Positions 1 through 64,000 of a DNA stretch of 64,000 bases are shown here, piece after piece. This DNA comes from Deltaproteobacteria bacterium (GTDB taxonomy: Bacteria; Desulfobacterota; GWC2-55-46): contig JACPGB010000028.1 in NCBI GenBank assembly GCA_016182655.1, positions 1-64,000 of the forward strand, written 5' to 3'. Positions within the stretch are counted from its first letter, which is position 1. Every line of letters starts with the position of its first letter. The notes under the pieces are model-generated. The model was not told the DNA's origin. It was given only the letters and a program-made list of their open reading frames with translations, and made no database searches. Both the position numbers and the translations under genes were made by a program.

Positions 1-108
1 GGGCCGCCCCTTCGCAACGGAGGCCACGAGCTTCTTTAAAAGGTCGCCTTCCGATATGATGCCGCTCGTGCCGCGCCTTATTATCTCTATCTGTTTACGA
101 GGGTCCAT
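1..108 (-). CDS. tyrS: Tyrosyl-tRNA synthetase, N-terminal fragment (continues beyond window start)
   Basis: Minus-strand reading from ATG at 108 gives MDPRKQIEIIRRGTSGIISEGDLLKKLVASVAKGRP, like the N-terminus of bacterial TyrRS; truncated by the window edge. Confidence 0.7.
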   Translation of the reverse strand, partial: MDPRKQIEIIRRGTSGIISEGDLLKKLVASVAKGRP

Positions 109-143
109 TTGAAATATCCGGGGAGTGGATTTGGGTCTGCCTG

Positions 144-353
144 CTAATATATCATCGCGTAAATATTGTACCCTATTACAAGGAGGCCGACGAGCAGGTT
201 CAGGGGCCTCGACCTGTCCGTGGCACCGGGTATGAAGAGTGTGTCTATCCTGAATGCCTCGGTCACCCTGTTCTTCACGAAGGCTGTGTAGATGAGCATT
301 ACGCCGTATGCTATGCCGCCGTATGTAAGGACCATTTCGAAGTTGCTCATCAC
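144..353 (-). CDS. Small membrane protein
   Basis: 69-aa ORF with hydrophobic segments; overlaps the upstream ymdB-like start by 4 bp (coupled). Confidence 0.6.
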   Translation of the reverse strand: MMSNFEMVLTYGGIAYGVMLIYTAFVKNRVTEAFRIDTLFIPGATDRSRPLNLLVGLLVIGYNIYAMIY

Positions 354-1156
354 TCTTTCTCCTTAAGCTCGACTTTTAACCTTTTGATGGATATCGCCCT
401 TCCGGACGACGACTCCACCTCCATGAACACGCCCTGGAGTTCCAGCTCGAACCGGACGGGCATCTGCGTAACGAACCTCTCGACGACGATCTCTTTTCTT
501 ATGCCTATGACAGACTCTGTCGGCCCGGTCATGCCGGCGTCGCTAATGAACGCCGTGCCGCCGGGCAACACCCTCTCGTCCGAGGTCTGCACGTGCGTGT
601 GCGTGCCTATTACCGCGCTCGCCATGCCGTCCAGGTGCCACGCGAGAGCAGTCTTTTCCGAGGTAGTCTCGGCGTGCATGTCGACCATGACAATCGGCGT
701 TTCGGATCTAAGCTTCTGGACGAGGGCCCTCCCGGCCCTGAAAGGGCAGTCGACCGACTCCATGAAGACGCGCCCGAGGAGGTTTACTATCCCCACCTTC
801 GCGCCTGAAGCGCACTCGAATAAGAGAGAGCCCGCGCCCGGCGCGCCCTCCGGATAGTTGGCCGGCCGGAGCAGTTTTTTTTGCGAGCGGATGTAATCGT
901 ATATCTCTTTTTTGTCCCAGATATGGTTGCCCGAGGTAATGACGTCCACGCCGAGCTTGAAGAGCTCCTCGGCTATCTCGGAGGTAATACCAAAGCCGCC
1001 AGCCGAGTTCTCGCCGTTGGCGACGACGATATCGGGCGAGAGCTCGCCGACAAGGCGCGGGAGGCACTCCCGTACCGCTATGCGGCCGGGCCTGCCCACA
1101 ATGTCGCCTATGAATAGTATTTTTACGAGGTCCTGCATCAAGAAAGGTTCTTTCAA
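350..1156 (-). CDS. YmdB-family metallophosphoesterase
   Basis: FIGDIVGRPGR, NGENSAGGFGI, GNHIWDKKEI and GTHTHVQTSDERVLPGGTAFISDAGMTGP motifs typical of YmdB/TIGR00282; adjacent to rny as in many bacteria. Confidence 0.93.
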   Translation of the reverse strand: MKEPFLMQDLVKILFIGDIVGRPGRIAVRECLPRLVGELSPDIVVANGENSAGGFGITSEIAEELFKLGVDVITSGNHIWDKKEIYDYIRSQKKLLRPANYPEGAPGAGSLLFECASGAKVGIVNLLGRVFMESVDCPFRAGRALVQKLRSETPIVMVDMHAETTSEKTALAWHLDGMASAVIGTHTHVQTSDERVLPGGTAFISDAGMTGPTESVIGIRKEIVVERFVTQMPVRFELELQGVFMEVESSSGRAISIKRLKVELKEKE

Positions 1157-1168
1157 AGACTCATTTTA

Positions 1169-1303
1169 GGCTACCTCTAAAAATTAGGAATTTTTTCTGA
1201 GGTCAAGGAAGGGCGGAAATAAAAAACGGAGCATATATGGTAATATGTGAGCATTTTTATTTCCGACCTGACGCCGAGATCAGGAAAAATAACAATTTTT
1301 AGA
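1169..1303. repeat. Family C palindromic MITE-like element, copy 1
   Basis: Left end ggctacctctaaaaatt...ggaaataaaaa is an imperfect inverted repeat of the right part tttttatttccgacctgacgccgagatcaggaaaaataacaatttttaga; right part is shared with 54199-54362. Confidence 0.7.
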
Positions 1304-1309
1304 AAAAAC

Positions 1310-1342
1310 AATTGAGCGCCTCCGCCTTGCGGAGGCGCTCAA
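1310..1342 (-). terminator. Intrinsic terminator downstream of rny
   Basis: Hairpin ttgagcgcctccgc/gcggaggcgctcaa followed on the minus strand by a T-rich tract. Confidence 0.8.
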
Positions 1343-1356
1343 GGCTCGATCAAACC

Positions 1357-2946
1357 TTACTTCGCGTACTCAACGGCCCTCGACTCCCTTATGACCGTCA
1401 CCTTTATCTGTCCGGGGTAGCTGAGTTCCTTTTCTATCTTCCTTGCGATGTCCTTGGATAAGACGACAGCCGCGTCGTCCGATATCGACTGGTTCTCGAC
1501 AAGCACCCTGATCTCCCTGCCTGCCTGGAGCGCGTAGGTCTTCTCGACCCCCGGGAAGCCCTTGGCTATGTTCTCAAGGTCGTCGAGCCTCTTCACATAG
1601 GATTCGAGCATCTCTTTCCTCGCGCCTGGGCGCGCGGCGGACAATGTGTCCGCGGCCTGTACAAGCACGCCGAGGATGGAATCCGGACTGTCGTCGTGGT
1701 GCTGGCCTATGGCAGAGACTATCTTCGGGGCTTCCCCGTATTTTTTGGCGAGCTCCGCGCCTATGGCCGCGTGCGGCCCCTCGACCTCGTGGTCGACGGC
1801 CTTGCCTATGTCATGAAGCAGGCCGGCTCTCCGCGCAAGTTTCGTCGGAAGCCCCAATTCGGACGCCATTATGCCGCAGATGAAGGCGACCTCCATCGAG
1901 TGCGAGTATACGTTCTGAGCGTAGCTCGTCCTGAATTTGAGCCGTCCGATGAGCTTCTGTATCTCCTTGTGTATCCCGTGGAGGCCGGTGTCGAATATGG
2001 CCCTCTCGCCCGCCTCGTTGATCGCCTGAGCGACCTCGGCCTCGACCTTGGAGACGACCTCCTCTATGCGGGACGGGTGGATCCTGCCGTCCGTTATGAG
2101 CCTCTCAAGGGAGAGTTTGGCTATCTCTCTTCTCACCGGGTTATGCCCCGAGAGTATGACCGCCTCGGGGGTGTCGTCTATTATCACGTCTATGCCGGTA
2201 GCCGCCTCGATTGCGCGGATGTTCCTGCCTTCCCTGCCGATGATCCTGCCCTTCATCTCGTCGCTCGGGAGGTTGACGACCGAGACGGTCCTTTCGGCCA
2301 CGTACTCGCCCGAGTACCTCTGGATGGCGAGCGAGATTATCTCCTTCGCCTTCTTGTCGGCCTCGGCCTTGGTCTCTTCCTCTATCCTTTTAAGGAGCTT
2401 TCCGGCTTCGAGCTTCGCCTCGTTCTCCATATTCTCGACGAGCTGTCTCTTGGCCTCATCGGCGGAGATCCCCGCGATAGTCTCGAGCCTGGCCCTCTGC
2501 TGGACGATGATGGCGGCCGCCTCGGCCTCCATGTCGCTCGCCTTCTTCTCCTGGGCGACGACGGTCTTCTCCCTCTTCTGGTACTCGATCTCTTTCCTGT
2601 CTATGGACTCGAACTTCTTATCCAGGTTCTCTTCCTTCTGCTGTACCCTTTTTTCCAGCGCCTGGAGCTCTTTTCTACGCTCGCGGGTCTCCCTTTCAAA
2701 CTCGGTCTTGCCCTGGAATATTATGTCCTTCGCCTGGAGGTCGGCCTCCTTGCGCGTGTTCTCCGCGTCCTTCCTTACGTTCTCGGCCTCTCTCTTCGCG
2801 TCCGCTATTATCGCCTCAGCCGTTTTTTTACCGGCCTCGGCGTTGGAGTCTTCCATCTTCTTCTTTGTGATGAAACCGATCCCAACCCCGACAAGTATCG
2901 CTATTACAGCTACGGCCGCAACAATTACAATCGTCGATACTCCCAT
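1357..2946 (-). CDS. rny: Ribonuclease Y
   Basis: N-terminal TM plus coiled coil, KH domain ([31 protein letters not shown]) and HD domain ([18 protein letters not shown]...[12 protein letters not shown]). Confidence 0.97.
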
Positions 2947-3046
2947 GTCAACAACCCCTTTCTACCCGTTATTTATAAAGGCGGCGCCAGCTCCCGGAAG
3001 GACGCTCTTTTGTCCATTCCCCCCGTCGCCGCCAAACCTTTGAGGA

Positions 3047-3628
3047 CTATCCCGTTGCTATGAGCCTTTTCTCGGTCACTATGGCAGAGACCCTTACGTC
3101 ATGGGGCTCAACGGGTATTTCCTCTTTCAGAACCTGGAAGTCGTACGCGAGAGCCACTATCGGACAACCGACGCCCTGAAGCGCCCTGTCGTAGTAGCCC
3201 TTGCCGTACCCCAACCGGCCCCCCTTTTCATCGAACGCGACACCCGGGACGACGACGAGGTCGAAAGAACAGGCAAGCGCCCTCTCTTCCCCTTCAGCCG
3301 GTTCCGGTATGTCGTAAGAGCCGGGGGCGAGCTCTTTCAAGCTTTTGACCTTGAAAAACGCGAGGTGTCTTCCTCCGCCCCGGAGGACCCTCGGATAGGC
3401 CGCCTCCTTGCCGTCCCGTATCGCCCTCTCGAAGAGCTCGTCTGTCAGCGCCTCGTTGGAGAAGCTCGAATACAGCAGGAGCGCCTTTGCCCCGGCGTAG
3501 AAAGGAGAGTCGATGAGCCGTCTTTGTATAAGAGAGCTTTTCCTGTAAACATCCTCGAACGCCATTTCGCGGCGTCTCTCGAGGATGGCGCTCCTTAAGC
3601 GCTCCTTCAGGACGGAATTCTTCATCAA
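3047..3628 (-). CDS. ygfA: 5-formyltetrahydrofolate cyclo-ligase
   Basis: RLGYGKGYYDRAL motif and family-typical length; next to zapA/6S as in many Proteobacteria. Confidence 0.92.
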   Translation of the reverse strand: MMKNSVLKERLRSAILERRREMAFEDVYRKSSLIQRRLIDSPFYAGAKALLLYSSFSNEALTDELFERAIRDGKEAAYPRVLRGGGRHLAFFKVKSLKELAPGSYDIPEPAEGEERALACSFDLVVVPGVAFDEKGGRLGYGKGYYDRALQGVGCPIVALAYDFQVLKEEIPVEPHDVRVSAIVTEKRLIATG

Positions 3629-3889
3629 CCTTTCGGCTTTGAAAGGAAAGAGGGATATCGGTAAGACTGAGGGAGAAGAGGGAGATGGAGCAGGGGCGTG
3701 AAAATGCCCCGATTTGCGACTATATTGCCTCGCTTCTGTTTACTTTTATCACAATCGGACCGAATCGGGAATATGTAAAGCCATATATGCTTGATCCGGG
3801 GGTTGCGCAGGGCGTCATATGACCTCAACCCTGCGCCCCGTTTACGCGGCCCTTGTCTTTTAAGGCCGGTATTCCAATCCCGTTATTCA

Positions 3890-4085
3890 CCGGGGCCTTT
3901 AGGGTCTTATGCGCCCTTTCAGGCCCGGATTTTTAAACTCCTCCCCCGCGACATGCCGTGTCAGTAGTTTTTTGAACCTGCCGAAACAGGTGGGGCCTTA
4001 GTTTACTTGCATTCGACTTTCCCGCGAAGGGACATGCCGGCCGCGAGTCAGGGAAAGCCCCTGTTTTAGAATGTTGGTTCTAAAA
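3890..4085 (-). ncRNA. ssrS: Probable 6S RNA (SsrS)
   Basis: Non-coding gap between zapA and the cyclo-ligase, the classic ssrS position. Minus strand has ...aaggccccACCTGtttcggCAGGTtcaaaaaactactgacacGGCATgtcgcggggga..., resembling the 6S 3' half; CTCGCG/CGCGGG can form a closing stem. Ends approximate. Confidence 0.62.
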
Positions 4086-4129
4086 ACCCTACTAAAGCAC
4101 AAACACGGCAGGGGAGGAGATCGATTCAG

Positions 4130-4432
4130 CTACTCCAGTCTCCTGTCTATCAATTGAGCAAGCTCCTCAGACTTCCTCCCTAACCTTTCAAGCGTCTCCT
4201 TTGTCTTGATAACCTCGCCGGTAATGTTCAAAGCGGCTAATAGCGCCAGGTCCAAGGTCGAAACAGCCTTAGTGGTCTCCTTTACCTCCTCTATCTTGTG
4301 GTTTAGGTAATTTTCAACAGCCCGGATGTAATCCTCGCCCTCGTCGCTTTTGACGACGAGTTTGTGGCCGTAAATCTTGAGCTCGGCTATCTTTTTCAAG
4401 CCCACCTCACGCGTTCTGGATGAGGCCGTCAA
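4130..4432 (-). CDS. zapA: Cell division protein ZapA
   Basis: LKIYGHKLVVKSDEGEDYIRAVENYLNHKIEEV...LDLALLAALNITGE typical of ZapA. Confidence 0.88.
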   Translation of the reverse strand: MTASSRTREVGLKKIAELKIYGHKLVVKSDEGEDYIRAVENYLNHKIEEVKETTKAVSTLDLALLAALNITGEVIKTKETLERLGRKSEELAQLIDRRLE

Positions 4433-4637
4433 GCCTCGTAAGGAGGGTGTCGACCTTCTCCTTGACGAGGGCCTTTTCGGCTTCGAGCTTCCTTATCTTC
4501 TCCTTGAGCTCGTCTGTCCCGCGTTCTTTAAGCTCTAAAGAGTCCCTCAACGACCTGTTTTCAGCCTGAAGTAGCTCATTAGACTCCAGAAGACGCGAAA
4601 TTCCCGCTTCGAGCCTGTCGAATCTCTCAATTGCCAT
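4407..4637 (-). CDS. ZapB-like coiled-coil protein
   Basis: 76-aa heptad-rich ORF overlapping zapA. Confidence 0.7.
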   Translation of the reverse strand: MAIERFDRLEAGISRLLESNELLQAENRSLRDSLELKERGTDELKEKIRKLEAEKALVKEKVDTLLTRLDGLIQNA

Positions 4638-4737
4638 GAAAAAAATGCCTCCGCTTCATTTTCATATTACTTTTTTCAAGGTAAGAAGTCAAGGGAATAG
4701 CTTTGAGGGAGTGGGGTTATTCGCCCCGCTTTCCGAC

Positions 4738-4776
4738 GCAAAAAAAAGCGGCGCTCCCCGGAAGGGGAGCGCCGCT
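4738..4776 (-). terminator. Intrinsic terminator
   Basis: Perfect 13-bp stem agcggcgctcccc-ggaa-ggggagcgccgct with a run of 8 A's (T's on minus strand). Confidence 0.85.
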
Positions 4777-4805
4777 AAAAGGTCCATTTCAGAAAAAAAC
4801 ATATC

Positions 4806-4930
4806 CAGGCTGTTCAAAAAGCTCCAGATGCGAGGCGTCGAGGAGCGAGACCGTGAGGCGTACTTTAGTATGTACGCCGCAACGGCGAGAGACGAAGACA
4901 ACAAAGCAGATGGACTTTTTGGGCAGCCTG
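4806..4930. repeat. Family A hairpin repeat, copy 1
   Basis: Terminal inverted repeat CAGGCTGttcAAAAAG / CTTTTTgggCAGCCTG with an internal gaggcgtact..gtacgccgc hairpin; homologous to 7277-7397 and 27589-27712. Confidence 0.9.
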
Positions 4931-5665
4931 CTAATAAGCGTAGAGGTTGCCGTACGGCCTTAGAGAGACCGGGATGAGCTTCTTGAACCCCTTTTTCATT
5001 ATCTCGTCGAGGGAGAGCCCCATGTCCTTGCAATACTCGGTAAGCGAGTCCTTGAGGACCTTCCTGTCCTCGTCGTCGAGGTCGAGTATGCCGACCTCTG
5101 CCCCGCAGTTCTTCTTATCGACCTCGCCCCTCACATATATGACGCCGCCGTGCATGCCGGTGCCGAGGTAGTCCCCGACTATCGGACGCCCGTCGTTGTT
5201 GAGCCCGAGGAGTATGAGCACGCCGCCTGCCATGTACTCGCCGAAGAAGTCCCCGGCCGTGCCCCCGACGATTATGGTCGGGGCCTGCTTCTTAACGCCC
5301 TTCATGTGTATGCCGACCCTGTAGCCGACGTCGCCCAATATGTGGAGCTTGCCGCCCCTCATGCCGTATCCGAGGACGTCGCCCGCGTTGCCGTGGATGA
5401 CGACCTTGCCGGTGTTCATGGTGTTGCTGATATTGTCCTGCGCGTTCGCCTTTATGACGAGCGTGGGGCCGTCCATGAAGGCCGCGAGGTCGTTGCCCGG
5501 AACGCCCTCTATCGTAATGGTCGCCTTGCCGCGAAGACCGTCGCCCATGTAATATTGGCCGTTGACGTTCTTGACGGTTATCTCCTTCTCGCCGTTATTG
5601 ACCGCGTCCCTTATCTTCTGGTTGAGTTCGCGGTAGTACAGCCCGCTTGCGTTGATCTCTAACAT
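4931..5665 (-). CDS. Glutamate synthase GXGXG-domain protein (archaeal-type split GltB, C-terminal module)
   Basis: GXGXG beta-helix repeats (GDVLGYGMRGGKLHILGDVGYRVGIHMKG...GTAGDFFGEYMAGGVLILLG). Confidence 0.9.
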   Translation of the reverse strand: MLEINASGLYYRELNQKIRDAVNNGEKEITVKNVNGQYYMGDGLRGKATITIEGVPGNDLAAFMDGPTLVIKANAQDNISNTMNTGKVVIHGNAGDVLGYGMRGGKLHILGDVGYRVGIHMKGVKKQAPTIIVGGTAGDFFGEYMAGGVLILLGLNNDGRPIVGDYLGTGMHGGVIYVRGEVDKKNCGAEVGILDLDDEDRKVLKDSLTEYCKDMGLSLDEIMKKGFKKLIPVSLRPYGNLYAY

Positions 5666-5718
5666 GTCGTCTCCTGAACGCTATCCAAAAATATTCTTAT
5701 CGGCAAAAGCACCGGCGT

Positions 5719-7227
5719 TTATCTGCCGGCAGGCTTTACTCCCAATATGTCGAGCGTCTGCGTGTCGAGCCCGACGCCGCGGAGTCTCTCTCTGTTGCCC
5801 CTGAGCGATTCGACCGCGTTGATGCCGAGCGCGCCGAGTATTTCTTTAAGTTCGTGCTCCCACGCGTGTATGAGGTTTATGAGCCTCTCCGCGTAGACCT
5901 CGGGGTCGAGGCGCGCGGTCAGCTCCGGCCTCTGGGTCGTAATGCCCCAGGAGCAGTTGCCGGTGTAGCACTTGCCGCAGGTAGTGCAGCCCATGGTTAT
6001 GAGGGCGGCTGTGGCTATTGCCACGGCGTCCGCGCCCAAGGCTATGGCCTTTGCCGCGTCCGCGCTCGACCTGATGCCACCGGCGGCGATTATCGAGGCC
6101 TCGTTCCTGATGCCTTCCTGGCGGAGCCTGTCGTCGACCGCCGCTATGGCGTGCTCGATCGGGATGCCGAGGTGGTCCCTGATGATGGACGGGGCCGCGC
6201 CCGTGCCTCCCCTGAAGCCGTCGAGGTAGACGATGTCCGCCCCGGCGCGGACTATGCCCGAGGCTATGGCCGCGACGTTGTGGACCGCGGCTATCTTTAC
6301 GGAGACCGGCTTGTAGTTCGTAGCTTCTTTTATGGCGTATATGAGCTGTCTTAAGTCTTCTATCGAGTATATGTCGTGCTGTGGCGCGGGAGAAATGGCG
6401 TCCGTGCCGACCGGTATCATGCGGGCGCGCGCGACCTCGAGCGGTATCTTTTCTCCGGGCAGATGCCCGCCTATGCCGGGCTTCGCGCCCTGGCCTATCT
6501 TTATTTCGACCGCCACACCGGCGTTAAGGTAGTCCGGGTTTACGCCGAAGCGGCCCGAGGCGACCTGCACGATGATGTTGTCCTTGTACGGGAAGAGGTC
6601 CTCGTGCAGCCCGCCCTCGCCGGTGTTCATGAGTATGCCGCACTCCTTTGCGGCCATGGCGAGGACCTTCTGCGCGTTAAGGCTTATGGAGCCGTAGGAC
6701 ATCGGAGAGAATACTATCGGGAGCGAGAGCTTAAGCTGGGGCGGCATCTTGGTCTTGAGTTTAAGCTTGCCGTCCTTGCCCTTCTCCAACTCCACGCTCG
6801 AAGGCTTCTTGCCGAGATAGGTGCGGAGCTCCATCGGCTCGCGAAGCGGGTCGATGGACGGGTTCGTCACCTGGCACGCGTCTATGAGGAGGTTGTCGAA
6901 GAGTATGGTATAGGGCAGGTCGCTTCCCATGCCTGTAAGCGGGATGCCGCCTGTCTCGGCCTGCCTCTTTATGTTCCTCAGGTGGTTGTATCCCCAGTAG
7001 GCGTTCTGCTTGAACCGTGTGGGGTTGTCCTTTATCTCTATCGCCTCTTCGGGGCAGTAGTGATAACAGCGGAGGCACTTTACGCACTTCGAGGTGTTTA
7101 TGAGGATCTTGTCCCCGCCCCAGGAATACACTCCCCATCCGCAGTTCTGTATGCACCTCTTGCACCGTATGCACTTTTCGCGGTCGATGGTCGCCAGGTA
7201 CTCGGGCGGCGCTAAACTCTTGAACAT
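5719..7227 (-). CDS. Glutamate synthase FMN-binding domain protein with N-terminal 4Fe-4S clusters
   Basis: CIRCKRCIQNCGWGVY/CVKCLRCYHYCPEEAI ferredoxin motifs plus GltS central domain (GEGGLHEDLFPYKDNIIVQVASGRFGV, GQGAKPGIGGHLPG, CTTCGKCYTGNCSWGITTQ). Confidence 0.94.
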   Translation of the reverse strand: MFKSLAPPEYLATIDREKCIRCKRCIQNCGWGVYSWGGDKILINTSKCVKCLRCYHYCPEEAIEIKDNPTRFKQNAYWGYNHLRNIKRQAETGGIPLTGMGSDLPYTILFDNLLIDACQVTNPSIDPLREPMELRTYLGKKPSSVELEKGKDGKLKLKTKMPPQLKLSLPIVFSPMSYGSISLNAQKVLAMAAKECGILMNTGEGGLHEDLFPYKDNIIVQVASGRFGVNPDYLNAGVAVEIKIGQGAKPGIGGHLPGEKIPLEVARARMIPVGTDAISPAPQHDIYSIEDLRQLIYAIKEATNYKPVSVKIAAVHNVAAIASGIVRAGADIVYLDGFRGGTGAAPSIIRDHLGIPIEHAIAAVDDRLRQEGIRNEASIIAAGGIRSSADAAKAIALGADAVAIATAALITMGCTTCGKCYTGNCSWGITTQRPELTARLDPEVYAERLINLIHAWEHELKEILGALGINAVESLRGNRERLRGVGLDTQTLDILGVKPAGR

Positions 7228-7276
7228 CTGTTCCTCCGAAAGTTACTCTTGTATAGATAAACTAAATGCGCCAATT

Positions 7277-7397
7277 CAGGCTTCAAATAAGCTCCAGATG
7301 CGAGGCGTCGAGGAGCGAGACGCGAGGCGTACTCAGTTTGTACGCCGCAACGGCTCGCTTTGAGGCCAACAAAGCAGATGGACTTATTTCAAGCCTG
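7277..7397. repeat. Family A hairpin repeat, copy 2
   Basis: CAGGCTTcAAATAAG / CTTATTTcAAGCCTG arms; interior homologous to copy 1, same orientation. Confidence 0.9.
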
Positions 7398-7400
7398 CCA

Positions 7401-8477
7401 TCAGTCTTCGAGGTTGACGATCACAGGGTCTCCGGCTCTCGGCGCCCACACCTTGTCCGGCGCCGGGCATATAGCCCTTATGGCGGACTCTTCGCTCGCC
7501 ATGTAGGTGACATCGTCCTTCAGGGCCGCGACGAGCGGACGGAGCTTGATACGGTCGTTTATGCCTACGAGCCCTTTGGAGTGGCCGAATAATATCGAGA
7601 ACGGGCCGTTCAAAAGGGCGCTCCCATATGTCTGACGGAGCGCGGTCAAGGCCTCCCTCTCGCCATCCGGAAGCTCGTCGATCTTCTTCCAGAAGGGGGA
7701 CGCCAGCGCGAGGCACGCCGACGGGATATCGAGCCCCTGCCTCCTTATGAGGAGGTCGAGCATGTAGGCCGCGACCTCGGTATCGGTCAAAAGCGTGAGC
7801 TTGTAGCCGAACATCTCGAGGTATCTCTTGTTTATGCCGTATGACGATATCTCGCCGTTATGGACTATCGACCAGTCGAGGAGCGTAAACGGGTGCGCGC
7901 CGCCCCACCAGCCCGGGGTGTTCGTCGGGAAGCGCGTGTGCGCGGTCCAGGTCCAGCCCTCGTATTCCTCGATCCTGAAAAACTCGGCTATGTCGCACGG
8001 GTTTCCGACGCCCTTGAACGCCCCCATGTTCTTGCCGGAGGAGAAGATGTACGCGCCTTCTATCTCGGAATTGACCTTCATGACGGTATTGACCACGAAG
8101 TCCTCTTCCTGTATGTCCCCTACCATCTTGTCCTTCAAAGGCTTTACGAAATACCTTACGAGGAGCGGGGAGATGGGTATCGCCTTCACGGGCGCGGTCG
8201 GTATCTCCTCGATCTTCTCGATATGGTAGTTGTTCTTCAAGTATTCTTCGAGAGTCCATCTTACAGAGGGCTCGTCGAACATGATATGGAAGGCGTAGAA
8301 GTCCTTGAACTCCGGGTATATGCCGTAAGCGGCGTACCCTGCGCCTAACCCGTTGCCCCTGTCGGTCATGAGGCAGAGTGATTTTACGATGTCGGCGCCG
8401 CTTATCCTCCTCCTCTTCCTGCTGATGAGGCCGGTCAGTCCGCAGCCCGATATGTCCTTCTGATAGTCATGGTTCAC
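7401..8477 (-). CDS. Class II glutamine amidotransferase (glutamate synthase GATase module)
   Basis: CGLTGLISRKRRRISG N-terminal Cys, TAHTRFPTNTPGWWGGAHPFTLLDWSIVHNGEISSYGIN. Confidence 0.92.
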   Translation of the reverse strand: MNHDYQKDISGCGLTGLISRKRRRISGADIVKSLCLMTDRGNGLGAGYAAYGIYPEFKDFYAFHIMFDEPSVRWTLEEYLKNNYHIEKIEEIPTAPVKAIPISPLLVRYFVKPLKDKMVGDIQEEDFVVNTVMKVNSEIEGAYIFSSGKNMGAFKGVGNPCDIAEFFRIEEYEGWTWTAHTRFPTNTPGWWGGAHPFTLLDWSIVHNGEISSYGINKRYLEMFGYKLTLLTDTEVAAYMLDLLIRRQGLDIPSACLALASPFWKKIDELPDGEREALTALRQTYGSALLNGPFSILFGHSKGLVGINDRIKLRPLVAALKDDVTYMASEESAIRAICPAPDKVWAPRAGDPVIVNLED

Positions 8478-8540
8478 GATGCGTCACCTTTTATTAATAT
8501 GAATTTAGGCCACCTGAATGCGTCTTTATTTATGGCCGCC

Positions 8541-9056
8541 TTATTCCGAGCCCTTGCCTTCGGGGTTTTCCTTCTTCTCCCTCGCGGCCTTCAACATGGC
8601 GTAGAGCTTCTTGAACTCGTCGGCCCCGGAGGCCTTCGGCTCCGGGAGGCCGAGCTTCTTTCGCGCCGGGAGAGCGGGCTCGCCGAGCCTGCTCGTCTTT
8701 ACGAACATCTCCCAGCCCCTCTTTACCTGCGTCGGGTGGATGCCCTTCTTGGCGGCTATGGTGCGGAGCGCCGTCATGGCGTTCTCGAACCCGTAGTGCT
8801 GGTAGCAAATCTCGAGGCAGTGGTGGCACTCGAGGCACTGCCAGATGTGGCGCGACGAGAGCCACTTGTCATGGTTGCCGTCGAGTATGTCCCGTATGAC
8901 GGCCCTCGGGTCATAGCCCGGTATGTGCATGCACGACGGGCATATGGAAAAACACGCCCCGCATTTGGAGCACTGCTCAAGGAGCTTGAAATTCAGAGTG
9001 GCTTCGAGCACGAAAGACTCCTTTGTTTCAAAGCAGGCCTTCAGGCCTGCGGACAA
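8541..9056 (-). CDS. HdrC-like 4Fe-4S protein
   Basis: CSKCGACFSICPSC and CLECHHCLEICYQHYG motifs. Confidence 0.85.
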   Translation of the reverse strand: MSAGLKACFETKESFVLEATLNFKLLEQCSKCGACFSICPSCMHIPGYDPRAVIRDILDGNHDKWLSSRHIWQCLECHHCLEICYQHYGFENAMTALRTIAAKKGIHPTQVKRGWEMFVKTSRLGEPALPARKKLGLPEPKASGADEFKKLYAMLKAAREKKENPEGKGSE

Positions 9057-9065
9057 GGTCGGTTC

Positions 9066-9175
9066 AGCGATTCAAAATCCCCCTCTTTTTTAAAGACTGG
9101 GGTGAGGGGAGATTATCCGAAGGATCCATTCCATAATCCCCCTCTATCCCCCTTCAGAAAAGGGGGAAGACAATA
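9066..9175. repeat. Purine/pyrimidine-rich inverted intergenic repeat (ccccct/aggggg family)
   Basis: aatccccctc...ggggtgaggggagatt...aatccccctctatcccccttcagaaaaggggg; related blocks at about 50980-51010, 51181-51225, 55046-55092. Confidence 0.6.
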
Positions 9176-10129
9176 TCAGAGCTCTCCCGGCGCGTTAAGG
9201 CCGTCCTCGATGGCGTCTTCCCTCGGGGGCCTCTCCGAGAGAGACTCCCACTTCTTTATAAAAGGCGTGCAGTCTACCCTGTGGAGGTCCATGCCGAGAT
9301 CTTCGGGCTTGTATCCCATCGCGAGGCCCAGGAGCTCCGTAAAGTATATGACCGGTATCCCGAACTTCTCGCCTTCCTTCTCCATAAGGAACTGGTTGTT
9401 GTCGAACTGGAGGAAGCAAGACGGACAGCAGAGGACCAGCGCGTCGCAACCGAGCGACTTTAATTCCTTAAGCTTTATCCTCGCAAAGTGGAGCGCGCGG
9501 TCGTGCTCGTCTATCCTGTCGAGCCCCTGGCCGCAGCACATCATCTTTGTCATGAACTGGAGCGACTGCGCGCCGAGCGCCGTGATGAGCGTGTCGAACT
9601 TCCTGGGCTCAAGAGGGTCGTCGTTACGGAGCGCGTGCGAGGGCCTTATCATGTGGCACCCGTAGTGGATGCCTATCCTCATGCCGGTAAAGTCCTTCTT
9701 TATCTTCTGCTTTATGGCGTGCACGCCGACGGTGTCGTGGAAAAACGGGACGAGGTGCTGTAATTTCGAGGTCCCCTTGAACTCCCTGCCTACCTCTTTA
9801 AGGAGCTTGTTGACCTCGGCCTTTTCCCTCGGGTTCGCTCTTAGCTCGCCCTTGACGGTAGCGAGGTTGGAGACGCACCCGGTGCAGGGGCTCACAAGGT
9901 CGTAGTCGAGCTCGTCCACGAGCGCGACATTCCTCGCCGCTGTCACGACGAACGCGCCGTGGTCTATGTTGTTTACGAGGGATTTCTCGGGACAGCAGGT
10001 AAACCCGTCTATGTCCCTGTAGGGGAGTTTGAAGCTCTCCAGGACAATCCTGGTCGATTTCTCGATAAATGGAAAACGGGTCTGTATGGTGCAACCCCAG
10101 AATACGGCGAACTCTTTCATCTCGAGCAC
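9176..10129 (-). CDS. HdrB-like protein, CCG-domain
   Basis: GCTIQTRFPFIEKS, CTGCVSNLA, HYGCHMIRP, MMCCGQGLDR, VLCCPSCFLQFD. Confidence 0.88.
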   Translation of the reverse strand: MLEMKEFAVFWGCTIQTRFPFIEKSTRIVLESFKLPYRDIDGFTCCPEKSLVNNIDHGAFVVTAARNVALVDELDYDLVSPCTGCVSNLATVKGELRANPREKAEVNKLLKEVGREFKGTSKLQHLVPFFHDTVGVHAIKQKIKKDFTGMRIGIHYGCHMIRPSHALRNDDPLEPRKFDTLITALGAQSLQFMTKMMCCGQGLDRIDEHDRALHFARIKLKELKSLGCDALVLCCPSCFLQFDNNQFLMEKEGEKFGIPVIYFTELLGLAMGYKPEDLGMDLHRVDCTPFIKKWESLSERPPREDAIEDGLNAPGEL

Positions 10130-10168
10130 TTCCTTATGACTATCGCATGCGGATCAAAATAGAGGCCA

Positions 10169-10202
10169 AAGGGAAAAAATCCCCGGATTTAGGCCCGGGG
10201 TT
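10169..10202 (-). terminator. Intrinsic terminator between ferredoxin and HdrB-like gene
   Basis: ccccgg...ccgggg stem followed on minus by attttttccc. Confidence 0.7.
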
Positions 10203-10321
10203 CTCGTTCTACGGTTCTGATTTTTTATGATCCCAGACTCGCCTCTTTAAGAAGGCGAGGCCGGAACCATTCGTTGCATTTTTAAAGACTCGACTGAAAA
10301 CCGGGCAAAGAAAACCCGCCC

Positions 10322-10519
10322 TTAGGCAGGCACGCAGGCATCGACCGGGCAGACCTCGGCGCACTTCGGGGAATCGTAATGCCCCTTGCACTCGACACAG
10401 GCGTTTGCGTCGATAACATAGATCTCGCCTTCAGAGATGGCATTCACAGGGCACTCGGGAAGACATACGCCGCAGGCTACGCAATCCTCAGTAATCTTAA
10501 GAGACAAACAAATCACCAC
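10322..10519 (-). CDS. 4Fe-4S ferredoxin
   Basis: CVACGVCLPECPVNAI and CVECKGHYDSPKCAEVCPVDAC. Confidence 0.9.
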   Translation of the reverse strand: MVICLSLKITEDCVACGVCLPECPVNAISEGEIYVIDANACVECKGHYDSPKCAEVCPVDACVPA

Positions 10520-10567
10520 CCTTCCATTTTTTTGATTATTTTCAAAGCAGGTACGGCTATTCCTATT

Positions 10568-10580
10568 GTATACAGTATAC
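10568..10580. promoter_or_regulatory. Palindromic candidate operator upstream of ferredoxin
   Basis: GTATACaGTATAC perfect palindrome about 50 bp upstream of the ferredoxin start. Confidence 0.4.
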
Positions 10581-10707
10581 TAACTTAGTCGAAAACAAAA
10601 GACAAGATTTTTTTTAGTCTTTCCATGTTTTTTTGGCCTCCAAAAAGGCCGAAAAGGCCGTGGCTCATCCGTAAGTAGGCCTGGATAAAAGGGTTTCCGG
10701 GTTTCCC

Positions 10708-11388
10708 CTATTTTCTCACCCAAATCGAAAAAAGGGCCTTCGGGAGCGCATCGAGCGTCCCCTGGTAGACGGTATCCTTTATGGAGACGGCCCTGAAGGC
10801 CCCTCCAAGGGCCTCTTTCAAGGCCTTTCTCGTGAACCTGTAGGGGCCGCCCTGCATCTTTGTCTCCCTAACGCTAAAGCACTTGAGTAAAAGGTACCCG
10901 CCCTCATTCAAAAGCCCCGCGACCGTATCCCTGTAGACCGCCCTCTTTTCCGGCGGCAACACATGGAAACAGCCACGGTCGAAGATGAAGTCGAATGCGC
11001 CGGAGAGCTTCGTTGCCAGCACGTCGTCCACGCGAAAGTCTATTTCGAGGCCCTTCTCCTTTGCCGCCTTCCTGGCCTTTCTTATCGCCGACTTCGATAT
11101 GTCGGTAGCCGTCACCTCGAAGCCCATCTCGGAGAGCCTGAACGCCTGCGTGCCCGGGCCGGTGCCGATATCGAGCGCGCGGCCTCCCTTTATGCGGAGG
11201 TCCTTTAACGCCCCGGAAAGGTCGCGGTCAAGCTCGGGGTTGAACCACGGCATCTTCTCTACAGGCTCCTCCTTGTAGAGTTTTTCCCAGTCGGGGAATG
11301 ACCGCCTCTTGTTTTTATCGCTCATCTCTATGCCTTTATCGCCAACAGTTTTAAATCCGTAATTACGCACAGGCACTCTGGCCTGCAT
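10708..11388 (-). CDS. Class I SAM-dependent methyltransferase
   Basis: GRALDIGTGPGTQAFRLSEMGFEVTATDIS. Confidence 0.88.
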   Translation of the reverse strand: MQARVPVRNYGFKTVGDKGIEMSDKNKRRSFPDWEKLYKEEPVEKMPWFNPELDRDLSGALKDLRIKGGRALDIGTGPGTQAFRLSEMGFEVTATDISKSAIRKARKAAKEKGLEIDFRVDDVLATKLSGAFDFIFDRGCFHVLPPEKRAVYRDTVAGLLNEGGYLLLKCFSVRETKMQGGPYRFTRKALKEALGGAFRAVSIKDTVYQGTLDALPKALFSIWVRK

Positions 11389-11396
11389 AATTCCAG

Positions 11397-12818
11397 TTAT
11401 GTCTTTAACGCCAGGAGCTTCAACTCCGTCATCTCCTCTATCGCGTACCTGATGCCTTCCCTCCCGAAGCCGCTCATCTTAACGCCGCCGTAGGGCATGT
11501 TGTCTACCCTGTAGGTAGGGACATCGTTTATTATCACGCCGCCTACGTCGAGCGCGTCATAGGCGCGCATGATACGGCCTATGTCCCTCGTGAAGACCCC
11601 TGCCTGGAGGCCGTAGAGGCCGTGGTTGACCTCTGAGACCGCATCATCGAATGAGTCATACGGCTCAAGCGTTACTACCGGCGCAAAGGCCTCCTCGCCG
11701 CAGACCTTCATGGAGGGCTGAGTATTGGTAAGGACCGTCGGCTCGAGGTACGCGCCTTTCCTTTTGCCTCCGGCAAGCACCTTCGCGCCTTCAGCGATTG
11801 CCTCCTTTACCCACGCCTCTGTCCTGCCTGCCGCCGCCTCCTCTATCATCGGCCCTATGTCGGTCGTCTCATCGAGCGGGTCGCCGTATTTAAGCGCGGA
11901 TACATTCTTGAGATACAGCTCCTTGAACCTCTCGAATATCGCCCTCTGGACGAATATCCTCTGGACCGATATGCATATCTGACCGGCGAACGAGAACGCG
12001 CCGACCGTGCACCTCTTGGCCGCGTATTCGATATCCGCGTCGTCATGCACTATGACCCCGGCGTTGCCGCCGAGCTCAAGAGTGATCTTTCTCTGCCCGG
12101 CCTTTGATTTGAGCCTCCAGCCCACCGCCGCGGAGCCCGTGAATGTTATCTTCCTGATCCTCTCGTCGTCCAATAACTTCTCTGTATCGGCCCCGGATGC
12201 CGGGACGATGCTCACGCCCCCTGCGGGCCAGAGCGCTTCTGTTATTATCTCGCCGAGGATGAGCGCGGATAATGGGGTCTTTGAGGCGGGTTTAAGTATT
12301 ATCGGGTTGCCGCAGGCCATCGCAGGCGCGACCTTGTGGGCCACAAGGTTAAGCGGGAAGTTGAAGGGGGATATCCCGAGCACGATGCCGACAGGGAACC
12401 TCCTTACGAGGCCTGTCCTCCCCTCTGAGCCGGCGGATATGTCGAGCGGGAGTATCTCTCCGCCGAGCCTTTTGGCCTCCTCCGCCGCTATTTTAAAGGT
12501 CGTTTGCGCCCTCTTGACCTCAGAGCGCGCGTCACGAATGGGTTTACCCGCCTCAAGGGCGAGTGTGCGCGCAAGCTCCTCTTCCCTCGCCTTAAGTCCG
12601 GCAGACACGTCCTCTAGCGTCTTTGCCCTTGCATACGCCGGGAGCTTCTTCAATTCCCCGAAGGCCTTGTCCGCCGCGTCAACGGCAGAGCGAAGCTCTT
12701 TTTCTCCGGCAAGGCAAGTCACCCCGGCAAGCGAGTTATCATAAGGGCTCCTGACTTCGAGCTCTCTCGCGGTCTCTATCCATTCGCCGCCGACGAGTAT
12801 CTTATATCTTTTGGCCAT
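11397..12818 (-). CDS. Aldehyde dehydrogenase family protein
   Basis: FPLNLVAHKVAPAMACGNPIILKPASKTP, ITFTGSAAVGW, LELGGNAGVIV, GQICISVQRIFV. Confidence 0.94.
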   Translation of the reverse strand: MAKRYKILVGGEWIETARELEVRSPYDNSLAGVTCLAGEKELRSAVDAADKAFGELKKLPAYARAKTLEDVSAGLKAREEELARTLALEAGKPIRDARSEVKRAQTTFKIAAEEAKRLGGEILPLDISAGSEGRTGLVRRFPVGIVLGISPFNFPLNLVAHKVAPAMACGNPIILKPASKTPLSALILGEIITEALWPAGGVSIVPASGADTEKLLDDERIRKITFTGSAAVGWRLKSKAGQRKITLELGGNAGVIVHDDADIEYAAKRCTVGAFSFAGQICISVQRIFVQRAIFERFKELYLKNVSALKYGDPLDETTDIGPMIEEAAAGRTEAWVKEAIAEGAKVLAGGKRKGAYLEPTVLTNTQPSMKVCGEEAFAPVVTLEPYDSFDDAVSEVNHGLYGLQAGVFTRDIGRIMRAYDALDVGGVIINDVPTYRVDNMPYGGVKMSGFGREGIRYAIEEMTELKLLALKT

Positions 12819-13065
12819 TCGCGCCCCCTTTGTCCCTGACTTGCCTCATGGAGATAATAAAGCAGAAACGGTGCTGGAGTCAACCGCCGGGGCTCAGCCC
12901 AATCGTGCCTGGCAGAAAAATCCGCGCCCCATGCTTTTCAACTTATCATACGGCCAATATGTTTTTTTATTTTTTCATTGAAAATTAATTTTTTTTATGT
13001 TGATTATGTAAGTATTCCTGATTTGAATCAATTGTGTAAAAAACTATTTTTAAAGGAGGCATTTT

Positions 13066-13917
13066 ATGCCAGTTTCGTCGTGTCGTTACCAGTTTCTAGA
13101 ATGCATTACCAATCGTCCACTTATAAGTGAGTTGGAAATCGTCCCCGGCAGTACAGTTGATATGCCACAAGTGGCAGTGGGACAGGATATTTATGATCTC
13201 GTTTTTAGGACAATGTCCGGAAGGATTTACAGGAATAGCGAGTCGATTTCGGGTAATGCTGGTGATATTTTGAAAGCCTGGTATGTCAAAAGGGGAGTGA
13301 ATGGTCTGCAAGGGCTTCATATCTGGCCTTTTCTTTTAGGTGAAAGTGATCGGTTCTTGGAAATAAACAATTTTGTTGACTTTGTGCCTGCTTCATCAAG
13401 CAGCCATGAATTGTTTGCCTCTTCTCCTGTAACTGCCACGGTGCGCCAGGAATTAGCAGAACTCCAAAGGATTGAGACCTCTTTAAAAGTTACGAGTTTT
13501 ACAATAAATACGACTACAAATACTATAGCTGTAAAATTCGACCACATTTTTCTGCTGAACCCGCAAGTGTCCGGTGTAACTGTCCGGGATAATACAATAG
13601 AACTCCAATCTAATACCTCTTGCATAGCTCAGGCCGTTTTCCGTGAAGAGATAATTACCGGCACATCAACTTCGAACAACATTCCAAAAGGGAAGATCCC
13701 TTGGTATGAATGGCAAAAGATACCGGAAATCATTTCTGATGCGCTCAAAGGCAATCCTGTAGAAATTTTTGAGCACCTGAATCTTAAAGAGATTGGAAAC
13801 ATAGAAAAGAAGTATTTTACGAAAGAGTTTCTTAAAGAGAGTGTCGGAGCAATTGATGCGAGAATCAAACATCTTAATATGGTAAAATCAATAATTCAGG
13901 AGATTGCATCTGTTTAA
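13066..13917 (+). CDS. Hypothetical protein (AT-rich island)
   Basis: 283-aa ORF with aaggagg RBS; local composition clearly more AT-rich than neighbours; no family recognised. Confidence 0.75.
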   Translation: MPVSSCRYQFLECITNRPLISELEIVPGSTVDMPQVAVGQDIYDLVFRTMSGRIYRNSESISGNAGDILKAWYVKRGVNGLQGLHIWPFLLGESDRFLEINNFVDFVPASSSSHELFASSPVTATVRQELAELQRIETSLKVTSFTINTTTNTIAVKFDHIFLLNPQVSGVTVRDNTIELQSNTSCIAQAVFREEIITGTSTSNNIPKGKIPWYEWQKIPEIISDALKGNPVEIFEHLNLKEIGNIEKKYFTKEFLKESVGAIDARIKHLNMVKSIIQEIASV

Positions 13918-13941
13918 AACGTAATCGTTCGGAGGTAAGAC

Positions 13942-15576
13942 ATCGCACAGGTATACGGAAACCTTCTTGGGTTAAAACCCAGCCAGATAAAGGCCATAGA
14001 GAGGATATATAACCGCAGAGTCCCGGCAGACAGGCTCATCACTCCCGAGCTCGCCAGATACATCACCGAGATCTCAAGGGAGCTCCGGCGGCAGATCGGG
14101 CTCATCATAAACAGGAGGGGCGCGGTAGTCTCGGTCATCGTGGGGGATGAAAAAGAGATCATCATACCGGTGCTCGCCGACTACCCTCTGGGGAAAAGGC
14201 ACCTCCGGGGCGTCCGTTGCGTCCATACGCACCTCAAGGGCGAGGCGCTTTCGCAGGACGACCTCACCGACCTCGCGTTACTACGCCTCGACATCATGGC
14301 CGCGATAGGCGTGCTCGAAACGGGCCTCCCAGGCGACATCCACACCGCCCACCTCCTGCCCTACAATCCGGACGGAGAGACATACAAGGTCGAGCCTTCG
14401 GTGCCGTTCCACCGCTACGACCTCGAGATGGACTCATTCACCACATCCCTCGAAGAGGAGATGGGGCGCGCCATCATGCGGGATGTCGGCGACAACCGCG
14501 AGAGGGCCATATTGGTGAGCGTCTCGACCCGACACAAGGACGAGCAGATGGAGTCTCTCGAGGAACTAAAAGAGCTCGCGCGCACAAGCAGCGTCGTCGT
14601 CCTCGACTCCGTCTGCCAGAGGCCGCAGACCCTGAACCCCAAGTACCTCATGGGGACCGGAAAGATAAAGGAGCTTATCGTCAAGGCCCTCCAGAAGGAG
14701 GCGACGATGCTCATATTCGACCAGGAGCTCACGCCGACGCAAATAAGGGAGCTCGGCAACCTCACGGAGCTCAAGGTCATAGACAGGACACAGCTAATAC
14801 TCGACATATTCGCAAGGCGCGCGCACTCCCGGGACGGCAAGGTGCAGGTCGAGCTCGCGCAACTCAAGTACCTCCTCCCGAAGCTCACCGGAAAGGGCAC
14901 TTCTCTATCCCGCCTCATGGGCGGAATCGGAGGCAGAGGGCCAGGTGAAACGAAGCTCGAAGTCGACAGGCGACGGGTCGCGGACAGGATCGCCCACCTC
15001 GAAAAAGAACTACGCTCGCTTTCAAAGGGCAGGTTCGAGCGAAGGCGTAAGAGGGCGGACAGCGGCATCCCTATCATCTCGATAGCCGGTTACACGAACG
15101 CCGGAAAGTCCACGCTCCTAAACGCCCTTACGAAGAGCGGGACGCTCGTAGAGGACAAGCTCTTCGCCACACTCGACACAGCCTCGCGCCGCTTGCGCTT
15201 CCCGCGAGAGCGGGACGCCGTCATTACAGACACGGTCGGCTTCATAAAAGACCTCCCCGAAGACCTCCTCAAGGCCTTCAAGGGGACGCTTGAAGAGATG
15301 GAGGACGCGGACCTCCTCATACACCTTGTGGATGCGTCAAATGCGTCTTTTGAGAAGAGGATAGACACCGTGCGGAAGCTCCTTGATGAGATAGGGCTCT
15401 CGACCATACCGACGCTTCTGGTCTTCAACAAGGCCGACCTCATGGACCCGGTGGAGGCCGCTAACCTCGCAAGACGCTTCGAAGCGATACTCGTCTCGGC
15501 GTTGAAACCCGAGTCCCTTGCGCCGTTATTAAAGGAATTGGAAATGAGGCTCTGGCCGGGAGAGGAGAAGGTCTGA
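13942..15576 (+). CDS. hflX: GTPase HflX; true N-terminus upstream of ORF-track start, probable ATC start
   Basis: In-frame from 13942: (I)AQVYGNLLGLKPSQIKAIERIYNRRVPADRLITPELARYITEISRELRRQIG... joins MGDEKEII...; G1 GYTNAGKSTLLNAL; GGAGG at 13931-13935, TAA at 13936-13938, no ATG/GTG/TTG before 14140. Confidence 0.88.
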   Translation: MAQVYGNLLGLKPSQIKAIERIYNRRVPADRLITPELARYITEISRELRRQIGLIINRRGAVVSVIVGDEKEIIIPVLADYPLGKRHLRGVRCVHTHLKGEALSQDDLTDLALLRLDIMAAIGVLETGLPGDIHTAHLLPYNPDGETYKVEPSVPFHRYDLEMDSFTTSLEEEMGRAIMRDVGDNRERAILVSVSTRHKDEQMESLEELKELARTSSVVVLDSVCQRPQTLNPKYLMGTGKIKELIVKALQKEATMLIFDQELTPTQIRELGNLTELKVIDRTQLILDIFARRAHSRDGKVQVELAQLKYLLPKLTGKGTSLSRLMGGIGGRGPGETKLEVDRRRVADRIAHLEKELRSLSKGRFERRRKRADSGIPIISIAGYTNAGKSTLLNALTKSGTLVEDKLFATLDTASRRLRFPRERDAVITDTVGFIKDLPEDLLKAFKGTLEEMEDADLLIHLVDASNASFEKRIDTVRKLLDEIGLSTIPTLLVFNKADLMDPVEAANLARRFEAILVSALKPESLAPLLKELEMRLWPGEEKV

Positions 15577-15608
15577 GAACGCCTTCGTCATTGTTGTATT
15601 TAATTTGT

Positions 15609-15696
15609 AATACGACCCCTCCCAGCCTCCCCTTGTAAAAAGGGGAGGAGTTTAAAAATCCCCTCTTGACAAGGAGGGGCCGGGGGAGGTCGTATT
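15609..15696. repeat. Family D palindromic repeat, copy 1
   Basis: Arms ATACGACCcCTCC...GGGGGAGGTCGTAT with inner cctccccttgtaaaaaggggagg; similar to 51015-51100. Confidence 0.8.
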
Positions 15697-15757
15697 TCCA
15701 TTGCGGGTTCAGGTGAACCTCAACCCTTCAGTCCGTAACCACGCGCCCCGGCGCGCT

Positions 15758-16276
15758 TCACGCTCTCTCATACAAAAGTTGAACCAATCCCTTATCGAAC
15801 GTCCTTGTCTCGCGTAGCGTTAGCTCAATGGGCGCGTCGGTTTTCCCGAACAGCCGGATTCCGTCTCCGAGGATCACTGGAACAACCGACAATACGATCT
15901 CATCAATGAGGCCTCGGCGAAGGAATTGCTGCGCCACATTAGCGCCGCCCTCGACCCATATGTTTTTTCCTGTCAGCCGTTTCGCTTCCTTTAGCACGTC
16001 TTCGATGTCTTCAGCGGTGAAGACGATGTCTTCGCGTTGGGGTTTGCGCTCCGGGAGACGGTGTGACAGGACAAAGGTGGGCACAGGGTAAGAATGGCCG
16101 TGTTGTATTTCGACGTCGTAGGCCCGTCTGCCCTGGATAATCGCGCCGATACCCGAAAAGAACTCATCGTATCCGTAATCAACGTCGTTGTATCGAAAGA
16201 GCCAGGAAATATCGTCATGCCGTCCTGCGATGAGACCATCTACCGACGTTGCGATATACAAAATAGTCTTACTCAT
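15758..16276 (-). CDS. Dihydrofolate reductase / RibD C-terminal domain family protein
   Basis: YIATSVDGLIAG...WVEGGANVAQQFLRRGLIDEIVLSVVPVILGDGIRLF. Confidence 0.9.
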   Translation of the reverse strand: MSKTILYIATSVDGLIAGRHDDISWLFRYNDVDYGYDEFFSGIGAIIQGRRAYDVEIQHGHSYPVPTFVLSHRLPERKPQREDIVFTAEDIEDVLKEAKRLTGKNIWVEGGANVAQQFLRRGLIDEIVLSVVPVILGDGIRLFGKTDAPIELTLRETRTFDKGLVQLLYERA

Positions 16277-16331
16277 CTTGCTCGCTCCTGCTCGCGTTCA
16301 AAGCCTTGCGCTGCTATTGCTAAATGGGATG

Positions 16332-18527
16332 CTACCCCGCCCTCTTCAATGTGAAATAGAACGCCGCCCCCTCGCCAGGCCTCCCTTCGGCCCAGACCCT
16401 GCCTCCGTGCCTTGTGATAATCCTGTTGACGGTAGCAAGCCCCACGCCCGTGCCGGGGTACTCATCGGCCGAATGGAGGCGCTGGAAGGGTATGAAAAGC
16501 TTTGCCGCGTATTCCATGTCGAACCCCGCGCCGTTATCGCGGACGCAGATGATGACCCTGCCCTCCTCCTCCCCCATTGTGGCGAGCTCTATTATCGCCT
16601 TGTCCTCCTTCGCCGTGAATTTCCACGCGTTGCCAAGGAGGTTCTCAAGGACCGCACGAACGAGGACCGGGTCGCCGCTGACCCCGATATTCTCCTCGAT
16701 CACAAACTCCGCCTTTCTCTCAGGCGCGCCCTTCTGGAGCTCACCGGCTACCTCCCGGGCCATGGAGCTCAAGTCCACGTCTTCCACTATTATTTCGGCG
16801 CGCGTTACGTGCGCAAGCTCCAGTATGTCTTCGATGAGCATCGACATCCTCGTCGCCGCATCCTGTATCCTGCGGAGATAGTCCGCGGACGTCTCGTCAA
16901 GCCCCTTCGCTTTTTTCATCAACACCTGGCTGAAGCCGTCGATGAGCCGCAGCGGCGTGCGGAGGTCGTGGGCAACGGTATAGCTGAACGCCTCCAGCTC
17001 GCCGAGCTCGGTCGTAAGCTCCTCTGTCTTTCTGCGCTCCTCCTCCAGGCGCACCCTCTCCGTTATGTCCTGGACGGTCCCGGACATGCGCACCGGACTG
17101 CCGTTTCGGAATGTGACTTCCGCCTCCTCGTGGACGATCTTCCCGGTCCCGTCCGGGAGCGTTATCCTGTGGTCTATCGAATATGATGCAAGCCCTTTGA
17201 GCGCCTCGTCCACCGCCCTTTGCACCGCGTCCCTGTCCTCCGGAGGGACAATGCCGAGGAACGCCTCGTAGGTGGCCCCGAACGACTGCGGGTCCGCCCC
17301 GAATATCCTGTATATCTCGTCAGACCAGTGGAGCGTATTTTTGGCTATGTCCCAGTCCCAACTCCCTATCTTCGCTATCCTCTGCGCGTTTAGGAGGCCC
17401 GCCTCGCTTTTGATGAGGGCATCCGTCCGGTCCTTGACCCTTTTCGCCATATCGTTGAAACATTTCGTGAGGGTGCCGAGCTCGTCCCTGGCGGTCACGG
17501 GTATATTCACGTCGTATTTGCCCGCCGTCATCTCGCAAGCCCCCTTCTCGAGCCTCCTTATTTTGGCTATCATCGTCTTTCCGAAGAACGCGATGAGGGA
17601 GGCCATGACCAGTACCATGACACCGACCGTTGCGGCGGCGTACTTTATCGATTCCCTTACGGGCGTGTAGGCCTCTTTCCTGTCCAACTTGGCTACAAGG
17701 GTCCAGCCGAGGTCGGGAAAGCAGGCGGAGGCCCCAAGAACCTCGACGCCCCTGTAATCATCCCAGACGCCGATGGTCTTCAACTTCTTCTCGATGCAGG
17801 CCCTTACCGGGTCCGTACTCGCCCTGACCTTGAGGACTGCCCCTTTAATGAACCTCGATTCTGTCAGGAGAAACCTGTCCCGGTTGATTATGATTATCTC
17901 GAAGGTCTTCCGCCCGGAGAGCGTGCCGGGCTCGATGGACGAGAGCCAGAAGGCCTGCTCGCCCAAAAAGATATTCGCGAACTGCGTGAGCGGCACGAAC
18001 CCGCTCAATACCCCGACGACGCGTCCGTTCGAATATATCGGGGCAGAGACCGCCACCTCGGGGCCGCCGAGATAGCCATCGGTCCTCTCCGTCACTCTGA
18101 CGCCTTCCTTCCCATTGATGAAAAAAGGTTCCTGGGATACGTCCCTGCCGGCGGTCGACTCGTTAGTGGAGGCTATGACCATGCCGTTCAAGTCTATCGC
18201 CTCGAGCCTATAGATGTCCTTATGGAGCGGGAGCTTCACCATTTTGAGGTACTCGCTCAAGGCCGGGTCTGCCGCCACCCGCCCGCGCGAGAGCCTCCCG
18301 GTGACGAAACCGTCAGTGGAAAAGTCCTCGACCTTACCCTTGACCGTCTCGATGTACATGGAGAGGATCCCGGCGCGCCCGGCCATGAGGGCGTCAAGGC
18401 CGGCGATGATCTCGCGTTCAAGGTCCGTCCTGTAATTGTGTAAAGTGACGAGAAAGGCCGTTATAATAATGATGAGCGCAAGCGAAAAAGCAAGCGTCAC
18501 CTTATATAAGAGTGAGAGGTTTTTCAT
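16332..18527 (-). CDS. Sensor histidine kinase (Cache, HAMP, PAS, HisKA, HATPase)
   Basis: HDLRTPLRLIDGFSQ H-box; ENLLGNAWKFT N-box; HAMP-like region; PAS segment. Confidence 0.92.
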   Translation of the reverse strand: MKNLSLLYKVTLAFSLALIIIITAFLVTLHNYRTDLEREIIAGLDALMAGRAGILSMYIETVKGKVEDFSTDGFVTGRLSRGRVAADPALSEYLKMVKLPLHKDIYRLEAIDLNGMVIASTNESTAGRDVSQEPFFINGKEGVRVTERTDGYLGGPEVAVSAPIYSNGRVVGVLSGFVPLTQFANIFLGEQAFWLSSIEPGTLSGRKTFEIIIINRDRFLLTESRFIKGAVLKVRASTDPVRACIEKKLKTIGVWDDYRGVEVLGASACFPDLGWTLVAKLDRKEAYTPVRESIKYAAATVGVMVLVMASLIAFFGKTMIAKIRRLEKGACEMTAGKYDVNIPVTARDELGTLTKCFNDMAKRVKDRTDALIKSEAGLLNAQRIAKIGSWDWDIAKNTLHWSDEIYRIFGADPQSFGATYEAFLGIVPPEDRDAVQRAVDEALKGLASYSIDHRITLPDGTGKIVHEEAEVTFRNGSPVRMSGTVQDITERVRLEEERRKTEELTTELGELEAFSYTVAHDLRTPLRLIDGFSQVLMKKAKGLDETSADYLRRIQDAATRMSMLIEDILELAHVTRAEIIVEDVDLSSMAREVAGELQKGAPERKAEFVIEENIGVSGDPVLVRAVLENLLGNAWKFTAKEDKAIIELATMGEEEGRVIICVRDNGAGFDMEYAAKLFIPFQRLHSADEYPGTGVGLATVNRIITRHGGRVWAEGRPGEGAAFYFTLKRAG

Positions 18528-18654
18528 GAGAATTTCCCGTGTAGTCCCGGTCGTCGGAGGCCATCCCGGGAATATTCTCAGTCTATATTAAGGGGGGCCG
18601 ATGTCAAACCGGCTCGGGGGTGCGGCTCTGAAGGCAGGATGGGGCCTATTTGGC

Positions 18655-19692
18655 TCAGGCGAGGTCAGTGACCCTTATGCCTATGAGCCGTAGCCCCCTC
18701 ACCATGTCAACGGACTCAAGGAGGGAGAGCGCCGTGGGGCGGATGTCGTTAAGCGAGTCAGTCACGGAGTCAAAGGTCTTTTCGCGGGTTATGGTCCTGA
18801 AATCGCTGAAACGGACCTTTATCGAGACCTTCCGGGCCTTGCGGCCTTCGGATTTGAGCCTCGCCGCGACGTCACCGGCAAGGGCAGAGAGCGTCTCTTT
18901 AATAATATAGAGGTCGGAGGTATCGGCCTCGAAGGTTACCTCTCTGCCGAAGGAACCCGGCTCGGAGAACGGGACGACCGGGCTCTCGTCTTTGCCATTG
19001 GCGTGCTCGTGGAGGGTCCTGCCTATAACAGGCCCGAAGTTCCTCTCCAGGTGTTGGACAGGGGTCCTCGCAAGCTCTCCTATGGTGCGGATGGAGAGGT
19101 CGTTGAGCCTCTTTTCCGTCTTGGGGCCGACGCCCCAGAGCTTACGGACCGGCAGGTCTTTCAGGAATGCACCCACCTCGCCGTCTCTTATGACAAAAAG
19201 CCCGTCAGGCTTGGCCGCATCGGACGCCATCTTGGCGATGAGCTTGTTCGGGCCTATGCCTGCGGAGGCAACGAGCTTCAATTCCCTTGTTACGCGCGAG
19301 CGTATCTCCCCGGTCATCTCAACGGCGAGCGGGACGGGGTCGATCGAAGACCTTATCTCGATGAACGCCTCGTCGAGGCCGAAGGTCTCGACCTCGGCCG
19401 TGAACGACCTGAGTATCTCCATGAACCGGTCGGACGCAGCCTCGTACGCGGCGAAGTCCACCGGGAGGAAGACCGCTCCGGGGCAGAGCTTCAAGGCCTT
19501 TTTCAAGGGCATGCCCGACGATACCCCCTTTGCGCGCGCCTCGTACGAGGCGGCCGATACGACACCCCTGCTTTTCGGGTCGCCATCTCCCCCGACTATC
19601 ACGACCCTGCCCTTCAACGACGGGTCCTTCTTGACCTCGACGGAGGCGAAGAACGCGTCGAGGTCTATATGTATTACCGAACGCCTTTCCAT
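18655..19692 (-). CDS. dinB: DNA polymerase IV
   Basis: MERRSVIHIDLDAFFASVEVKKDPSLKGRVVIVGG; likely start at 19692 rather than the track's 19890. Confidence 0.94.
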   Translation of the reverse strand: MERRSVIHIDLDAFFASVEVKKDPSLKGRVVIVGGDGDPKSRGVVSAASYEARAKGVSSGMPLKKALKLCPGAVFLPVDFAAYEAASDRFMEILRSFTAEVETFGLDEAFIEIRSSIDPVPLAVEMTGEIRSRVTRELKLVASAGIGPNKLIAKMASDAAKPDGLFVIRDGEVGAFLKDLPVRKLWGVGPKTEKRLNDLSIRTIGELARTPVQHLERNFGPVIGRTLHEHANGKDESPVVPFSEPGSFGREVTFEADTSDLYIIKETLSALAGDVAARLKSEGRKARKVSIKVRFSDFRTITREKTFDSVTDSLNDIRPTALSLLESVDMVRGLRLIGIRVTDLA

Positions 19693-19901
19693 CTTGAAAA
19701 AATCTCCTTTGAGAAACGACTCGCAAAGCGGGGATTGAGTATAGCACAGGAAGACGCGGAGAGAGGGGGTTATTTTTGGGGTTGAGGATGAGCGGGGCGT
19801 CGACTTTTTGTGCGCTGGGGACGTCTGGAAAAAGGTTTTCGCGATCGATTCGCGAAAAGATGAGATTGCTTCCGTCACTCGCAATGACAACGCAGTGGAG
19901 C

Positions 19902-20387
19902 TCAGGCGTATTTTTTGGCTGAGCGGATTATCTCGTCGGCGAAGTAGGGTTTCCTTATGAACTCGTCTATCATCCCCTCCTTAATCCCCTGCATAATGAC
20001 CTCTTCGGCGTCCCTGAAAAAACCGGTAAAGAGGATGACCCTCGTCTGCGGCCTTACCTTCTTTATCTCCCTGTACGCCTCAAGCCCGTTCATGCCCGGC
20101 ATTATCATGTCCATGAAGATGAGCGAGTACGGCTTTGTCCTCAGGGCCTCTACCGCGTCATTGCCGTTCAGCGCGTACGCGGCCTCAAACCCCTCGTCTT
20201 TCAGTATCTCGCTCATCCCGAGCCCGACGGCCTCTTCATCGTCCACTATCAGTATGGACGGCTTCGTCCTCTGGGTCTTAAGCCTTCCCTCGGAAGCAAT
20301 ACCGGATGCGAAAAGGGACACCTTTGTCGGGGTCCCGCCGGGCCCCAAACCGCACTCTATAGAGGAGATATCATTCGCCTGGGTCAT
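19902..20387 (-). CDS. Response regulator receiver-domain protein
   Basis: ILIVDDEEAVGLGMSEIL...LIFMDMIMPGMNGLEAYREIK. Confidence 0.9.
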   Translation of the reverse strand: MTQANDISSIECGLGPGGTPTKVSLFASGIASEGRLKTQRTKPSILIVDDEEAVGLGMSEILKDEGFEAAYALNGNDAVEALRTKPYSLIFMDMIMPGMNGLEAYREIKKVRPQTRVILFTGFFRDAEEVIMQGIKEGMIDEFIRKPYFADEIIRSAKKYA

Positions 20388-20635
20388 ACCCCACCTATTG
20401 CGCCGGATCGACGAAACGGCGTGTTCTGTCTCAAGAATGTGGAAAAGCAGTCAATGAACGCGTTCAGGCGCCTTGACCTGATGAGGGATGTGATACTTCA
20501 GAGATGAAGTGCCTGTGGGTTATTAGGGTCAGGGACGAGGTTGAGTAAAACGCGAAGGGTGCGGACCAAAACATATGAATTATATCTTGAAGTCTTAAGC
20601 TGTCAAGGGGAGGACGGGCAGATAAACGTGCCTGC

Positions 20636-21976
20636 CTACATCCTGACCATAGCCGGGGCAAGGAGGAGCGCGCCGAGGCACATGGCGAGCGATATGCCGA
20701 ATACAGCGGACCCGCCGGCAACGGCAAAGAGCGCGGTCCCGAGGAACGGGGCGGTAGCCCCCCTTATCCCCCCTATTGCGATGTTCGCGGCCGTGTACCG
20801 GGCGACCTCGCCTTCAGAGGCTATCCTCGTCACGACCACGTAATTCGTGAGTTCGAGCGCCGCGAAGGTGAACCCGGCCGCGGCCTGCGCCACGCCGAGG
20901 GCGTATATGTCCCTCGTAAAAAGATAAAGGAGCGGGGTCGCCGCGGCTATCGCGAATATAAGGACGAGTACCCTCCTTACCGGGCGCGCGTCCAACTGCC
21001 TGCCCCAGAAAAAGAAGCCGAGGAGCCACATCGACGAGAAGATCGAGCCGTAGACGCCGGTTGCGAGGTTTGAGATATTTACCTCGTCGACAAGCACGAG
21101 CGGGAAGACCGGGAGCGCCATCAAGAGCCCGAACTCGAAGAGGGAATAGACCGTGACGAAGCGCAGGAACGCCCCGTCCCTCAAGGGCCTCAAAAGATGG
21201 CTTGGACCGGCAAAGGAGACCCTCTCCCTTTTCTCGCGCCTCACCCTTATCGACCTGAACTGGAGGGCCGAAAGGGCCCCGAAGACCGCCGCCGCGGGGA
21301 ATATGTACCTGAAGTTGTACGTGTCCTTCTCAAGCACCCAGCCGGCGAGCGCCGAGGCGGCCACCCACGATACCGCGATACCGACCCGGACGTACGCCAT
21401 CAATCTCCCCCGGTGCTCGTCCGGGTAATTGGTCTTCATGATGGACGCGTAGGACGGGAAAGGTATGGCGGTCACTATCATGTACGCGAATATGACGACC
21501 GTGTACCATAGGGGGGCCGTCACATAGAACATCCCGAGCAGGATGAGCCTCCCGAGCGCCCCTGGCCAGACCACGTACCAGACCCTGCCCTTTCCGAAGA
21601 CGTCCTCGGTCCAGAGGAGCGTAAAGGTGTTGGCTATGTAAGGGGACGCGGCGAGGAGCGCCACCTGAAAGTCGCTCGCCCCTATCTTCCGCCCGATTAT
21701 CGGGATGAACGGCATCAGAAACCCGCCGAAAACGCCGATCAGAAGCCCGGACCTCAAGTCATAATAGAAGGTGTGCCTTGCGTGCAGAGGCAAATCCTTG
21801 AATCTCATGCGGTTTATTATAAGCGAAGTCGCCTTCCCTTTGAAGGGGAAAAGAAGGGCCCGAGACGCCGGTCTCGCCCGATTCATGCCGGGTCCGACTG
21901 CGCAAAGTCTGCAAGTTCCATTTTCTACGATTTTTGACCCCCAAGGTATATGCGATATAATGAAAACGAAATTCAT
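20636..21976 (-). CDS. MFS transporter
   Basis: About 12 hydrophobic segments; NYPDEHRGRLMAYVRVG MFS signature region. Start may be internal (MRFKDLPLHARHTFYYDLRSG). Confidence 0.82.
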   Translation of the reverse strand: MNFVFIISHIPWGSKIVENGTCRLCAVGPGMNRARPASRALLFPFKGKATSLIINRMRFKDLPLHARHTFYYDLRSGLLIGVFGGFLMPFIPIIGRKIGASDFQVALLAASPYIANTFTLLWTEDVFGKGRVWYVVWPGALGRLILLGMFYVTAPLWYTVVIFAYMIVTAIPFPSYASIMKTNYPDEHRGRLMAYVRVGIAVSWVAASALAGWVLEKDTYNFRYIFPAAAVFGALSALQFRSIRVRREKRERVSFAGPSHLLRPLRDGAFLRFVTVYSLFEFGLLMALPVFPLVLVDEVNISNLATGVYGSIFSSMWLLGFFFWGRQLDARPVRRVLVLIFAIAAATPLLYLFTRDIYALGVAQAAAGFTFAALELTNYVVVTRIASEGEVARYTAANIAIGGIRGATAPFLGTALFAVAGGSAVFGISLAMCLGALLLAPAMVRM

Positions 21977-22106
21977 TTTCGATTGAGGGGCGGAAGGGTT
22001 AGAGGGTCAGGGGGCTGGGAACAGGGGAAAGGGAGGCATGAAAACAGGCTTTCAATGGAAACCGGACAGATTTCAGCAAGACGCGACTTAAACAGGGAGG
22101 TGCCTT

Positions 22107-22736
22107 ATGGAACGCATCAACTGGTTCAAAAACATGAACGAAGCAACGGAAGACATCAAGGGAGGATCGAAGCTTTTGATGATGTTCTTCTACAGCCCCT
22201 CGTGCGATGGGTCGATGAAGACGATAAACGAAACGCTCGAAAACGAAGATGTCGCCAGCCTTATCGAGAGGGAGTGCGCCCCCATCAAGCTCAACATCGA
22301 GGATAAAAAAGAGCTCGCGAAGGAGAGGAACGTCGACTGGACGCCGACCTTCATACTCGCCGACGAGCACGGCAGGGAGCTTGAGAGGTGGGTTGGCTAT
22401 CTGCCCGCGAGGGACTTCATGGCGCAGTTGCTCCTCTCCAAGGGGCTCTCCGACTTCCATCTCGAGCGCCACACTGACGCCATAGCCGAGTTCGAGGAGA
22501 TCGTCGAGGAGTTCACGGACACCGACCTCGTCCCTGAGGCCGAATACTTCATTGGGGCCGCGAACTTCAAGCTCACCGGACAGAACGACACGCTCATCGA
22601 CGTCTGCCACATACTGACCTCCAGGTACCCGGAGAGCCAGTGGACCAAGAAGTGCTCGGTCTGGGCGCACCTAACCCACAGTGCGCCGTTCGTCGGGTAT
22701 GACGGCGGCGGGTCCATAGGCGGCGGCGCTTATTAG
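22107..22736 (+). CDS. Thioredoxin-fold protein with C-terminal TPR-like segment, no CxxC
   Basis: LLMMFFYSPSCDGSMKTINETL...NVDWTPTFILADEHGRELERWVGYLPARDF. Confidence 0.75.
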   Translation: MERINWFKNMNEATEDIKGGSKLLMMFFYSPSCDGSMKTINETLENEDVASLIERECAPIKLNIEDKKELAKERNVDWTPTFILADEHGRELERWVGYLPARDFMAQLLLSKGLSDFHLERHTDAIAEFEEIVEEFTDTDLVPEAEYFIGAANFKLTGQNDTLIDVCHILTSRYPESQWTKKCSVWAHLTHSAPFVGYDGGGSIGGGAY

Positions 22737-22923
22737 GCTTAGCCTCCCGGAACCCGGGCGGGGCGCTACATGCCTCGCCCGGGTTCTTTTTTGCCCGCTC
22801 CATAACCGCCGGATGACAGACGATATGAATGGTCTACCCGGTCATCCTCTCCCGGCCCCTTTCGCAATTGCTTTTCCCTGCCCCTTGTTATAAAATCAAC
22901 TCAACTTTGACGGGAGGTCCGTA

Positions 22924-23379
22924 ATGGATCAAAACCAGCAGGAACAGCGGAGAAGCGTCGTAATACCGTACATAAACAAGTTCCTCGCCGTCGTGGACGA
23001 CGTCATCCTCGTATGGGTGGCGATAGGCATCATCGGTGTCGCCGCGCTACTCATGCTGGAGGCGATAACCGACTTTGTCTTCTACACCCAGCACTCGATA
23101 TCGCATATCATAAGCGACCTCATGTTCGTCCTTATCATCATGGAGCTCTTCAGGCAGGTGATGAGGCAGATAAACCGCCACTCGTTTTCGCTTAACCCCT
23201 TCATCTTCATAGGCGTAATAGCCTCCATCAGGGGCATGCTCCTAACACAGATGAAACTCGGCATGGGCGAGGCCGACTGGGAGGGCGCGGTCCTACAGCT
23301 CGGCATACACGCCGGCATCGTCCTCATACTCGTATTCAGCCTCTATATCTATTCCAAGGGGAAGCCGAAGGAAGAATAA
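22924..23379 (+). CDS. PsiE-like membrane protein
   Basis: Four TM segments, LMFVLIIMELFRQVMRQINRHSFSLNPFIFIGVIASIRGML. Confidence 0.75.
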   Translation: MDQNQQEQRRSVVIPYINKFLAVVDDVILVWVAIGIIGVAALLMLEAITDFVFYTQHSISHIISDLMFVLIIMELFRQVMRQINRHSFSLNPFIFIGVIASIRGMLLTQMKLGMGEADWEGAVLQLGIHAGIVLILVFSLYIYSKGKPKEE

Positions 23380-23401
23380 GGCTTACGATATAACCGACAA
23401 A

Positions 23402-23442
23402 AAAAGGCTGTGGACGCCCTCGGCGTCCAGAGCCTTTTTTAT
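23402..23442 (+). terminator. Intrinsic terminator
   Basis: ggctgtggacgcc-ctc-ggcgtccagagcc followed by tttttta. Confidence 0.8.
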
Positions 23443-23539
23443 ATTCTATCCGGACTCACTCCAAAAACCTCCCAATCGAAGGGAGGGGATTGCGGCCTTC
23501 TCACCGCCGGTAATCGGTCATCCGGCCCCTTGCCATCGC

Positions 23540-23893
23540 CTACTTGTTCAAATGATAAAACGCCCACTTCGCGCACTCGTAGTCGGTCTGGTAGCGGTAG
23601 ACGATATGGAACATCTCGTAGAGGACGAGCTGTTTTACGAACTTGAAGTCGTCCTCGAGTTTGGCGACCTCGTCAGGGAACTTCGCGAACAGGAATTCGA
23701 TGTTCGCCCCCTTGTCCTCGCGGGGTATCGACTTCTTTATGAGGATCCTCTTCTCTATTTTATAGACCCTTGAGGCCCTCCTGGGGTCGTTCGGTATCTC
23801 GTCGACGAACTCGAGGACCCCGGGCTCGATCCCGTGCTTCTGTATCGCCTTTACAAGCTCCTCCCTGTACTGCTCAGTCTCTATCGTATCCAA
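23540..23893 (-). CDS. Hypothetical protein
   Basis: 117-aa ORF convergent with the PsiE-like gene; followed by PilZ gene. Confidence 0.65.
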   Translation of the reverse strand: MDTIETEQYREELVKAIQKHGIEPGVLEFVDEIPNDPRRASRVYKIEKRILIKKSIPREDKGANIEFLFAKFPDEVAKLEDDFKFVKQLVLYEMFHIVYRYQTDYECAKWAFYHLNK

Positions 23894-23915
23894 AACGCCT
23901 CTCCTTGTACGCCGA

Positions 23916-24575
23916 TCACTTAAGGGCCGCGGTGAACTGCCCGAGCTTCGCTTTTGCCTCCCCCGTCATCTCTTCGAACTGCACGCCTATGGTGATGCTG
24001 TCCGAGTCCTTGCTCAAGTTCCTTATCTTGCCCCTGAGCGCGAACGATTCGTGCGTTCTGGGCAGTTGCATCCTTATCTCTATTATCTTGTTCACCTGTA
24101 TGAGGCTGAAGAGCGCCTCCCTCACCGACTTTATGACGGCGCGGCAGCCCTCGGGGCTTATGTCAGTAACAAAGAGGTCGACGAACTCGTTGCCGAACAT
24201 GGTCATGCCGGGGATGTTGCAGGCGCGCCTCTCGGTCGTGACGGTCTTGGATTCCACTATCGTCTTCGGGTACTTGAGGAATACTATCTTGGCCGGGGCG
24301 GAGACGATGTTCTGTATTTCGGTGTCGAACCCGTAGACGACGCCCTTATAAAGGAACCTTAATATTACCGGGCTCTCCCTTATAGTCTCGCTCCTGAAGG
24401 TGCCGAGGAGGTCGTTCGGCGAGAGGCGAACGATAAGGTACTGGCCGAACTCCATGCCGACGAACATGCTTTTTATGCGGAGGTTGAACTTGAGTATCTC
24501 TAAAAGCACATCTGCGCCGAGCTCGATGGGTATGGCCGGAAGCGAGAGGCTCGGGGCTTGCTTTATATTATCCAT
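23916..24575 (-). CDS. PilZ-domain protein
   Basis: RRACNIPG...DLFVTDISPEGCRAVIKS pattern with N-terminal YcgR-like region. Confidence 0.75.
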   Translation of the reverse strand: MDNIKQAPSLSLPAIPIELGADVLLEILKFNLRIKSMFVGMEFGQYLIVRLSPNDLLGTFRSETIRESPVILRFLYKGVVYGFDTEIQNIVSAPAKIVFLKYPKTIVESKTVTTERRACNIPGMTMFGNEFVDLFVTDISPEGCRAVIKSVREALFSLIQVNKIIEIRMQLPRTHESFALRGKIRNLSKDSDSITIGVQFEEMTGEAKAKLGQFTAALK

Positions 24576-24661
24576 GATACGAAAATACTATAAAAAGAGG
24601 CGCTATGCAAACCTAAAAAAGGCCCTGCGCCCCGCCCCGGGGATTTGACTTTCAGATGTGA

Positions 24662-25630
24662 ATGACTTATCTTATCCGTACCGGAAAACACGCATTTTTC
24701 TGGAAGGAGGCCCCTATCCGTCCGCTCTCATACATATTAATTGCGGCCATCGCCATTTCTCTAACCGCGTCAGCGTATGCCGCGCCGAAAAATGCGAAAG
24801 TCCCGAAGGACATGGTCTTCGTCGAAGGCGGATGCTTCGAGATGGGCGACCCGTACCCGCAAAAGACCATACTCGACGGCGACCCGGACGAAAAACCCTT
24901 GCATAATGTCTGTGTCTCGGACTTTTACATCGGCAAATACGAGGTCACGCGAGGGGAATTCTCCAAATTCGTTGAAGAGACACAATACAAGACACAGGCC
25001 GAGACCGGGCAGGGCTGTTACATCATCTACGGCGGCAGGGTCTGGCAGAACCAGAAAGACCTTTATTGGGAGCGGCTAAAGCAGGAGGACAACCACCCCG
25101 TCGCGTGCGTCTCATGGAACGACGCAAACGAGTTCATAAAGTGGAAGACCAAAAAGACCGGGCTTAAATACCGCCTGCCGACAGAGGCCGAGTGGGAGTT
25201 CGCGGCTCGCGAGCGCGGAAAGATTATGAAGTACAGCTGGGGCGTGGATGGCGACAAGCCGCAGGGCAATGTGGCGGACGAATCCGCGCGCAGGGATCTC
25301 CCCGAGGTCTTCCCGGAGAAAACATACTGGAAAGGCTACGACGACGGGTATGTCTTCTCATCTCCGGTCGGGAGCTACAAGCCGAACGGGCTCGGTATTT
25401 ATGACATGTCGGGGAGCGTCTGGGAGTGGATGAACGATCTATACGATGTCGATTATTACAAGAAGAGCCCCAAGGACGACCCGAAGGGAAATAAGACCGA
25501 CGGCACGCATGTGAGGAAGGGCGGCTCCTGGGCCGACGACTGGCGCCACCAGCGGATAGCGAACAGGTCCAGGTCGTTCGACTTTAGGGCAAGGTTTGAC
25601 CTGGGGTTCAGACTGGCGATGGAGAAGTGA
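24662..25630 (+). CDS. Formylglycine-generating-enzyme-family (SUMF1) secreted protein
   Basis: MVFVEGGCFEMGD...EVTRGEFSKFVEET...YRLPTEAEWEFAARE...GSVWEWMNDLYD...RKGGSWADDWRHQRIANRSRS. Confidence 0.92.
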   Translation: MTYLIRTGKHAFFWKEAPIRPLSYILIAAIAISLTASAYAAPKNAKVPKDMVFVEGGCFEMGDPYPQKTILDGDPDEKPLHNVCVSDFYIGKYEVTRGEFSKFVEETQYKTQAETGQGCYIIYGGRVWQNQKDLYWERLKQEDNHPVACVSWNDANEFIKWKTKKTGLKYRLPTEAEWEFAARERGKIMKYSWGVDGDKPQGNVADESARRDLPEVFPEKTYWKGYDDGYVFSSPVGSYKPNGLGIYDMSGSVWEWMNDLYDVDYYKKSPKDDPKGNKTDGTHVRKGGSWADDWRHQRIANRSRSFDFRARFDLGFRLAMEK

Positions 25631-25791
25631 GGGCGGTTTGTTGGGTTACGCTACGCTAACCCAACAAAACTACAAAAATGGATTTTGGTAGTTTTGGTAA
25701 GGTGGCTATGCCCACCGTTTTACAAGCATACGAAACTGAAATCTTGGTGGGCGGAGCCCACCCTACAAAACTGATTCCGGGGAATATTGCA

Positions 25792-26523
25792 ATGCGCAAA
25801 GACTTCGTCTGGAAAAAAGAATCTGTCGTAAATACATTTTTAAAGGATGTACGGGGCGGCATACCCTTTGCCGTGGAGCAGATAGATGTCATGCTCAGGG
25901 TTTTAAGGTCCTCCGGGAAGCCCGTCAAGAGGTTCCTTGATCTCGGATGCGGAAGCGGCGTCCTTGCCGGTGCTGTTCTTTCGGCTTATCCGAAGGCAAA
26001 AGGCACACTGATCGATTTCTCAGAGCCGATGCTGAATGAAGCCATGCGCGGGCTCAAGGCCTTTCCACGGCGTCTGAGGTTCGTCCAGGCGGACCTCAAT
26101 TCAAAGGAGTGGCTTAAGGAGATAGGGAGAGAAGCCCCGTTTGACGCAGCTGTATCCGGTCTTGCCATCCACCACCTGACCGACAGGAGAAAAAAGAGCC
26201 TTTATGGGGAGATATTCTCGGTTTTGAAGCCCGGCGGCGTCTTTGTAAATATCGAGCATGTGTCATCGCCTTCCGAAAGGCTCCGCGTTTTATCAGACGA
26301 GACCTTCATCGACAGCATCTGGGAGTTCCAGAGGGAAAAAGGGGGCAGGATGACCCGCGCACAGATGGAAAAGAAGTTCTACAGCATGCACGACAAGGGC
26401 TCGAACATCCTCTCATCCGTCGAGGCCCAGTGCGGGTGGCTGAGGCGCATAGGGTTTGCGGATGCGGACTGTCACTTCAAGATATTCGAGATAGCCGTCT
26501 TCAGCGGCAGAAGACCAGATTGA
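25792..26523 (+). CDS. Class I SAM-dependent methyltransferase
   Basis: FLDLGCGSGVLAGAVLSAYPKAKGTLIDFSEPML; upstream 38 codons of track ORF are an intergenic repeat, so start placed at MRKDFVWKKE. Confidence 0.85.
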   Translation: MRKDFVWKKESVVNTFLKDVRGGIPFAVEQIDVMLRVLRSSGKPVKRFLDLGCGSGVLAGAVLSAYPKAKGTLIDFSEPMLNEAMRGLKAFPRRLRFVQADLNSKEWLKEIGREAPFDAAVSGLAIHHLTDRRKKSLYGEIFSVLKPGGVFVNIEHVSSPSERLRVLSDETFIDSIWEFQREKGGRMTRAQMEKKFYSMHDKGSNILSSVEAQCGWLRRIGFADADCHFKIFEIAVFSGRRPD

Positions 26524-26653
26524 AATTTCGCGGGTTCAGTCGCGTAGGTCGGGTTAGCGAAGCGTAACCCGACAGCTTTTGTCCACACCTTCGAAAGCAC
26601 AAGGGGCTGCGAAACTTCGTAGCCCCTTGTCTTATCTGGTGGAGGGTACCCGC

Positions 26654-27034
26654 TCACTTTTTGCCCTCGGGCCGTATTATCTTTTCAAGCTCCGCAATAA
26701 GAGGCGGGAGGTCTTCCGTAACGGTGCTCCATACGGTATCAATATTGATATCGTAATAGGCATGTATCAACCTGTTCCTCATGCCTATTATGTTCTTCCA
26801 CGGGATCTGCGGGAGTTCGGTCTGGCGTTCCTGGGATAATCTTGAGGCGGCTTCGCCTATAACCTCAATGCACCTCACAACTGCGTCCCGGCACTGGTTG
26901 TCTTTAAAAAACTCTTCTCTGGTCTTGCTCCCTACATAACCGCGTGCGGCCCTTGCGGCTTCAAGCATGTGGCGCAGGCGTACGCCGTCATCCTTACGCG
27001 GCATACTGCACCTCGGCAGACTCAAGAACCTCAT
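26654..27034 (-). CDS. hepT: HEPN-domain toxin of MNT/HEPN pair
   Basis: MRNRLIHAYYDINIDTVW (R-X4-H motif) in a DUF86-like protein; overlaps the MNT gene. Confidence 0.88.
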   Translation of the reverse strand: MRFLSLPRCSMPRKDDGVRLRHMLEAARAARGYVGSKTREEFFKDNQCRDAVVRCIEVIGEAASRLSQERQTELPQIPWKNIIGMRNRLIHAYYDINIDTVWSTVTEDLPPLIAELEKIIRPEGKK

Positions 27035-27296
27035 CGCGGAAGTGTCTGCTTAAATCTTCCGGAGTCCTCAAATCGGCTTTACGCCCGATTATACCGCCGA
27101 GCTCTATCTCCATGCCCGAGAGCGTAATAAGCCCCGGCACATGCCCTTCCTTGAACTCAACGAGCATGTCCACATCACTTTCAGGCCCGAAATCGTCGCG
27201 TAATACCGAGCCAAAAAGCGAGAGCTTCCGGATATGATTCCGACGGCAGAACTCTGCAATTTTTTCTTTAGGGATATCTATATGAGCTTTTCCCAT
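26994..27296 (-). CDS. mntA: MNT-domain nucleotidyltransferase antitoxin
   Basis: LSLFGSVLRDDFGPESDVDMLVEFKEG (GSX..DXD motif). Confidence 0.88.
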   Translation of the reverse strand: MGKAHIDIPKEKIAEFCRRNHIRKLSLFGSVLRDDFGPESDVDMLVEFKEGHVPGLITLSGMEIELGGIIGRKADLRTPEDLSRHFRDEVLESAEVQYAA

Positions 27297-27356
27297 AATG
27301 TGGCTCCTCCGGCATTCTGAAGCTGTTTTTTCGCGGGTTATTGCTTAGTCCATCTC

Positions 27357-27393
27357 ACAAAAAAGGGTTTGCGGCTTTAAGCCGCAAACCCTT
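27357..27393 (-). terminator. Intrinsic terminator downstream of tRNA-Ala
   Basis: aagggtttgcggc-ttta-agccgcaaaccctt with minus-strand T run. Confidence 0.85.
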
Positions 27394-27399
27394 ATATGC

Positions 27400-27475
27400 T
27401 GGTGGAGGGTACCGGGATCGAACCGGTGGCCTGCTGATTGCGAACCAGCCGCTCTCCCATCTGAGCTAACCCCCC
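27400..27475 (-). tRNA. tRNA-Ala (anticodon CGC)
   Basis: GGGGGGTTAGCTCAGATGGGAGAGCGGCTGGTTCGCAATCAGCAGGCCACCGGTTCGATCCCGGTACCCTCCACCA: cloverleaf, encoded CCA, loop TTCGCAA, G3:U70 pair. Confidence 0.95.
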
Positions 27476-27588
27476 TCTATGGAACGGCCTGAAAAACGGC
27501 CGGTATTGCCCGATTAAGAAACCCCGCCTTCACGGGCGGGGTCTGAATATATTTAGCAGAAAAAAGGGCTCCGCGCAAGCGGATAATT

Positions 27589-27712
27589 CAGGCTGCTGAA
27601 AAAGTCCATCTGCTTCGTTGTCTTCGGCGCTCGTAACTGCGGCGTACATACAAAAGTACGCCTCGTTCCTCGCTTCTCGACGCCTCGCATCTGGAGCTTT
27701 TTGAGCAGCCTG
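27589..27712. repeat. Family A hairpin repeat, copy 3 (inverted)
   Basis: caggctgctgaaaaagtccatctg...ctcgacgcctcgcatctggagctttttgagcagcctg; reverse complement of copy 1. Confidence 0.9.
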
Positions 27713-27733
27713 AACAAAATTCTGTATCCCTGA

Positions 27734-28618
27734 TCAGCGCAGGTACGTCCTCATCCCCTCGGAAAGCGCAGTCGGCCTTATGCCGAAGACTTCCGGCAGA
27801 GCGTTCCTATCCGTCACATTGTCCTCTTCGAGCATGAGGAGCGCGTCCCTCGTAAGGGGCGGGTGGGATAAAAACTTTTCCATGAATGCCGCTCCAATGC
27901 ACATGAGCGGCATGGGCACATGGACCTTCAACCTCTTCCTCCCGATCGCCCCAGCTATTGCGTCTATTATCTCATCGAACGAGAGCGCGACTGGCCCGGC
28001 TATCTCGTATGTCTGCCGCTTCGCCTCTTCCATCCCGACTGTGGCCGCCAGGGCCTTAGCGACGTCCTTTACGAATACCGGCTGCATCCTGTTTTTTCCG
28101 TTCCCCGGCACGACGACGAACGGAGAAAGCCTCATGGCCGCGGCAAAGGTGTTCGTGAATTTGTCTCCCTCGCCGAACATGACCGAGGGCCGGAAAATCG
28201 TGTAATCGAGGCCGCTTGACCTGACTATCTCCTCGGCCTCCCACTTTGTCTTATGGTATTCGCTCACAGCGTCCTTCCGGGTGCCGAGCGCGCTTATGTG
28301 GATGTAGCGCTTCACGCCCGCGCTTTTGCAGGCCTCGACGATATTCCTCGTGCCCTCGACGTGGACGCGCCTGTATGTTGCGCCTTTTGATTCGACGAGT
28401 ATGCCTACGAGGTGGATGACGGTTGTGACGCCTTTGAAAGCGGGGGGAAGCGTTGCCGGGTCGGTTACGTCTCCCTTTACGAAGGAGACGCCTTTTTTTG
28501 CGAGTGGGGCGGCTTTTTTGGGGTCTCTCGCGAGACAGACGGCTTTGTACGACCTTGATGCGAGCTCGATTGAGAGGTGTCTGCCGACGAATCCGGTTCC
28601 GCCGGTCAAGAGTATCAT
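27734..28618 (-). CDS. NAD(P)-binding / complex I NDUFA9-like protein
   Basis: MILLTGGTGFVGRHLSIELASRSYKAVCLARD; start reset to 28618. Confidence 0.88.
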   Translation of the reverse strand: MILLTGGTGFVGRHLSIELASRSYKAVCLARDPKKAAPLAKKGVSFVKGDVTDPATLPPAFKGVTTVIHLVGILVESKGATYRRVHVEGTRNIVEACKSAGVKRYIHISALGTRKDAVSEYHKTKWEAEEIVRSSGLDYTIFRPSVMFGEGDKFTNTFAAAMRLSPFVVVPGNGKNRMQPVFVKDVAKALAATVGMEEAKRQTYEIAGPVALSFDEIIDAIAGAIGRKRLKVHVPMPLMCIGAAFMEKFLSHPPLTRDALLMLEEDNVTDRNALPEVFGIRPTALSEGMRTYLR

Positions 28619-28977
28619 TGCCGTTTGCCGAGTATATCCTTTATGGTCTGCTTGAGCTCGGTCAGGTCCGACGACTTTATCACATAGGCGTCGGAGGCCC
28701 ATGTGCCGAACTCGTGCTTGTAGTGCGGGTACGCGGTGCAGAGTATGACGGGGAGGTCCTTCCACCTCTCCTTCACCCTCCTTAAGACCTCTACGCCGTC
28801 CATGCCCGGCATCTTTATGTCGAGTAGGACGAGGTCGATGGCGTCGCCTTCGAGTTTTTCAAGCGATTCCTCGCCCGAGGCGGCGAGCTCCACGTCCCAG
28901 CCTTCGTCCTCGAGCTCCTCTTTATAAAGGAGCCGAAGACCCTCTTCGTCGTCGACTACCAGAATCCTTTTTTTCAT
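28615..28977 (-). CDS. Response regulator receiver-domain protein
   Basis: KRILVVDDEEGLRLLYKEEL...DLVLLDIKMPGMDGVEVLR; 4-bp overlap with downstream gene. Confidence 0.92.
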   Translation of the reverse strand: MKKRILVVDDEEGLRLLYKEELEDEGWDVELAASGEESLEKLEGDAIDLVLLDIKMPGMDGVEVLRRVKERWKDLPVILCTAYPHYKHEFGTWASDAYVIKSSDLTELKQTIKDILGKRQ

Positions 28978-29128
28978 AAAAAGACCCCTGATATTCTTTT
29001 GCCGGGACAGACCCGGTCTTCAAACTGAGGTTGAACTGCCTATGTTTCCAAACTTTAAGACGGCCGCGCATCCGTCCGCCTGATTACAACTCCGACAATC
29101 CCGTCCACCCTCCTAATCCCGCTCCCCT

Positions 29129-30346
29129 TCAACCCGCGGAGCGGAACTGTCTCAAGTATGGGAGGATCACCCTGAATGTGACGCCTACGCCGGGTTTGTT
29201 CTCGACCTCTATAGTCCCCTTGTGGCGGAGGATTATGGAGTTGGTTATCGGCAACCCGAGCCCGGTGCCGTGCGTCTTGGTCGTGAAGAACGGGTTGAAT
29301 ATGTACCCGAGGTTCCTGGGCTCTATCCCGCCGCCGCTGTCGGCTATGGAGACGGCGGCCATGCCGCCTTCGAGCGAGGTGGAAAGCCTCAAAACTCCGC
29401 CGTGTTCCATCGACTGTATCGCATTGACAATCAGGTTGTCAAAAGCAATCTTGAGCTGTTCGCGGTCGACTTCCACGCCTATCGAAACCTCTGAAAAAGC
29501 CTTTTTCACCTGGATGCCGTGGGCCGCGAACTCGTCCTCGAAAAGCTGTAATACCTCTTCGACTATCCCGTTCAGGTCGTCGGGCCTAAGATTTACGGCG
29601 CTGTCTTTGACGAAGCTCGTGACGCCGTTCATGAGCTTTTCAAGCCTGCCGACCTCTTTCAATACCTGCTCGACGTAAGGGATGCCCGGAGAGCCGGGGC
29701 CGAGGTGCTTTTTGAGCCTCCCCGCGAACCCGCCGATGCTTATGAGAGGGTTCCTTATCTCGTGCGCAAGGGTCGCGGCCATGTCGCCGAGCGCCATGAG
29801 CTTTTCGGAGCTTGCGAGCCTCTCTTCTATCTCTCTAAGCTCCCTGTGTATCCTTTCGTGGCTCTCCGCCATGTCGGCGCACTTTATGAATGAAGATGCC
29901 TGGAGCGCCATTATCCCGAGGGCCCGCATCTTCATCTTCGAGACCTCGGCCTTCCTCGCGGATTTAAGGTAGATGACCCCGAAAAACCTCTCCTTGTCCC
30001 TTAGGGGACATACGAGCGCGGACTTGTATCCCTTGAGTCCCGCGTCATCGACGCCTTCCCAGACCGTGGACGCCGGGTCTTTCTTGTATACTTCGATTGC
30101 CGCCTTTTTCTTTTTCACGAGCCCGGGGAGCCCCTGGTCCCCGCCGTAAGACTCTACAAGAGTTATCTCCTCGCCCGCGAAGGCCTTTTTCTCAAAGACA
30201 TTCTTTTCAGGGTCGAGGATGTAAAATACGCATTGCTCAAACGGTACGGCGTCAAGGAGGAGCCGCGCCGCGCGCTCGAGCTTCGCGTCGAGCCGTAGGC
30301 CCGAAAGCGAAAGTTCCGTCACTTTTTCTATTATATCATATTCCAT
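29129..30346 (-). CDS. GAF-domain sensor histidine kinase
   Basis: LAHEIRNPLISIGGFAGRL H-box, FDNLIVNAIQSM N-box, GLGLPITNSIILRHKG; start reset to MEYDIIEKV. Confidence 0.88.
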   Translation of the reverse strand: MEYDIIEKVTELSLSGLRLDAKLERAARLLLDAVPFEQCVFYILDPEKNVFEKKAFAGEEITLVESYGGDQGLPGLVKKKKAAIEVYKKDPASTVWEGVDDAGLKGYKSALVCPLRDKERFFGVIYLKSARKAEVSKMKMRALGIMALQASSFIKCADMAESHERIHRELREIEERLASSEKLMALGDMAATLAHEIRNPLISIGGFAGRLKKHLGPGSPGIPYVEQVLKEVGRLEKLMNGVTSFVKDSAVNLRPDDLNGIVEEVLQLFEDEFAAHGIQVKKAFSEVSIGVEVDREQLKIAFDNLIVNAIQSMEHGGVLRLSTSLEGGMAAVSIADSGGGIEPRNLGYIFNPFFTTKTHGTGLGLPITNSIILRHKGTIEVENKPGVGVTFRVILPYLRQFRSAG

Positions 30347-30474
30347 ACGCAACCCCGGGACCTCAAGGCATGAGCGTCCGGAAACGGCTTTCAGGACACG
30401 CCCTTCTCTGCCGGGGACCTCTTTGGCAAAGGCGTGCGCGGGGCCGGGACCGGACCGGTCCGCCCCTCCCCCGA

Positions 30475-31473
30475 TCAAACCTTGGCGTCCCGAAGGAACT
30501 TTGCCGCCTCTTCCGGCGGCGTCGGGTTTATGTAGAACCCGGACCCCCATTCGAACCCCGCCACCTTGGTGAGCTTGGGTATAAGCTCGAAGTGCCAGTG
30601 GTAGAACTGGGTGGCGCCGTCTTTAACGGGGGCCGCATGGAGGATGAAGTTGTAAGGCGGATAGTTGAGGACCTTGTCCATCCTCTTCAAAACGTCGGAG
30701 AAGATGGTGGAGAGGTTCTCGTAGTGGTGTTTCTGGCAGTTCTCGAAGTTGGACTCGTGGACCTTCGGGAGTATCCATATCTCGAACGGTGCCTTGGGCG
30801 CGTAAGGGGTCATGGCGATAAAATCCCTGTTCTCGGCCACTACCCTTATTCCCTGCATTATCTCCTGCCTTATGATGTCGCAGAAGACGCACCGTTCCTT
30901 GAAGTTGTAGTACTCGAGCGCGCCGTCGAGCTCCTCGGCGACCCTCTTGGGGATGATCGGGAGCGCGATGAGCTGGGAGTGGGTGTGCTCGAGGGAGGCC
31001 CCGGCGGCCTCTCCGTGGTTCTTGAATATGAGGATGTACCGGAGGCGCGTGTCTTTCTTCAAGTCTATTATCCTGTCCCTGTAGGCCCAGAGGACCTCCT
31101 CGAACTGCCTGGACGTGAGCTTCGAGAGCGTGTCCTTGTGGTCCGGGGACTCGATTATGACCTCGTGCGCGCCGACCCCGTTCATCTTGTCGTAGACGCC
31201 GTCGCCTTCGCGGTTGAGCTCGCCTTCTACCTTCAAGGCCGGGTACTTGTTCGGCACGACCCTTATGTGCCAGCCCGATGAGTTGGGGCCTCCGCCGTTT
31301 TTCCTGTAAGCGAGGACCTCGGGCGGGGTCTTGGATTCGTTCCCCGGGCAGAACGGGCAAAAGCCCGCCTTGGTCGTAGGCTGTGTGAACTCGAACTCGG
31401 AGGGGCGTTTGCCCCGCTCCGTCGAGATGATCACCCATCTTCCAACTATCGGGTCTTTTCTGAGTTCAGGCAT
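30475..31473 (-). CDS. galT: Galactose-1-phosphate uridylyltransferase
   Basis: MPELRKDPIVGRWVIISTERGKRP, CPFCPGNESKTP, LEHTHSQLIALP, FYHWHFELIP. Confidence 0.92.
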   Translation of the reverse strand: MPELRKDPIVGRWVIISTERGKRPSEFEFTQPTTKAGFCPFCPGNESKTPPEVLAYRKNGGGPNSSGWHIRVVPNKYPALKVEGELNREGDGVYDKMNGVGAHEVIIESPDHKDTLSKLTSRQFEEVLWAYRDRIIDLKKDTRLRYILIFKNHGEAAGASLEHTHSQLIALPIIPKRVAEELDGALEYYNFKERCVFCDIIRQEIMQGIRVVAENRDFIAMTPYAPKAPFEIWILPKVHESNFENCQKHHYENLSTIFSDVLKRMDKVLNYPPYNFILHAAPVKDGATQFYHWHFELIPKLTKVAGFEWGSGFYINPTPPEEAAKFLRDAKV

Positions 31474-31621
31474 ATTTTACCTATCAAAGGGAGTGAGCGT
31501 CCGGGGGGTTGCGCCCGCGGCGCCTGGTTTATAGATATTATCGCATCCGGCGCGGGATCCTTGAATTTTGCGCCGTTGGTTCCGAGGGCTATGTGAGGTG
31601 TCCGTGTGCGGTGTGTGAAGC

Positions 31622-31689
31622 CAGGCTGGCTCCCAAGCCCATCTGCCTTGTCGGCATCAAAGCATCCGGAGCTTTTCAAGCAGACTGGG
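31622..31689. repeat. Family A repeat, copy 4 (internally deleted)
   Basis: Reverse complement aagctccggatgctttgatgccgacaaggcagatgggcttgggagccagcctgg keeps both ends of family A but lacks its middle. Confidence 0.6.
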
Positions 31690-31713
31690 AATTCTGAGCT
31701 TTTCAGTTGTTCG

Positions 31714-32088
31714 TCAAGGGGCGCCCCTGCCCTTTTCCTGCTCTTCTTCCTCTTTCTTGCACTCTATGCAACAGGTAGTGACCGGCCGTGCCTCGAGCCT
31801 TTTTTCGGAGATCGGCTCCCCGCAGATGTCGCAGATGCCGTAAGAGCCGTCGTCGATCCTTTGTATGGCCTCGTTTATCTTGGTGATGAGCTTCCTCTCG
31901 CGGTCCTTGACGCGCAGAAGAAAATTCCTGTCCGTCTCGTGGCTCGCCCTGTCCGTCGGGTCCGGGAAGTTGTCGTCTTTCGCTTCGCTCATCCCGTTGA
32001 CGGCGCGCTCGGCCCCGCTCAGGAGCTCATCGAGTTTGCCCTGGAGAAGATTTCTAAAGTACTCGAGCTTCTCTTTTTCCATAATCAA
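31714..32088 (-). CDS. DksA/TraR-type C4 zinc-finger protein
   Basis: DRASHETDRNFLLRVKDRERKLITKINEAIQRIDDGSYGICDICGEPISEKRLEARPVTTCCIECK. Confidence 0.92.
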   Translation of the reverse strand: MIMEKEKLEYFRNLLQGKLDELLSGAERAVNGMSEAKDDNFPDPTDRASHETDRNFLLRVKDRERKLITKINEAIQRIDDGSYGICDICGEPISEKRLEARPVTTCCIECKKEEEEQEKGRGAP

Positions 32089-32127
32089 AAAGTATAACCG
32101 AAAAACGCCCCCCCTGTAAATAGCTAA

Positions 32128-32311
32128 GTTGTCCTGGCCGGACGGGCTAAGTCCGTATCGAGATAATCCGGCTACCCCTGCCTCTATAGCTCCCGAAGGA
32201 CATTGCCCCCGCGCCGAGCGGGTCCTCGCCGGACGGGCAAATCCGTATCGGATGGCTGTACTTCAGGCAGGCTTAAGAGACCCGATTTGAAATTGGCCCC
32301 GCGCCGAGCGG
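32128..32311 (-). repeat. Family B modular repeat, two tandem units
   Basis: Minus strand: GCTCGGCGCGGGGCC-N45-GATACGGATTTGCCCGTCCGGCGAGGACC then GCTCGGCGCGGGGGC-N45-GATACGGACTTAGCCCGTCCGGCCAGGAC. Confidence 0.88.
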
Positions 32312-32785
32312 CTATTCCCTCGTAAACTCCCCGCTCTTGCCGCCTGTTTTTTTGACGAGCCGGATGTCTGTGAGCGTCATGCCTTTGTCCGCCGCCTTGC
32401 ACATGTCGTAGATGGTGAGCGCCGCGACCGAGACCGCCGTTATCGCCTCCATCTCTACGCCCGTCTTTGACGAGACCTTCGCGGTCGCCGTTATATCTAT
32501 GCCGGGCAGATCCTTATTCGGCGTAAAATCGACGATGACGCTCGTGATGTTCAAGGGGTGGCATAGCGGGATCAGCTCCCCGGTCTTTTTCGCGGCCATG
32601 ATGCCCGCCACCCTCGCGACCCCGAGGACGTCGCCCTTTTTCACTTCATTGGCGAGTATGAGGTCGAGGGTCTCCTTTTTCATCACTACGGAGCCCTTGG
32701 CAATGGCCACCCTCTCGGTAATATCCTTGGAGGTGACGTCCACCATCCGCGCCTTGCCCCGTTCGTCTATATGCGTAAGCGTCAT
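32312..32785 (-). CDS. moaC: Cyclic pyranopterin monophosphate synthase
   Basis: [29 protein letters not shown]...[13 protein letters not shown]...[25 protein letters not shown]. Confidence 0.96.
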
Positions 32786-32798
32786 CTCAGACCCCTTT

Positions 32799-34382
32799 TC
32801 AATTCACTTCGACTATATGCCCGTCCTTTACGGTCAGGAGGAAGAGCCTCTTCTTGGCCTCTCCACGCTCGTCGAACGAGAGCGCGCCAGCCGCGCCCCT
32901 GGACTTAAGCGCCTTGAGGCGCGCCTTTATCGCTTCCCTGTCGAGTGTGACCCCGTCGCCTTCGAGGCCGTCCTTTTTATCGGGTATCGCATTGATGAGC
33001 ATCATCGCCGCGTCAAATGCGTGCGCCTCGAGCACCCCGGGCTTTTTCCCGTAGGCCTCGGTGAACCTCTTTACAAACTCCTCTGTCCCGGGCCTCGTGC
33101 TCCCCGGAAAGAACCCGTCCACGAAGACCGCGCCTTCGACATTCGCGCCGCCGAGCTCTACGAGCTTCTCGGAGTTCCAGCCGTTGGCCCCGAGGAGCTG
33201 GACGCCTTCTATATTGAAGTAATGGAGATATGGCGTTATAAGCGCGGCTGTAGCGTAGGAGTCCGGGATGTAGAGCGCCTCTATCCGGGCCGTCGGCTTG
33301 TACTCCTTTATCTGCCTCCTGCCTTCCTTCCGCTCCTTTTCCTGCACGACGAAGAGCCTCTTTAATTCCGCGCTAAAATCAGTGTGCCCCTCGGCGTACG
33401 AGCCTGTCCTGACGGATTCCGCCCCCAAAGCCTTTACGTTCATCTCGAAGAGCCTGGCAAGCTCCATACCGTAGTTGTTCTGCGGGTGGAGGATCGCGAA
33501 CCTCTTAAGCCCTAAAGTCTTGACCGCGTGGGCGGCGATCGTCGCGGCCTGTTGGGCCGGGGTCATGAAGTTCCTGAAGACATAGTCCCCGGCGTCCGTC
33601 ACGCCTTCCTTCTGGGAGAGCGTCACGACCGGTATCCTCCTCACCTGGGCGTGCCTGGCGGCCTCTATCGCAGTCGATGAAAGGAGCGGCCCCACGAGCC
33701 CCGCGACCCTGCCGTCATGGGCAAGGTCCGAGACCGCCGTCTCGACGGAAGCGGGGTCTGACCCGACGTCCTTTACAATGACCTCAACGCCCGCGCCGTC
33801 GGCTTTCCCGAAGACCTCTGCGGCGAGGAGGACCCCGTTAAGCGCGTCCTCGGCGTAGGCCGCGTACTGGCCTTTGAGCGGCAGTATCACGCCTATGGCC
33901 GGTGTGGCCGGCGCGCCGAAGTTGCCGTTCTCAATCGCGGGGGAGTCGATCTCCCTCAATAGCCGCAACGCTTTTGCCCTCAGGTCCAACGACGAGTCCT
34001 GCCCCTCGGCCACCGGCAGAAGGAGTGCTTTAGCCTCCTTTACGCGGCCGGTCCGGGCCCGGAGGACCCCGAGCTCGTAGAGGGCGTCGAACTTGTACCT
34101 GGACTCCGGGTGCGACTCAAGGAGCTTCTGATAAATGGCGGAGGCCCTCTCAAACTCCTTCCGTTCGACGTATATGCGCGCGAGGCGCAACAACGCCTCG
34201 TCTATGGCCGGGGCCCTGGAGTTCTCCTGGACGAATTTCTCGAGCTCCTCTATTATGTCCGCCTTGGTCCCGCTCGTCTCCAGCGCCTCGAATATCTCGG
34301 GGAGGTTCCTTGCCGGGACCGTGGCGGGCATCAGCACGAGAAGGGAGAGGAGCATGGAAAGGATGAGGCGTTTGAGTTTCAT
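32799..34382 (-). CDS. TPR plus periplasmic-binding (LpoA/LivK-like) lipoprotein-type protein
   Basis: N-terminal signal and TPRs, then [27 protein letters not shown] receptor-ligand domain. Confidence 0.85.
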
Positions 34383-35500
34383 TCAAAGATTTCCTTGACC
34401 TTGGAGAAGAAGTTCTTCCGGAGCGGCGTCGTATCCTCCCCGCTTATCTCGGCGAACTCCTCGAGGAGGTCTTTCTGCCTCTTGTTGAGCTTCGTCGGGG
34501 TCTCGACCTTTATTATCACCTGTTGGTCGCCGCGTCTTCCGGTATGGACCGACGCAATACCCTTGTTCTTGAGCCTCAATACCTTGCCGGACTGCGTGCC
34601 CGCCGGGATCTTGAGCTTTACTGGGCCTTCGAGCGTCGGCACCTCGATGTCAGCTCCGAGCGCGGCCTGGGTGAAGCTTATCGGCACCTCGCAGATGCAG
34701 TCGTCGTTCTCTCTCCTGAATATCTGGTGCGGGAGGACCGACATCACGATGTAGAGGTCGCCTGGAGGGCCGTTCCTCTCTCCGTATTCGCCCTCGCCGG
34801 AAAGGCGCAGTCTCGACCCGGTATCCACCCCCGCCGGGACCTTTACCGTAAGCGACCCGGCTGTCCTCACTTTGCCCGCGCCCCTGCACTCGTTGCACGG
34901 GTCTTTTATTACGGAGCCGGCTCCGTTGCACGCGGAGCACGGCCTTGAGATGCTGAAAAAGCCCTGCTGGAACCTTACCTGCCCGGCGCCCCTGCATGTC
35001 GAGCACTGGGTCGGATAGGTGCCGGGCCTTGCGCCGGACCCGTGGCATGTCGAGCAGTCGGCGGTCCTCGGTATGTTTATCGTCTTCTCGGTCCCGAAGG
35101 CCGCCTCCTCGAACGATATCTCGAGGTCGTATCTTAAGTCCGCGCCGCGCTCTGGCCCGGGTCTTCTCCTGCCGCCGCCACCGAAGAAGTCGGAGAAGAC
35201 CTCTCCGAATATGTCCTGGAAGTCCGCGCCGAAACCCGCGTCCCTGTAGCCGCCGGGGCCGGGGCCCGCGCCCGGACCGGTGCCCACGTAGCCGAACCTG
35301 TCGTACTGGGCCCGCTTGTCCTGGTCCTTAAGGACCTCGTAGGCCTCGTTTATCTTTTTGAAATGCTCTTCCTTGTCCTTGTCGCCGCTGTGCTTGTCCG
35401 GGTGGAACTCGTGCGCGAGCCTCCGGTAGGCCTTTTTTATCTCCTCGTCGCTCGCGCCCCGGTCGACGCCGAGGACCTTGTAATAATCCTTCTCATCCAT
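34379..35500 (-). CDS. dnaJ: Molecular chaperone DnaJ
   Basis: J domain with HPDKHSGDKDK, G/F region, four CxxCxGxG zinc repeats. Confidence 0.97.
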   Translation of the reverse strand: MDEKDYYKVLGVDRGASDEEIKKAYRRLAHEFHPDKHSGDKDKEEHFKKINEAYEVLKDQDKRAQYDRFGYVGTGPGAGPGPGGYRDAGFGADFQDIFGEVFSDFFGGGGRRRPGPERGADLRYDLEISFEEAAFGTEKTINIPRTADCSTCHGSGARPGTYPTQCSTCRGAGQVRFQQGFFSISRPCSACNGAGSVIKDPCNECRGAGKVRTAGSLTVKVPAGVDTGSRLRLSGEGEYGERNGPPGDLYIVMSVLPHQIFRRENDDCICEVPISFTQAALGADIEVPTLEGPVKLKIPAGTQSGKVLRLKNKGIASVHTGRRGDQQVIIKVETPTKLNKRQKDLLEEFAEISGEDTTPLRKNFFSKVKEIFE

Positions 35501-35538
35501 TTAATGATTATCCGCCTCTCGTTATTAAAACCATGATG

Positions 35539-36090
35539 TCAGTGTATGGCCGGGGCCTTTGAGACCGCCACCATCGCGGGCCTGAGCAACCTGCCCTTGA
35601 GCGTGTAGCCTCTCTGGAACTCCTTTACGACCGTCCCCGGCTCCCCGGACTCTTCCTCGGTTATGGCGTGGTGGATGGCCGGGTCGAACCTCTCTCCAAC
35701 TGACTTTATCTCCTGGAGGCCGTTCTTCTTGAGTACCGCGAGCATCTGGTCGATCGTGAGCTTTACGCCCTGCCGGAGCGATTCGAGGTTCTCTTCCCCG
35801 TTCGCGTGGGAAAGCGCCCTCTCGAAGTTGTCGACGACCGGGAGTATCTCGGAGATAAGGCATTCGTTCGCAAAGCTTATGGCGTCCTGTTTCTCCTTTT
35901 CGGACCTCTTCCTGTAATTGTCGAGGTCGGCGACGGAGCGGAGATACCTGTTATAGTTCTCCTCGGCCTCTTTCGCCTTTGCCTCGAGCTCCGACTTCAG
36001 GCGGGAGACCGCCTCCTCCGGGGCCTCCTGTATCTCGGACGGCCCTTCGGCCATCTCCTCTTCCTGTAAAAAATCTTCGTTTTCTTTCAT
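35539..36090 (-). CDS. grpE: Nucleotide exchange factor GrpE
   Basis: YLRSVADLDNYRKRSEKEKQDA...GLQEIKSVGERFDPAIHHAITEEESGEPGTVVKEFQRGYTLKGRLLRPAMVAVSK. Confidence 0.95.
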   Translation of the reverse strand: MKENEDFLQEEEMAEGPSEIQEAPEEAVSRLKSELEAKAKEAEENYNRYLRSVADLDNYRKRSEKEKQDAISFANECLISEILPVVDNFERALSHANGEENLESLRQGVKLTIDQMLAVLKKNGLQEIKSVGERFDPAIHHAITEEESGEPGTVVKEFQRGYTLKGRLLRPAMVAVSKAPAIH

Positions 36091-36165
36091 GTACGCACCT
36101 TAAAAAAGATTTTTCCCCGACGAGGGGAAATATAGACCTGCTTGCATACGACGCCGGAGCGTCCC

Positions 36166-37191
36166 TTACTGGAATACCTTGCAGAGGAGCCCGGCGGTGT
36201 AATCGACGAGGGGGATGATCCTCGCGTAATCCATCCTTACGGGGCCTACGACGCCGAGCGCGCCGATGGTCTCGCCGCCCCTCGCGTACGGGGCGGTCAC
36301 AAAGCTCAAGCCCTCGAACTCGCTCACGAGCGACTCGGACCCGAGATAGATGTGGATGCCGCTATCCTCGACCGACTTGTCCAGCACCTTAAGGAGGAGG
36401 TTCTTCTCCTCGAAGGCCGAGAAGAGCTTTTTCATGCGCTCGAAATCGGCCCGGAACTCGGGCTGTTCGAAAATATTGACCTTGCCCTCCACGTAGAGCC
36501 CGTCCTCGGCCGTCTCTCCCGCGGCCATGGCCCCGAGCTTCAAGGCCCCGGCGAGGAGCTCGTCGTAGAGGTTCTTCACATTTCTCATCTCCTCTACGAT
36601 TTTCGCCCTCAATTCCCGCATAGTCAAGCCGCCGGCTATGGAGTTCAGGTAATTGGAGGCGGACTCGAGGTTGAGCGTCGAGGAACCCGCGTCGAGCCTT
36701 ATTGTGCGCGTCTGGACGAGGCCGCGCGTCGAGACGAATACGGCCATGATGGACGTCCTGTCGACCGGGAGCATGCTTATCTGTTTTATGACGAAGCTCT
36801 CCCTCTTGGGAATGAACATGAGCCCGGCGCAGTTGGTAAGAATGGATAAGGCGCGCGCGGTGTCCATGAGGGCGTCCTCTATATTGGCCGGGGTCTCATA
36901 GCTCTTCCTTATGAGCTCCTTCTGGTCGTTCCGGGGCTCGTCGAGCGCGCCGAGGCTGTCGATGTAGAGCCTGAAGCCCTTGTCCGTCGGGACGCGCCCG
37001 GCCGAGGTGTGGGGCTGTACGAGGTAGCCCTGGTCCTCGAGCTCGGCCATGATGTTCCTGATGGTGGCCGGGGAGAGCCCCATAGGGTACTTGACGGCTA
37101 TGGCCTTGGAGGAGACCGGCTCGGCCGTCTGGATGTAGTCCTGTACTATGGCGTTGAGGATCTTTTTTAAACGGTCGTGCGTCTGGTTCAT
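36166..37191 (-). CDS. hrcA: Heat-inducible transcription repressor HrcA
   Basis: ILNAIVQDYIQTAEPVSSKAIAVKYPMGLSPATIRNIMAELEDQGYLVQPHTSAGRVPTDKGFRLYID. Confidence 0.96.
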   Translation of the reverse strand: MNQTHDRLKKILNAIVQDYIQTAEPVSSKAIAVKYPMGLSPATIRNIMAELEDQGYLVQPHTSAGRVPTDKGFRLYIDSLGALDEPRNDQKELIRKSYETPANIEDALMDTARALSILTNCAGLMFIPKRESFVIKQISMLPVDRTSIMAVFVSTRGLVQTRTIRLDAGSSTLNLESASNYLNSIAGGLTMRELRAKIVEEMRNVKNLYDELLAGALKLGAMAAGETAEDGLYVEGKVNIFEQPEFRADFERMKKLFSAFEEKNLLLKVLDKSVEDSGIHIYLGSESLVSEFEGLSFVTAPYARGGETIGALGVVGPVRMDYARIIPLVDYTAGLLCKVFQ

Positions 37192-37235
37192 TATTGTATC
37201 CCGGCTCTTTTACGCCTGTAAAAACAGCATATTAA

Positions 37236-37264
37236 AAGATACCAACGGCAAAAATCATTGTCAA
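37236..37264 (-). promoter_or_regulatory. Sigma70-type promoter for hrcA-grpE-dnaJ
   Basis: Minus strand TTGACA - 17 nt - TATCTT. Confidence 0.7.
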
Positions 37265-37304
37265 GCTGGAAAGAAGTTTATGACTCCGCGCTTTTCAAGC
37301 CGCC

Positions 37305-38483
37305 TCAGAGCATCCTTAAAAAAACCGAATCCGAGAGGACCGCGCCTTTATGCGTCAGGACAAGGTCCTCGCCGCTCGACGCTACAAGCCCTTCGCTGAT
37401 CAGCGCCTCCGAGGCCGGGAAGGCCTCCTTGGGAAAGAGGCCGAACCGTGCCCGAAAACAGCCGCCCTTGATGCCTCTTTCAAGCATCCGCAACCCCAGG
37501 ACCATGGACTCGAGCATGGATTCGTTTCTCGCAAGCGTCTCATCCCCTTTTATCGCAGAGCCTTTCGCGGAGACGCCTTCGATATACTCCTCAAGAGAGG
37601 GCGTGTTCCACCATCTCCTGCCCCACTCAGGGAAGGAGAGGAACGAATGCGCGGCCACGCCGCACCCTATGTAGTCATCGCTACGCCAGTACCGGCTGTT
37701 GTGGACGGCTTCCATTCCTGGCCTGGCCCAGTTCGATATCCCGTAATGGCGATATCCCGCGTCCTTTAAGGCGCGGACGGCGTGCTCGTACATCTCCGCC
37801 ACATCGTCTTCGGTCGGGAGCCTCTTCGTATCTTTATATTGTTTAAAGAACCCGGTCCCTTCCTCGAGCGTAAGACCGTAGAGCGATATATGCTCCGGGT
37901 CGAGCGCGAGCAGGCCTGCCACACTTTTCTCCCAGTCCTCGACCGACTGGCCCGGGACGCCGAATATGAGGTCGAGCCCGATGTTCTCAAAGCCCGCAGC
38001 GCGCGCCTCCTTGAAGGCTTTGACGGCGCGCTCCGCCGTGTGCGTCCTCCCGAGCGTGCCGAGTATCCTGTCGTCGAGGGACTGCACGCCTATGCTTATC
38101 CTCGTGACCCCGGCCTCGTAAAAGCCCTTGAGCCTTTCAAGCGAGACGGCATCCGGGTTCGCCTCTATAGTAACCTCTATCGGCTTTCCATGGACGGCGA
38201 ACGCATCCCTTACGGAACCTACGAGTCTTTTTACGACGGGGGGTGAGAGGAGCGCAGGCGTGCCTCCGCCGAAGTATATCGTCTCAAGCGGCCTCTTCGA
38301 GAGCCCCTCTCTTTCAATGACAGAGGAAAGCTCCTTTATAAGGGCGTCGGCGTACGCGCCCTCCTCGGCGTGGGTAAGCCCCGGCTTGGCGATTGACTTG
38401 AAGTCGCAGTACGGGCATTTACGGAGACAGAAGGGGATGTGCAGATATACCCCTATCGTCCTTTCCTCTCCCTGTACTCCCAT
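37305..38483 (-). CDS. hemW: HemW / coproporphyrinogen III oxidase-like radical SAM protein
   Basis: VYLHIPFCLRKCPYCDFKS, YFGGGTPALL. Confidence 0.92.
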   Translation of the reverse strand: MGVQGEERTIGVYLHIPFCLRKCPYCDFKSIAKPGLTHAEEGAYADALIKELSSVIEREGLSKRPLETIYFGGGTPALLSPPVVKRLVGSVRDAFAVHGKPIEVTIEANPDAVSLERLKGFYEAGVTRISIGVQSLDDRILGTLGRTHTAERAVKAFKEARAAGFENIGLDLIFGVPGQSVEDWEKSVAGLLALDPEHISLYGLTLEEGTGFFKQYKDTKRLPTEDDVAEMYEHAVRALKDAGYRHYGISNWARPGMEAVHNSRYWRSDDYIGCGVAAHSFLSFPEWGRRWWNTPSLEEYIEGVSAKGSAIKGDETLARNESMLESMVLGLRMLERGIKGGCFRARFGLFPKEAFPASEALISEGLVASSGEDLVLTHKGAVLSDSVFLRML

Positions 38484-38875
38484 ATCCTCTCCAACATATC
38501 TTTCGGCGTGATCCTGCCCAAAAGCCTCATCCCGTCGTCGACGACGAATACGGAAAGCGCCTTTTTACCTTCCATCAACGCCATGACCGACGAAGCCTCG
38601 GCCTCGGGGCCTGTGTGGACAAAGGCCCTCTCCATGAGGTCCTCGACCTTCCTGCCTTCGAGCCCGGCAACGCCGTCGCTTAAGTTTAACGCCCCGTCTG
38701 ATTCGAGGACGGAGAGGCCTTTCAAGAGGTCCCTTGCCTCTATCTGCCCGACGAGCCTCCCTTCGCCGTCGACCACGGGGGCGACTTCCGAGTCCTTCAA
38801 TGCCTTAAGCGCATCGGCTATCGTCGAGCCGACGCGGAGCGCCTCCGCCATACCCATTATGTTCGCCGCTACCAT
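38453..38875 (-). CDS. CBS-domain protein
   Basis: Two CBS repeats (VAPVVDGEGRLVGQIEARDLL; ALSVFVVDDGMRLLGRITPKDML). Confidence 0.85.
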   Translation of the reverse strand: MVAANIMGMAEALRVGSTIADALKALKDSEVAPVVDGEGRLVGQIEARDLLKGLSVLESDGALNLSDGVAGLEGRKVEDLMERAFVHTGPEAEASSVMALMEGKKALSVFVVDDGMRLLGRITPKDMLERIWEYRERKGR

Positions 38876-38960
38876 TGAACGCTCCGGGAAGGTGTTTATC
38901 CATTTATGATAACAGATAATGGGGTGTTAACCCAATCTAATCTCACAGCCTAAAAACCCC

Positions 38961-38989
38961 TTGACAAAATAAGACCGCGACATTATTAT
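38961..38989 (+). promoter_or_regulatory. Sigma70-type promoter feeding the ZTP riboswitch
   Basis: TTGACA (38961-38966) - 17 nt - TATTAT (38984-38989). Confidence 0.75.
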
Positions 38990-39012
38990 AGGGCCTCTAC
39001 CTGAAAATTGAA

Positions 39013-39093
39013 GCCTTACCGCAACTGACGGAATCAAGATGGGGGACCATCGGGGAGCGGGGGGGCGGGGTTTAATGTCGACCGTCTGGGCAC
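39013..39093 (+). promoter_or_regulatory. ZTP (ZMP/pfl) riboswitch aptamer
   Basis: GCCTTACCGCAACTGACGGaatcaaGATGGgggaCCATCGGGGAGCGGGGGGGCgggg...CCGTCTGGGCA: P1 gccttaccgc/gcgggggggc, P2 GATGG/CCATC with GGGGAGCG, GACGG/CCGTC and terminal CCGYCUGGGCA match the pfl consensus. Confidence 0.9.
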
Positions 39094-39146
39094 TCGAACC
39101 AGCTCTATGAAAAGAGCCGAAAAGGGCGCGCCCGGGCGGTTTTTTT
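39082..39146 (+). terminator. Intrinsic terminator overlapping the aptamer 3' strand
   Basis: 39082-39091 CCGTCTGGGC pairs fully (with G-U) with 39130-39139 GCCCGGGCGG, followed by 7 T's. Confidence 0.85.
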
Positions 39147-39238
39147 GTTTTCGGCCTGCTCCGGGCAAAAAAGATTGACAAATCAAGGGGATGAGACGGA
39201 AAATATCCCGTTATCCCCTGAAAATAAGGAGAAGGGTC

Positions 39239-40657
39239 ATGTACTGGGTCAATCTATTCAGGCAACGAAAGATCTTGAACCTGTTTTTATACGGCATCGC
39301 CTTTGCGCTGGTATTTTCACCTGCGGGCCTCTTTGCGAATGAGGCGGCGACGGAAGGCGGCGCGGCGCACGCGGCCGCGTCATTCCCGCTCATATTCCTC
39401 TGGATAGCGATAATCCTCATGCTCGCGAAGGTCTCTGCCCTTATCGAGCGCGTCGGTCAGCCGGCGGTCCTGGGAGAGCTCCTTATAGGCGTCGTCCTCG
39501 GCTCCCTCTACCTCTTCGGCATAAACTTCTTCGAAGACATTAAGACCAACGAGATAATCCACTTCCTCGCCGAGCTCGGCGTCGTCATACTCCTTTTCCA
39601 GATAGGGATTGAATCAAGCGTTAAGACGATGATGAAGGTCGGCGTCCCGTCCTTCCTCGTCGCCTGCGTCGGAGTCATACTCCCATTTGTCGCTGTCTAC
39701 TTCGGCGGCCCCTGGCTCGCTCCGGGGCTTAGCAGTGTGGCCTACATGTTCCTCGGCGCGACCATGACCGCGACTTCCGTCGGGATCACCGCCCGCGTGC
39801 TCCAGGACCTCGGCAAGGCCCACACCGCCGAGGCGAGGACGATCATAGGCGCGGCGGTCATAGACGACGTACTCGGCCTCATAATACTCGCGGTGGTATC
39901 GGCCATCGTCATACAGGGCTCGATAGACGCGAAGACGCTCACGATCATAATCCTTAAGGCCGTAGCCTTCCTCGGCGGCGGCATAATCATAGGCGGCTGG
40001 CTCGCCCCCAGGTTCAGCAAGTTCTTCTCCAAGGTCCACACCGGCGTAGGGATGAAGTTCGCGGTCGTCATATTCTTCGGACTCGTGTTCGCCTACCTCG
40101 CCGCGCTCGTCGGGCTCGCGCCCATCGTCGGCGCGTTCGCGGGCGGCTTGATACTCACCCCCGTATACTTCGACGAATTCACGGACCCCGGGTTCGTAAC
40201 GGACCTTAAGACCGCGATGCGGGAGGAGCATGTCAACGGCGCGCTCTCCGAGAAGCTCGACAACATCATACACACCCATTCGCACAGGCATATAGAGGAG
40301 TTCGTCCAGCATCTCGGTCACTTCTTCATCCCCATCTTCTTCGTTTTGACCGGCATGCAGGTCAAGGTCTCGGCGCTCATGGACATGAAGGTCGTGATGA
40401 TGGCGGTCCTTATCCTGATAGTTGCGTTGATCACCAAGGTGCTCGCCGGATGGGCCGCCGGAAAGGGCATGAACAAGCTCGCCGTTGGCGTGGGCATGAT
40501 ACCCCGCGGAGAGGTCGGGCTCATATTCGCCAACATGGGAAAGACGATGGGGGTCATGGACGACGCCGTATTCTCGGCGATGGTCATAGTCATCATGGGC
40601 ACGACCCTTGTAACGCCGCCGATGCTTGCCGCGGTCTTCAGACGTATTCAGGCATAA
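39239..40657 (+). CDS. Kef/CPA2-type cation:proton antiporter
   Basis: Multi-TM; QPAVLGELLIGVVLG, GATMTATSVGITARVLQDLG, GMIPRGEVGLIFANMG. Start at ATG 39239 with aaggag RBS rather than 39191. Confidence 0.92.
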   Translation: MYWVNLFRQRKILNLFLYGIAFALVFSPAGLFANEAATEGGAAHAAASFPLIFLWIAIILMLAKVSALIERVGQPAVLGELLIGVVLGSLYLFGINFFEDIKTNEIIHFLAELGVVILLFQIGIESSVKTMMKVGVPSFLVACVGVILPFVAVYFGGPWLAPGLSSVAYMFLGATMTATSVGITARVLQDLGKAHTAEARTIIGAAVIDDVLGLIILAVVSAIVIQGSIDAKTLTIIILKAVAFLGGGIIIGGWLAPRFSKFFSKVHTGVGMKFAVVIFFGLVFAYLAALVGLAPIVGAFAGGLILTPVYFDEFTDPGFVTDLKTAMREEHVNGALSEKLDNIIHTHSHRHIEEFVQHLGHFFIPIFFVLTGMQVKVSALMDMKVVMMAVLILIVALITKVLAGWAAGKGMNKLAVGVGMIPRGEVGLIFANMGKTMGVMDDAVFSAMVIVIMGTTLVTPPMLAAVFRRIQA

Positions 40658-40678
40658 GTACGGGCGACTCATACAAAA

Positions 40679-40708
40679 TAAAAAGGGGGCCTTCGAGCCC
40701 CCTTTTTT
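40679..40708. terminator. Bidirectional intrinsic terminator
   Basis: aaaaagggggc-cttcga-gcccccttttttat. Confidence 0.85.
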
Positions 40709-40735
40709 ATTGCCTTTTCTCCCGCCTGTCCGCGC

Positions 40736-41599
40736 CTATCCCGGCATCCTCGCCCGGAACTTCCTTACGAACCCCACAGGCTTATAGCTCTCCTTCGCCT
40801 GCCTTAAGCCCTCGTCCCCCAGGTCCTGCTCGCGGTTTATAAGCGCGTACTTATCAGGCAGTATGGCGGCAAAGGACTGGTTCACGAACTGCAGGAGCCC
40901 CTTGTAGTCCCCTACCCCCTTCTCGAAGTGGATGACGAAAGTCGAGGGGTTCAGCTCCTCTCCAAGAGTGAAGGCGGCGGGCTTGCCCTCGACGTAATAT
41001 ATCCCTCCGCAGAGCTGGAGAGAGTCCATGTTCTGGAGCGCCTCTTTAGCGGCCTCGTAGTCGCCAGGGACCCTTGAGCCCTTTTTCCACTCCTCGTTCA
41101 CAAAAAGGGCGTCGTCCATGTATTCGGCGAGGAGGGGCCTGCCTTCGAACCTGTATTTTCCGACAAAGGCGTTCACGAGGTTCTTCTTCCTGTGGAACTT
41201 CCTGCCCGAGAGCTTCGAGAGCTCTTCCCGGCTATAGAGATAGTCGAAGTTGTCCCTGTCCTCGGATATCTCGTAACCTCGGCCCTGAAGCTCCCTTGCC
41301 TGTTCGGCGGCCGCCGCCTTCATTTGTCCGAAGCTTTGAAAGAGCCTTTTAAGGAGGGCATCCCCGGGCAACCCGAAAGGGAGCATGAAAAAAGGCGTCC
41401 CAAAGTCGTTGCCGGTTATCGCGAGGAGCCCTCCTTCGAGAGAGGTGGCGGCGTAGTTGTGCACATTCCTGAACAGGTAGAGGTTCGCGAAGGAGAGCTC
41501 CGAGATTTCCGGCGAAAGCGCCTGGAAAAGGGGGTGCAGGACAGGCCGCATTTCGATGGTAACCGGCGATATCTCAGGGAATTCAGGGATATTCTTCAT
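40736..41599 (-). CDS. DUF2156-family (phosphatidylglycerol lysyltransferase C-terminal-like) protein
   Basis: FANLYLFRNVHNYAA...RKKNLVNAFVGKYRFEGRPL...GGIYYVEGKPAAFTLGEELNPSTFVIHFEKGVGDYKGLLQFVNQSFA. Confidence 0.82.
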   Translation of the reverse strand: MKNIPEFPEISPVTIEMRPVLHPLFQALSPEISELSFANLYLFRNVHNYAATSLEGGLLAITGNDFGTPFFMLPFGLPGDALLKRLFQSFGQMKAAAAEQARELQGRGYEISEDRDNFDYLYSREELSKLSGRKFHRKKNLVNAFVGKYRFEGRPLLAEYMDDALFVNEEWKKGSRVPGDYEAAKEALQNMDSLQLCGGIYYVEGKPAAFTLGEELNPSTFVIHFEKGVGDYKGLLQFVNQSFAAILPDKYALINREQDLGDEGLRQAKESYKPVGFVRKFRARMPG

Positions 41600-41858
41600 T
41601 AAATACGGCTCCTTGGCACATACTCTCTGGATTATACCAGAAGGACTGTTGCTAAAAAGAGAAAAGCCGCCCCATGAGCCCGGCTCTGAGAAAACCCGAC
41701 CACACTATATTTAAAAAAACTTTAAAAATCAACTACTTGGTAATTCAAGGTGCCGTGACCGTCCCTTTTCACGTAACTTATGTCACTGTGCGTTTTCAGG
41801 CCCTCTGCTATATACAGGGTGCGTCAAAATACGCATTTCCTGCACAGGAGGGAAAATC

Positions 41859-42293
41859 ATGAAGAGGTCGATAGCTGTTATATCCGCGATTTTATTCCTG
41901 GCCGCGGCAGGCGCCGCGGAAGCTGAGATGACTACGATATACGGACCTGTCTATGTGACAAAGGCCAAGAAAGAGCACGGCCGCCACGAGGATAAGACAA
42001 AGCTTACATTCACCGCGCCCGTGCCTGGGAGCGGCAAGATAGTCATTAAGAACGGCGGCGACGGAGGCAAGAAGTCCCGTGCGGCAAGCGCCGAGGTGGA
42101 GTTGAACGGCGTGGAGGTCGCTGACGAATCCGACTTCAACAAGAACGTCACCGAGCTTACCTATGATGTCACGCTCCTTGCCGACAACGAGATGGAAGTC
42201 GAGGTAAAGTCCTGCAAGGAATGCGAGATCCAGATAACGGTAATGGGCGAGAAGGTAGCCGAACCGGCCCCTGTTGTACTGCCCACGAGATAG
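41859..42293 (+). CDS. Secreted hypothetical protein
   Basis: Signal peptide MKRSIAVISAILFLAAAGAAEA; ggaggg RBS. Confidence 0.75.
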   Translation: MKRSIAVISAILFLAAAGAAEAEMTTIYGPVYVTKAKKEHGRHEDKTKLTFTAPVPGSGKIVIKNGGDGGKKSRAASAEVELNGVEVADESDFNKNVTELTYDVTLLADNEMEVEVKSCKECEIQITVMGEKVAEPAPVVLPTR

Positions 42294-42386
42294 ATTAAAA
42301 GTTCCGCAGCATGTCCCGTCCGTTTCGTCCCGCATTTTCCGGCGCTGATGGAGGCCCGGGCCCCGTTGGATAATGTCCCCCCGCTC

Positions 42387-42420
42387 AGGTCCCGCCGCCC
42401 CAGGAGGGGCGGCGGGACCT
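42387..42420. terminator. Perfect 15-bp hairpin
   Basis: aggtcccgccgcccc-agga-ggggcggcgggacct; no clear T-tract, so terminator role uncertain. Confidence 0.55.
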
Positions 42421-42730
42421 GACCTCCCCTCCTAACCGGTATTTTTTCCGCACCCTTGCTCTTTTGTTTATCCGCTTTGTCGACACCGCCCTGTACGGTC
42501 GTAAGCTTATATGTAACTCGATACGCTTTGCGGGTTCAGTTTTGTAAACTGAACCCATTAATTCGTAACTCGATATACGCCCGTCCGGCTTTATTCGAAC
42601 CCTCTGCCAAAAGCCTTTTGCGTTCAGCGTATGTATGCGCCTTTTTGGGGTGTATTGTACTGTTTTCATTTTCGCCCTGCCGGGCTTTTTTTCGGCATGG
42701 GGCTTCGCTCCCTCCGCCCTCCCCCTCCCC

Positions 42731-42822
42731 GCTCGGCGCGGGGCCAGAGTTCTTCGGAAGCTATTGAGGTTAGGGTACGAATCGCCTTCGATACGAACTT
42801 TGCCAGTCCGGCGAGGACCGCT
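42731..42822 (+). repeat. Family B modular repeat, single unit (opposite orientation)
   Basis: GCTCGGCGCGGGGCC-N44-GATACGAACTTTGCCAGTCCGGCGAGGACC. Confidence 0.85.
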
Positions 42823-42983
42823 CGCCTCCCCTGAGCGCGCTTCGCGCGTCTATCCCCCTCCGGCTCGCGCGTCACTTCCTACCTTAAGATCGCTCACCCC
42901 ATGCCTGGGGAGTTTTTGTAAAAACAAAAAAACAGCATGTAGTTTCCCCCTCTCCCCTTGTGGGAGCGGGTTGGGGTGAGGGG

Positions 42984-43020
42984 GCCCTCGCCGGGCAAGC
43001 AAATTTGTAACGGACGGCAG
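42984..43020 (-). repeat. Degenerate family B end hairpin
   Basis: tcgccgggCAAgcaaatTTGtaacggacgg aligns with tcgccggaCGGgcaaatCCGtatcggatgg. Confidence 0.5.
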
Positions 43021-43129
43021 GGGAATCGATTACCCCGGAGACTCCGTACCGGCTTTGTCCTTGGCCGAAGTCACCCTCCCCTCGATCCCCTCCCATCAAG
43101 GGAGGGGAAGTTAAGGCAAGTTTTTGTTC

Positions 43130-43350
43130 TCTTCTTTACAAACACACGGGCGCATGGCGGAGAGCGCATAGGGGAGGGAGAGGCGAGCGCACCGGGGTAG
43201 ATTAGACGCTTGCGCTCGGCGCGTTAACAACCGGGGAATCTGCGCGCAAGGGGTGCGCGAGCGGGCGGGGGAGGAAGGAAGCGCTTGGAGCCATCGCCGA
43301 AAGCGCGCGGAGCGCGCAAAAGGGCTTCAGGCAGAGGATTCGAATAAAGC
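43130..43350 (+). repeat. Family E intergenic repeat, copy 1
   Basis: acaaacacacgggcgcatggcggagagcgc...ggcgggggaggaaggaagcgc...gcgcgcggagcgcgcaaaagggcttcaggcagaggattcgaata shared with reverse complement of 51955-52130. Confidence 0.8.
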
Positions 43351-43555
43351 AAGACGAGTGCATATCGAGTTAGACGGAAAACACGAAATCCGTTTCGGCT
43401 TCCATCCGGTCGGAATTCTCGACCTGAGGCTTGGGGGAGTCAGGCCTAAGTTAACCAAAATGTAACCTATGTCCATAGGTTAAAATGTAACCCATGTGCA
43501 TGTTGCACAAAAAACGCGACAAGCCGCGGGATATTAGGCCCTGAGAGAGAAAATA

Positions 43556-43585
43556 AAAAGCCCCCGTCGCTTGCGCAACGGGGGC
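43556..43585 (-). terminator. Intrinsic terminator of TPR gene
   Basis: gcccccgt-cgcttgcgca-acgggggc with minus-strand T-rich tail. Confidence 0.75.
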
Positions 43586-43604
43586 CGGAACATTCTTTAA
43601 TAAA

Positions 43605-44039
43605 TCAATGCGCGAGCCGTACCGCCAACATCCCAAGGAACCTGTTTACAGAGCTCTGTCTCGGGAGGAACCCTATTACAGGTTTCCTTCTGAGCCCCAG
43701 CCCCTTCATCTCCTGAAGGAGGGCTCTGTTGTCGTTGTCGAACTTCAGCCCCTTCCTGAAGGCCCGGACCGCAACGGATTTCTGTCCGTTAAGGATGAAT
43801 ATCCTTCCCAGGTTCAGGTATATCTCCGGGTTGTAAAACTCCCTTTCAGCCGCCATGAGGCAGAGGGATATTGCCTTGTCGTAGTTTCCCTCTTCTGTTG
43901 CGAGGCACAAAGCGTAATAAGACATCGCCGTAGGGTGTTGCGTGAAGCAGAGGTCCTCGTCGAATACCCCGAGCGCTTCCCGATAGCGCCCGTCTCTTGC
44001 CAGCCCCATCCCCTTTTCGATCAAATCGCTTGTCTCCAT
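43605..44039 (-). CDS. TPR-repeat protein
   Basis: ALCLATEEGNYDKAISLCLMAAEREFYNPEIYLNLGRIFILNGQKSVAVRAFRKGLKFDNDNRALLQEM. Confidence 0.82.
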   Translation of the reverse strand: METSDLIEKGMGLARDGRYREALGVFDEDLCFTQHPTAMSYYALCLATEEGNYDKAISLCLMAAEREFYNPEIYLNLGRIFILNGQKSVAVRAFRKGLKFDNDNRALLQEMKGLGLRRKPVIGFLPRQSSVNRFLGMLAVRLAH

Positions 44040-44303
44040 GAACCGCCCTCCTCGCCTGGTTTGCCTGGTTTTTTCGCCTGTTTTCGTGGAACGCCCTGAC
44101 TATCAAGACCAAATAAATCAAATAAAACAAAGGCTTGCATAGAGAAGCTGGAAATGCGTGGTGCGGGAGCAAGGTAAAGGCGCGCAGGGTACCCAAGGTA
44201 CTCAGGATTTTGCCTCAAACCCGGGTACAGTATACCCGAAGGGGCCTCGTTTTTAATGTGATGGATGTCACTGCAACGAAAAGAGGAGGGATAAAAAAGG
44301 GGG

Positions 44304-46973
44304 TTACTGGAGTCTTATATCGGTCTCAAGTGCCTTGTTTTCAGGGCCGTAGACTACTTTCAAGCGCCCGCCCTCGTCGACTGAAAGGGTTACCTCGGTC
44401 GAGCCCTGTATCGGATTATTAAACGGGAGCGAGACCGTCCGCATGCCCTCGAGACCCAAGCCCGCGATCTCCCTTATCTCCTGCTTGAGGAACTCGATGC
44501 CGCCTTCCAGTGTCCACCTCCTGGCGATGAGCCCCTCGGGGACCTCGAAAAGCTCGAGCGTCATCTCGCTCTGCTCACCCAACTTCCTCGCCGGGGCGAC
44601 CGAGAAAGTCTTCTCCAGCGGAAGGGTCTCCCCCTTCTCGAGGACTATGCAGTAGGAGTGCGTCTCTTCCTTGCCCGCGGGCGCGTACCTTACGGCGTAG
44701 GCCAGACCCAGGTGCCTGTCGGTTATGTCCTTCGTCGCGTAGAGCGCCGCGCCGGAGGCCACGGCTGACAGGGGGCTATGGTCGTATATGGCGTTCTCTT
44801 TCCTCAACCTGGGGAAGAGGTCCCCTATCTTGGCCTTGAAGGACGGTATCTGCGAGGAACCCCCTGTAAGGAGGACCGCCTCAAGCCTCTCCTTTTTGAC
44901 GCCGACCTTCTCGGCCCTTCTGAGCACGTACGAGACCGTCCTGTCTATGAACTTATAGAACTCGTTCCTCTCGAGCACCTCTTCGAATTCGGTCCTCGTT
45001 ACGCGCGCGACCTCTCGCCCCTCCCACTCGAACGGGACCTCGTCCTTGTCCGACAACGCTATCTTTATGTGCTCGGCCTTGTGTATGAGCCTGTACGGCA
45101 GGTTCTCGGCCTCAAGGCCGATCATGCCGGCAAGGTGGCGCGCGAGCCAGATGTCGATATCATGCCCGCCAAGCAACTGCGCTCGCTCGGGCTTCGATAC
45201 GACATGGACCTCCTTGAGGTTCAGCCTTAAGACCATCGTGTTCAGGGTCGAGCCGCCGAAGTCTATGAGCATGACGACCTTGTCCCTCTCCTCCACGACC
45301 TGGTAGCCGACGGCCGCGGCAAGGGGCTCCTCTATGAACTCGACCTTCGAGCCCTTCATGTGGCGCGCGGCGATTCCCGAGAGCGCGGCCTTGTAGTCCT
45401 GATAGCCGATCGGCACCGTGATGTAGATCGTCTCGGCGACGCTCTTCGTCCCGAACGGGAGCCAGCCGCCGGGGACCGTGGCCTTACGCAGGTGCTGGGA
45501 GAGGAGTTTCAGGAACCTCTCCATGTAGTCCCTGCCCCTGGCGTTGCCCTCAAGGAGCATCTGCTTTATGTTGACTATCGGGTTCTCCTCGGCGACCTCC
45601 GTCCCGATGTTGTTCGTCTCGGCGCTTAAGACCGTAGGCACGACGAGCGTGCCGTCGCTGTAGCGCCTCGTTATCATCGGGAGCGGCAGGAACTCCGGGT
45701 CGGCCCCCCTGCCGCCGGCCCTCCTCCTCATGATGACGGTGTTAGTCGCGCCGAGGTCTATGGCGATGGTGTCGCCGGCGGACTCCGTCTTCCTCTGTAT
45801 GTAGCGCCCCTGCCCGTCCGGGTTCCGCTCCTTTACGAAGAGCGGCCTTTCTATCTCCCGGCCGTGGTAAGTCTTCTCGAGCGTGACGAGGCGGTCGACG
45901 ACTTTCCTTACCGCATCGCGGAGCCCCTTCGGCTGTACCCATACGTGGGTATACGGCTTCAAAATCTCTATGAACCGCGTGTCGTTGAGTTTTGTCCCGA
46001 ACTTCTCGATCTCGGTTGCGAGTGTCGTCGCGTACTTCTCCCTGGTGAACCGCTTCTGCTTCGACTCCTTCATCCCGAGCTCCTCGGCCGAAAGGATGAA
46101 GTCGACGACGTCGAGCACCTCGACGTCGCCCATCCACTTCTTTACGGTAAAAAATGAGAGCGCCTGCTCGACGGCTTCCTTGAGAATGGGGAAGAACTCG
46201 GGGGTCTTGGGCAGGACCTGTATCATCTCGATGAGGTTGTACTCCCTGGCGAACGGGTCTGTCGAGTCCGTAGCGGCCTTGAATGCGCCCCTCATGGCCT
46301 CGACGCGGAGCTCCGCGCAGCCCTCGACCGCCTTCAGCTCCTCGGCAATGAAAAGCATGGCGTACTTCCTGTAATAGGGCTCGGTAAGTATGCCTATGGC
46401 CTCCATCGCCCGCCTGACGCCATCTTTGTAGACGTCGAGGAACGCTCCGTCCTTGGGCATCGCCTTCGCGATCCCGAGCAGAGTGTACCTCCTGTAGAAG
46501 TCCTCGTCGCTCGCCTTCGGGAGGTCCTTGGCGACGAGCTCTATCGCCCTGTCCTTAAGCCTCGGCTTGTCGGCGAGCCCGAGCGCGAGCCTCCACGCGC
46601 GGACCCTCGACGGCAGAAACTCCGCGGTCTTCGGCATCTCGTTTGCGAGCTTCATGAGCTCGGTCGTCCTGTACTGGTGCTCATCGAGGGAGTCGGCGGC
46701 GTTTATGGCCTCGTCGACGGCGTCGGCGTAAAAGGGGCGGAAGAGCTCGGTATTGGGGAGTTCCTTTATATAGTCGAGGACGGCCTTCCTCTTTTCAGAC
46801 GGGTCGCCGACCTTGTCGATCAGTTCGTAGGCGAGCTTGAAGAGCACGAGAGCGTCGGCGCTCTTCGGGAGTTCCCGGACCGCCTTCATGAGGACGCCCC
46901 TTAACGGCTCGTCAAAGGCCGAGCCGTCCCTAACTGCGTAGAGCGCCTGTCTTGCCTTTTCCAGATCCGTCAT
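44304..46973 (-). CDS. Hsp70-family protein with about 330-aa helical N-terminal extension
   Basis: TIAIDLGATNTVIMRR, MLIDFGGSTLNTMVLRL, AVLLTGGSSQIPSFKAKI (Hsp70 ATPase motifs) after a long alpha-helical N-terminus. Confidence 0.9.
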   Translation of the reverse strand: MTDLEKARQALYAVRDGSAFDEPLRGVLMKAVRELPKSADALVLFKLAYELIDKVGDPSEKRKAVLDYIKELPNTELFRPFYADAVDEAINAADSLDEHQYRTTELMKLANEMPKTAEFLPSRVRAWRLALGLADKPRLKDRAIELVAKDLPKASDEDFYRRYTLLGIAKAMPKDGAFLDVYKDGVRRAMEAIGILTEPYYRKYAMLFIAEELKAVEGCAELRVEAMRGAFKAATDSTDPFAREYNLIEMIQVLPKTPEFFPILKEAVEQALSFFTVKKWMGDVEVLDVVDFILSAEELGMKESKQKRFTREKYATTLATEIEKFGTKLNDTRFIEILKPYTHVWVQPKGLRDAVRKVVDRLVTLEKTYHGREIERPLFVKERNPDGQGRYIQRKTESAGDTIAIDLGATNTVIMRRRAGGRGADPEFLPLPMITRRYSDGTLVVPTVLSAETNNIGTEVAEENPIVNIKQMLLEGNARGRDYMERFLKLLSQHLRKATVPGGWLPFGTKSVAETIYITVPIGYQDYKAALSGIAARHMKGSKVEFIEEPLAAAVGYQVVEERDKVVMLIDFGGSTLNTMVLRLNLKEVHVVSKPERAQLLGGHDIDIWLARHLAGMIGLEAENLPYRLIHKAEHIKIALSDKDEVPFEWEGREVARVTRTEFEEVLERNEFYKFIDRTVSYVLRRAEKVGVKKERLEAVLLTGGSSQIPSFKAKIGDLFPRLRKENAIYDHSPLSAVASGAALYATKDITDRHLGLAYAVRYAPAGKEETHSYCIVLEKGETLPLEKTFSVAPARKLGEQSEMTLELFEVPEGLIARRWTLEGGIEFLKQEIREIAGLGLEGMRTVSLPFNNPIQGSTEVTLSVDEGGRLKVVYGPENKALETDIRLQ

Positions 46974-47542
46974 CTGCCGAAACCCGCCCTGAAGGGGACC
47001 CTGCTGAACCCCGTCTCGACTATCGACCCGTCCTTCTTTATCGTCACTTCGACCTTGCCGTCCATGATGAAGTCTTCTTTGGAATATCTATTGGTGAGAA
47101 AGTGGAATCCCTGGTTGCTCGAGCCCCGCGCAAGGAGCGTGGGTTCTTTCTCGGTTTCGATGAACGGCCCGTCCACGAGGACGTCTATGTATTTCAACGC
47201 TTCTCGCGCGGCCTCTATCTTATTCAACTCCTCTATCGTGTAGCCGGTGTATACGATGGTGGAAAGAGAGCGCTCTCTCGCGGCTTTCAGGAGAAGGATG
47301 AGCCCTTCGGTCTGGGCGAACGGCTCACCGCCGCTTACGGTAATGCCCTCGACCGGGGTCTGTATCCGTTCGAATATCCCATCGATCGGGAGGAACTCCT
47401 TTATCCCGAACGAATGCGTCTCCGGGTTGAAGCACCCGCCGCACAGGCGCGCGCACCCCTGGAAAAATACGACGAGGCGCGCGCCGGGGCCGTTCACTCG
47501 CGACGACGGTATTACGGCGTGTATGTTCAACTGTGTCTTCAT
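46970..47542 (-). CDS. 4Fe-4S single-domain radical SAM (NrdG/activase-like) protein
   Basis: VVFFQGCARLCGGCFNPETH (CxxxCxxC-like), GITVSGGEPFAQ; 4-bp overlap with Hsp70 gene. Confidence 0.88.
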   Translation of the reverse strand: MKTQLNIHAVIPSSRVNGPGARLVVFFQGCARLCGGCFNPETHSFGIKEFLPIDGIFERIQTPVEGITVSGGEPFAQTEGLILLLKAARERSLSTIVYTGYTIEELNKIEAAREALKYIDVLVDGPFIETEKEPTLLARGSSNQGFHFLTNRYSKEDFIMDGKVEVTIKKDGSIVETGFSRVPFRAGFGR

Positions 47543-47585
47543 TGTATTATGGTCTTCGGATAGGCCGTGAAGGGCTGGAGAGTAG

Positions 47586-47768
47586 TCAGTCGGAATCCAC
47601 CTTGAGCTTTATCTCCCTCTCGAAGACCTCGTCCTTCTCGGTAAAACTCTCCATCTCTCCCAATACCTTCGTCAGGTGGTCGGCGACATCCTTGCAGTCC
47701 TTGTAGATAGTGGAGTCTATCTCGACCCTGCCGTCGGCTGTGATCCTTATCTTTATCTGTCTGTCCAT
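47586..47768 (-). CDS. DUF2997-family protein
   Basis: RQIKIRITADGRVEIDSTIYKDCKDVADHLTKVLGEM. Confidence 0.75.
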   Translation of the reverse strand: MDRQIKIRITADGRVEIDSTIYKDCKDVADHLTKVLGEMESFTEKDEVFEREIKLKVDSD

Positions 47769-47792
47769 CGGGGCGCTCTCCTTTCGGCGGCC

Positions 47793-48131
47793 TTAACCCT
47801 TGAGCAGTATCTGTATCTCGCCTGAGGTCTCCGTCTCCTTCGATATCTCGAAGTCGAGCGGCAGGTTGTCCTTTATCGACTCGTAGGCGTAAATCTGTTT
47901 TAATCTGTCCGAGAACCTGTTTACGACCCTATTGTCTCCGCCGACCTGGTAATTGCCGGACTTCTCCTGCGAGAGCGTTATCATGTCGCCGTCCCTGTCG
48001 ACCTCTATCTCCTCTTTCCTGTCGTTCTTGACGAAGTTCGTTATCTCGCCGCGCTTCTTTAACTCCTCGAGCGCCGCGATCAGGTATTTCTTGCTGGAGA
48101 GCTGTGTCTTTATTACCGTATAGAAGGACAT
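47793..48131 (-). CDS. DUF1257 (Ycf35-like) protein
   Basis: MSFYTVIKTQLSSKKYLIAALEELK...NYQVGGDNRVVNRFSDRLKQIYAYE. Confidence 0.78.
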   Translation of the reverse strand: MSFYTVIKTQLSSKKYLIAALEELKKRGEITNFVKNDRKEEIEVDRDGDMITLSQEKSGNYQVGGDNRVVNRFSDRLKQIYAYESIKDNLPLDFEISKETETSGEIQILLKG

Positions 48132-48223
48132 TGAGACCTCCTTGATGGCTCCGCGCCGGATTATAATGACAGCCCCGGGCGGGTACCTGTTACGCTACGC
48201 CTGGACCCAAACAGCCCCGGCCC

Positions 48224-50359
48224 CTACTCTACCGGGTTCTCCTTGAAAAACTTCATGATGGCGTCGCCGTTCATCAGGACCTCTTTCGAGAGCCTCTCCA
48301 CGAAGGACATGAGGACGTCCTTGTTCCTCGAGATTATCCCGGCAGAGACCTCCTTGGCGGAGTCCAGTATCTTCTGGATGTCGTCCAGGACTTCGCTGCC
48401 GGAAGTCAACGCGAAGTCCTGTAGCACCACGAGGGATTTGTTCCTCATTATATCGCCGAAGCCGTACTCGACGACCATCCTCTTGGCTATATGGGTCGCC
48501 TGTATGAGGTCGTGGGACGCGCCTACGGTCTTGGAGTCGCCGCCTATGAGCTCGTCCTCGGCTACCATGCCCCCGAGTATCACGCCTATTTCCTTTTCGA
48601 GGTCCTTTTTCGTGAACGTCGTCCTTATGGCCTCATCCACCGGTATGTAGGCGCTGAAGTTCTTATAGTTGTCCACGGAGACGAAGGCCGGGGTCTTGTT
48701 GAAGTGTATCTTCATGAGTATGCAGTGGCCCGCCTCGTGTATGGCGATGTTCTTCTTCTCGTAGTCGGTAAGGGACTCCGCCCTCTGGAGGAAGAGGGAC
48801 TTGGAAGCCGGACGCGCCCTCTGGTGGCTCCAGGTGCGGAGCTCCTCTATCTCCTCTTTTTTCAAGACCGAAAGGGGCGTTATGTGCCTTATCGCGGAAA
48901 GGAGCGCATCCTGCGTGACATCGAGGGCAAGTAGCCCGTCGATCATGTCCTCGACCTCCTTGGAGGACTCTCCGCCGTGGAGGTTGTTGAAGGTGGTGAC
49001 GACGGCGTCCTTTACCGCCTGCTCGATCTCTGCGCCGGTGAAGCCCTGGCTGTTCTGCGCGAGCTCGCGGAGGTTGAGCCTGTTCATGTTCTGGATGCGC
49101 CTTTCGAGGTGGATCCTGTATATCTCCTCCCGCTCTTCCTGGCTGGGGAGATCGACGAAGAAGACCTCGTCGTACCTGCCCTTTCTCCAGAGCTCGGGCG
49201 GGAGGTTCTTGGGCTCGTTGGCGGTCGATATGACGAAGACCGGGTTCTCTTTTTCCTGCAACCATGTAATGAAAGTGCCGAAGACCCTCATCTGCGTGCC
49301 GGAGTCGCCCTGATAGCCGCCGATGCCGCCGAATGCCTTGTCTATCTCGTCTATCCAGAGTATGCAGGGGCTCACCGCCTCCGCAAGCTGTATGCACCTT
49401 CTGATGTTTTTCTCGGATTCACCGACCGTTGAGCCGAAGAGGCGGCCCACGTCGAGCCTGAGTAACGGCAGGTTCCAGATGCCCGCGAGCGCCTTGCAAC
49501 ATAAGCTCTTGCCGGAACCTGGCACGCCTATCAGAAGGAGGCCCTTGGGGATGTCGAGCCCGAGGGTCGATATCTTGTCCTTTGAGAGGCGGAAGACGTG
49601 CTCCCTTTCGACGAACCACTTCTTTATTTCAGAGAGTCCGCCGATGTTCTCGATGGTCTCCCTGTGCGGGTAGTAGTCGAGTATCCTCTGCTTCTTTATT
49701 ATCTGCTGTTTTTCGTCCTGTATGTAGGAGATGCAGTCTTCGTTAAGGAAGCCGTTGTTGAGGCTTATGGCCTTCCTTATGACCCTCCTTACGTTGTCCA
49801 TGGAAAGGCCCTGGAGTGACTTGTACAGGATGGAGCGGGTCGCGGCGTGCCATTTCTCGGGGATCAAGTGGCCGTAGGTCGTGGAGACCATCTCGGCTAT
49901 CTCGTCGTAGTCGGGCAGAGATAGTTCAAGGACGACCATGTCCTCTTCGAGCTCCGGCGGTATCTCGCTTAAGGTCGGAGAGAGTATGCAGACGGTGTTG
50001 AGGGTGTGGCGCTCGTCCATGATCGTTGGCAAATCCCTGAATTTTCTAAGGAATTCGTGGGAGTTGAAGTAGCTGGCAATGTCTTTTAAAAGGAATATGT
50101 TATTGGTGTTCTCGCCTTTGGTTATCTTCTCTTCGATGGTGGAGAGTATCTTCTCCTTCCCCATCTGCTCCCGTTTCTTCTTCTCGCCCCCATATAAGCC
50201 CCTCGATACGGACCAGGACCAGAAGGTGAACTTCATCGACTCGGAAAGGGACTCGATTATCCGCTCGACCCTTCTTTCCTCGAAAGAGACGAGCCAGAGG
50301 ATAGGATACCTCGCCTCCATGTGTATCCTTATCTCGTTTTCGAAGTCTTTGGTCTTCAT
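48224..50359 (-). CDS. Ycf46/FtsH-like AAA+ ATPase with M41-type metallopeptidase domain
   Basis: Walker A GVPGSGKS, Walker B CILWIDEIDKAFGG, zinc motif AIHEAGHCILMKIHF and downstream GASHDLIQATHIAKRMV like FtsH; no TM segment; Ycf46-like N-terminus. Confidence 0.9.
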   Translation of the reverse strand: MKTKDFENEIRIHMEARYPILWLVSFEERRVERIIESLSESMKFTFWSWSVSRGLYGGEKKKREQMGKEKILSTIEEKITKGENTNNIFLLKDIASYFNSHEFLRKFRDLPTIMDERHTLNTVCILSPTLSEIPPELEEDMVVLELSLPDYDEIAEMVSTTYGHLIPEKWHAATRSILYKSLQGLSMDNVRRVIRKAISLNNGFLNEDCISYIQDEKQQIIKKQRILDYYPHRETIENIGGLSEIKKWFVEREHVFRLSKDKISTLGLDIPKGLLLIGVPGSGKSLCCKALAGIWNLPLLRLDVGRLFGSTVGESEKNIRRCIQLAEAVSPCILWIDEIDKAFGGIGGYQGDSGTQMRVFGTFITWLQEKENPVFVISTANEPKNLPPELWRKGRYDEVFFVDLPSQEEREEIYRIHLERRIQNMNRLNLRELAQNSQGFTGAEIEQAVKDAVVTTFNNLHGGESSKEVEDMIDGLLALDVTQDALLSAIRHITPLSVLKKEEIEELRTWSHQRARPASKSLFLQRAESLTDYEKKNIAIHEAGHCILMKIHFNKTPAFVSVDNYKNFSAYIPVDEAIRTTFTKKDLEKEIGVILGGMVAEDELIGGDSKTVGASHDLIQATHIAKRMVVEYGFGDIMRNKSLVVLQDFALTSGSEVLDDIQKILDSAKEVSAGIISRNKDVLMSFVERLSKEVLMNGDAIMKFFKENPVE

Positions 50360-50502
50360 CTGACACCCTTTAGGCTGCCTCTATTTTGATTATATCATAA
50401 CATACTATGCGATTGTCTTGGAACCTGAAAACCTCTTGTATTAAGGCTGGATACGCTATATTTGGGGGATAAGCCGGATTTTAGCATACTTCAGTTGAAA
50501 TC

Positions 50503-50537
50503 CAACAAAAAAAGAGGCGCATCTCTCGCGCCTCTTT
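50503..50537 (-). terminator. Intrinsic terminator of DUF1328 gene
   Basis: aaagaggcgc-atctctc-gcgcctcttt with minus-strand T run. Confidence 0.8.
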
Positions 50538-50607
50538 AACCGTCAAAAAACGGCTTTAAAGGGCCTTAAGGCCCCCGTTATTCATCCGTTGTAAGCGGGG
50601 TCGTGCC

Positions 50608-50775
50608 TTAGACGGCAGGTCTCCCGCGGCCGACCACGAGTGAGACGACGAAGAGTATGACGAAAATGACGAAGAGGAGTTTCGCAATCCATGCCGCGGT
50701 TCCCGCTATGCCGCCAAAACCCAAGACCGCCGCGATGATCGCTACGATCAGAAAAGTCACTGCCCATGAAAGCAT
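50608..50775 (-). CDS. DUF1328 small membrane protein (absent from ORF track)
   Basis: Minus-strand reading: [55 protein letters not shown]. Confidence 0.93.
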
Positions 50776-51014
50776 GACGACATATCACCTCTTTCCTTGC
50801 AAGGAACATGCTCATTGACCTCCTGTTTTTAGTATACAACCGGCGGAAGAGTAGTCAAATTGCATGAAGGAGCCCTATCCTATGCCGTCATTCCCGCGTG
50901 CTTAAAGCGGGGATCCAGCGTCTTACGCAAAGGTCTCCTTTCCCAAGGGGGACAAAGGGGGAATAAAAGCGAACCATAATCTCCCCCCACCCCTCTTTAG
51001 AAAAGAGGGGCTTG

Positions 51015-51100
51015 CAGACCACCCCTCCCTACCTCCACTTGTTAAGGGAAGGAGTTTTAACTTCCCCTCCTTACCAAGGAGGGGCCAGGGGAGGTCGTTT
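51015..51100. repeat. Family D palindromic repeat, copy 2
   Basis: cagaccacccctccctacctccacttgttaagggaaggag...cttcccctccttaccaaggaggggccaggggaggtcg; parallels 15609-15696. Confidence 0.75.
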
Positions 51101-51264
51101 TGTCATTACCCTCCCATCCTCAAAAGCTGTAATTGACTTGCGGCACACACTAAATTAATATGTTGTGTCTTGTTTTTATCTTCCCCCTTTCCTAAAGGGG
51201 GATTTAGGGGGATTATTCGAAGGTAATCTCCCATGCATTCGACATAAGGCACGAAAGGAAAACG

Positions 51265-51912
51265 ATGGAATTCATAAAGGAGTTCATAGACATCTTCCTG
51301 CACCTCGACAGGCACCTGAACCTCATCATCCAGGACTACGGCGTATACACCTACGCGATACTCTTCCTCATCATTTTCTGCGAGACCGGGCTCGTGGTGA
51401 CGCCGATACTGCCAGGCGACTCGCTCCTCTTCGCCATCGGCAACTTCGCGGCAATGGGGTCGCTCCGCATAGAGTATGTCCTTATCGGGCTCTCCGTCGC
51501 CGCGATACTCGGAGACACCGTCAACTACGCCATAGGCCACTACATGGGACCCCGGGTCTTTCAGAAGACAAACAGCCGCATCTTCAAGAAGGAGTATCTG
51601 GAGAAGACCCACAAATTCTACGAGAAGTACGGCGGCAAGACCATCATCTTCGCGCGGTTCGTGCCTATCGTCCGCACCTTTGCGCCGTTCGTCGCGGGAG
51701 TCGGCGCGATGAGCTACGGCAAGTTCATCACATATAACATCGTGGGCGGGGTCCTCTGGATATGCTCGTTCGTGCTCGCGGGATACTTCTTCGGCGGGCT
51801 CCCGGCGGTAAAAAAGAACTTCACGCTCGTGATACTCGCCATCATCGTACTCTCGATATTGCCGGGGGTCATCGAGTACATAAGGCATAAGAGGAAGGGG
51901 TCGGGTAGATAG
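51265..51912 (+). CDS. DedA-family membrane protein
   Basis: [25 protein letters not shown]...[38 protein letters not shown]. Confidence 0.94.
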
Positions 51913-51954
51913 GCTGCGCGTAGCGAACCAATCAAAACCAAACGGCCTGGACGA

Positions 51955-52130
51955 CGATATTCGAGTCTTTTGCTTGAGGCCTTTTTGCGCGCTCCGCGCG
52001 CTTCCTTCCTCCCCCACCAGTTCGCGTGCCCCTTAAGTCGCTACGCTCCTCGCGCCTCAGCGCGCTCGCCCCTGCCTCCCGGAGGCGCTCTCCGCCATGC
52101 GCCCGTGTGTTTGTTAGAGACAGAACAAAA
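51955..52130 (-). repeat. Family E intergenic repeat, copy 2 (inverted)
   Basis: Reverse complement shares acaaacacacgggcgcatggcggagagcgc and gggggaggaaggaagcgcgcggagcgcgcaaaaaggc with copy 1. Confidence 0.8.
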
Positions 52131-52378
52131 AATATTTTTACTTGAAAGTACGCATTCATCCGGACCCCGAGCCGGGTTTGGGGTATTTGCCATTTGCAGG
52201 GTCCTCGGTTGAACCGGCTTTTTTGTTTAAAAATCACTTCATCTCAGCTTCCCGTCGACAAGCCTTCAACACATCCAATTAAGCATATCTGATTGAAAAA
52301 GCTCATAAGGAATGATAAATATAGCAATCAGCCCCATATCATAAAATAATCCATTAAATCCCTGCCACACGCGCACAG

Positions 52379-54124
52379 TTGATCGAGATGAACGCTAAGA
52401 CGGCAAGACACTGGTTTCCCCAAATCATCATCCTCCTGTCAGCGACCTTTGCCATTTATTCCGGCACCATCAATTACCCGTTCTGCTTTGACGACTTCAT
52501 GTATGTGACGGAGAACTATTTCATAAGAGACCTTTCCAATTTCTGGCCTCCCTCGGGCACGAGGTATTTCGGATACCTTTCGTTTGCCCTGAATTACAGG
52601 CTCGGCGGGCTTGAGACCTCAGGCTATCACGCCGTTAATATTTTGATACACGGCGCCAACTCCATCATGGCATTCATGCTGATGAGGTCGCTTTTCAAAT
52701 CGAACCTGTTCAAAAGATGCGCGGATTGCAATGGCGCTCCGTTTTTCTTTATACCTTTCGCGGCATCGCTCCTGTTTGCGGCCCACCCGGTGCAGACCGA
52801 GGCGGTCACCTATATAACCCAGCGTTTTGCCTCGCTCGCAACGCTCTTCTATTTGCTGACGCTTGTCCTGTATTTCAGATGGCGCTCCAGCCTTGAAAGC
52901 GGACGGTTCCGTATTGCCGCATACGCATTGATGCCGGTCCTTGCCGTCTTTGCGCAGATGACAAAGGAGATAAGCTTTACCCTGCCTTTCATGGCCGTTT
53001 TTTTCGAGTTGCTGCTTTTCAAGGGAACAACGTTGCCGTTTAAAAAGCGCGTCATCTATATGCTCCCCATGCTCGCCTCCGCGCTTACGATCCCCATGTT
53101 CCTCCTTGCGTGGCAGGAGTCCGGCGAGATAGCCGAGATGATCCGCGCCCTGCAGGTCAAGGAGCTCTCCACTCTTTCACGGCACGACTATCTTTTGACC
53201 CAGTTGGCGGTGATGGTGACCTACTTGCGGCTTCTTGTAATGCCTATAAACCAGAATTTCGATTATGAATATCCTATTTATGATTCGTTCACTCATCCGC
53301 ACGTGTTCCTGTCTTTCATTTTCATCATCGGTATATTCATTTCAGGAATAGCCCTGCTGTATTCCGGATACAGGAAGCCGTCTCTCAGCAGGCTTGCCGC
53401 CGGAATAGGGATCATCTGGTTTTTCGCGACCATCTCGGTCGAATCTTCCGTCATCCCGATACAGCACGTCATCTTCGAGCACAGGCTGTATCTGCCGAGC
53501 GCTGGCGCGGCCCTTTTTTTCAGCACGGCCTTTTTTTCCCTATACGGCATTTTGAGGACCAGAACCTCTTTTACATTGAAGCCCTTCCATTTTTCGATGG
53601 CAATCCTCCTTGCGGCGGCTCCATTGGGTAGTGCGGCCATATATAGGAACGCGGTATGGAAAGACCCTGTTACGCTCTACGAAGACCTTGTGAAGAAAAG
53701 CCCGGGCAAAGTGCCCGGCCATGTTTTCCTCGCAAGGGCTTACGCCGGGCGTGGAGAGTTCGACAAGGCCATAGCTGAATTTCAAATGGCTTTGAGAATA
53801 GACCCGAAAGACGCAGACGCGCGCGTGGAGCTTGGAAACGCTTACAATGACGCGGGGATGGTCGATGAAGCGATGCAGGAATACAGACATGCCATAGAGA
53901 TCAGGCCTGGACATGTATTCGCGAGGAATAACCTTGGGTCATCTTATCTTGTGCAGGGCAGGCCTGATGAAGCGATAGCGGAGTACCTTCAAGCGCTGCG
54001 GCTCGACAACGCCAATGCTGAGACCCATTATAACCTATGGGTCGCGTACACGAATAAGGGAAAGCCGTTAAAGGCTCAGGCGCATTATCAGCGCTATCTG
54101 GCTGTGAAGGACAAGCGGAAGTGA
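52379..54124 (+). CDS. Multi-TM protein with C-terminal TPRs (TMTC/PMT-like)
   Basis: SGTINYPFCFDDFMYVTENYFIRD...HAVNILIHGANS...AAHPVQTEAVTYITQRFASLATLFYL; TPRs at C-terminus. Confidence 0.85.
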   Translation: MIEMNAKTARHWFPQIIILLSATFAIYSGTINYPFCFDDFMYVTENYFIRDLSNFWPPSGTRYFGYLSFALNYRLGGLETSGYHAVNILIHGANSIMAFMLMRSLFKSNLFKRCADCNGAPFFFIPFAASLLFAAHPVQTEAVTYITQRFASLATLFYLLTLVLYFRWRSSLESGRFRIAAYALMPVLAVFAQMTKEISFTLPFMAVFFELLLFKGTTLPFKKRVIYMLPMLASALTIPMFLLAWQESGEIAEMIRALQVKELSTLSRHDYLLTQLAVMVTYLRLLVMPINQNFDYEYPIYDSFTHPHVFLSFIFIIGIFISGIALLYSGYRKPSLSRLAAGIGIIWFFATISVESSVIPIQHVIFEHRLYLPSAGAALFFSTAFFSLYGILRTRTSFTLKPFHFSMAILLAAAPLGSAAIYRNAVWKDPVTLYEDLVKKSPGKVPGHVFLARAYAGRGEFDKAIAEFQMALRIDPKDADARVELGNAYNDAGMVDEAMQEYRHAIEIRPGHVFARNNLGSSYLVQGRPDEAIAEYLQALRLDNANAETHYNLWVAYTNKGKPLKAQAHYQRYLAVKDKRK

Positions 54125-54198
54125 GGCATAAAAAATTAATGCGGATAAGGTTTTGTTGCCACGGCGTGGTGCACAGGAGCGGATTCCCTGACCAGGCA

Positions 54199-54362
54199 CC
54201 ATATGTGGTTAATATGAGCATTTTTATTTTCGACCTGCGCAGTCCTGCCGGACGGGCAACTCCGTATCAAAAGGCTGAAATCTCATTTACCCCAAAAGTT
54301 CCGTTCGAGACTTTGGCCCTGCGCCGAGCAGTCAGGAAAAATAACAATTTTTAGAGGTAGCC
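54199..54362. repeat. Family C element, copy 2, carrying a family B unit
   Basis: atatgagcatttttattttcgacctg...tcaggaaaaataacaatttttagaggtagcc, interrupted at its centre by a family B unit. Confidence 0.75.
54242..54330 (-). repeat. Family B modular repeat, single unit nested in family C
   Basis: Minus strand: GCTCGGCGCAGGGCC-N46-GATACGGAGTTGCCCGTCCGGCAGGAC. Confidence 0.88.
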
Positions 54363-54363
54363 T

Positions 54364-54987
54364 TCATTTAATCTCCTCAAACCTGTTCGTCCCCGGCGCA
54401 TACGCATACATCTCCCCCGTCGCTATGTCGAAGTACCACCCGTGGAGGAATAATTTTCCCGCCTTTATCGCCGCATCCACGAACGGGTATGTCTCGATGT
54501 TCTCAATCTGTTCGAGGATGTTTTCTTTTTCGGTGTATCCCTGGATGACCTCGGATTCGGAGTCCCCGAAGACCCCGAGGACATGCTCCCTCACGGGTCC
54601 GGCGAGTTTAAGCCAGTCCCTTAAGTGCGGCATCCCTTCAAGCTCCGACTCGTCCCGAAGGAGTGCCTTCATCGCCCCGCAGTTCGAATGTCCGCAGACG
54701 ATGATGTCAGTCACATTAAGCACCTGCACCGCGTACTCTATCGCCGCGGCCGTCGAGTTCTTGTCCTTCAGCGCGTCAAAAGGCGGGATGATGTTCCCGA
54801 TGTTCCTCAATATGAAGAGCTCCCCGGGGCCGGACTGCGTGACGAGGTGCGGGTCCACGCGGGAGTCCGAACATGTTATGAAGAGCACCTCCGGGTCCTG
54901 TCCCTTCGAGAGCCTTTTGAAGAACTCTTCTTCCTTCTTGAAATATGATTCCTGGAACTTCAATACGCCTTTATAAAGCCTCTCCAT
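54364..54987 (-). CDS. Beta-class carbonic anhydrase
   Basis: VLFITCSDSRVDPHL, FILRNIGNIIPP, IIVCGHSNCGAMKALL. Confidence 0.95.
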   Translation of the reverse strand: MERLYKGVLKFQESYFKKEEEFFKRLSKGQDPEVLFITCSDSRVDPHLVTQSGPGELFILRNIGNIIPPFDALKDKNSTAAAIEYAVQVLNVTDIIVCGHSNCGAMKALLRDESELEGMPHLRDWLKLAGPVREHVLGVFGDSESEVIQGYTEKENILEQIENIETYPFVDAAIKAGKLFLHGWYFDIATGEMYAYAPGTNRFEEIK

Positions 54988-55117
54988 CGCGCGCCTCCGT
55001 GCTTATTCGTCCCCGATAAAGGATACAAGAGGAAAAAAACACTCTCTTGATAATCTCCCCCAACCCCTCTTTAGTAAAGAGGGGGGATTCAAGACTCTTT
55101 CTTGACCAAAATACCAA

Positions 55118-55155
55118 AAAAAAGGCCGGGCCAACTCCGTTGGCCCGGCCTTGAT
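55118..55155 (-). terminator. Intrinsic terminator of hppA
   Basis: aaggccgggccaac-ggagt-tggcccggcctt plus minus-strand T run. Confidence 0.85.
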
Positions 55156-55179
55156 GATCACATTACCAAACACCCCGTC

Positions 55180-57225
55180 CTACGAGAAGAGCAGTACGCC
55201 GAAGAGGACCGCGACAAGGTTTATGACCTTGATCATCGGGTTGATGCCGGGGCCCGCGGTGTCCTTGTACGGGTCGCCGACGGTGTCTCCGGTGACGGCC
55301 GCCTGGTGCGCGGGCTTGTGCTTGCCGCCGTGCTTGCCTTCTTCAATATACTTCTTCGCGTTGTCCCAGGCCGCGCCGCCCGAGGTCATCTTGATGGCTA
55401 CGAACAACCCGGTTACGATTGCGCCCACGAGCACGCCGCCTAGGGCCTTCGGTCCGAGGACAAGGCCTACGACTATCGGGGCTACGACCGGGATGAGCGA
55501 CGGGACTATCATCCTCCGGATCGCCGCGGTCGTGACGATATCGACGCACTTGCCGTACTCGGGCTTGCCGCTCCCGTCCATGATGCCCTTTATTTCCCTG
55601 AACTGCCTCCTCACCTCTTCGACGATGGAACCCGCCGCGTCTCCCACCGCCTTCATGAGGAAGGACGCGAAGAGGAACGGGAGCATGCCGCCGATAAATA
55701 GGCCGACGAGGACGAGCGGGTCGGAAAGGTCGAATACCATCTGCACGCCGCCGACCGAGACCGACCTCGTGTACTCCGAGAAGAGGACGATGGCGGCAAG
55801 GGCCGCCGAACCTATGGCATAACCCTTGGTGACGGCCTTGGTGGTGTTGCCTACGGCGTCGAGCGGGTCGGTGACGTCCCTTACGGACGAGCCCATGTTC
55901 GCCATCTCGGCTATGCCGCCGGCGTTGTCAGTGATGGGGCCGAACGAGTCTATGGCGACGACTATACCGGCCATCGTGAGCATCGCTTCAGCCGCTATGG
56001 CCACGCCGAAGAGGCCGGCAAGCGAGTAACTGCCGAGTATCGCGGCCGCAATGACCAGCACCGGGGGGGCGGTAGATTGCTTGCCGACCGCGAGCCCCGC
56101 TATGATGTTTGTCCCGTGCCCCGAAACCGAGGCCTCGGCTATCTCGCGCACCGGCGCGTAGTGCTTCGCCGTGTAGTAGTCGGTTATGGCGACAAGCGTA
56201 ATGGTCACGGCGAGGCCGATCAATGCCGTAAAGTAGTAATTCATGGCGGATACCCCGCCTATCCCGTCCATGAGGTAATAGGTTATGGGATAGAAGGCTA
56301 TCGCGGACAATACGCTTGTTGCTATGAAGCCCTTGTAAAGGGCGGGCATGATGCCGCCGCCCGAGCCGATCCTTACGAACCAGCTGCCGATTATCGTCAT
56401 TATTATCGCAGCGCCCCCCAAAACGAGCGGGAAGAGCATGGCTATGCGGGATTCGGGATAAAGGAGGTGCGCAAGGGCCATCGTGGCGACTGTCGTGACC
56501 GCGTAGGTCTCGAAGAGGTCGGCGGCCATACCGGCGCAATCGCCGACGTTGTCGCCGACATTGTCCGCTATGACGGCCGGGTTCCTCGGGTCGTCCTCGG
56601 GTATCCCCGCCTCGACCTTTCCGACGAGGTCGGCGCCCACATCCGCCGCCTTGGTGTATATGCCGCCGCCGACCCTCGCGAAGAGCGATATGAGCGAGCC
56701 GCCGAGTCCGAGGGAAAGGAGCGATGCTACCGCCTTACCCTCACCCGCCACACTTATCGCGACCGCGAAGAAGCCCGTGACGGCGAGGAGGCCTAAGCTT
56801 ATAAGGAGGAGCCCGGTGACGGCCCCGCCCCTGAAGGCGACCTGGAGAGCGGCGTTAAGGCCGTTATGCGCGGCCTGCGCGGTCTTGGCGTTCGCCCTTA
56901 CCGCGACCATCATGCCGACATAGCCGGAGATGGCAGAGGCCACGCCTCCGACGACGAAGCCGCAGGCGGTGAGTAATCCGAAGTGCTCGGACCAGTAACC
57001 TGCGGCCCAGAGGAGGATGAATATGATGACGCCGACATAGGCGACGGTCTTGTACTGGCGGGCCATGTAGGCCGAGGCGCCTTCGTGTATCGCCGCCTGT
57101 ATCCTTTTCATCTCAGGGGTCCCGCCGTCGAGCCCCTTTACCCAGAATGCGAGCCATGCCGCGTATGCTATGCCGATGCCCGCTGTAACCAGAGCGAAGA
57201 GAATTGTAAGCCCAGAGATGTCCAT
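55180..57225 (-). CDS. hppA: Membrane-bound proton/sodium-translocating pyrophosphatase
   Basis: [96 protein letters not shown]. Confidence 0.97.
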
Positions 57226-57397
57226 CTTACACCATGTCTCCTTTTCAAAAGTTCAGATCACACCGCATTGATGCAAACGGACACACCTTCGCCTTGAGTC
57301 TAAAGACCCTTAAAGGCCCGTCCGATTCAGAAAGCTCGAATTTTCCGGTTTTTACCCGATGAGCGGGGGGGTGCGGCCTTTAAAAATCAAGACCGCA

Positions 57398-57426
57398 GTT
57401 TACCTTTTTGGGAGGTTTGTTGTCAA
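57398..57426 (-). promoter_or_regulatory. Candidate hppA promoter
   Basis: Minus strand TTGACA - 17 nt - GTAAAC, downstream of the family B array. Confidence 0.55.
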
Positions 57427-57437
57427 GCCCATAAAAG

Positions 57438-57653
57438 GGTCCTCGCCGGACGGGCAGACCCGTATCCGGCGGCTTTGCCTCATGGAGTTGGAGTAGCCTG
57501 GTTTGAAATTGGGCCCCGCGCCGAGCGGTCCTCGCCGGACGGGCAGACCTCAGATCTGACGATGATGGGATCAATATGTCAAAGGGCTCCGTTTCTGAAA
57601 ACTGGCCCCGCGCCGAGCGGTCCTCGCCGGACGGGCAGACCAGTATCCGGCGG
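57438..57653 (-). repeat. Family B tandem array (two full units plus a partial)
   Basis: Three copies of ggtcctcgccggacgggcagacc at about 91-92 bp spacing, alternating with gcccc(g)cgccgagc and variable 45-46 nt cores. Confidence 0.92.
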
Positions 57654-57708
57654 TATTGTATTGGAAAGGTGGGGAACGAAAGAAGAGCGGAGAGCCGGAA
57701 ACCGGCCT

Positions 57709-60336
57709 TTACGGGGACAGGAAAGGCGCGGGCTTCCCTACGTGGTATCCCTGGGCATAGTCCACCCCGATGGACCGGAGTATATCCATTATCCCGTCCG
57801 TCTCCACGAACTCTGCTATTGTCTGTATGGACATGCCGCGAGCGACGTCCGTGATCGCCTTTACGAAGAGCCGGTCGTTCAGGTTCTTGTCAAGCCCCTT
57901 TATGAACGACCCGGCTATCTTTATGTAGTCGACATGCAGTTCCTTTAGGTACTGGAAGGATGTGAACCCTATGCCGAAGTCGTCAAGCGATATCCTGCAG
58001 CCGAGGGATTTGAGCTCCTTTATGAACGAGAGCGCCGCGTCGAGGTCGGGTATGGAAGAAGTCTCGGTTATCTCGAAGACGAACAGCGACGGGTCGGCCC
58101 CGGTCTCGGCCATCTTGGTCTTGAGGAAGTTGAGTAGGTCCCTGTCGCCGAGCTCCTTGCCCGAGAGGTTCAGGCAAAACGAGAGGGGCCTGCCTTTTGA
58201 GATGTTCTCGGCCTGGAGTATCATCGCCTTCTCGAAAATGACCTTGGAGATCGAGCTTACTATCCCGAACCTCTCGGCTATGTCGATGAACGGGCCAGGC
58301 AGTATTATCTTGCCGTCCCTGTCCCGCATCCTCGCCAGCACCTCGAACTTCCTTACGGTCCCGTCCCCGAGGTGGAGTATCGGCTGATACCACGGCTCGA
58401 ACCTGTCCTCCATGACCGCCGCGATGATATCCTCTTTCCATTTGAGCCTGAAGTGCATCTGCTCTATCTCGAGTTCCTCGGGCGTGTATAGATGCGTTCG
58501 GTTCCTGCCGAGCTCCTTGGCCCTGTACATTGCGGCGTCGGCCTTTGTGAGGAGCTCTGATGCCGTGGAGCCGTGGTCGGGATACAAGGATACCCCGACG
58601 CTCACCGTAAGGTGGCACGGGACATCCGATTGGTAGAAACTCTCAAGCCCGGCCCTCAAGTGCTCGGCGACCTTCCCGGCGTCCTCCCTGCAGGTATTCG
58701 GCAGGAATACCGCGAACTCGTCGCCCGAGAGCCTGCAGAGGAACGACTCCTTCGCGGGGTCGCCGAAGAGCCTTGAGGTCGCGTACCGGAGCGTCACCGT
58801 AAGGAGGCGCGCGACCTTGCGGAGGAACTCGTCCCCCATGCCGTGTCCGTAGGCGTCGCTTATGAACTTGAACTGGTCTATGTCGAGGAGGAAGAGCGCC
58901 CCTGAAGATCCGTCCCTGGACGTGCATATCCATGACGTCAGGAGCTCGATAAACCGGGACCTGTTGATGAGGCCGGTAAGCCCGTCGTAATGCGAGAGGA
59001 ATTTTATCTGCTCCCTCGACACCTTCTGCTCGGTTATGTCCTCGTGGACCGCGAGGAAGTGCGTTATCCGCCCTTCTTCCCCGAAGATGGGCGAGATGAC
59101 GGCGCTCACCCAGAACGGCTCGCCGTCCTTCCTCTTGTTCCTGAAGGTCCCTTTCCAGACATTGCCGGAGAGTATGGTGGCCCAGAGCTCGTCGTATGTC
59201 TCCTTGGGCGTTGTGCCGGAGGCGATGACGCGCGGGTTCTGTCCCAGCGCCTCTTCCTTCTTCCAGCCGGTCGTCTTTTCGAACGTCGGGTTGACGTACT
59301 CTATGACGCCGTTCACGTCCGTTATGCAGACGAGGTTCGCGCTCTGCTCTATCGCCTTGGTGAGCTTAAGGAGGTCCTGCTCGGCCTTTTTTCTCGTGCC
59401 TATCTCTTCCTTAAGCCTCTCGTTCGCCTCTTCGAGCTCGGCGGTCCTCGACCCGACTATCCCCTCGAGCCCGTCCCAGTACTGTTTGAGCTCCTCTTCG
59501 GCGCGCTTTAGCTCCGTGATATCGTCCCCGGAGCTCAAGACGGCGACGACCCTTCCATCGTCGTCGGCCAGGAGAGCGTTATGCCATGCTATGACCCTCT
59601 CCCCGCCGTCTCTTCTGACGACTATCCCCTCGAAGCACTCGGGCGGCGGGGTCTCGCCTGAGGCCACTTTTTTGAAACACTCGGCCGCGCCCTCCTTAAG
59701 CCTCTCTGGTATGAAGTCGAACCAGTCCCTGCCGATTATCTCGTCCTCGCTGTAACCGAGGAGCTCTCTCCCCTTCCTGTTGATGAGCTCGACCTTACGG
59801 TCGGCGCCTATGACGACGAATATCACGTTGGCAAGGTCCAGGTATCTCTGGTTCCTGTCCCTTTCGCTCTTTATCGCCTCTTCGGCGCGCTCGAGGTCGT
59901 TTATGTCCCTGCCGATGCCGACTACACCCGTGATCGCCCCGTCCCCGTCCATCAGAGGCATGTTCCTCGACTCACACAGGACGCCGGTCTTGCTGAATAG
60001 GAACTCGGCCCTCGGGCAATTTCCCTGTAGCGTCTCCCTGAAGGCCGCCTCGGCATCGGCGACGGTCCGGCCCTCGACAAGGGTGACGAACCCCGTCCCG
60101 ATGAGGACCGCGGGCTCGGACCCTGCGAACTTCACTGAAGCCTTGTTTATGTAGATTATCTTCCCGTCCGCGTCACAGACGTAGGCGAGGTCGCTCAGAT
60201 TTGAGAATAGCGTCTTGTACCTGGAGAGGCAGTCGCCCGGGTGCCTGTTGCAGGCGCCAAAGCTTACGCCGCTTTCGTCCGATCCCTTTCCGTGCAAAAA
60301 GGGACCGCTACCCGGGCCATTTTTTGACTTCAGCAT
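57709..60336 (-). CDS. PAS/GGDEF/EAL signalling protein
   Basis: Multiple PAS domains; SGDEF in GGDEF position (CRLSGDEFAVFLP) and EAL (FEVLARMRD; LDDFGIGFTSFQYLKEL). Confidence 0.92.
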   Translation of the reverse strand: MLKSKNGPGSGPFLHGKGSDESGVSFGACNRHPGDCLSRYKTLFSNLSDLAYVCDADGKIIYINKASVKFAGSEPAVLIGTGFVTLVEGRTVADAEAAFRETLQGNCPRAEFLFSKTGVLCESRNMPLMDGDGAITGVVGIGRDINDLERAEEAIKSERDRNQRYLDLANVIFVVIGADRKVELINRKGRELLGYSEDEIIGRDWFDFIPERLKEGAAECFKKVASGETPPPECFEGIVVRRDGGERVIAWHNALLADDDGRVVAVLSSGDDITELKRAEEELKQYWDGLEGIVGSRTAELEEANERLKEEIGTRKKAEQDLLKLTKAIEQSANLVCITDVNGVIEYVNPTFEKTTGWKKEEALGQNPRVIASGTTPKETYDELWATILSGNVWKGTFRNKRKDGEPFWVSAVISPIFGEEGRITHFLAVHEDITEQKVSREQIKFLSHYDGLTGLINRSRFIELLTSWICTSRDGSSGALFLLDIDQFKFISDAYGHGMGDEFLRKVARLLTVTLRYATSRLFGDPAKESFLCRLSGDEFAVFLPNTCREDAGKVAEHLRAGLESFYQSDVPCHLTVSVGVSLYPDHGSTASELLTKADAAMYRAKELGRNRTHLYTPEELEIEQMHFRLKWKEDIIAAVMEDRFEPWYQPILHLGDGTVRKFEVLARMRDRDGKIILPGPFIDIAERFGIVSSISKVIFEKAMILQAENISKGRPLSFCLNLSGKELGDRDLLNFLKTKMAETGADPSLFVFEITETSSIPDLDAALSFIKELKSLGCRISLDDFGIGFTSFQYLKELHVDYIKIAGSFIKGLDKNLNDRLFVKAITDVARGMSIQTIAEFVETDGIMDILRSIGVDYAQGYHVGKPAPFLSP

Positions 60337-60603
60337 GCGGTCCTCGTCGAGTTGCCTGACGCTTTAAAACCCTACAGAAGAGAGTAAACCGTTAACTGCC
60401 TATCACAGGTTCTTTTCGGATATTCTGGAAAAAGCTTTAAATTATCGATTTAAGAATGGCCTCAATTGACACCCCGGATTCAGGGTATAGACTCTATGTA
60501 GACACTTTCCCCTTACAGAAACAAGTAAAAACCTGCCGTAATTCGCGGAGATGCGTAAACTTGCCGGTCTGCGTCAACCTCCGTTTTTACGAGGCGTCGA
60601 AAC

Positions 60604-62433
60604 ATGAAAATAGGAGCGAGGTACCTCGATGGAGAGACCGAGTTTACGGTCTGGGCCCCGCTGAGGGAGAGGGTGACGGTCGAGTATTCGGCGCCGGGCA
60701 AGCGGGTCCCAAGGCAACTCGACCTTGAACGAGAGGGGTCCGGGTACTGGAGGGCGCTTGTCGAGGGCGCCGGGCCAGGCACGCTTTATTCTTTCATCCT
60801 CGACGGCAAGGAGCGCAGACCCGACCCCGCTTCCCGCTCCCAGCCCAAAGGGGTGAACGGCCCCTCCGAGGTCGTGGACCACGCATACCAATGGCGGGAC
60901 TCTTCCTGGAAAGGGATAACGCCCGCCGGGATGGTCATCTACGAGATACACACAGGCTCATTCACCCCCGAAGGCACTTTTGAGGCAATGATCCCGAGGC
61001 TCGGGGAGTTGAGCGCCCTTGGCGTCAACGCAATCGAGCTCATGCCGGTCGCCCAGTTCCCCGGGACAAGGAACTGGGGCTATGACGGGGTATTCCCGTT
61101 TGCCGCCCAGGACTCATACGGGGGGCCGGGAGGACTCAAGCGCCTCGTGGACGAGTGCCACATGGCAGGCATCGCAATCATACTCGACGTCGTATACAAC
61201 CACCTCGGCCCCGAGGGGAACTGCCTCCACTCGTTCGGCCCGTATTTTACGGACAGGTATAAAACGCCATGGGGGCAGGCCGTAAACTTCGACGGTCCGT
61301 TTAGCGATGAGGTGCGGAACTTCTTCATCGAGAACGCCATGCACTGGTTCGAGGACTGCCATGTGGACGCGCTCCGGCTCGACGCCGTCCACGCCATATA
61401 TGATTTCAGCGCGACGACCTTTCTCGTCGCGCTCGGCAGGCGCGTAAGGGCGTTCTCGAAAGAGGCCGGGAGGCCCTTTTACATCTTCGCCGAGAGCGAC
61501 CGGAACGACCCCTCGCTCGTCAGGGACGAACGCCTCGGCGGAGCGGGCCTCGACGGGCTCTGGTGCGACGACTTCCACCACTCGCTCCACGCGCTCGTTA
61601 CAGGCGAGCGGGACGGGTACTACGAGGACTTCGGGGAGATCGGCCAGCTCGAGCGCGCATTCAAGGAAGGGTTCGTCTACTCGGGCCAGTACTCGAAGTA
61701 CCGGAAAAAGTCCTTCGGGGCGCCTTTGACCGATGTAGAGCCCTCGCGGCTCGTCGTATTTTCAGAGAACCACGACCAGGCAGGCAACCGCATGCTCGGC
61801 GAGAGGCTCTCCAGCCTCGTCTCGTTCGAGGCCCTGAAACTCGTTGCCGGGGCCGTCATCCTCTCGCCGTTCATCCCGCTCCTTTTCATGGGCGAGGAAT
61901 ACGGCGAGGACGCGCCGTTCCTTTATTTCACGAGCCATGCCGGCAGAGAGCTCGCGGAGGCCGCCGCGCGCGGCAGGGCCGAGGAGTTCCGTGCATTCCA
62001 ATGGAAAGGCGCTCCCCCGGACCCCAACAGCGAAGATACATTTCTTAAGACGAGACTCGACTGGAAAAAGGGAGAGACGGGCAGAGGCCGGATGCTCAGG
62101 GAGTTCTACAGGGCCCTGATAGAGATCAGGAAGACCGCTCCGGCCCTTGCCGGAGCGTCATGGGACTCGGTCGAGGCCGCCTCCGAAAAAACGCTCCTCT
62201 ATCTCCATAGGCGGAGCAATGACGCAAAAGCGCTCGCTGTCTTCAACTTCGGCAAAGAGGCCTCGACGGCAAGCATACCGCCTGTCTCCGGGAGGTGGCT
62301 TCGCGCGATCGCTTCCTCCGACCCTCTGTGGGGAGGGACAAGCGAGGGGCTCATGACCCCGCCGTGGATAGACGGCCCCGGGGCCTTAATGCTCTCCCCC
62401 GAGTCCTTCGTCCTTTACATAAAGGAGGGCTGA
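60604..62433 (+). CDS. treZ: Malto-oligosyltrehalose trehalohydrolase
   Basis: GVNAIELMPVAQFPGTRNWGYDGVFPFAAQDSYGGPGGLKRLVDECH, DALRLDAVHAIYD, FAESDRNDP, FSENHDQAGNR. Confidence 0.94.
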   Translation: MKIGARYLDGETEFTVWAPLRERVTVEYSAPGKRVPRQLDLEREGSGYWRALVEGAGPGTLYSFILDGKERRPDPASRSQPKGVNGPSEVVDHAYQWRDSSWKGITPAGMVIYEIHTGSFTPEGTFEAMIPRLGELSALGVNAIELMPVAQFPGTRNWGYDGVFPFAAQDSYGGPGGLKRLVDECHMAGIAIILDVVYNHLGPEGNCLHSFGPYFTDRYKTPWGQAVNFDGPFSDEVRNFFIENAMHWFEDCHVDALRLDAVHAIYDFSATTFLVALGRRVRAFSKEAGRPFYIFAESDRNDPSLVRDERLGGAGLDGLWCDDFHHSLHALVTGERDGYYEDFGEIGQLERAFKEGFVYSGQYSKYRKKSFGAPLTDVEPSRLVVFSENHDQAGNRMLGERLSSLVSFEALKLVAGAVILSPFIPLLFMGEEYGEDAPFLYFTSHAGRELAEAAARGRAEEFRAFQWKGAPPDPNSEDTFLKTRLDWKKGETGRGRMLREFYRALIEIRKTAPALAGASWDSVEAASEKTLLYLHRRSNDAKALAVFNFGKEASTASIPPVSGRWLRAIASSDPLWGGTSEGLMTPPWIDGPGALMLSPESFVLYIKEG

Positions 62434-64000
62434 TGGACAAATACGTATGCATACACGGCCACTTCTACCAGCCGCCGAGGGAGAACCCGTGGCTCGAGGA
62501 GATAGAACTGCAGGACTCGGCCTACCCGTATCACGACTGGAACGAGAGGATATCGGTCGAGTGCTACGGCCCGAACGCCAGGGCGCGCATATTGGGCGAG
62601 GGGCTCGTCGTCATCGACATCATAAACAACTACTCGAAGATAAGCTTCAACTTCGGCCCGACACTCCTCTCAGACCTCGAAAAAAGGCGGCCCGACGTCT
62701 ACAGGTCGGTCATAGAGGCCGACAGGCTGAGCATGGCAAACTTCTCGGGCCACGGCTCGGCCATCGCCCAGGTCTATAACCACATGATAATGCCGCTCGC
62801 GAACAAAAGGGACAAGGAGACGCAGGTCCGCTGGGGGATAGAGGACTTCAGAAAAAGGTTCGGAAGGGACCCCGAGGGCATGTGGCTCCCCGAGACGGCC
62901 GTGGACCCCGAGACACTCGACATACTCGTCTCTCACGGAATAAAATTCACGGTGCTCGCTCCCAGGCAGGCGAAGAGGACGAAGAAGCCCGCCAAGGGCG
63001 CGCGGTGGAAGGAGTCCGAGGTCGACACGCGCCTCCCCTACCTCGTGGAGCTCCCGTCGGGCAAGAACATCGCGGTATTCTTCTACGACGGAGAGATCGC
63101 CCACGAGGTGAGCTTCGGCGGGCTCCTCTATAACGGCGAGGCGTTCGCGAGGCGCATGACCTCCCCTGCCCATCAGGACGGGACGCCCTACTGCGTCTCC
63201 ATAGCCACCGACGGAGAGACCTTCGGCCATCACCACAAGTACGGGGAGATGGCGCTCGCCTACTGCCTCCACTCGATCGAATCGAACAAGCTCGCCAGTC
63301 TCACGAACTTCGGAGCGTTCCTGGAGAAACATCCGCCTGAGCACCTCGCCGAGGTCCACGAGAACTCGTCATGGAGCTGCGCCCACGGCGTGGAGAGGTG
63401 GAGGGACGACTGCGGCTGCAACTCCGGGACGCGCGGCGGCTGGAACCAGCAATGGAGGAAGCCGCTCAGGGAGGCGCTCGACTGGCTACGTGACTCGCTC
63501 TCTCCTGTTTACGAGGAGGAGGGGGCGAAGTACCTGAAAGACCCGTGGGGAGCGAGAGACGCGTACATCGGCGTCATCCTCGACAGGTCGAGGGAGAGCG
63601 TTGACGCATTTTTCGGCTCCCACGCCTCCCGGGAGCTTTCGGAGCCCGAGAGGATAGAGGCGATAAAGCTCCTCGAGATGCAGAGGAACGCGCTCCTCAT
63701 GTACACGAGTTGCGGCTGGTTCTTCGACGAGGTCTCGGGGATAGAGACCGTGCAGGTCATGCAGTACGCCGCGCGCGCCATACAGCTCGCCGAGGAGGCC
63801 AGGGGGGTCGCGCTCGAAAATGAATTCATGAAGAGGCTCGAATCCGCGCCATCGAACGTCTACGCCAACGGTAGATCGGCCTACGAGATGTTCGCCGCGA
63901 ACGCGCGCATCGATCTTGAGCGGGTCGGGATGCACTACGCCATATCTTCCCTATTCGACGAATACGGCAAGAGCGCGCCCATCTACTGCTACGACACGGA
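62433..64000 (+). CDS. Glycoside hydrolase family 57 / DUF3536 protein, partial (runs off window; absent from ORF track)
   Basis: ATG at 62433 overlaps treZ stop (TGATG): MDKYVCIHGHFYQPPRENPWLEEIELQDSAYPYHDWNERISVECYGPNARARIL...GMWLPETAVDPETLDIL...; open to 64000. Confidence 0.93.
   Translation, partial: MDKYVCIHGHFYQPPRENPWLEEIELQDSAYPYHDWNERISVECYGPNARARILGEGLVVIDIINNYSKISFNFGPTLLSDLEKRRPDVYRSVIEADRLSMANFSGHGSAIAQVYNHMIMPLANKRDKETQVRWGIEDFRKRFGRDPEGMWLPETAVDPETLDILVSHGIKFTVLAPRQAKRTKKPAKGARWKESEVDTRLPYLVELPSGKNIAVFFYDGEIAHEVSFGGLLYNGEAFARRMTSPAHQDGTPYCVSIATDGETFGHHHKYGEMALAYCLHSIESNKLASLTNFGAFLEKHPPEHLAEVHENSSWSCAHGVERWRDDCGCNSGTRGGWNQQWRKPLREALDWLRDSLSPVYEEEGAKYLKDPWGARDAYIGVILDRSRESVDAFFGSHASRELSEPERIEAIKLLEMQRNALLMYTSCGWFFDEVSGIETVQVMQYAARAIQLAEEARGVALENEFMKRLESAPSNVYANGRSAYEMFAANARIDLERVGMHYAISSLFDEYGKSAPIYCYDT

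Follow-up and report, generated by a model that had tools for sequence, protein, structure and literature searches.

The window, by which we mean the whole stretch of 64,000 nucleotides that was analysed, contains a gene for a cation:proton antiporter preceded by an RNA leader, with one promoter-like site upstream of this leader and another between the leader and the gene. The features of the locus are as follows.

38961–38989, + strand: promoter P1 of the riboswitch leader, TTGACA-17-TATTAT, a promoter-like consensus match
39011–39098, + strand: ZMP/ZTP riboswitch aptamer (RF01750), a covariance model match with conserved base pairs and pseudoknot
39027–39031, + strand: 5' strand of the pseudoknot, GACGG, from fold and alignment
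39038–39051, + strand: P2 hairpin (stem P2), GATGGGGGACCATC, from fold and alignment
39082–39091, + strand: switch strand, CCGTCTGGGC, the pseudoknot and P3 3' strand, which doubles as the 5' arm of the terminator
39130–39146, + strand: terminator 3' arm, GCCCGGGCGG, and T7, with an equivalent in 5/5 genus copies
39175–39204, + strand: promoter P2, TTGACA-18-GAAAAT, between terminator and gene, a promoter-like consensus match
39239–40657, + strand: NapA-like CPA2 cation:proton antiporter (PF00999), 472 aa, with a DD motif at residues 209–210

The likely start codon of the antiporter is 39239 rather than the upstream in-frame ATG at 39191, because an AAGGAG-like site is present there and homology to relatives begins there. 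Both of the flanking genes that we judged to be real (38453–38875 and 40736–41599) lie on the opposite strand, and the antiporter is therefore probably transcribed alone. The protein combines the PF00999 domain, NapA homology and the DD motif. Three solved relatives were found, the Na+/H+ antiporter chains 4BWZ, 5BZ2 and 5BZ3 of the NapA kind (E-values of 1.2e-56 to 3.9e-56), with which the segment AAVIDDVLGL aligns exactly, although these chains comprise 385–394 aa as against 472 aa here and the N-terminal stretch of the window protein falls outside the match. Members of CPA2 that mediate K+ efflux carry QD, whereas DD members are electrogenic Na+/H+ exchangers. The preliminary description of this DNA had termed the gene Kef-type, an identity that we reject; the protein shares the CPA2 superfamily with KefC but carries DD, and it scores 32 bits with the KefC model (NF002924) against a cut-off of 752. 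A contig scan for antiporter relatives returned four loci, all of them close relatives. Elsewhere in the window, a 6S RNA (RF00013, 69.4 bits) lies at 3939–4117 on the minus strand, and an 889-aa ORF with a part that appears Hsp70-like by eye at 44304–46973, also on the minus strand.

The leader matched the RF01750 covariance model over its full length at 39011–39098 on the plus strand, with 57.2 bits (gathering score 39) and E-values of 1.2e-6 for the 64 kb window searched with 4227 families and 1.3e-8 for the genome. We aligned 105 aptamers, of which 98 come from the class and 7 from other parts of the phylum. Nearly all of them retain the inner P1 pairs, the P2 pairs, the pseudoknot and the inner P3 pairs, and several pairs show two-sided exchanges; conservation is poor at the outermost P1 and P3 pairs of the Rfam model. 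The pseudoknot is formed by GACGG and CCGUC (39082–39086), each pair being retained in 101–105 of the 105 aptamers with an A-U/G-C exchange at 39028/39085. Pair 39039/39050 of stem P2 is A-U in every napA copy and G-C in 98/105 aptamers. A chance match to RF01750 was rejected on the score, the E-values and the conserved pairs of the alignment. Judged from its sequence, the element is a genuine ZTP riboswitch that belongs to a known class, as had been proposed, and the point of interest is its unusual regulon.

The terminator 3' arm spans 39130–39139 and T7 39140–39146. An unconstrained minimum-energy fold of the whole leader (39004–39146, -55.0 kcal/mol) pairs 39080–39091 with 39130–39141, which is the terminator, and the switch strand thus has two alternative partners, namely GACGG at 39027–39031 or the arm at 39130–39139. 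A generic terminator scan did not report this terminator because it permitted loops of only 3–8 nt. The element resembles the pfl RNA motif (RF01750) in its full-length match, the pseudoknot between J1/2 and the P3 loop, the UGG in the P3 loop and a terminator built from the P3 strand (PMC7337938), and the ZMP switch of Thermosinus, examined by NMR and ITC, is an ON switch of the same arrangement (PMC7337938). It differs from that motif in having an antiporter as target and a second promoter-like site past the terminator. The published targets of ZTP riboswitches that were covered here belong for the most part to purine and formyl-THF metabolism (PMC2864571). A purine or one-carbon target is usual but optional for this riboswitch, and the first gene here is instead the PF00999 antiporter. 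The preliminary description was right on most of these points: promoter P1, the P2 hairpin, the GACGG pairing and the terminator 3' arm with T7 are all where it had placed them, its 3' strand of stem P1 was roughly right (Rfam places it at 39057–39066), the fold agrees with its proposal of an ON switch in which aptamer and terminator exclude each other, and its view of the antiporter as an unusual first gene is borne out.

Promoter P1 is a strong sigma-70-like site that fits 11/12 consensus positions, and its hexamers are identical in 4/5 genus copies, the four whose contig extends that far. Promoter P2 was missing from the preliminary description. Two promoter-like sites were observed in 38900–39300 as against an average of 0.3 in shuffles, both calls being consensus matches. 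At the position of promoter P2, TTGACA/GAAAAT is found in 3/5 genus copies, TTGAAA/GAGAAT in one and CTGAAA/TAGAAT in one. An inverted repeat, AGGGGAT-20-ATCCCCT (39186–39219), spans the -10 region of promoter P2 and may serve as an operator or fold into an RNA hairpin; arms resembling it were seen by eye in some relatives.

The riboswitch cassette precedes the antiporter in 5/5 genus genomes examined, with core, pseudoknot and terminator conserved in each. No RF01750 match was present in the upstream regions searched of five orthologues from other genera (L103–L107, 67–75% identity). In the upstream stretches read of these five riboswitch-less orthologues, 4/5 have a TTGA(C/A)A site. L103, L104 and L105 have a single site, which lies 98, 132 and 126 bases, respectively, ahead of the reading point; L106 has two (254 and 95 bases) and L107 has none in the approximately 180 upstream bases available, so that a single promoter cannot be claimed for every one of the five. 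Promoter P2 aligns with the site of L103, and L104, L105 and L106 each have a TTGACA site about as far from the gene. These comparisons are most simply explained if the genus gained promoter P1, aptamer and terminator upstream of an older promoter, although the cassette may instead have been lost in the other genera. In a tree of cassettes the five napA copies form one group (94/96) that is closest, with moderate support, to the aminotransferase cassettes (93/88, 89/59), and copying of the napA cassette from an aminotransferase locus is possible but weakly supported.

ZTP riboswitches are widespread in this class. Four RF01750 elements are present in the genome of the window, and such elements were found in 29/30 genomes in a family search and in 47/63 genomes in a class search. 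We surveyed the first genes downstream of about 106 elements from the 47 class genomes by sequence clustering, with each cluster named from one representative; many of these genomes are fragmented into numerous contigs, and the relatives that carry names are metagenome assemblies. The first genes are monomeric NADP-isocitrate dehydrogenase (icd; 36 clustered and one short piece named by eye, the assignment of element G003:C62 being provisional), rnfC (30), a class V aminotransferase (21), the antiporter napA (5), sucC (4), pntA (3), inorganic pyrophosphatase (2) and, in one case each, KUP, another NADP-isocitrate dehydrogenase and an ATP-citrate-lyase-like gene. No purine or folate enzyme occurs among the recognised first genes of these approximately 106 class elements. 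In genome G000, serA comes after the aminotransferase and other rnf-type genes come after rnfC; none of its four RF01750 elements lies at purH or fhs, though the genome has both genes. The KUP case in G059, from another family of the class, provides a second monovalent-cation transporter behind a ZTP riboswitch.

A downstream arm flanked by a T-run and complementary to the switch strand was detected at 5/5 napA, 36/37 icd and 20/21 aminotransferase loci, as compared with 32/520 positives among shuffled controls (a lenient, mononucleotide shuffle); only 14/30 rnfC loci passed this test. A site like promoter P2 is clear at napA and most icd loci and weak elsewhere. Among the icd loci (L035 and others), the best -35 in the interval between terminator and start is an exact TTGACA in 28/37, and 16 of these 28 have a spacer of 17 and TTTA(G/C/T)T.

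Outside the class, RF01750 was found in only 7 genomes of the phylum sample, where the first genes, named by eye, are glyA, fhs, serA, the same class V aminotransferase and a BenE-like transporter. Two fhs-linked aptamers elsewhere in the phylum have nearly the same core as the class aptamers, and because of this shared core the class aptamers likely sense ZMP/ZTP.

The best explanation of the locus, which we regard as very probable, is a transcriptional ON ZTP riboswitch before a NapA-like antiporter, in a cassette placed ahead of what appears to be an older promoter. The aptamer, pseudoknot, terminator complementarity, conservation and gene neighbours on which it draws are read directly from the DNA; an A-G mismatch at pair 39018/39061 of stem P1 in the window copy counts against it. 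Transcription from promoter P1 would produce the aptamer RNA. Without ZMP/ZTP, CCGUCUGGGC (39082–39091) would pair with 39130–39139 and RNA polymerase would halt at T7; with ZMP/ZTP, the GACGG/CCGUC pseudoknot would retain the switch strand and permit read-through into the gene for a NapA-like antiporter, exchanging protons presumably for Na+ (or K+). Because a second, probably older promoter lies downstream of the terminator, the riboswitch need not gate all transcription of the antiporter. The cassette probably adds ZTP-inducible transcription to this older promoter, so that induced expression would stack on a basal level from promoter P2, and the effect of the riboswitch would be small if promoter P2 is strong. 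The cassette would then be part of a class-wide set of ZTP riboswitches at central energy, redox, serine-synthesis and ion genes.

Two other readings have to be weighed against this one. The leader may be real but functionally detached, with the antiporter driven by promoter P2 alone and promoter P1 yielding a short terminated relic or small RNA. We consider this unlikely; promoter P2 is well placed between terminator and gene and is partly conserved, but aptamer and terminator are retained in all five genus genomes and promoter P1 in all four that are readable, and most class cassettes stand immediately before one of a few kinds of gene, which would be unexpected of a relic. Less probable still is a shift of the class aptamers to a different ligand, one tied to the energy or ion state of the cell. 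Such a shift would suit the class targets icd, rnf, sucC, pntA, kup and napA, which are neither purine nor folate genes. An altered ligand is, however, disfavoured by the identity of the core to that of the two fhs-linked aptamers, the same aminotransferase carries the switch outside the class too, and an aminotransferase–serA operon is suited to one-carbon supply.

If the ZTP riboswitch reading holds, ZTP control in a little-studied lineage likely reaches beyond purine and folate enzymes and takes in ion transport and central energy metabolism. The preliminary description had coupled ion homeostasis to folate/purine stress, which captures part of the picture but is too narrow for a class-wide and mostly non-folate set. 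The serine-synthesis operon links the riboswitches to one-carbon supply (serine to glyA), and NADPH, Rnf and cation exchange may act in support of this supply. A broader and more tentative proposal, somewhat more likely wrong than right, is that ZTP has come to report on energy and ion state in this class as a general alarmone. Its riboswitches, instead of standing at purH or fhs, would raise the supply of NADPH (icd, pntA), serine synthesis, TCA genes, the Rnf ion pump and the transport of monovalent cations (napA, kup), and at napA and icd they would add inducible transcription ahead of a basal promoter. The survey provides a concrete gene set for a role of the 10-formyl-THF alarmone beyond one-carbon metabolism, and the cassette, apparently acquired ahead of an older promoter, illustrates clearly how a riboswitch regulon may expand.

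The novelty of the class targets is provisional: a literature search whose coverage did not extend to the main target lists found neither a ZTP riboswitch with rnf nor a pfl RNA with isocitrate dehydrogenase, and in one ZTP riboswitch paper that mentions an antiporter, the sole occurrence is a reference title on fluoride CLC antiporters. The top match of the class search (68.1 bits; L140, G059:C60:6812) precedes the KUP K+ transporter. Sub-threshold RF01750 matches (L080, L082 and L083) were observed before ppa and pntA; two of these three are cut short, with P3 following a long insert and the P3 strand and a terminator-like arm lying farther on.

Follow-up and report, generated by a model that had tools for sequence, protein, structure and literature searches.

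A conserved bacterial operon linking a soluble AAA+-M41 protein, DUF1257, DUF2997, a radical SAM protein and a solenoid-bearing Hsp70: a candidate protein quality-control machine

Introduction

FtsH ternary (MoxR-vWA) conflict systems are the nearest described systems to the locus analyzed here, the likeness of the ATPases being drawn from their published description (PMC7159879). These systems, whose defining genes are MoxR and vWA, comprise a tandem AAA protein with an inactive first copy, a radical SAM protein, and a large all-helical domain on a partner protein (Kaur et al. 2020, PMC7159879). From cyanobacteria, a gene cluster has been described in which DUF2997, ycf35 (DUF1257) and fed7, the gene of the ferredoxin Fed7, lie side by side (PMC4284462).

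Our analysis is based on a window of 64,000 nucleotides from a Deltaproteobacteria bacterium (assembly GCA_016182655.1, contig JACPGB010000028.1, positions 1 to 64,000), which contains an operon of five genes. Two of its products belong to DUF1257 and DUF2997, to which, to our knowledge, no function has been assigned; likewise, we know of no role for Ycf35 and Ycf46, which are kept in algal plastids. In the open-access papers on DUF1257 or DUF2997 that we searched, we found no link to an Hsp70 or an AAA protease, and a search of the open-access literature, outside which most subscription papers lie, for the combination returned the conflict-system paper only (PMC7159879). The parts of the operon are known; their combination, and the presence of an M41 peptidase on this ATPase, appear to be new.

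Results

Organization of the locus

The operon comprises the genes for an AAA-M41 protein, DUF1257, DUF2997, a radical SAM protein and an Hsp70, in this order, on the minus strand (44304-50359; Table 1). A preliminary description, made from the sequence alone, had reported five tightly packed reading frames of which the last two overlap by 4 bp, and all five were recovered at the same positions: the intergenic gaps are 92, 24 and 43 bp, followed by the overlap of the radical SAM and Hsp70 genes (46970-46973). No J-domain gene is present in the operon. The small TPR gene downstream adjoins the Hsp70 gene in many relatives, has the opposite orientation in two and is missing from others. The transcript may include this gene, because the next strong hairpin comes only after it, a weak indication given that the hairpin scan hardly exceeds the shuffled expectation.

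Table 1. Features of the operon and its products (positions refer to the window; residue numbers in brackets)
Feature	Position	Strand	Basis
AAA+ ATPase fused to M41 peptidase, gene 1, 711 aa	48224..50359	-	PF00004 9.7e-31, PF01434 3e-19
N-domain (1-232), probable inactive first AAA domain without P-loop	49664..50359	-	profile of 67 relatives
Walker A GVPGSGKS (278-285)	49505..49528	-	invariant in 13 orthologues
Pore loop FGSTVGES (308-315), Thr in place of the usual aromatic	49415..49438	-	orthologue alignment
Walker B ILWIDE (333-338)	49346..49363	-	invariant in orthologues
M41 peptidase domain (about 520-711)	48227..48802	-	PF01434 and solved-structure profile search
HEAGH zinc-binding motif (541-545)	48725..48739	-	invariant in 13 orthologues
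GASHD, probable third zinc ligand D617	48509..48523	-	aligned to FtsH GAxxD; Asp invariant in 13 orthologues
Divergent DUF1257 protein (Ycf35-related), 112 aa	47793..48131	-	remote match via profile searches
DUF2997 protein, 60 aa	47586..47768	-	PF11211 matched by 12/12 orthologues
Activase-type radical SAM protein, 190 aa	46970..47542	-	PF13353 4.1e-33, PF04055 1.3e-7
CxxxCxxC cluster motif (C30, C34, C37)	47432..47455	-	invariant in 11 orthologues
Hsp70 with N-terminal alpha-solenoid, 889 aa	44304..46973	-	PF00012 3e-20
Alpha-solenoid (1 to about 370), repeats of about 38-40 residues	45864..46973	-	AlphaFold2 model, self-profile comparison
Hsp70 nucleotide-binding domain (about 400-750)	44724..45776	-	PF00012 3e-20 and solved-structure profile match
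Beta-rich C-terminal domain, probable lid-less substrate-binding beta domain	44307..44636	-	model with eight strands; Foldseek
Small TPR protein, possible sixth gene	43605..44039	-	downstream of Hsp70 gene, same strand, in many relatives
Terminator-like hairpin upstream of operon	50511..50537	-	hairpin scan; total not above shuffled expectation
Terminator-like hairpin past TPR gene	43559..43586	-	hairpin scan; total not above shuffled expectation

An inverted repeat of 54 bp (42566-42619 and 43319-43372; 83% complementary, arms 699 bp apart) lies on the downstream side of the operon region. Short intergenic repeats of about 35-128 bp, 78-97% identical, are dispersed across the window, with copies at 4806-4930, 7274-7397 and 27589-27714, with the pairs 43121-43190/52062-52131 and 15612-15702/51018-51107, and with a further site at 57438-57653.

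Conservation of the operon in close relatives

The preliminary description had made its functional reading depend on conserved co-occurrence of these genes, and the neighbourhood is indeed conserved. The AAA-M41 protein has public relatives of 75-99% identity, and all 16 with long enough contigs possess the five genes in the same order; six further loci run off the contig end and were left out of this count. Loci from GTDB and NCBI were kept as separate sets, some of them representing the same organism. At one locus (L009), about 2.6 kb are inserted ahead of the radical SAM gene, and at two others (L013, L014) the Hsp70 frames are broken, perhaps through assembly errors. The DUF1257 marker was detected in 42 of the 59 genomes of the whole sample. 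In the family of the window, all 20 genomes with a completeness of 90% or more contain it, in single copy; hence, the operon behaves like a core operon passed on vertically in this family.

The AAA-M41 protein

The first gene product had been described as a soluble, Ycf46/FtsH-like AAA+ protein with intact Walker motifs and an M41-like HEAGH plus GASHD region. Walker A and Walker B are intact and invariant in 13 orthologues, as are HEAGH and D617, and the Pfam model of M41 (PF01434) covers residues 530-696 (3e-19). The M41 fold of the C-terminal domain was upheld by a profile search of solved structures, which returned FtsH-type peptidases only; in these alignments, HEAGH and the Asp of GASHD match the zinc site of FtsH. 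Furthermore, the protein lacks a membrane segment, as had been proposed: its maximal 19-residue hydropathy is 1.27, and the genome's two FtsH proteins reach 2.45 and 2.65.

What is different is the ATPase. The AAA tree sets the AAA core apart from the FtsH proteins of its own genome, at full support and on long branches. The ATPase is part of a clade linked to DUF1257, the other members of which lack a protease. On this tree, the M41-bearing proteins group together, all 26 rows with a support of 62 and 25 of them with 98, and the fusion to M41 has a single origin, i.e. one change. The FtsH equivalog model scores the protein at 172, with a cut-off of 600. The pore loop reads FGSTVGES, compared to MFVGVGAS in the genome's own FtsH proteins. 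At the aromatic position of this loop, all M41-bearing members possess Thr, the DUF1257-linked members without M41 mostly Leu, and relatives where no DUF1257 was seen mostly Tyr. Because the pore aromatic is missing, a simple FtsH-like threading is disfavoured, and the protein may have a role in processing. The label "FtsH-like" therefore holds for the peptidase domain but not for the ATPase, which forms a separate clade, has another pore loop and lacks the membrane segment, and tree, hydropathy, pore loop and model score led us to reject an ordinary FtsH paralogue.

These results also bear on the simplest explanation of the locus, according to which an ordinary FtsH paralogue happens to lie beside unrelated genes with no joint function. 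M41 and AAA folds are indeed common to FtsH; however, given the position of the AAA core in the tree, the low FtsH model score, and a linkage that is kept throughout an order and found again, in M41-free form, in other phyla, we regard such a chance neighbourhood as very improbable.

The N-domain was compared with the AAA domain by means of profiles. A profile of 67 relatives matches it to the latter half of the AAA domain with a probability of 88% (E 2.9e-6, one comparison); the signal appears only with this diverse set, and the focal sequences alone gave none. On account of this alignment, a tandem AAA protein with a dead first copy is the best description, and the N-domain is probably a first AAA domain that is inactive and has no P-loop. 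Relatives from cyanobacteria, about 501 aa long and none of them a named Ycf46, align over residues 13-457 (37%).

The solenoid-bearing Hsp70

According to the AlphaFold2 model, the first ~370 residues of the Hsp70 are almost wholly helical, and self-profile comparison reveals internal repeats with a spacing of about 38-40 residues (E 5e-18). The preliminary description had the helical repeats replacing the normal Hsp70 architecture. This has to be corrected: they form an additional stretch of about 370 residues at the N-terminus, ahead of a nucleotide-binding domain, which matches solved-structure profiles at 2.4e-20 and has kept the ATP-site motifs (DLGATN 406, K470, E549, DFGG 571, TGGSSQIP 703). 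The closest NCBIfam Hsp70 models include the Fe-S chaperone HscA.

Past residue about 750, the profile search of solved structures gave no sequence match. With the predicted model, Foldseek finds DnaK at E 1.3e-12, and the C-terminal domain aligns to lid-less DnaK. A C-terminal helical lid is absent, the model ending in strands at 880-887. The model is uneven (mean pLDDT 67, pTM 0.42), with the eight C-terminal strands at low to middling confidence; provisionally, the beta-rich end is probably a lid-less substrate-binding beta domain. The genome also encodes a normal DnaK and two normal FtsH proteins.

Among nine organisms, the solenoid is the most variable part, with a mean pairwise identity of 47%, and the AAA domain of the AAA-M41 protein, compared in the same nine, is the least variable (87%). 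Such variation would fit client recognition by the solenoid.

DUF1257, DUF2997 and the radical SAM protein

The assignment of the second gene to DUF1257 stands as homology, reached through profile searches to bona fide DUF1257 proteins, but the relationship is remote and Pfam is blind to the window protein. The latter does not match PF06868, and 3/11 orthologues do (best E 0.019). Across 59 relatives, PF06868 gave no match while the orthologue profile gave 42, so the Pfam model misses this branch. The orthologue profile matches same-phylum proteins over their full length (1e-4 to 2e-6), and 12/18 members of the joint set match PF06868 (best 8.7e-32). A structural model of the protein (mean pLDDT 80), compared with PDB and viral models, found nothing better than E about 0.008, which is not interpretable. 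The window protein has no match in phages. For DUF2997, 12/12 orthologues match PF11211 (best 5e-5); the window protein itself scores 18.4 bits (0.002), under the curated cut-off of 24.1.

In cyanophages such as Prochlorococcus phage P-SSM2, a DUF1257 relative (L188, 5001-5381) adjoins a DUF2997-like gene near hsp20 and purM; the two phage genes sit among auxiliary genes.

In the radical SAM protein, GGEP (71-74) is invariant in 11 orthologues, as is the cluster motif. Its score against the NrdG equivalog TIGR02491 is 115.2 bits, under the cut-off of 126.1, and its best solved relative is the pyruvate formate-lyase activating enzyme. A gene for a glycyl-radical partner was not found among the operon genes.

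The module in other bacteria

AAA, DUF1257 and DUF2997 genes are linked in Planctomycetota, Cyanobacteria, Actinomycetota and Bacillus plasmids, often together with radical SAM, Hsp70, GrpE-like, HEAT or FGE proteins. This wider module is apparently undescribed. Within the phylum of the window, 13 genomes contain a remote module with DUF1257 and an AAA protein without M41; DUF2997 is found in 10/13, an Hsp70 of ~500 residues without solenoid in 11/13, and a radical SAM protein in four. These modules also carry a separate HEAT-repeat or FGE-sulfatase-type protein. Profile comparison detected no homology between the solenoid and the separate HEAT-repeat proteins; hence, their likeness is an analogy only. 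Among relatives in general, the module has the FGE-sulfatase-type protein at some loci, such as L080 (4324-6201; PF03781, 1.5e-49), L075 (2408-4267) and L147, and the HEAT-repeat protein in this place at others.

For Planctomycetota, DUF1257 loci were obtained from 15 of the 199 genomes sampled; an AAA gene is nearby in 14/15 and DUF2997 in 14/15. At L138 and L150, DUF1257 looks fused to a long upstream frame; these cases were not counted, as they overlap the AAA gene in another frame. At L151, from 8546, similarity to DUF1257 and DUF2997 lies in one long frame and the DUF1257 match is split over two frames, possibly a DUF1257/DUF2997 fusion with a frameshift.

In Cyanobacteria, some DUF1257 copies lie beside AAA, Hsp70 and GrpE-like genes and other copies are without AAA; on a plasmid of Pseudanabaena galeata, the annotation lists grpE, Hsp70, DUF1257, an ATP-binding protein, a hypothetical protein, DUF2997 and AAA. 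Actinomycete plasmids contain AAA, a hypothetical gene, DUF2997, another gene and a 4Fe-4S protein. A Bacillus licheniformis plasmid contains AAA, DUF1257 and DUF2997, with a 4Fe-4S protein about 3.4 kb off; a sample of 250 Bacillota genomes gave 2 matches, both weak and partial. In the genomes sampled, the M41 fusion and the solenoid-Hsp70 fusion occur only in the clade of the window and always together. Because they are confined to one clade, this pairing counts as one event.

Two further groups of ATPase relatives were observed. The Treponema succinifaciens plasmid pTRESU01 (L180, L185) has a relative with a 4Fe-4S protein, and also a DUF1257 gene, both amid genes for a contractile tail and baseplate, where the family may serve an injection-type particle. 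The relatives from Clostridia and Fusobacteriota (L026, L027, L030, L031) are without DUF1257 and adjoin other unknown genes, likewise conserved, whose products have about 285 and 500-590 aa; they represent a second, different module.

The occurrence of related modules on plasmids raises the question of a conflict or anti-phage system, a function proposed earlier for NTPase ternary systems in which tandem FtsH-type AAA proteins occur along with helical proteins and radical SAM. The architecture resembles that of the FtsH ternary systems (PMC7159879), and PADLOC reported cross-hits only, among them weak ones to the defence ATPase IetA; however, the latter cover the AAA domain alone. Neither MoxR AAA+ nor vWA genes are present among the operon and flanking genes scanned. 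As the operon is single-copy in every near-complete genome of the family and its ATPase domain is extremely conserved, we consider a conflict system improbable.

Discussion

These data are best read as a single soluble machine for protein quality control, driven by ATP and encoded by the operon, a reading to which we give about an even chance. A recurrent set, namely an AAA ring with two small proteins, Hsp70/GrpE and an iron-sulphur protein, argues for an ATP-driven chaperone machine. The quality-control or substrate-modifying machine of the preliminary description keeps its place, with strict gene co-occurrence behind it. The domains, the intact catalytic motifs, the conserved operon, the single origin of the M41 fusion and the core status in the family are established here; that the products form a complex, that proteins are cleaved, that clients are delivered, and the roles of the adaptors and the radical SAM protein we infer. 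Observations in favour are the strict conservation of the operon and its presence in all near-complete family genomes, the invariant AAA and M41 catalytic residues, the kept ATP site of the Hsp70, the AAA, DUF1257 and DUF2997 linkage in other phyla with Hsp70 and GrpE-like neighbours in cyanobacteria, and the same-phylum loci, where an AAA protein without M41 adjoins an Hsp70 without solenoid and a HEAT-repeat protein. Against it stand the pore loop without the threading aromatic of FtsH, the fact that gene order is no proof of a complex, and the pairing of both fusions, which is one event.

We hypothesize that the ancestor was non-proteolytic and combined a Ycf46-like tandem-AAA ATPase, its first AAA inactive, with the small proteins DUF1257 and DUF2997 and with an iron-sulphur protein, represented here by the radical SAM protein and in cyanobacteria by the ferredoxin Fed7. 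In many lineages, an Hsp70 dedicated to the module is part of it as well, at times along with a GrpE of its own and a partner made of helical repeats. In the clade of the window, an M41 zinc peptidase was fused to the ATPase, and the Hsp70 bears an alpha-solenoid. In the resulting machine, the solenoid-Hsp70 may bind and deliver chosen clients, with DUF1257 and DUF2997 as putative adaptors; the AAA ring would pull or locally unfold the client, and the M41 domain would cut it. The radical SAM protein may modify the client or a small subunit, or tie the machine to the iron or redox state.

An alternative reading is a dedicated assembly or repair machine that is not degradative, in which the AAA protein with DUF1257/DUF2997 would remodel one complex (e.g. 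an iron-sulphur or radical enzyme), the Hsp70 would hold it, and M41 would make one defined cut. A pore loop that lacks the threading aromatic and relatives of the same module that lack the protease agree with this idea, as do the activase-type radical SAM protein built into the operon and the presence of HscA among the closest Hsp70 models. The operon contains no conserved candidate target gene, however, and the catalytic residues of M41 are fully kept; we consider an assembly or repair role rather unlikely, though worth weighing.

Returning to the quality-control machine, a more specific version, which we advance as speculative and doubtful, is a separate kind of AAA+ M41 protease that is cytoplasmic and coupled to Hsp70. 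Its substrates or its adaptors, the latter perhaps DUF1257 or DUF2997, would be marked chemically by the radical SAM protein, an enzyme dedicated to this task. Degradation would accordingly depend on the iron-sulphur or redox state, and an M41-free version would exist in other bacteria and, via Ycf35 and Ycf46, in plastids.

Gene order in several phyla ties the DUF1257/Ycf35 family to Hsp70 and an iron-sulphur enzyme and, in one clade, to a protease. This provides a concrete, testable hypothesis for Ycf35, Ycf46, DUF1257 and DUF2997. In addition, the AAA-M41 protein represents a natural case of an M41 peptidase on a soluble non-FtsH ATPase.

Comparison with known systems

With FtsH/Yme1-type proteases, the AAA-M41 protein shares the order of AAA and M41, HEXXH with a third Asp ligand, and RKGR at the Arg-finger position. 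In contrast to them, it is soluble, has an extra degenerate N-terminal AAA domain, belongs to another ATPase clade with another pore loop, and lies in an operon with Hsp70 and radical SAM genes. DnaK/HscA and the DnaK-ClpB pair have in common with the operon the Hsp70 ATPase domain, a probable beta domain and an AAA partner, and in cyanobacterial versions a GrpE-like partner; the operon's Hsp70 differs in its N-terminal alpha-solenoid, the missing helical lid, and an AAA partner that is not ClpB and is fused to a peptidase. In the cyanobacterial ycf35-fed7 cluster, DUF1257 and DUF2997 likewise adjoin an iron-sulphur protein, but this is a ferredoxin and not a radical SAM protein, and the cluster is without AAA, Hsp70 and M41. 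The FtsH ternary systems share the tandem AAA with a dead first copy (88% probability for the N-domain here), the radical SAM gene and the large helical domain on a partner; unlike them, the operon lacks MoxR and vWA, possesses an Hsp70 in the place of the vWA protein, carries M41, and belongs to the core genes of its family.
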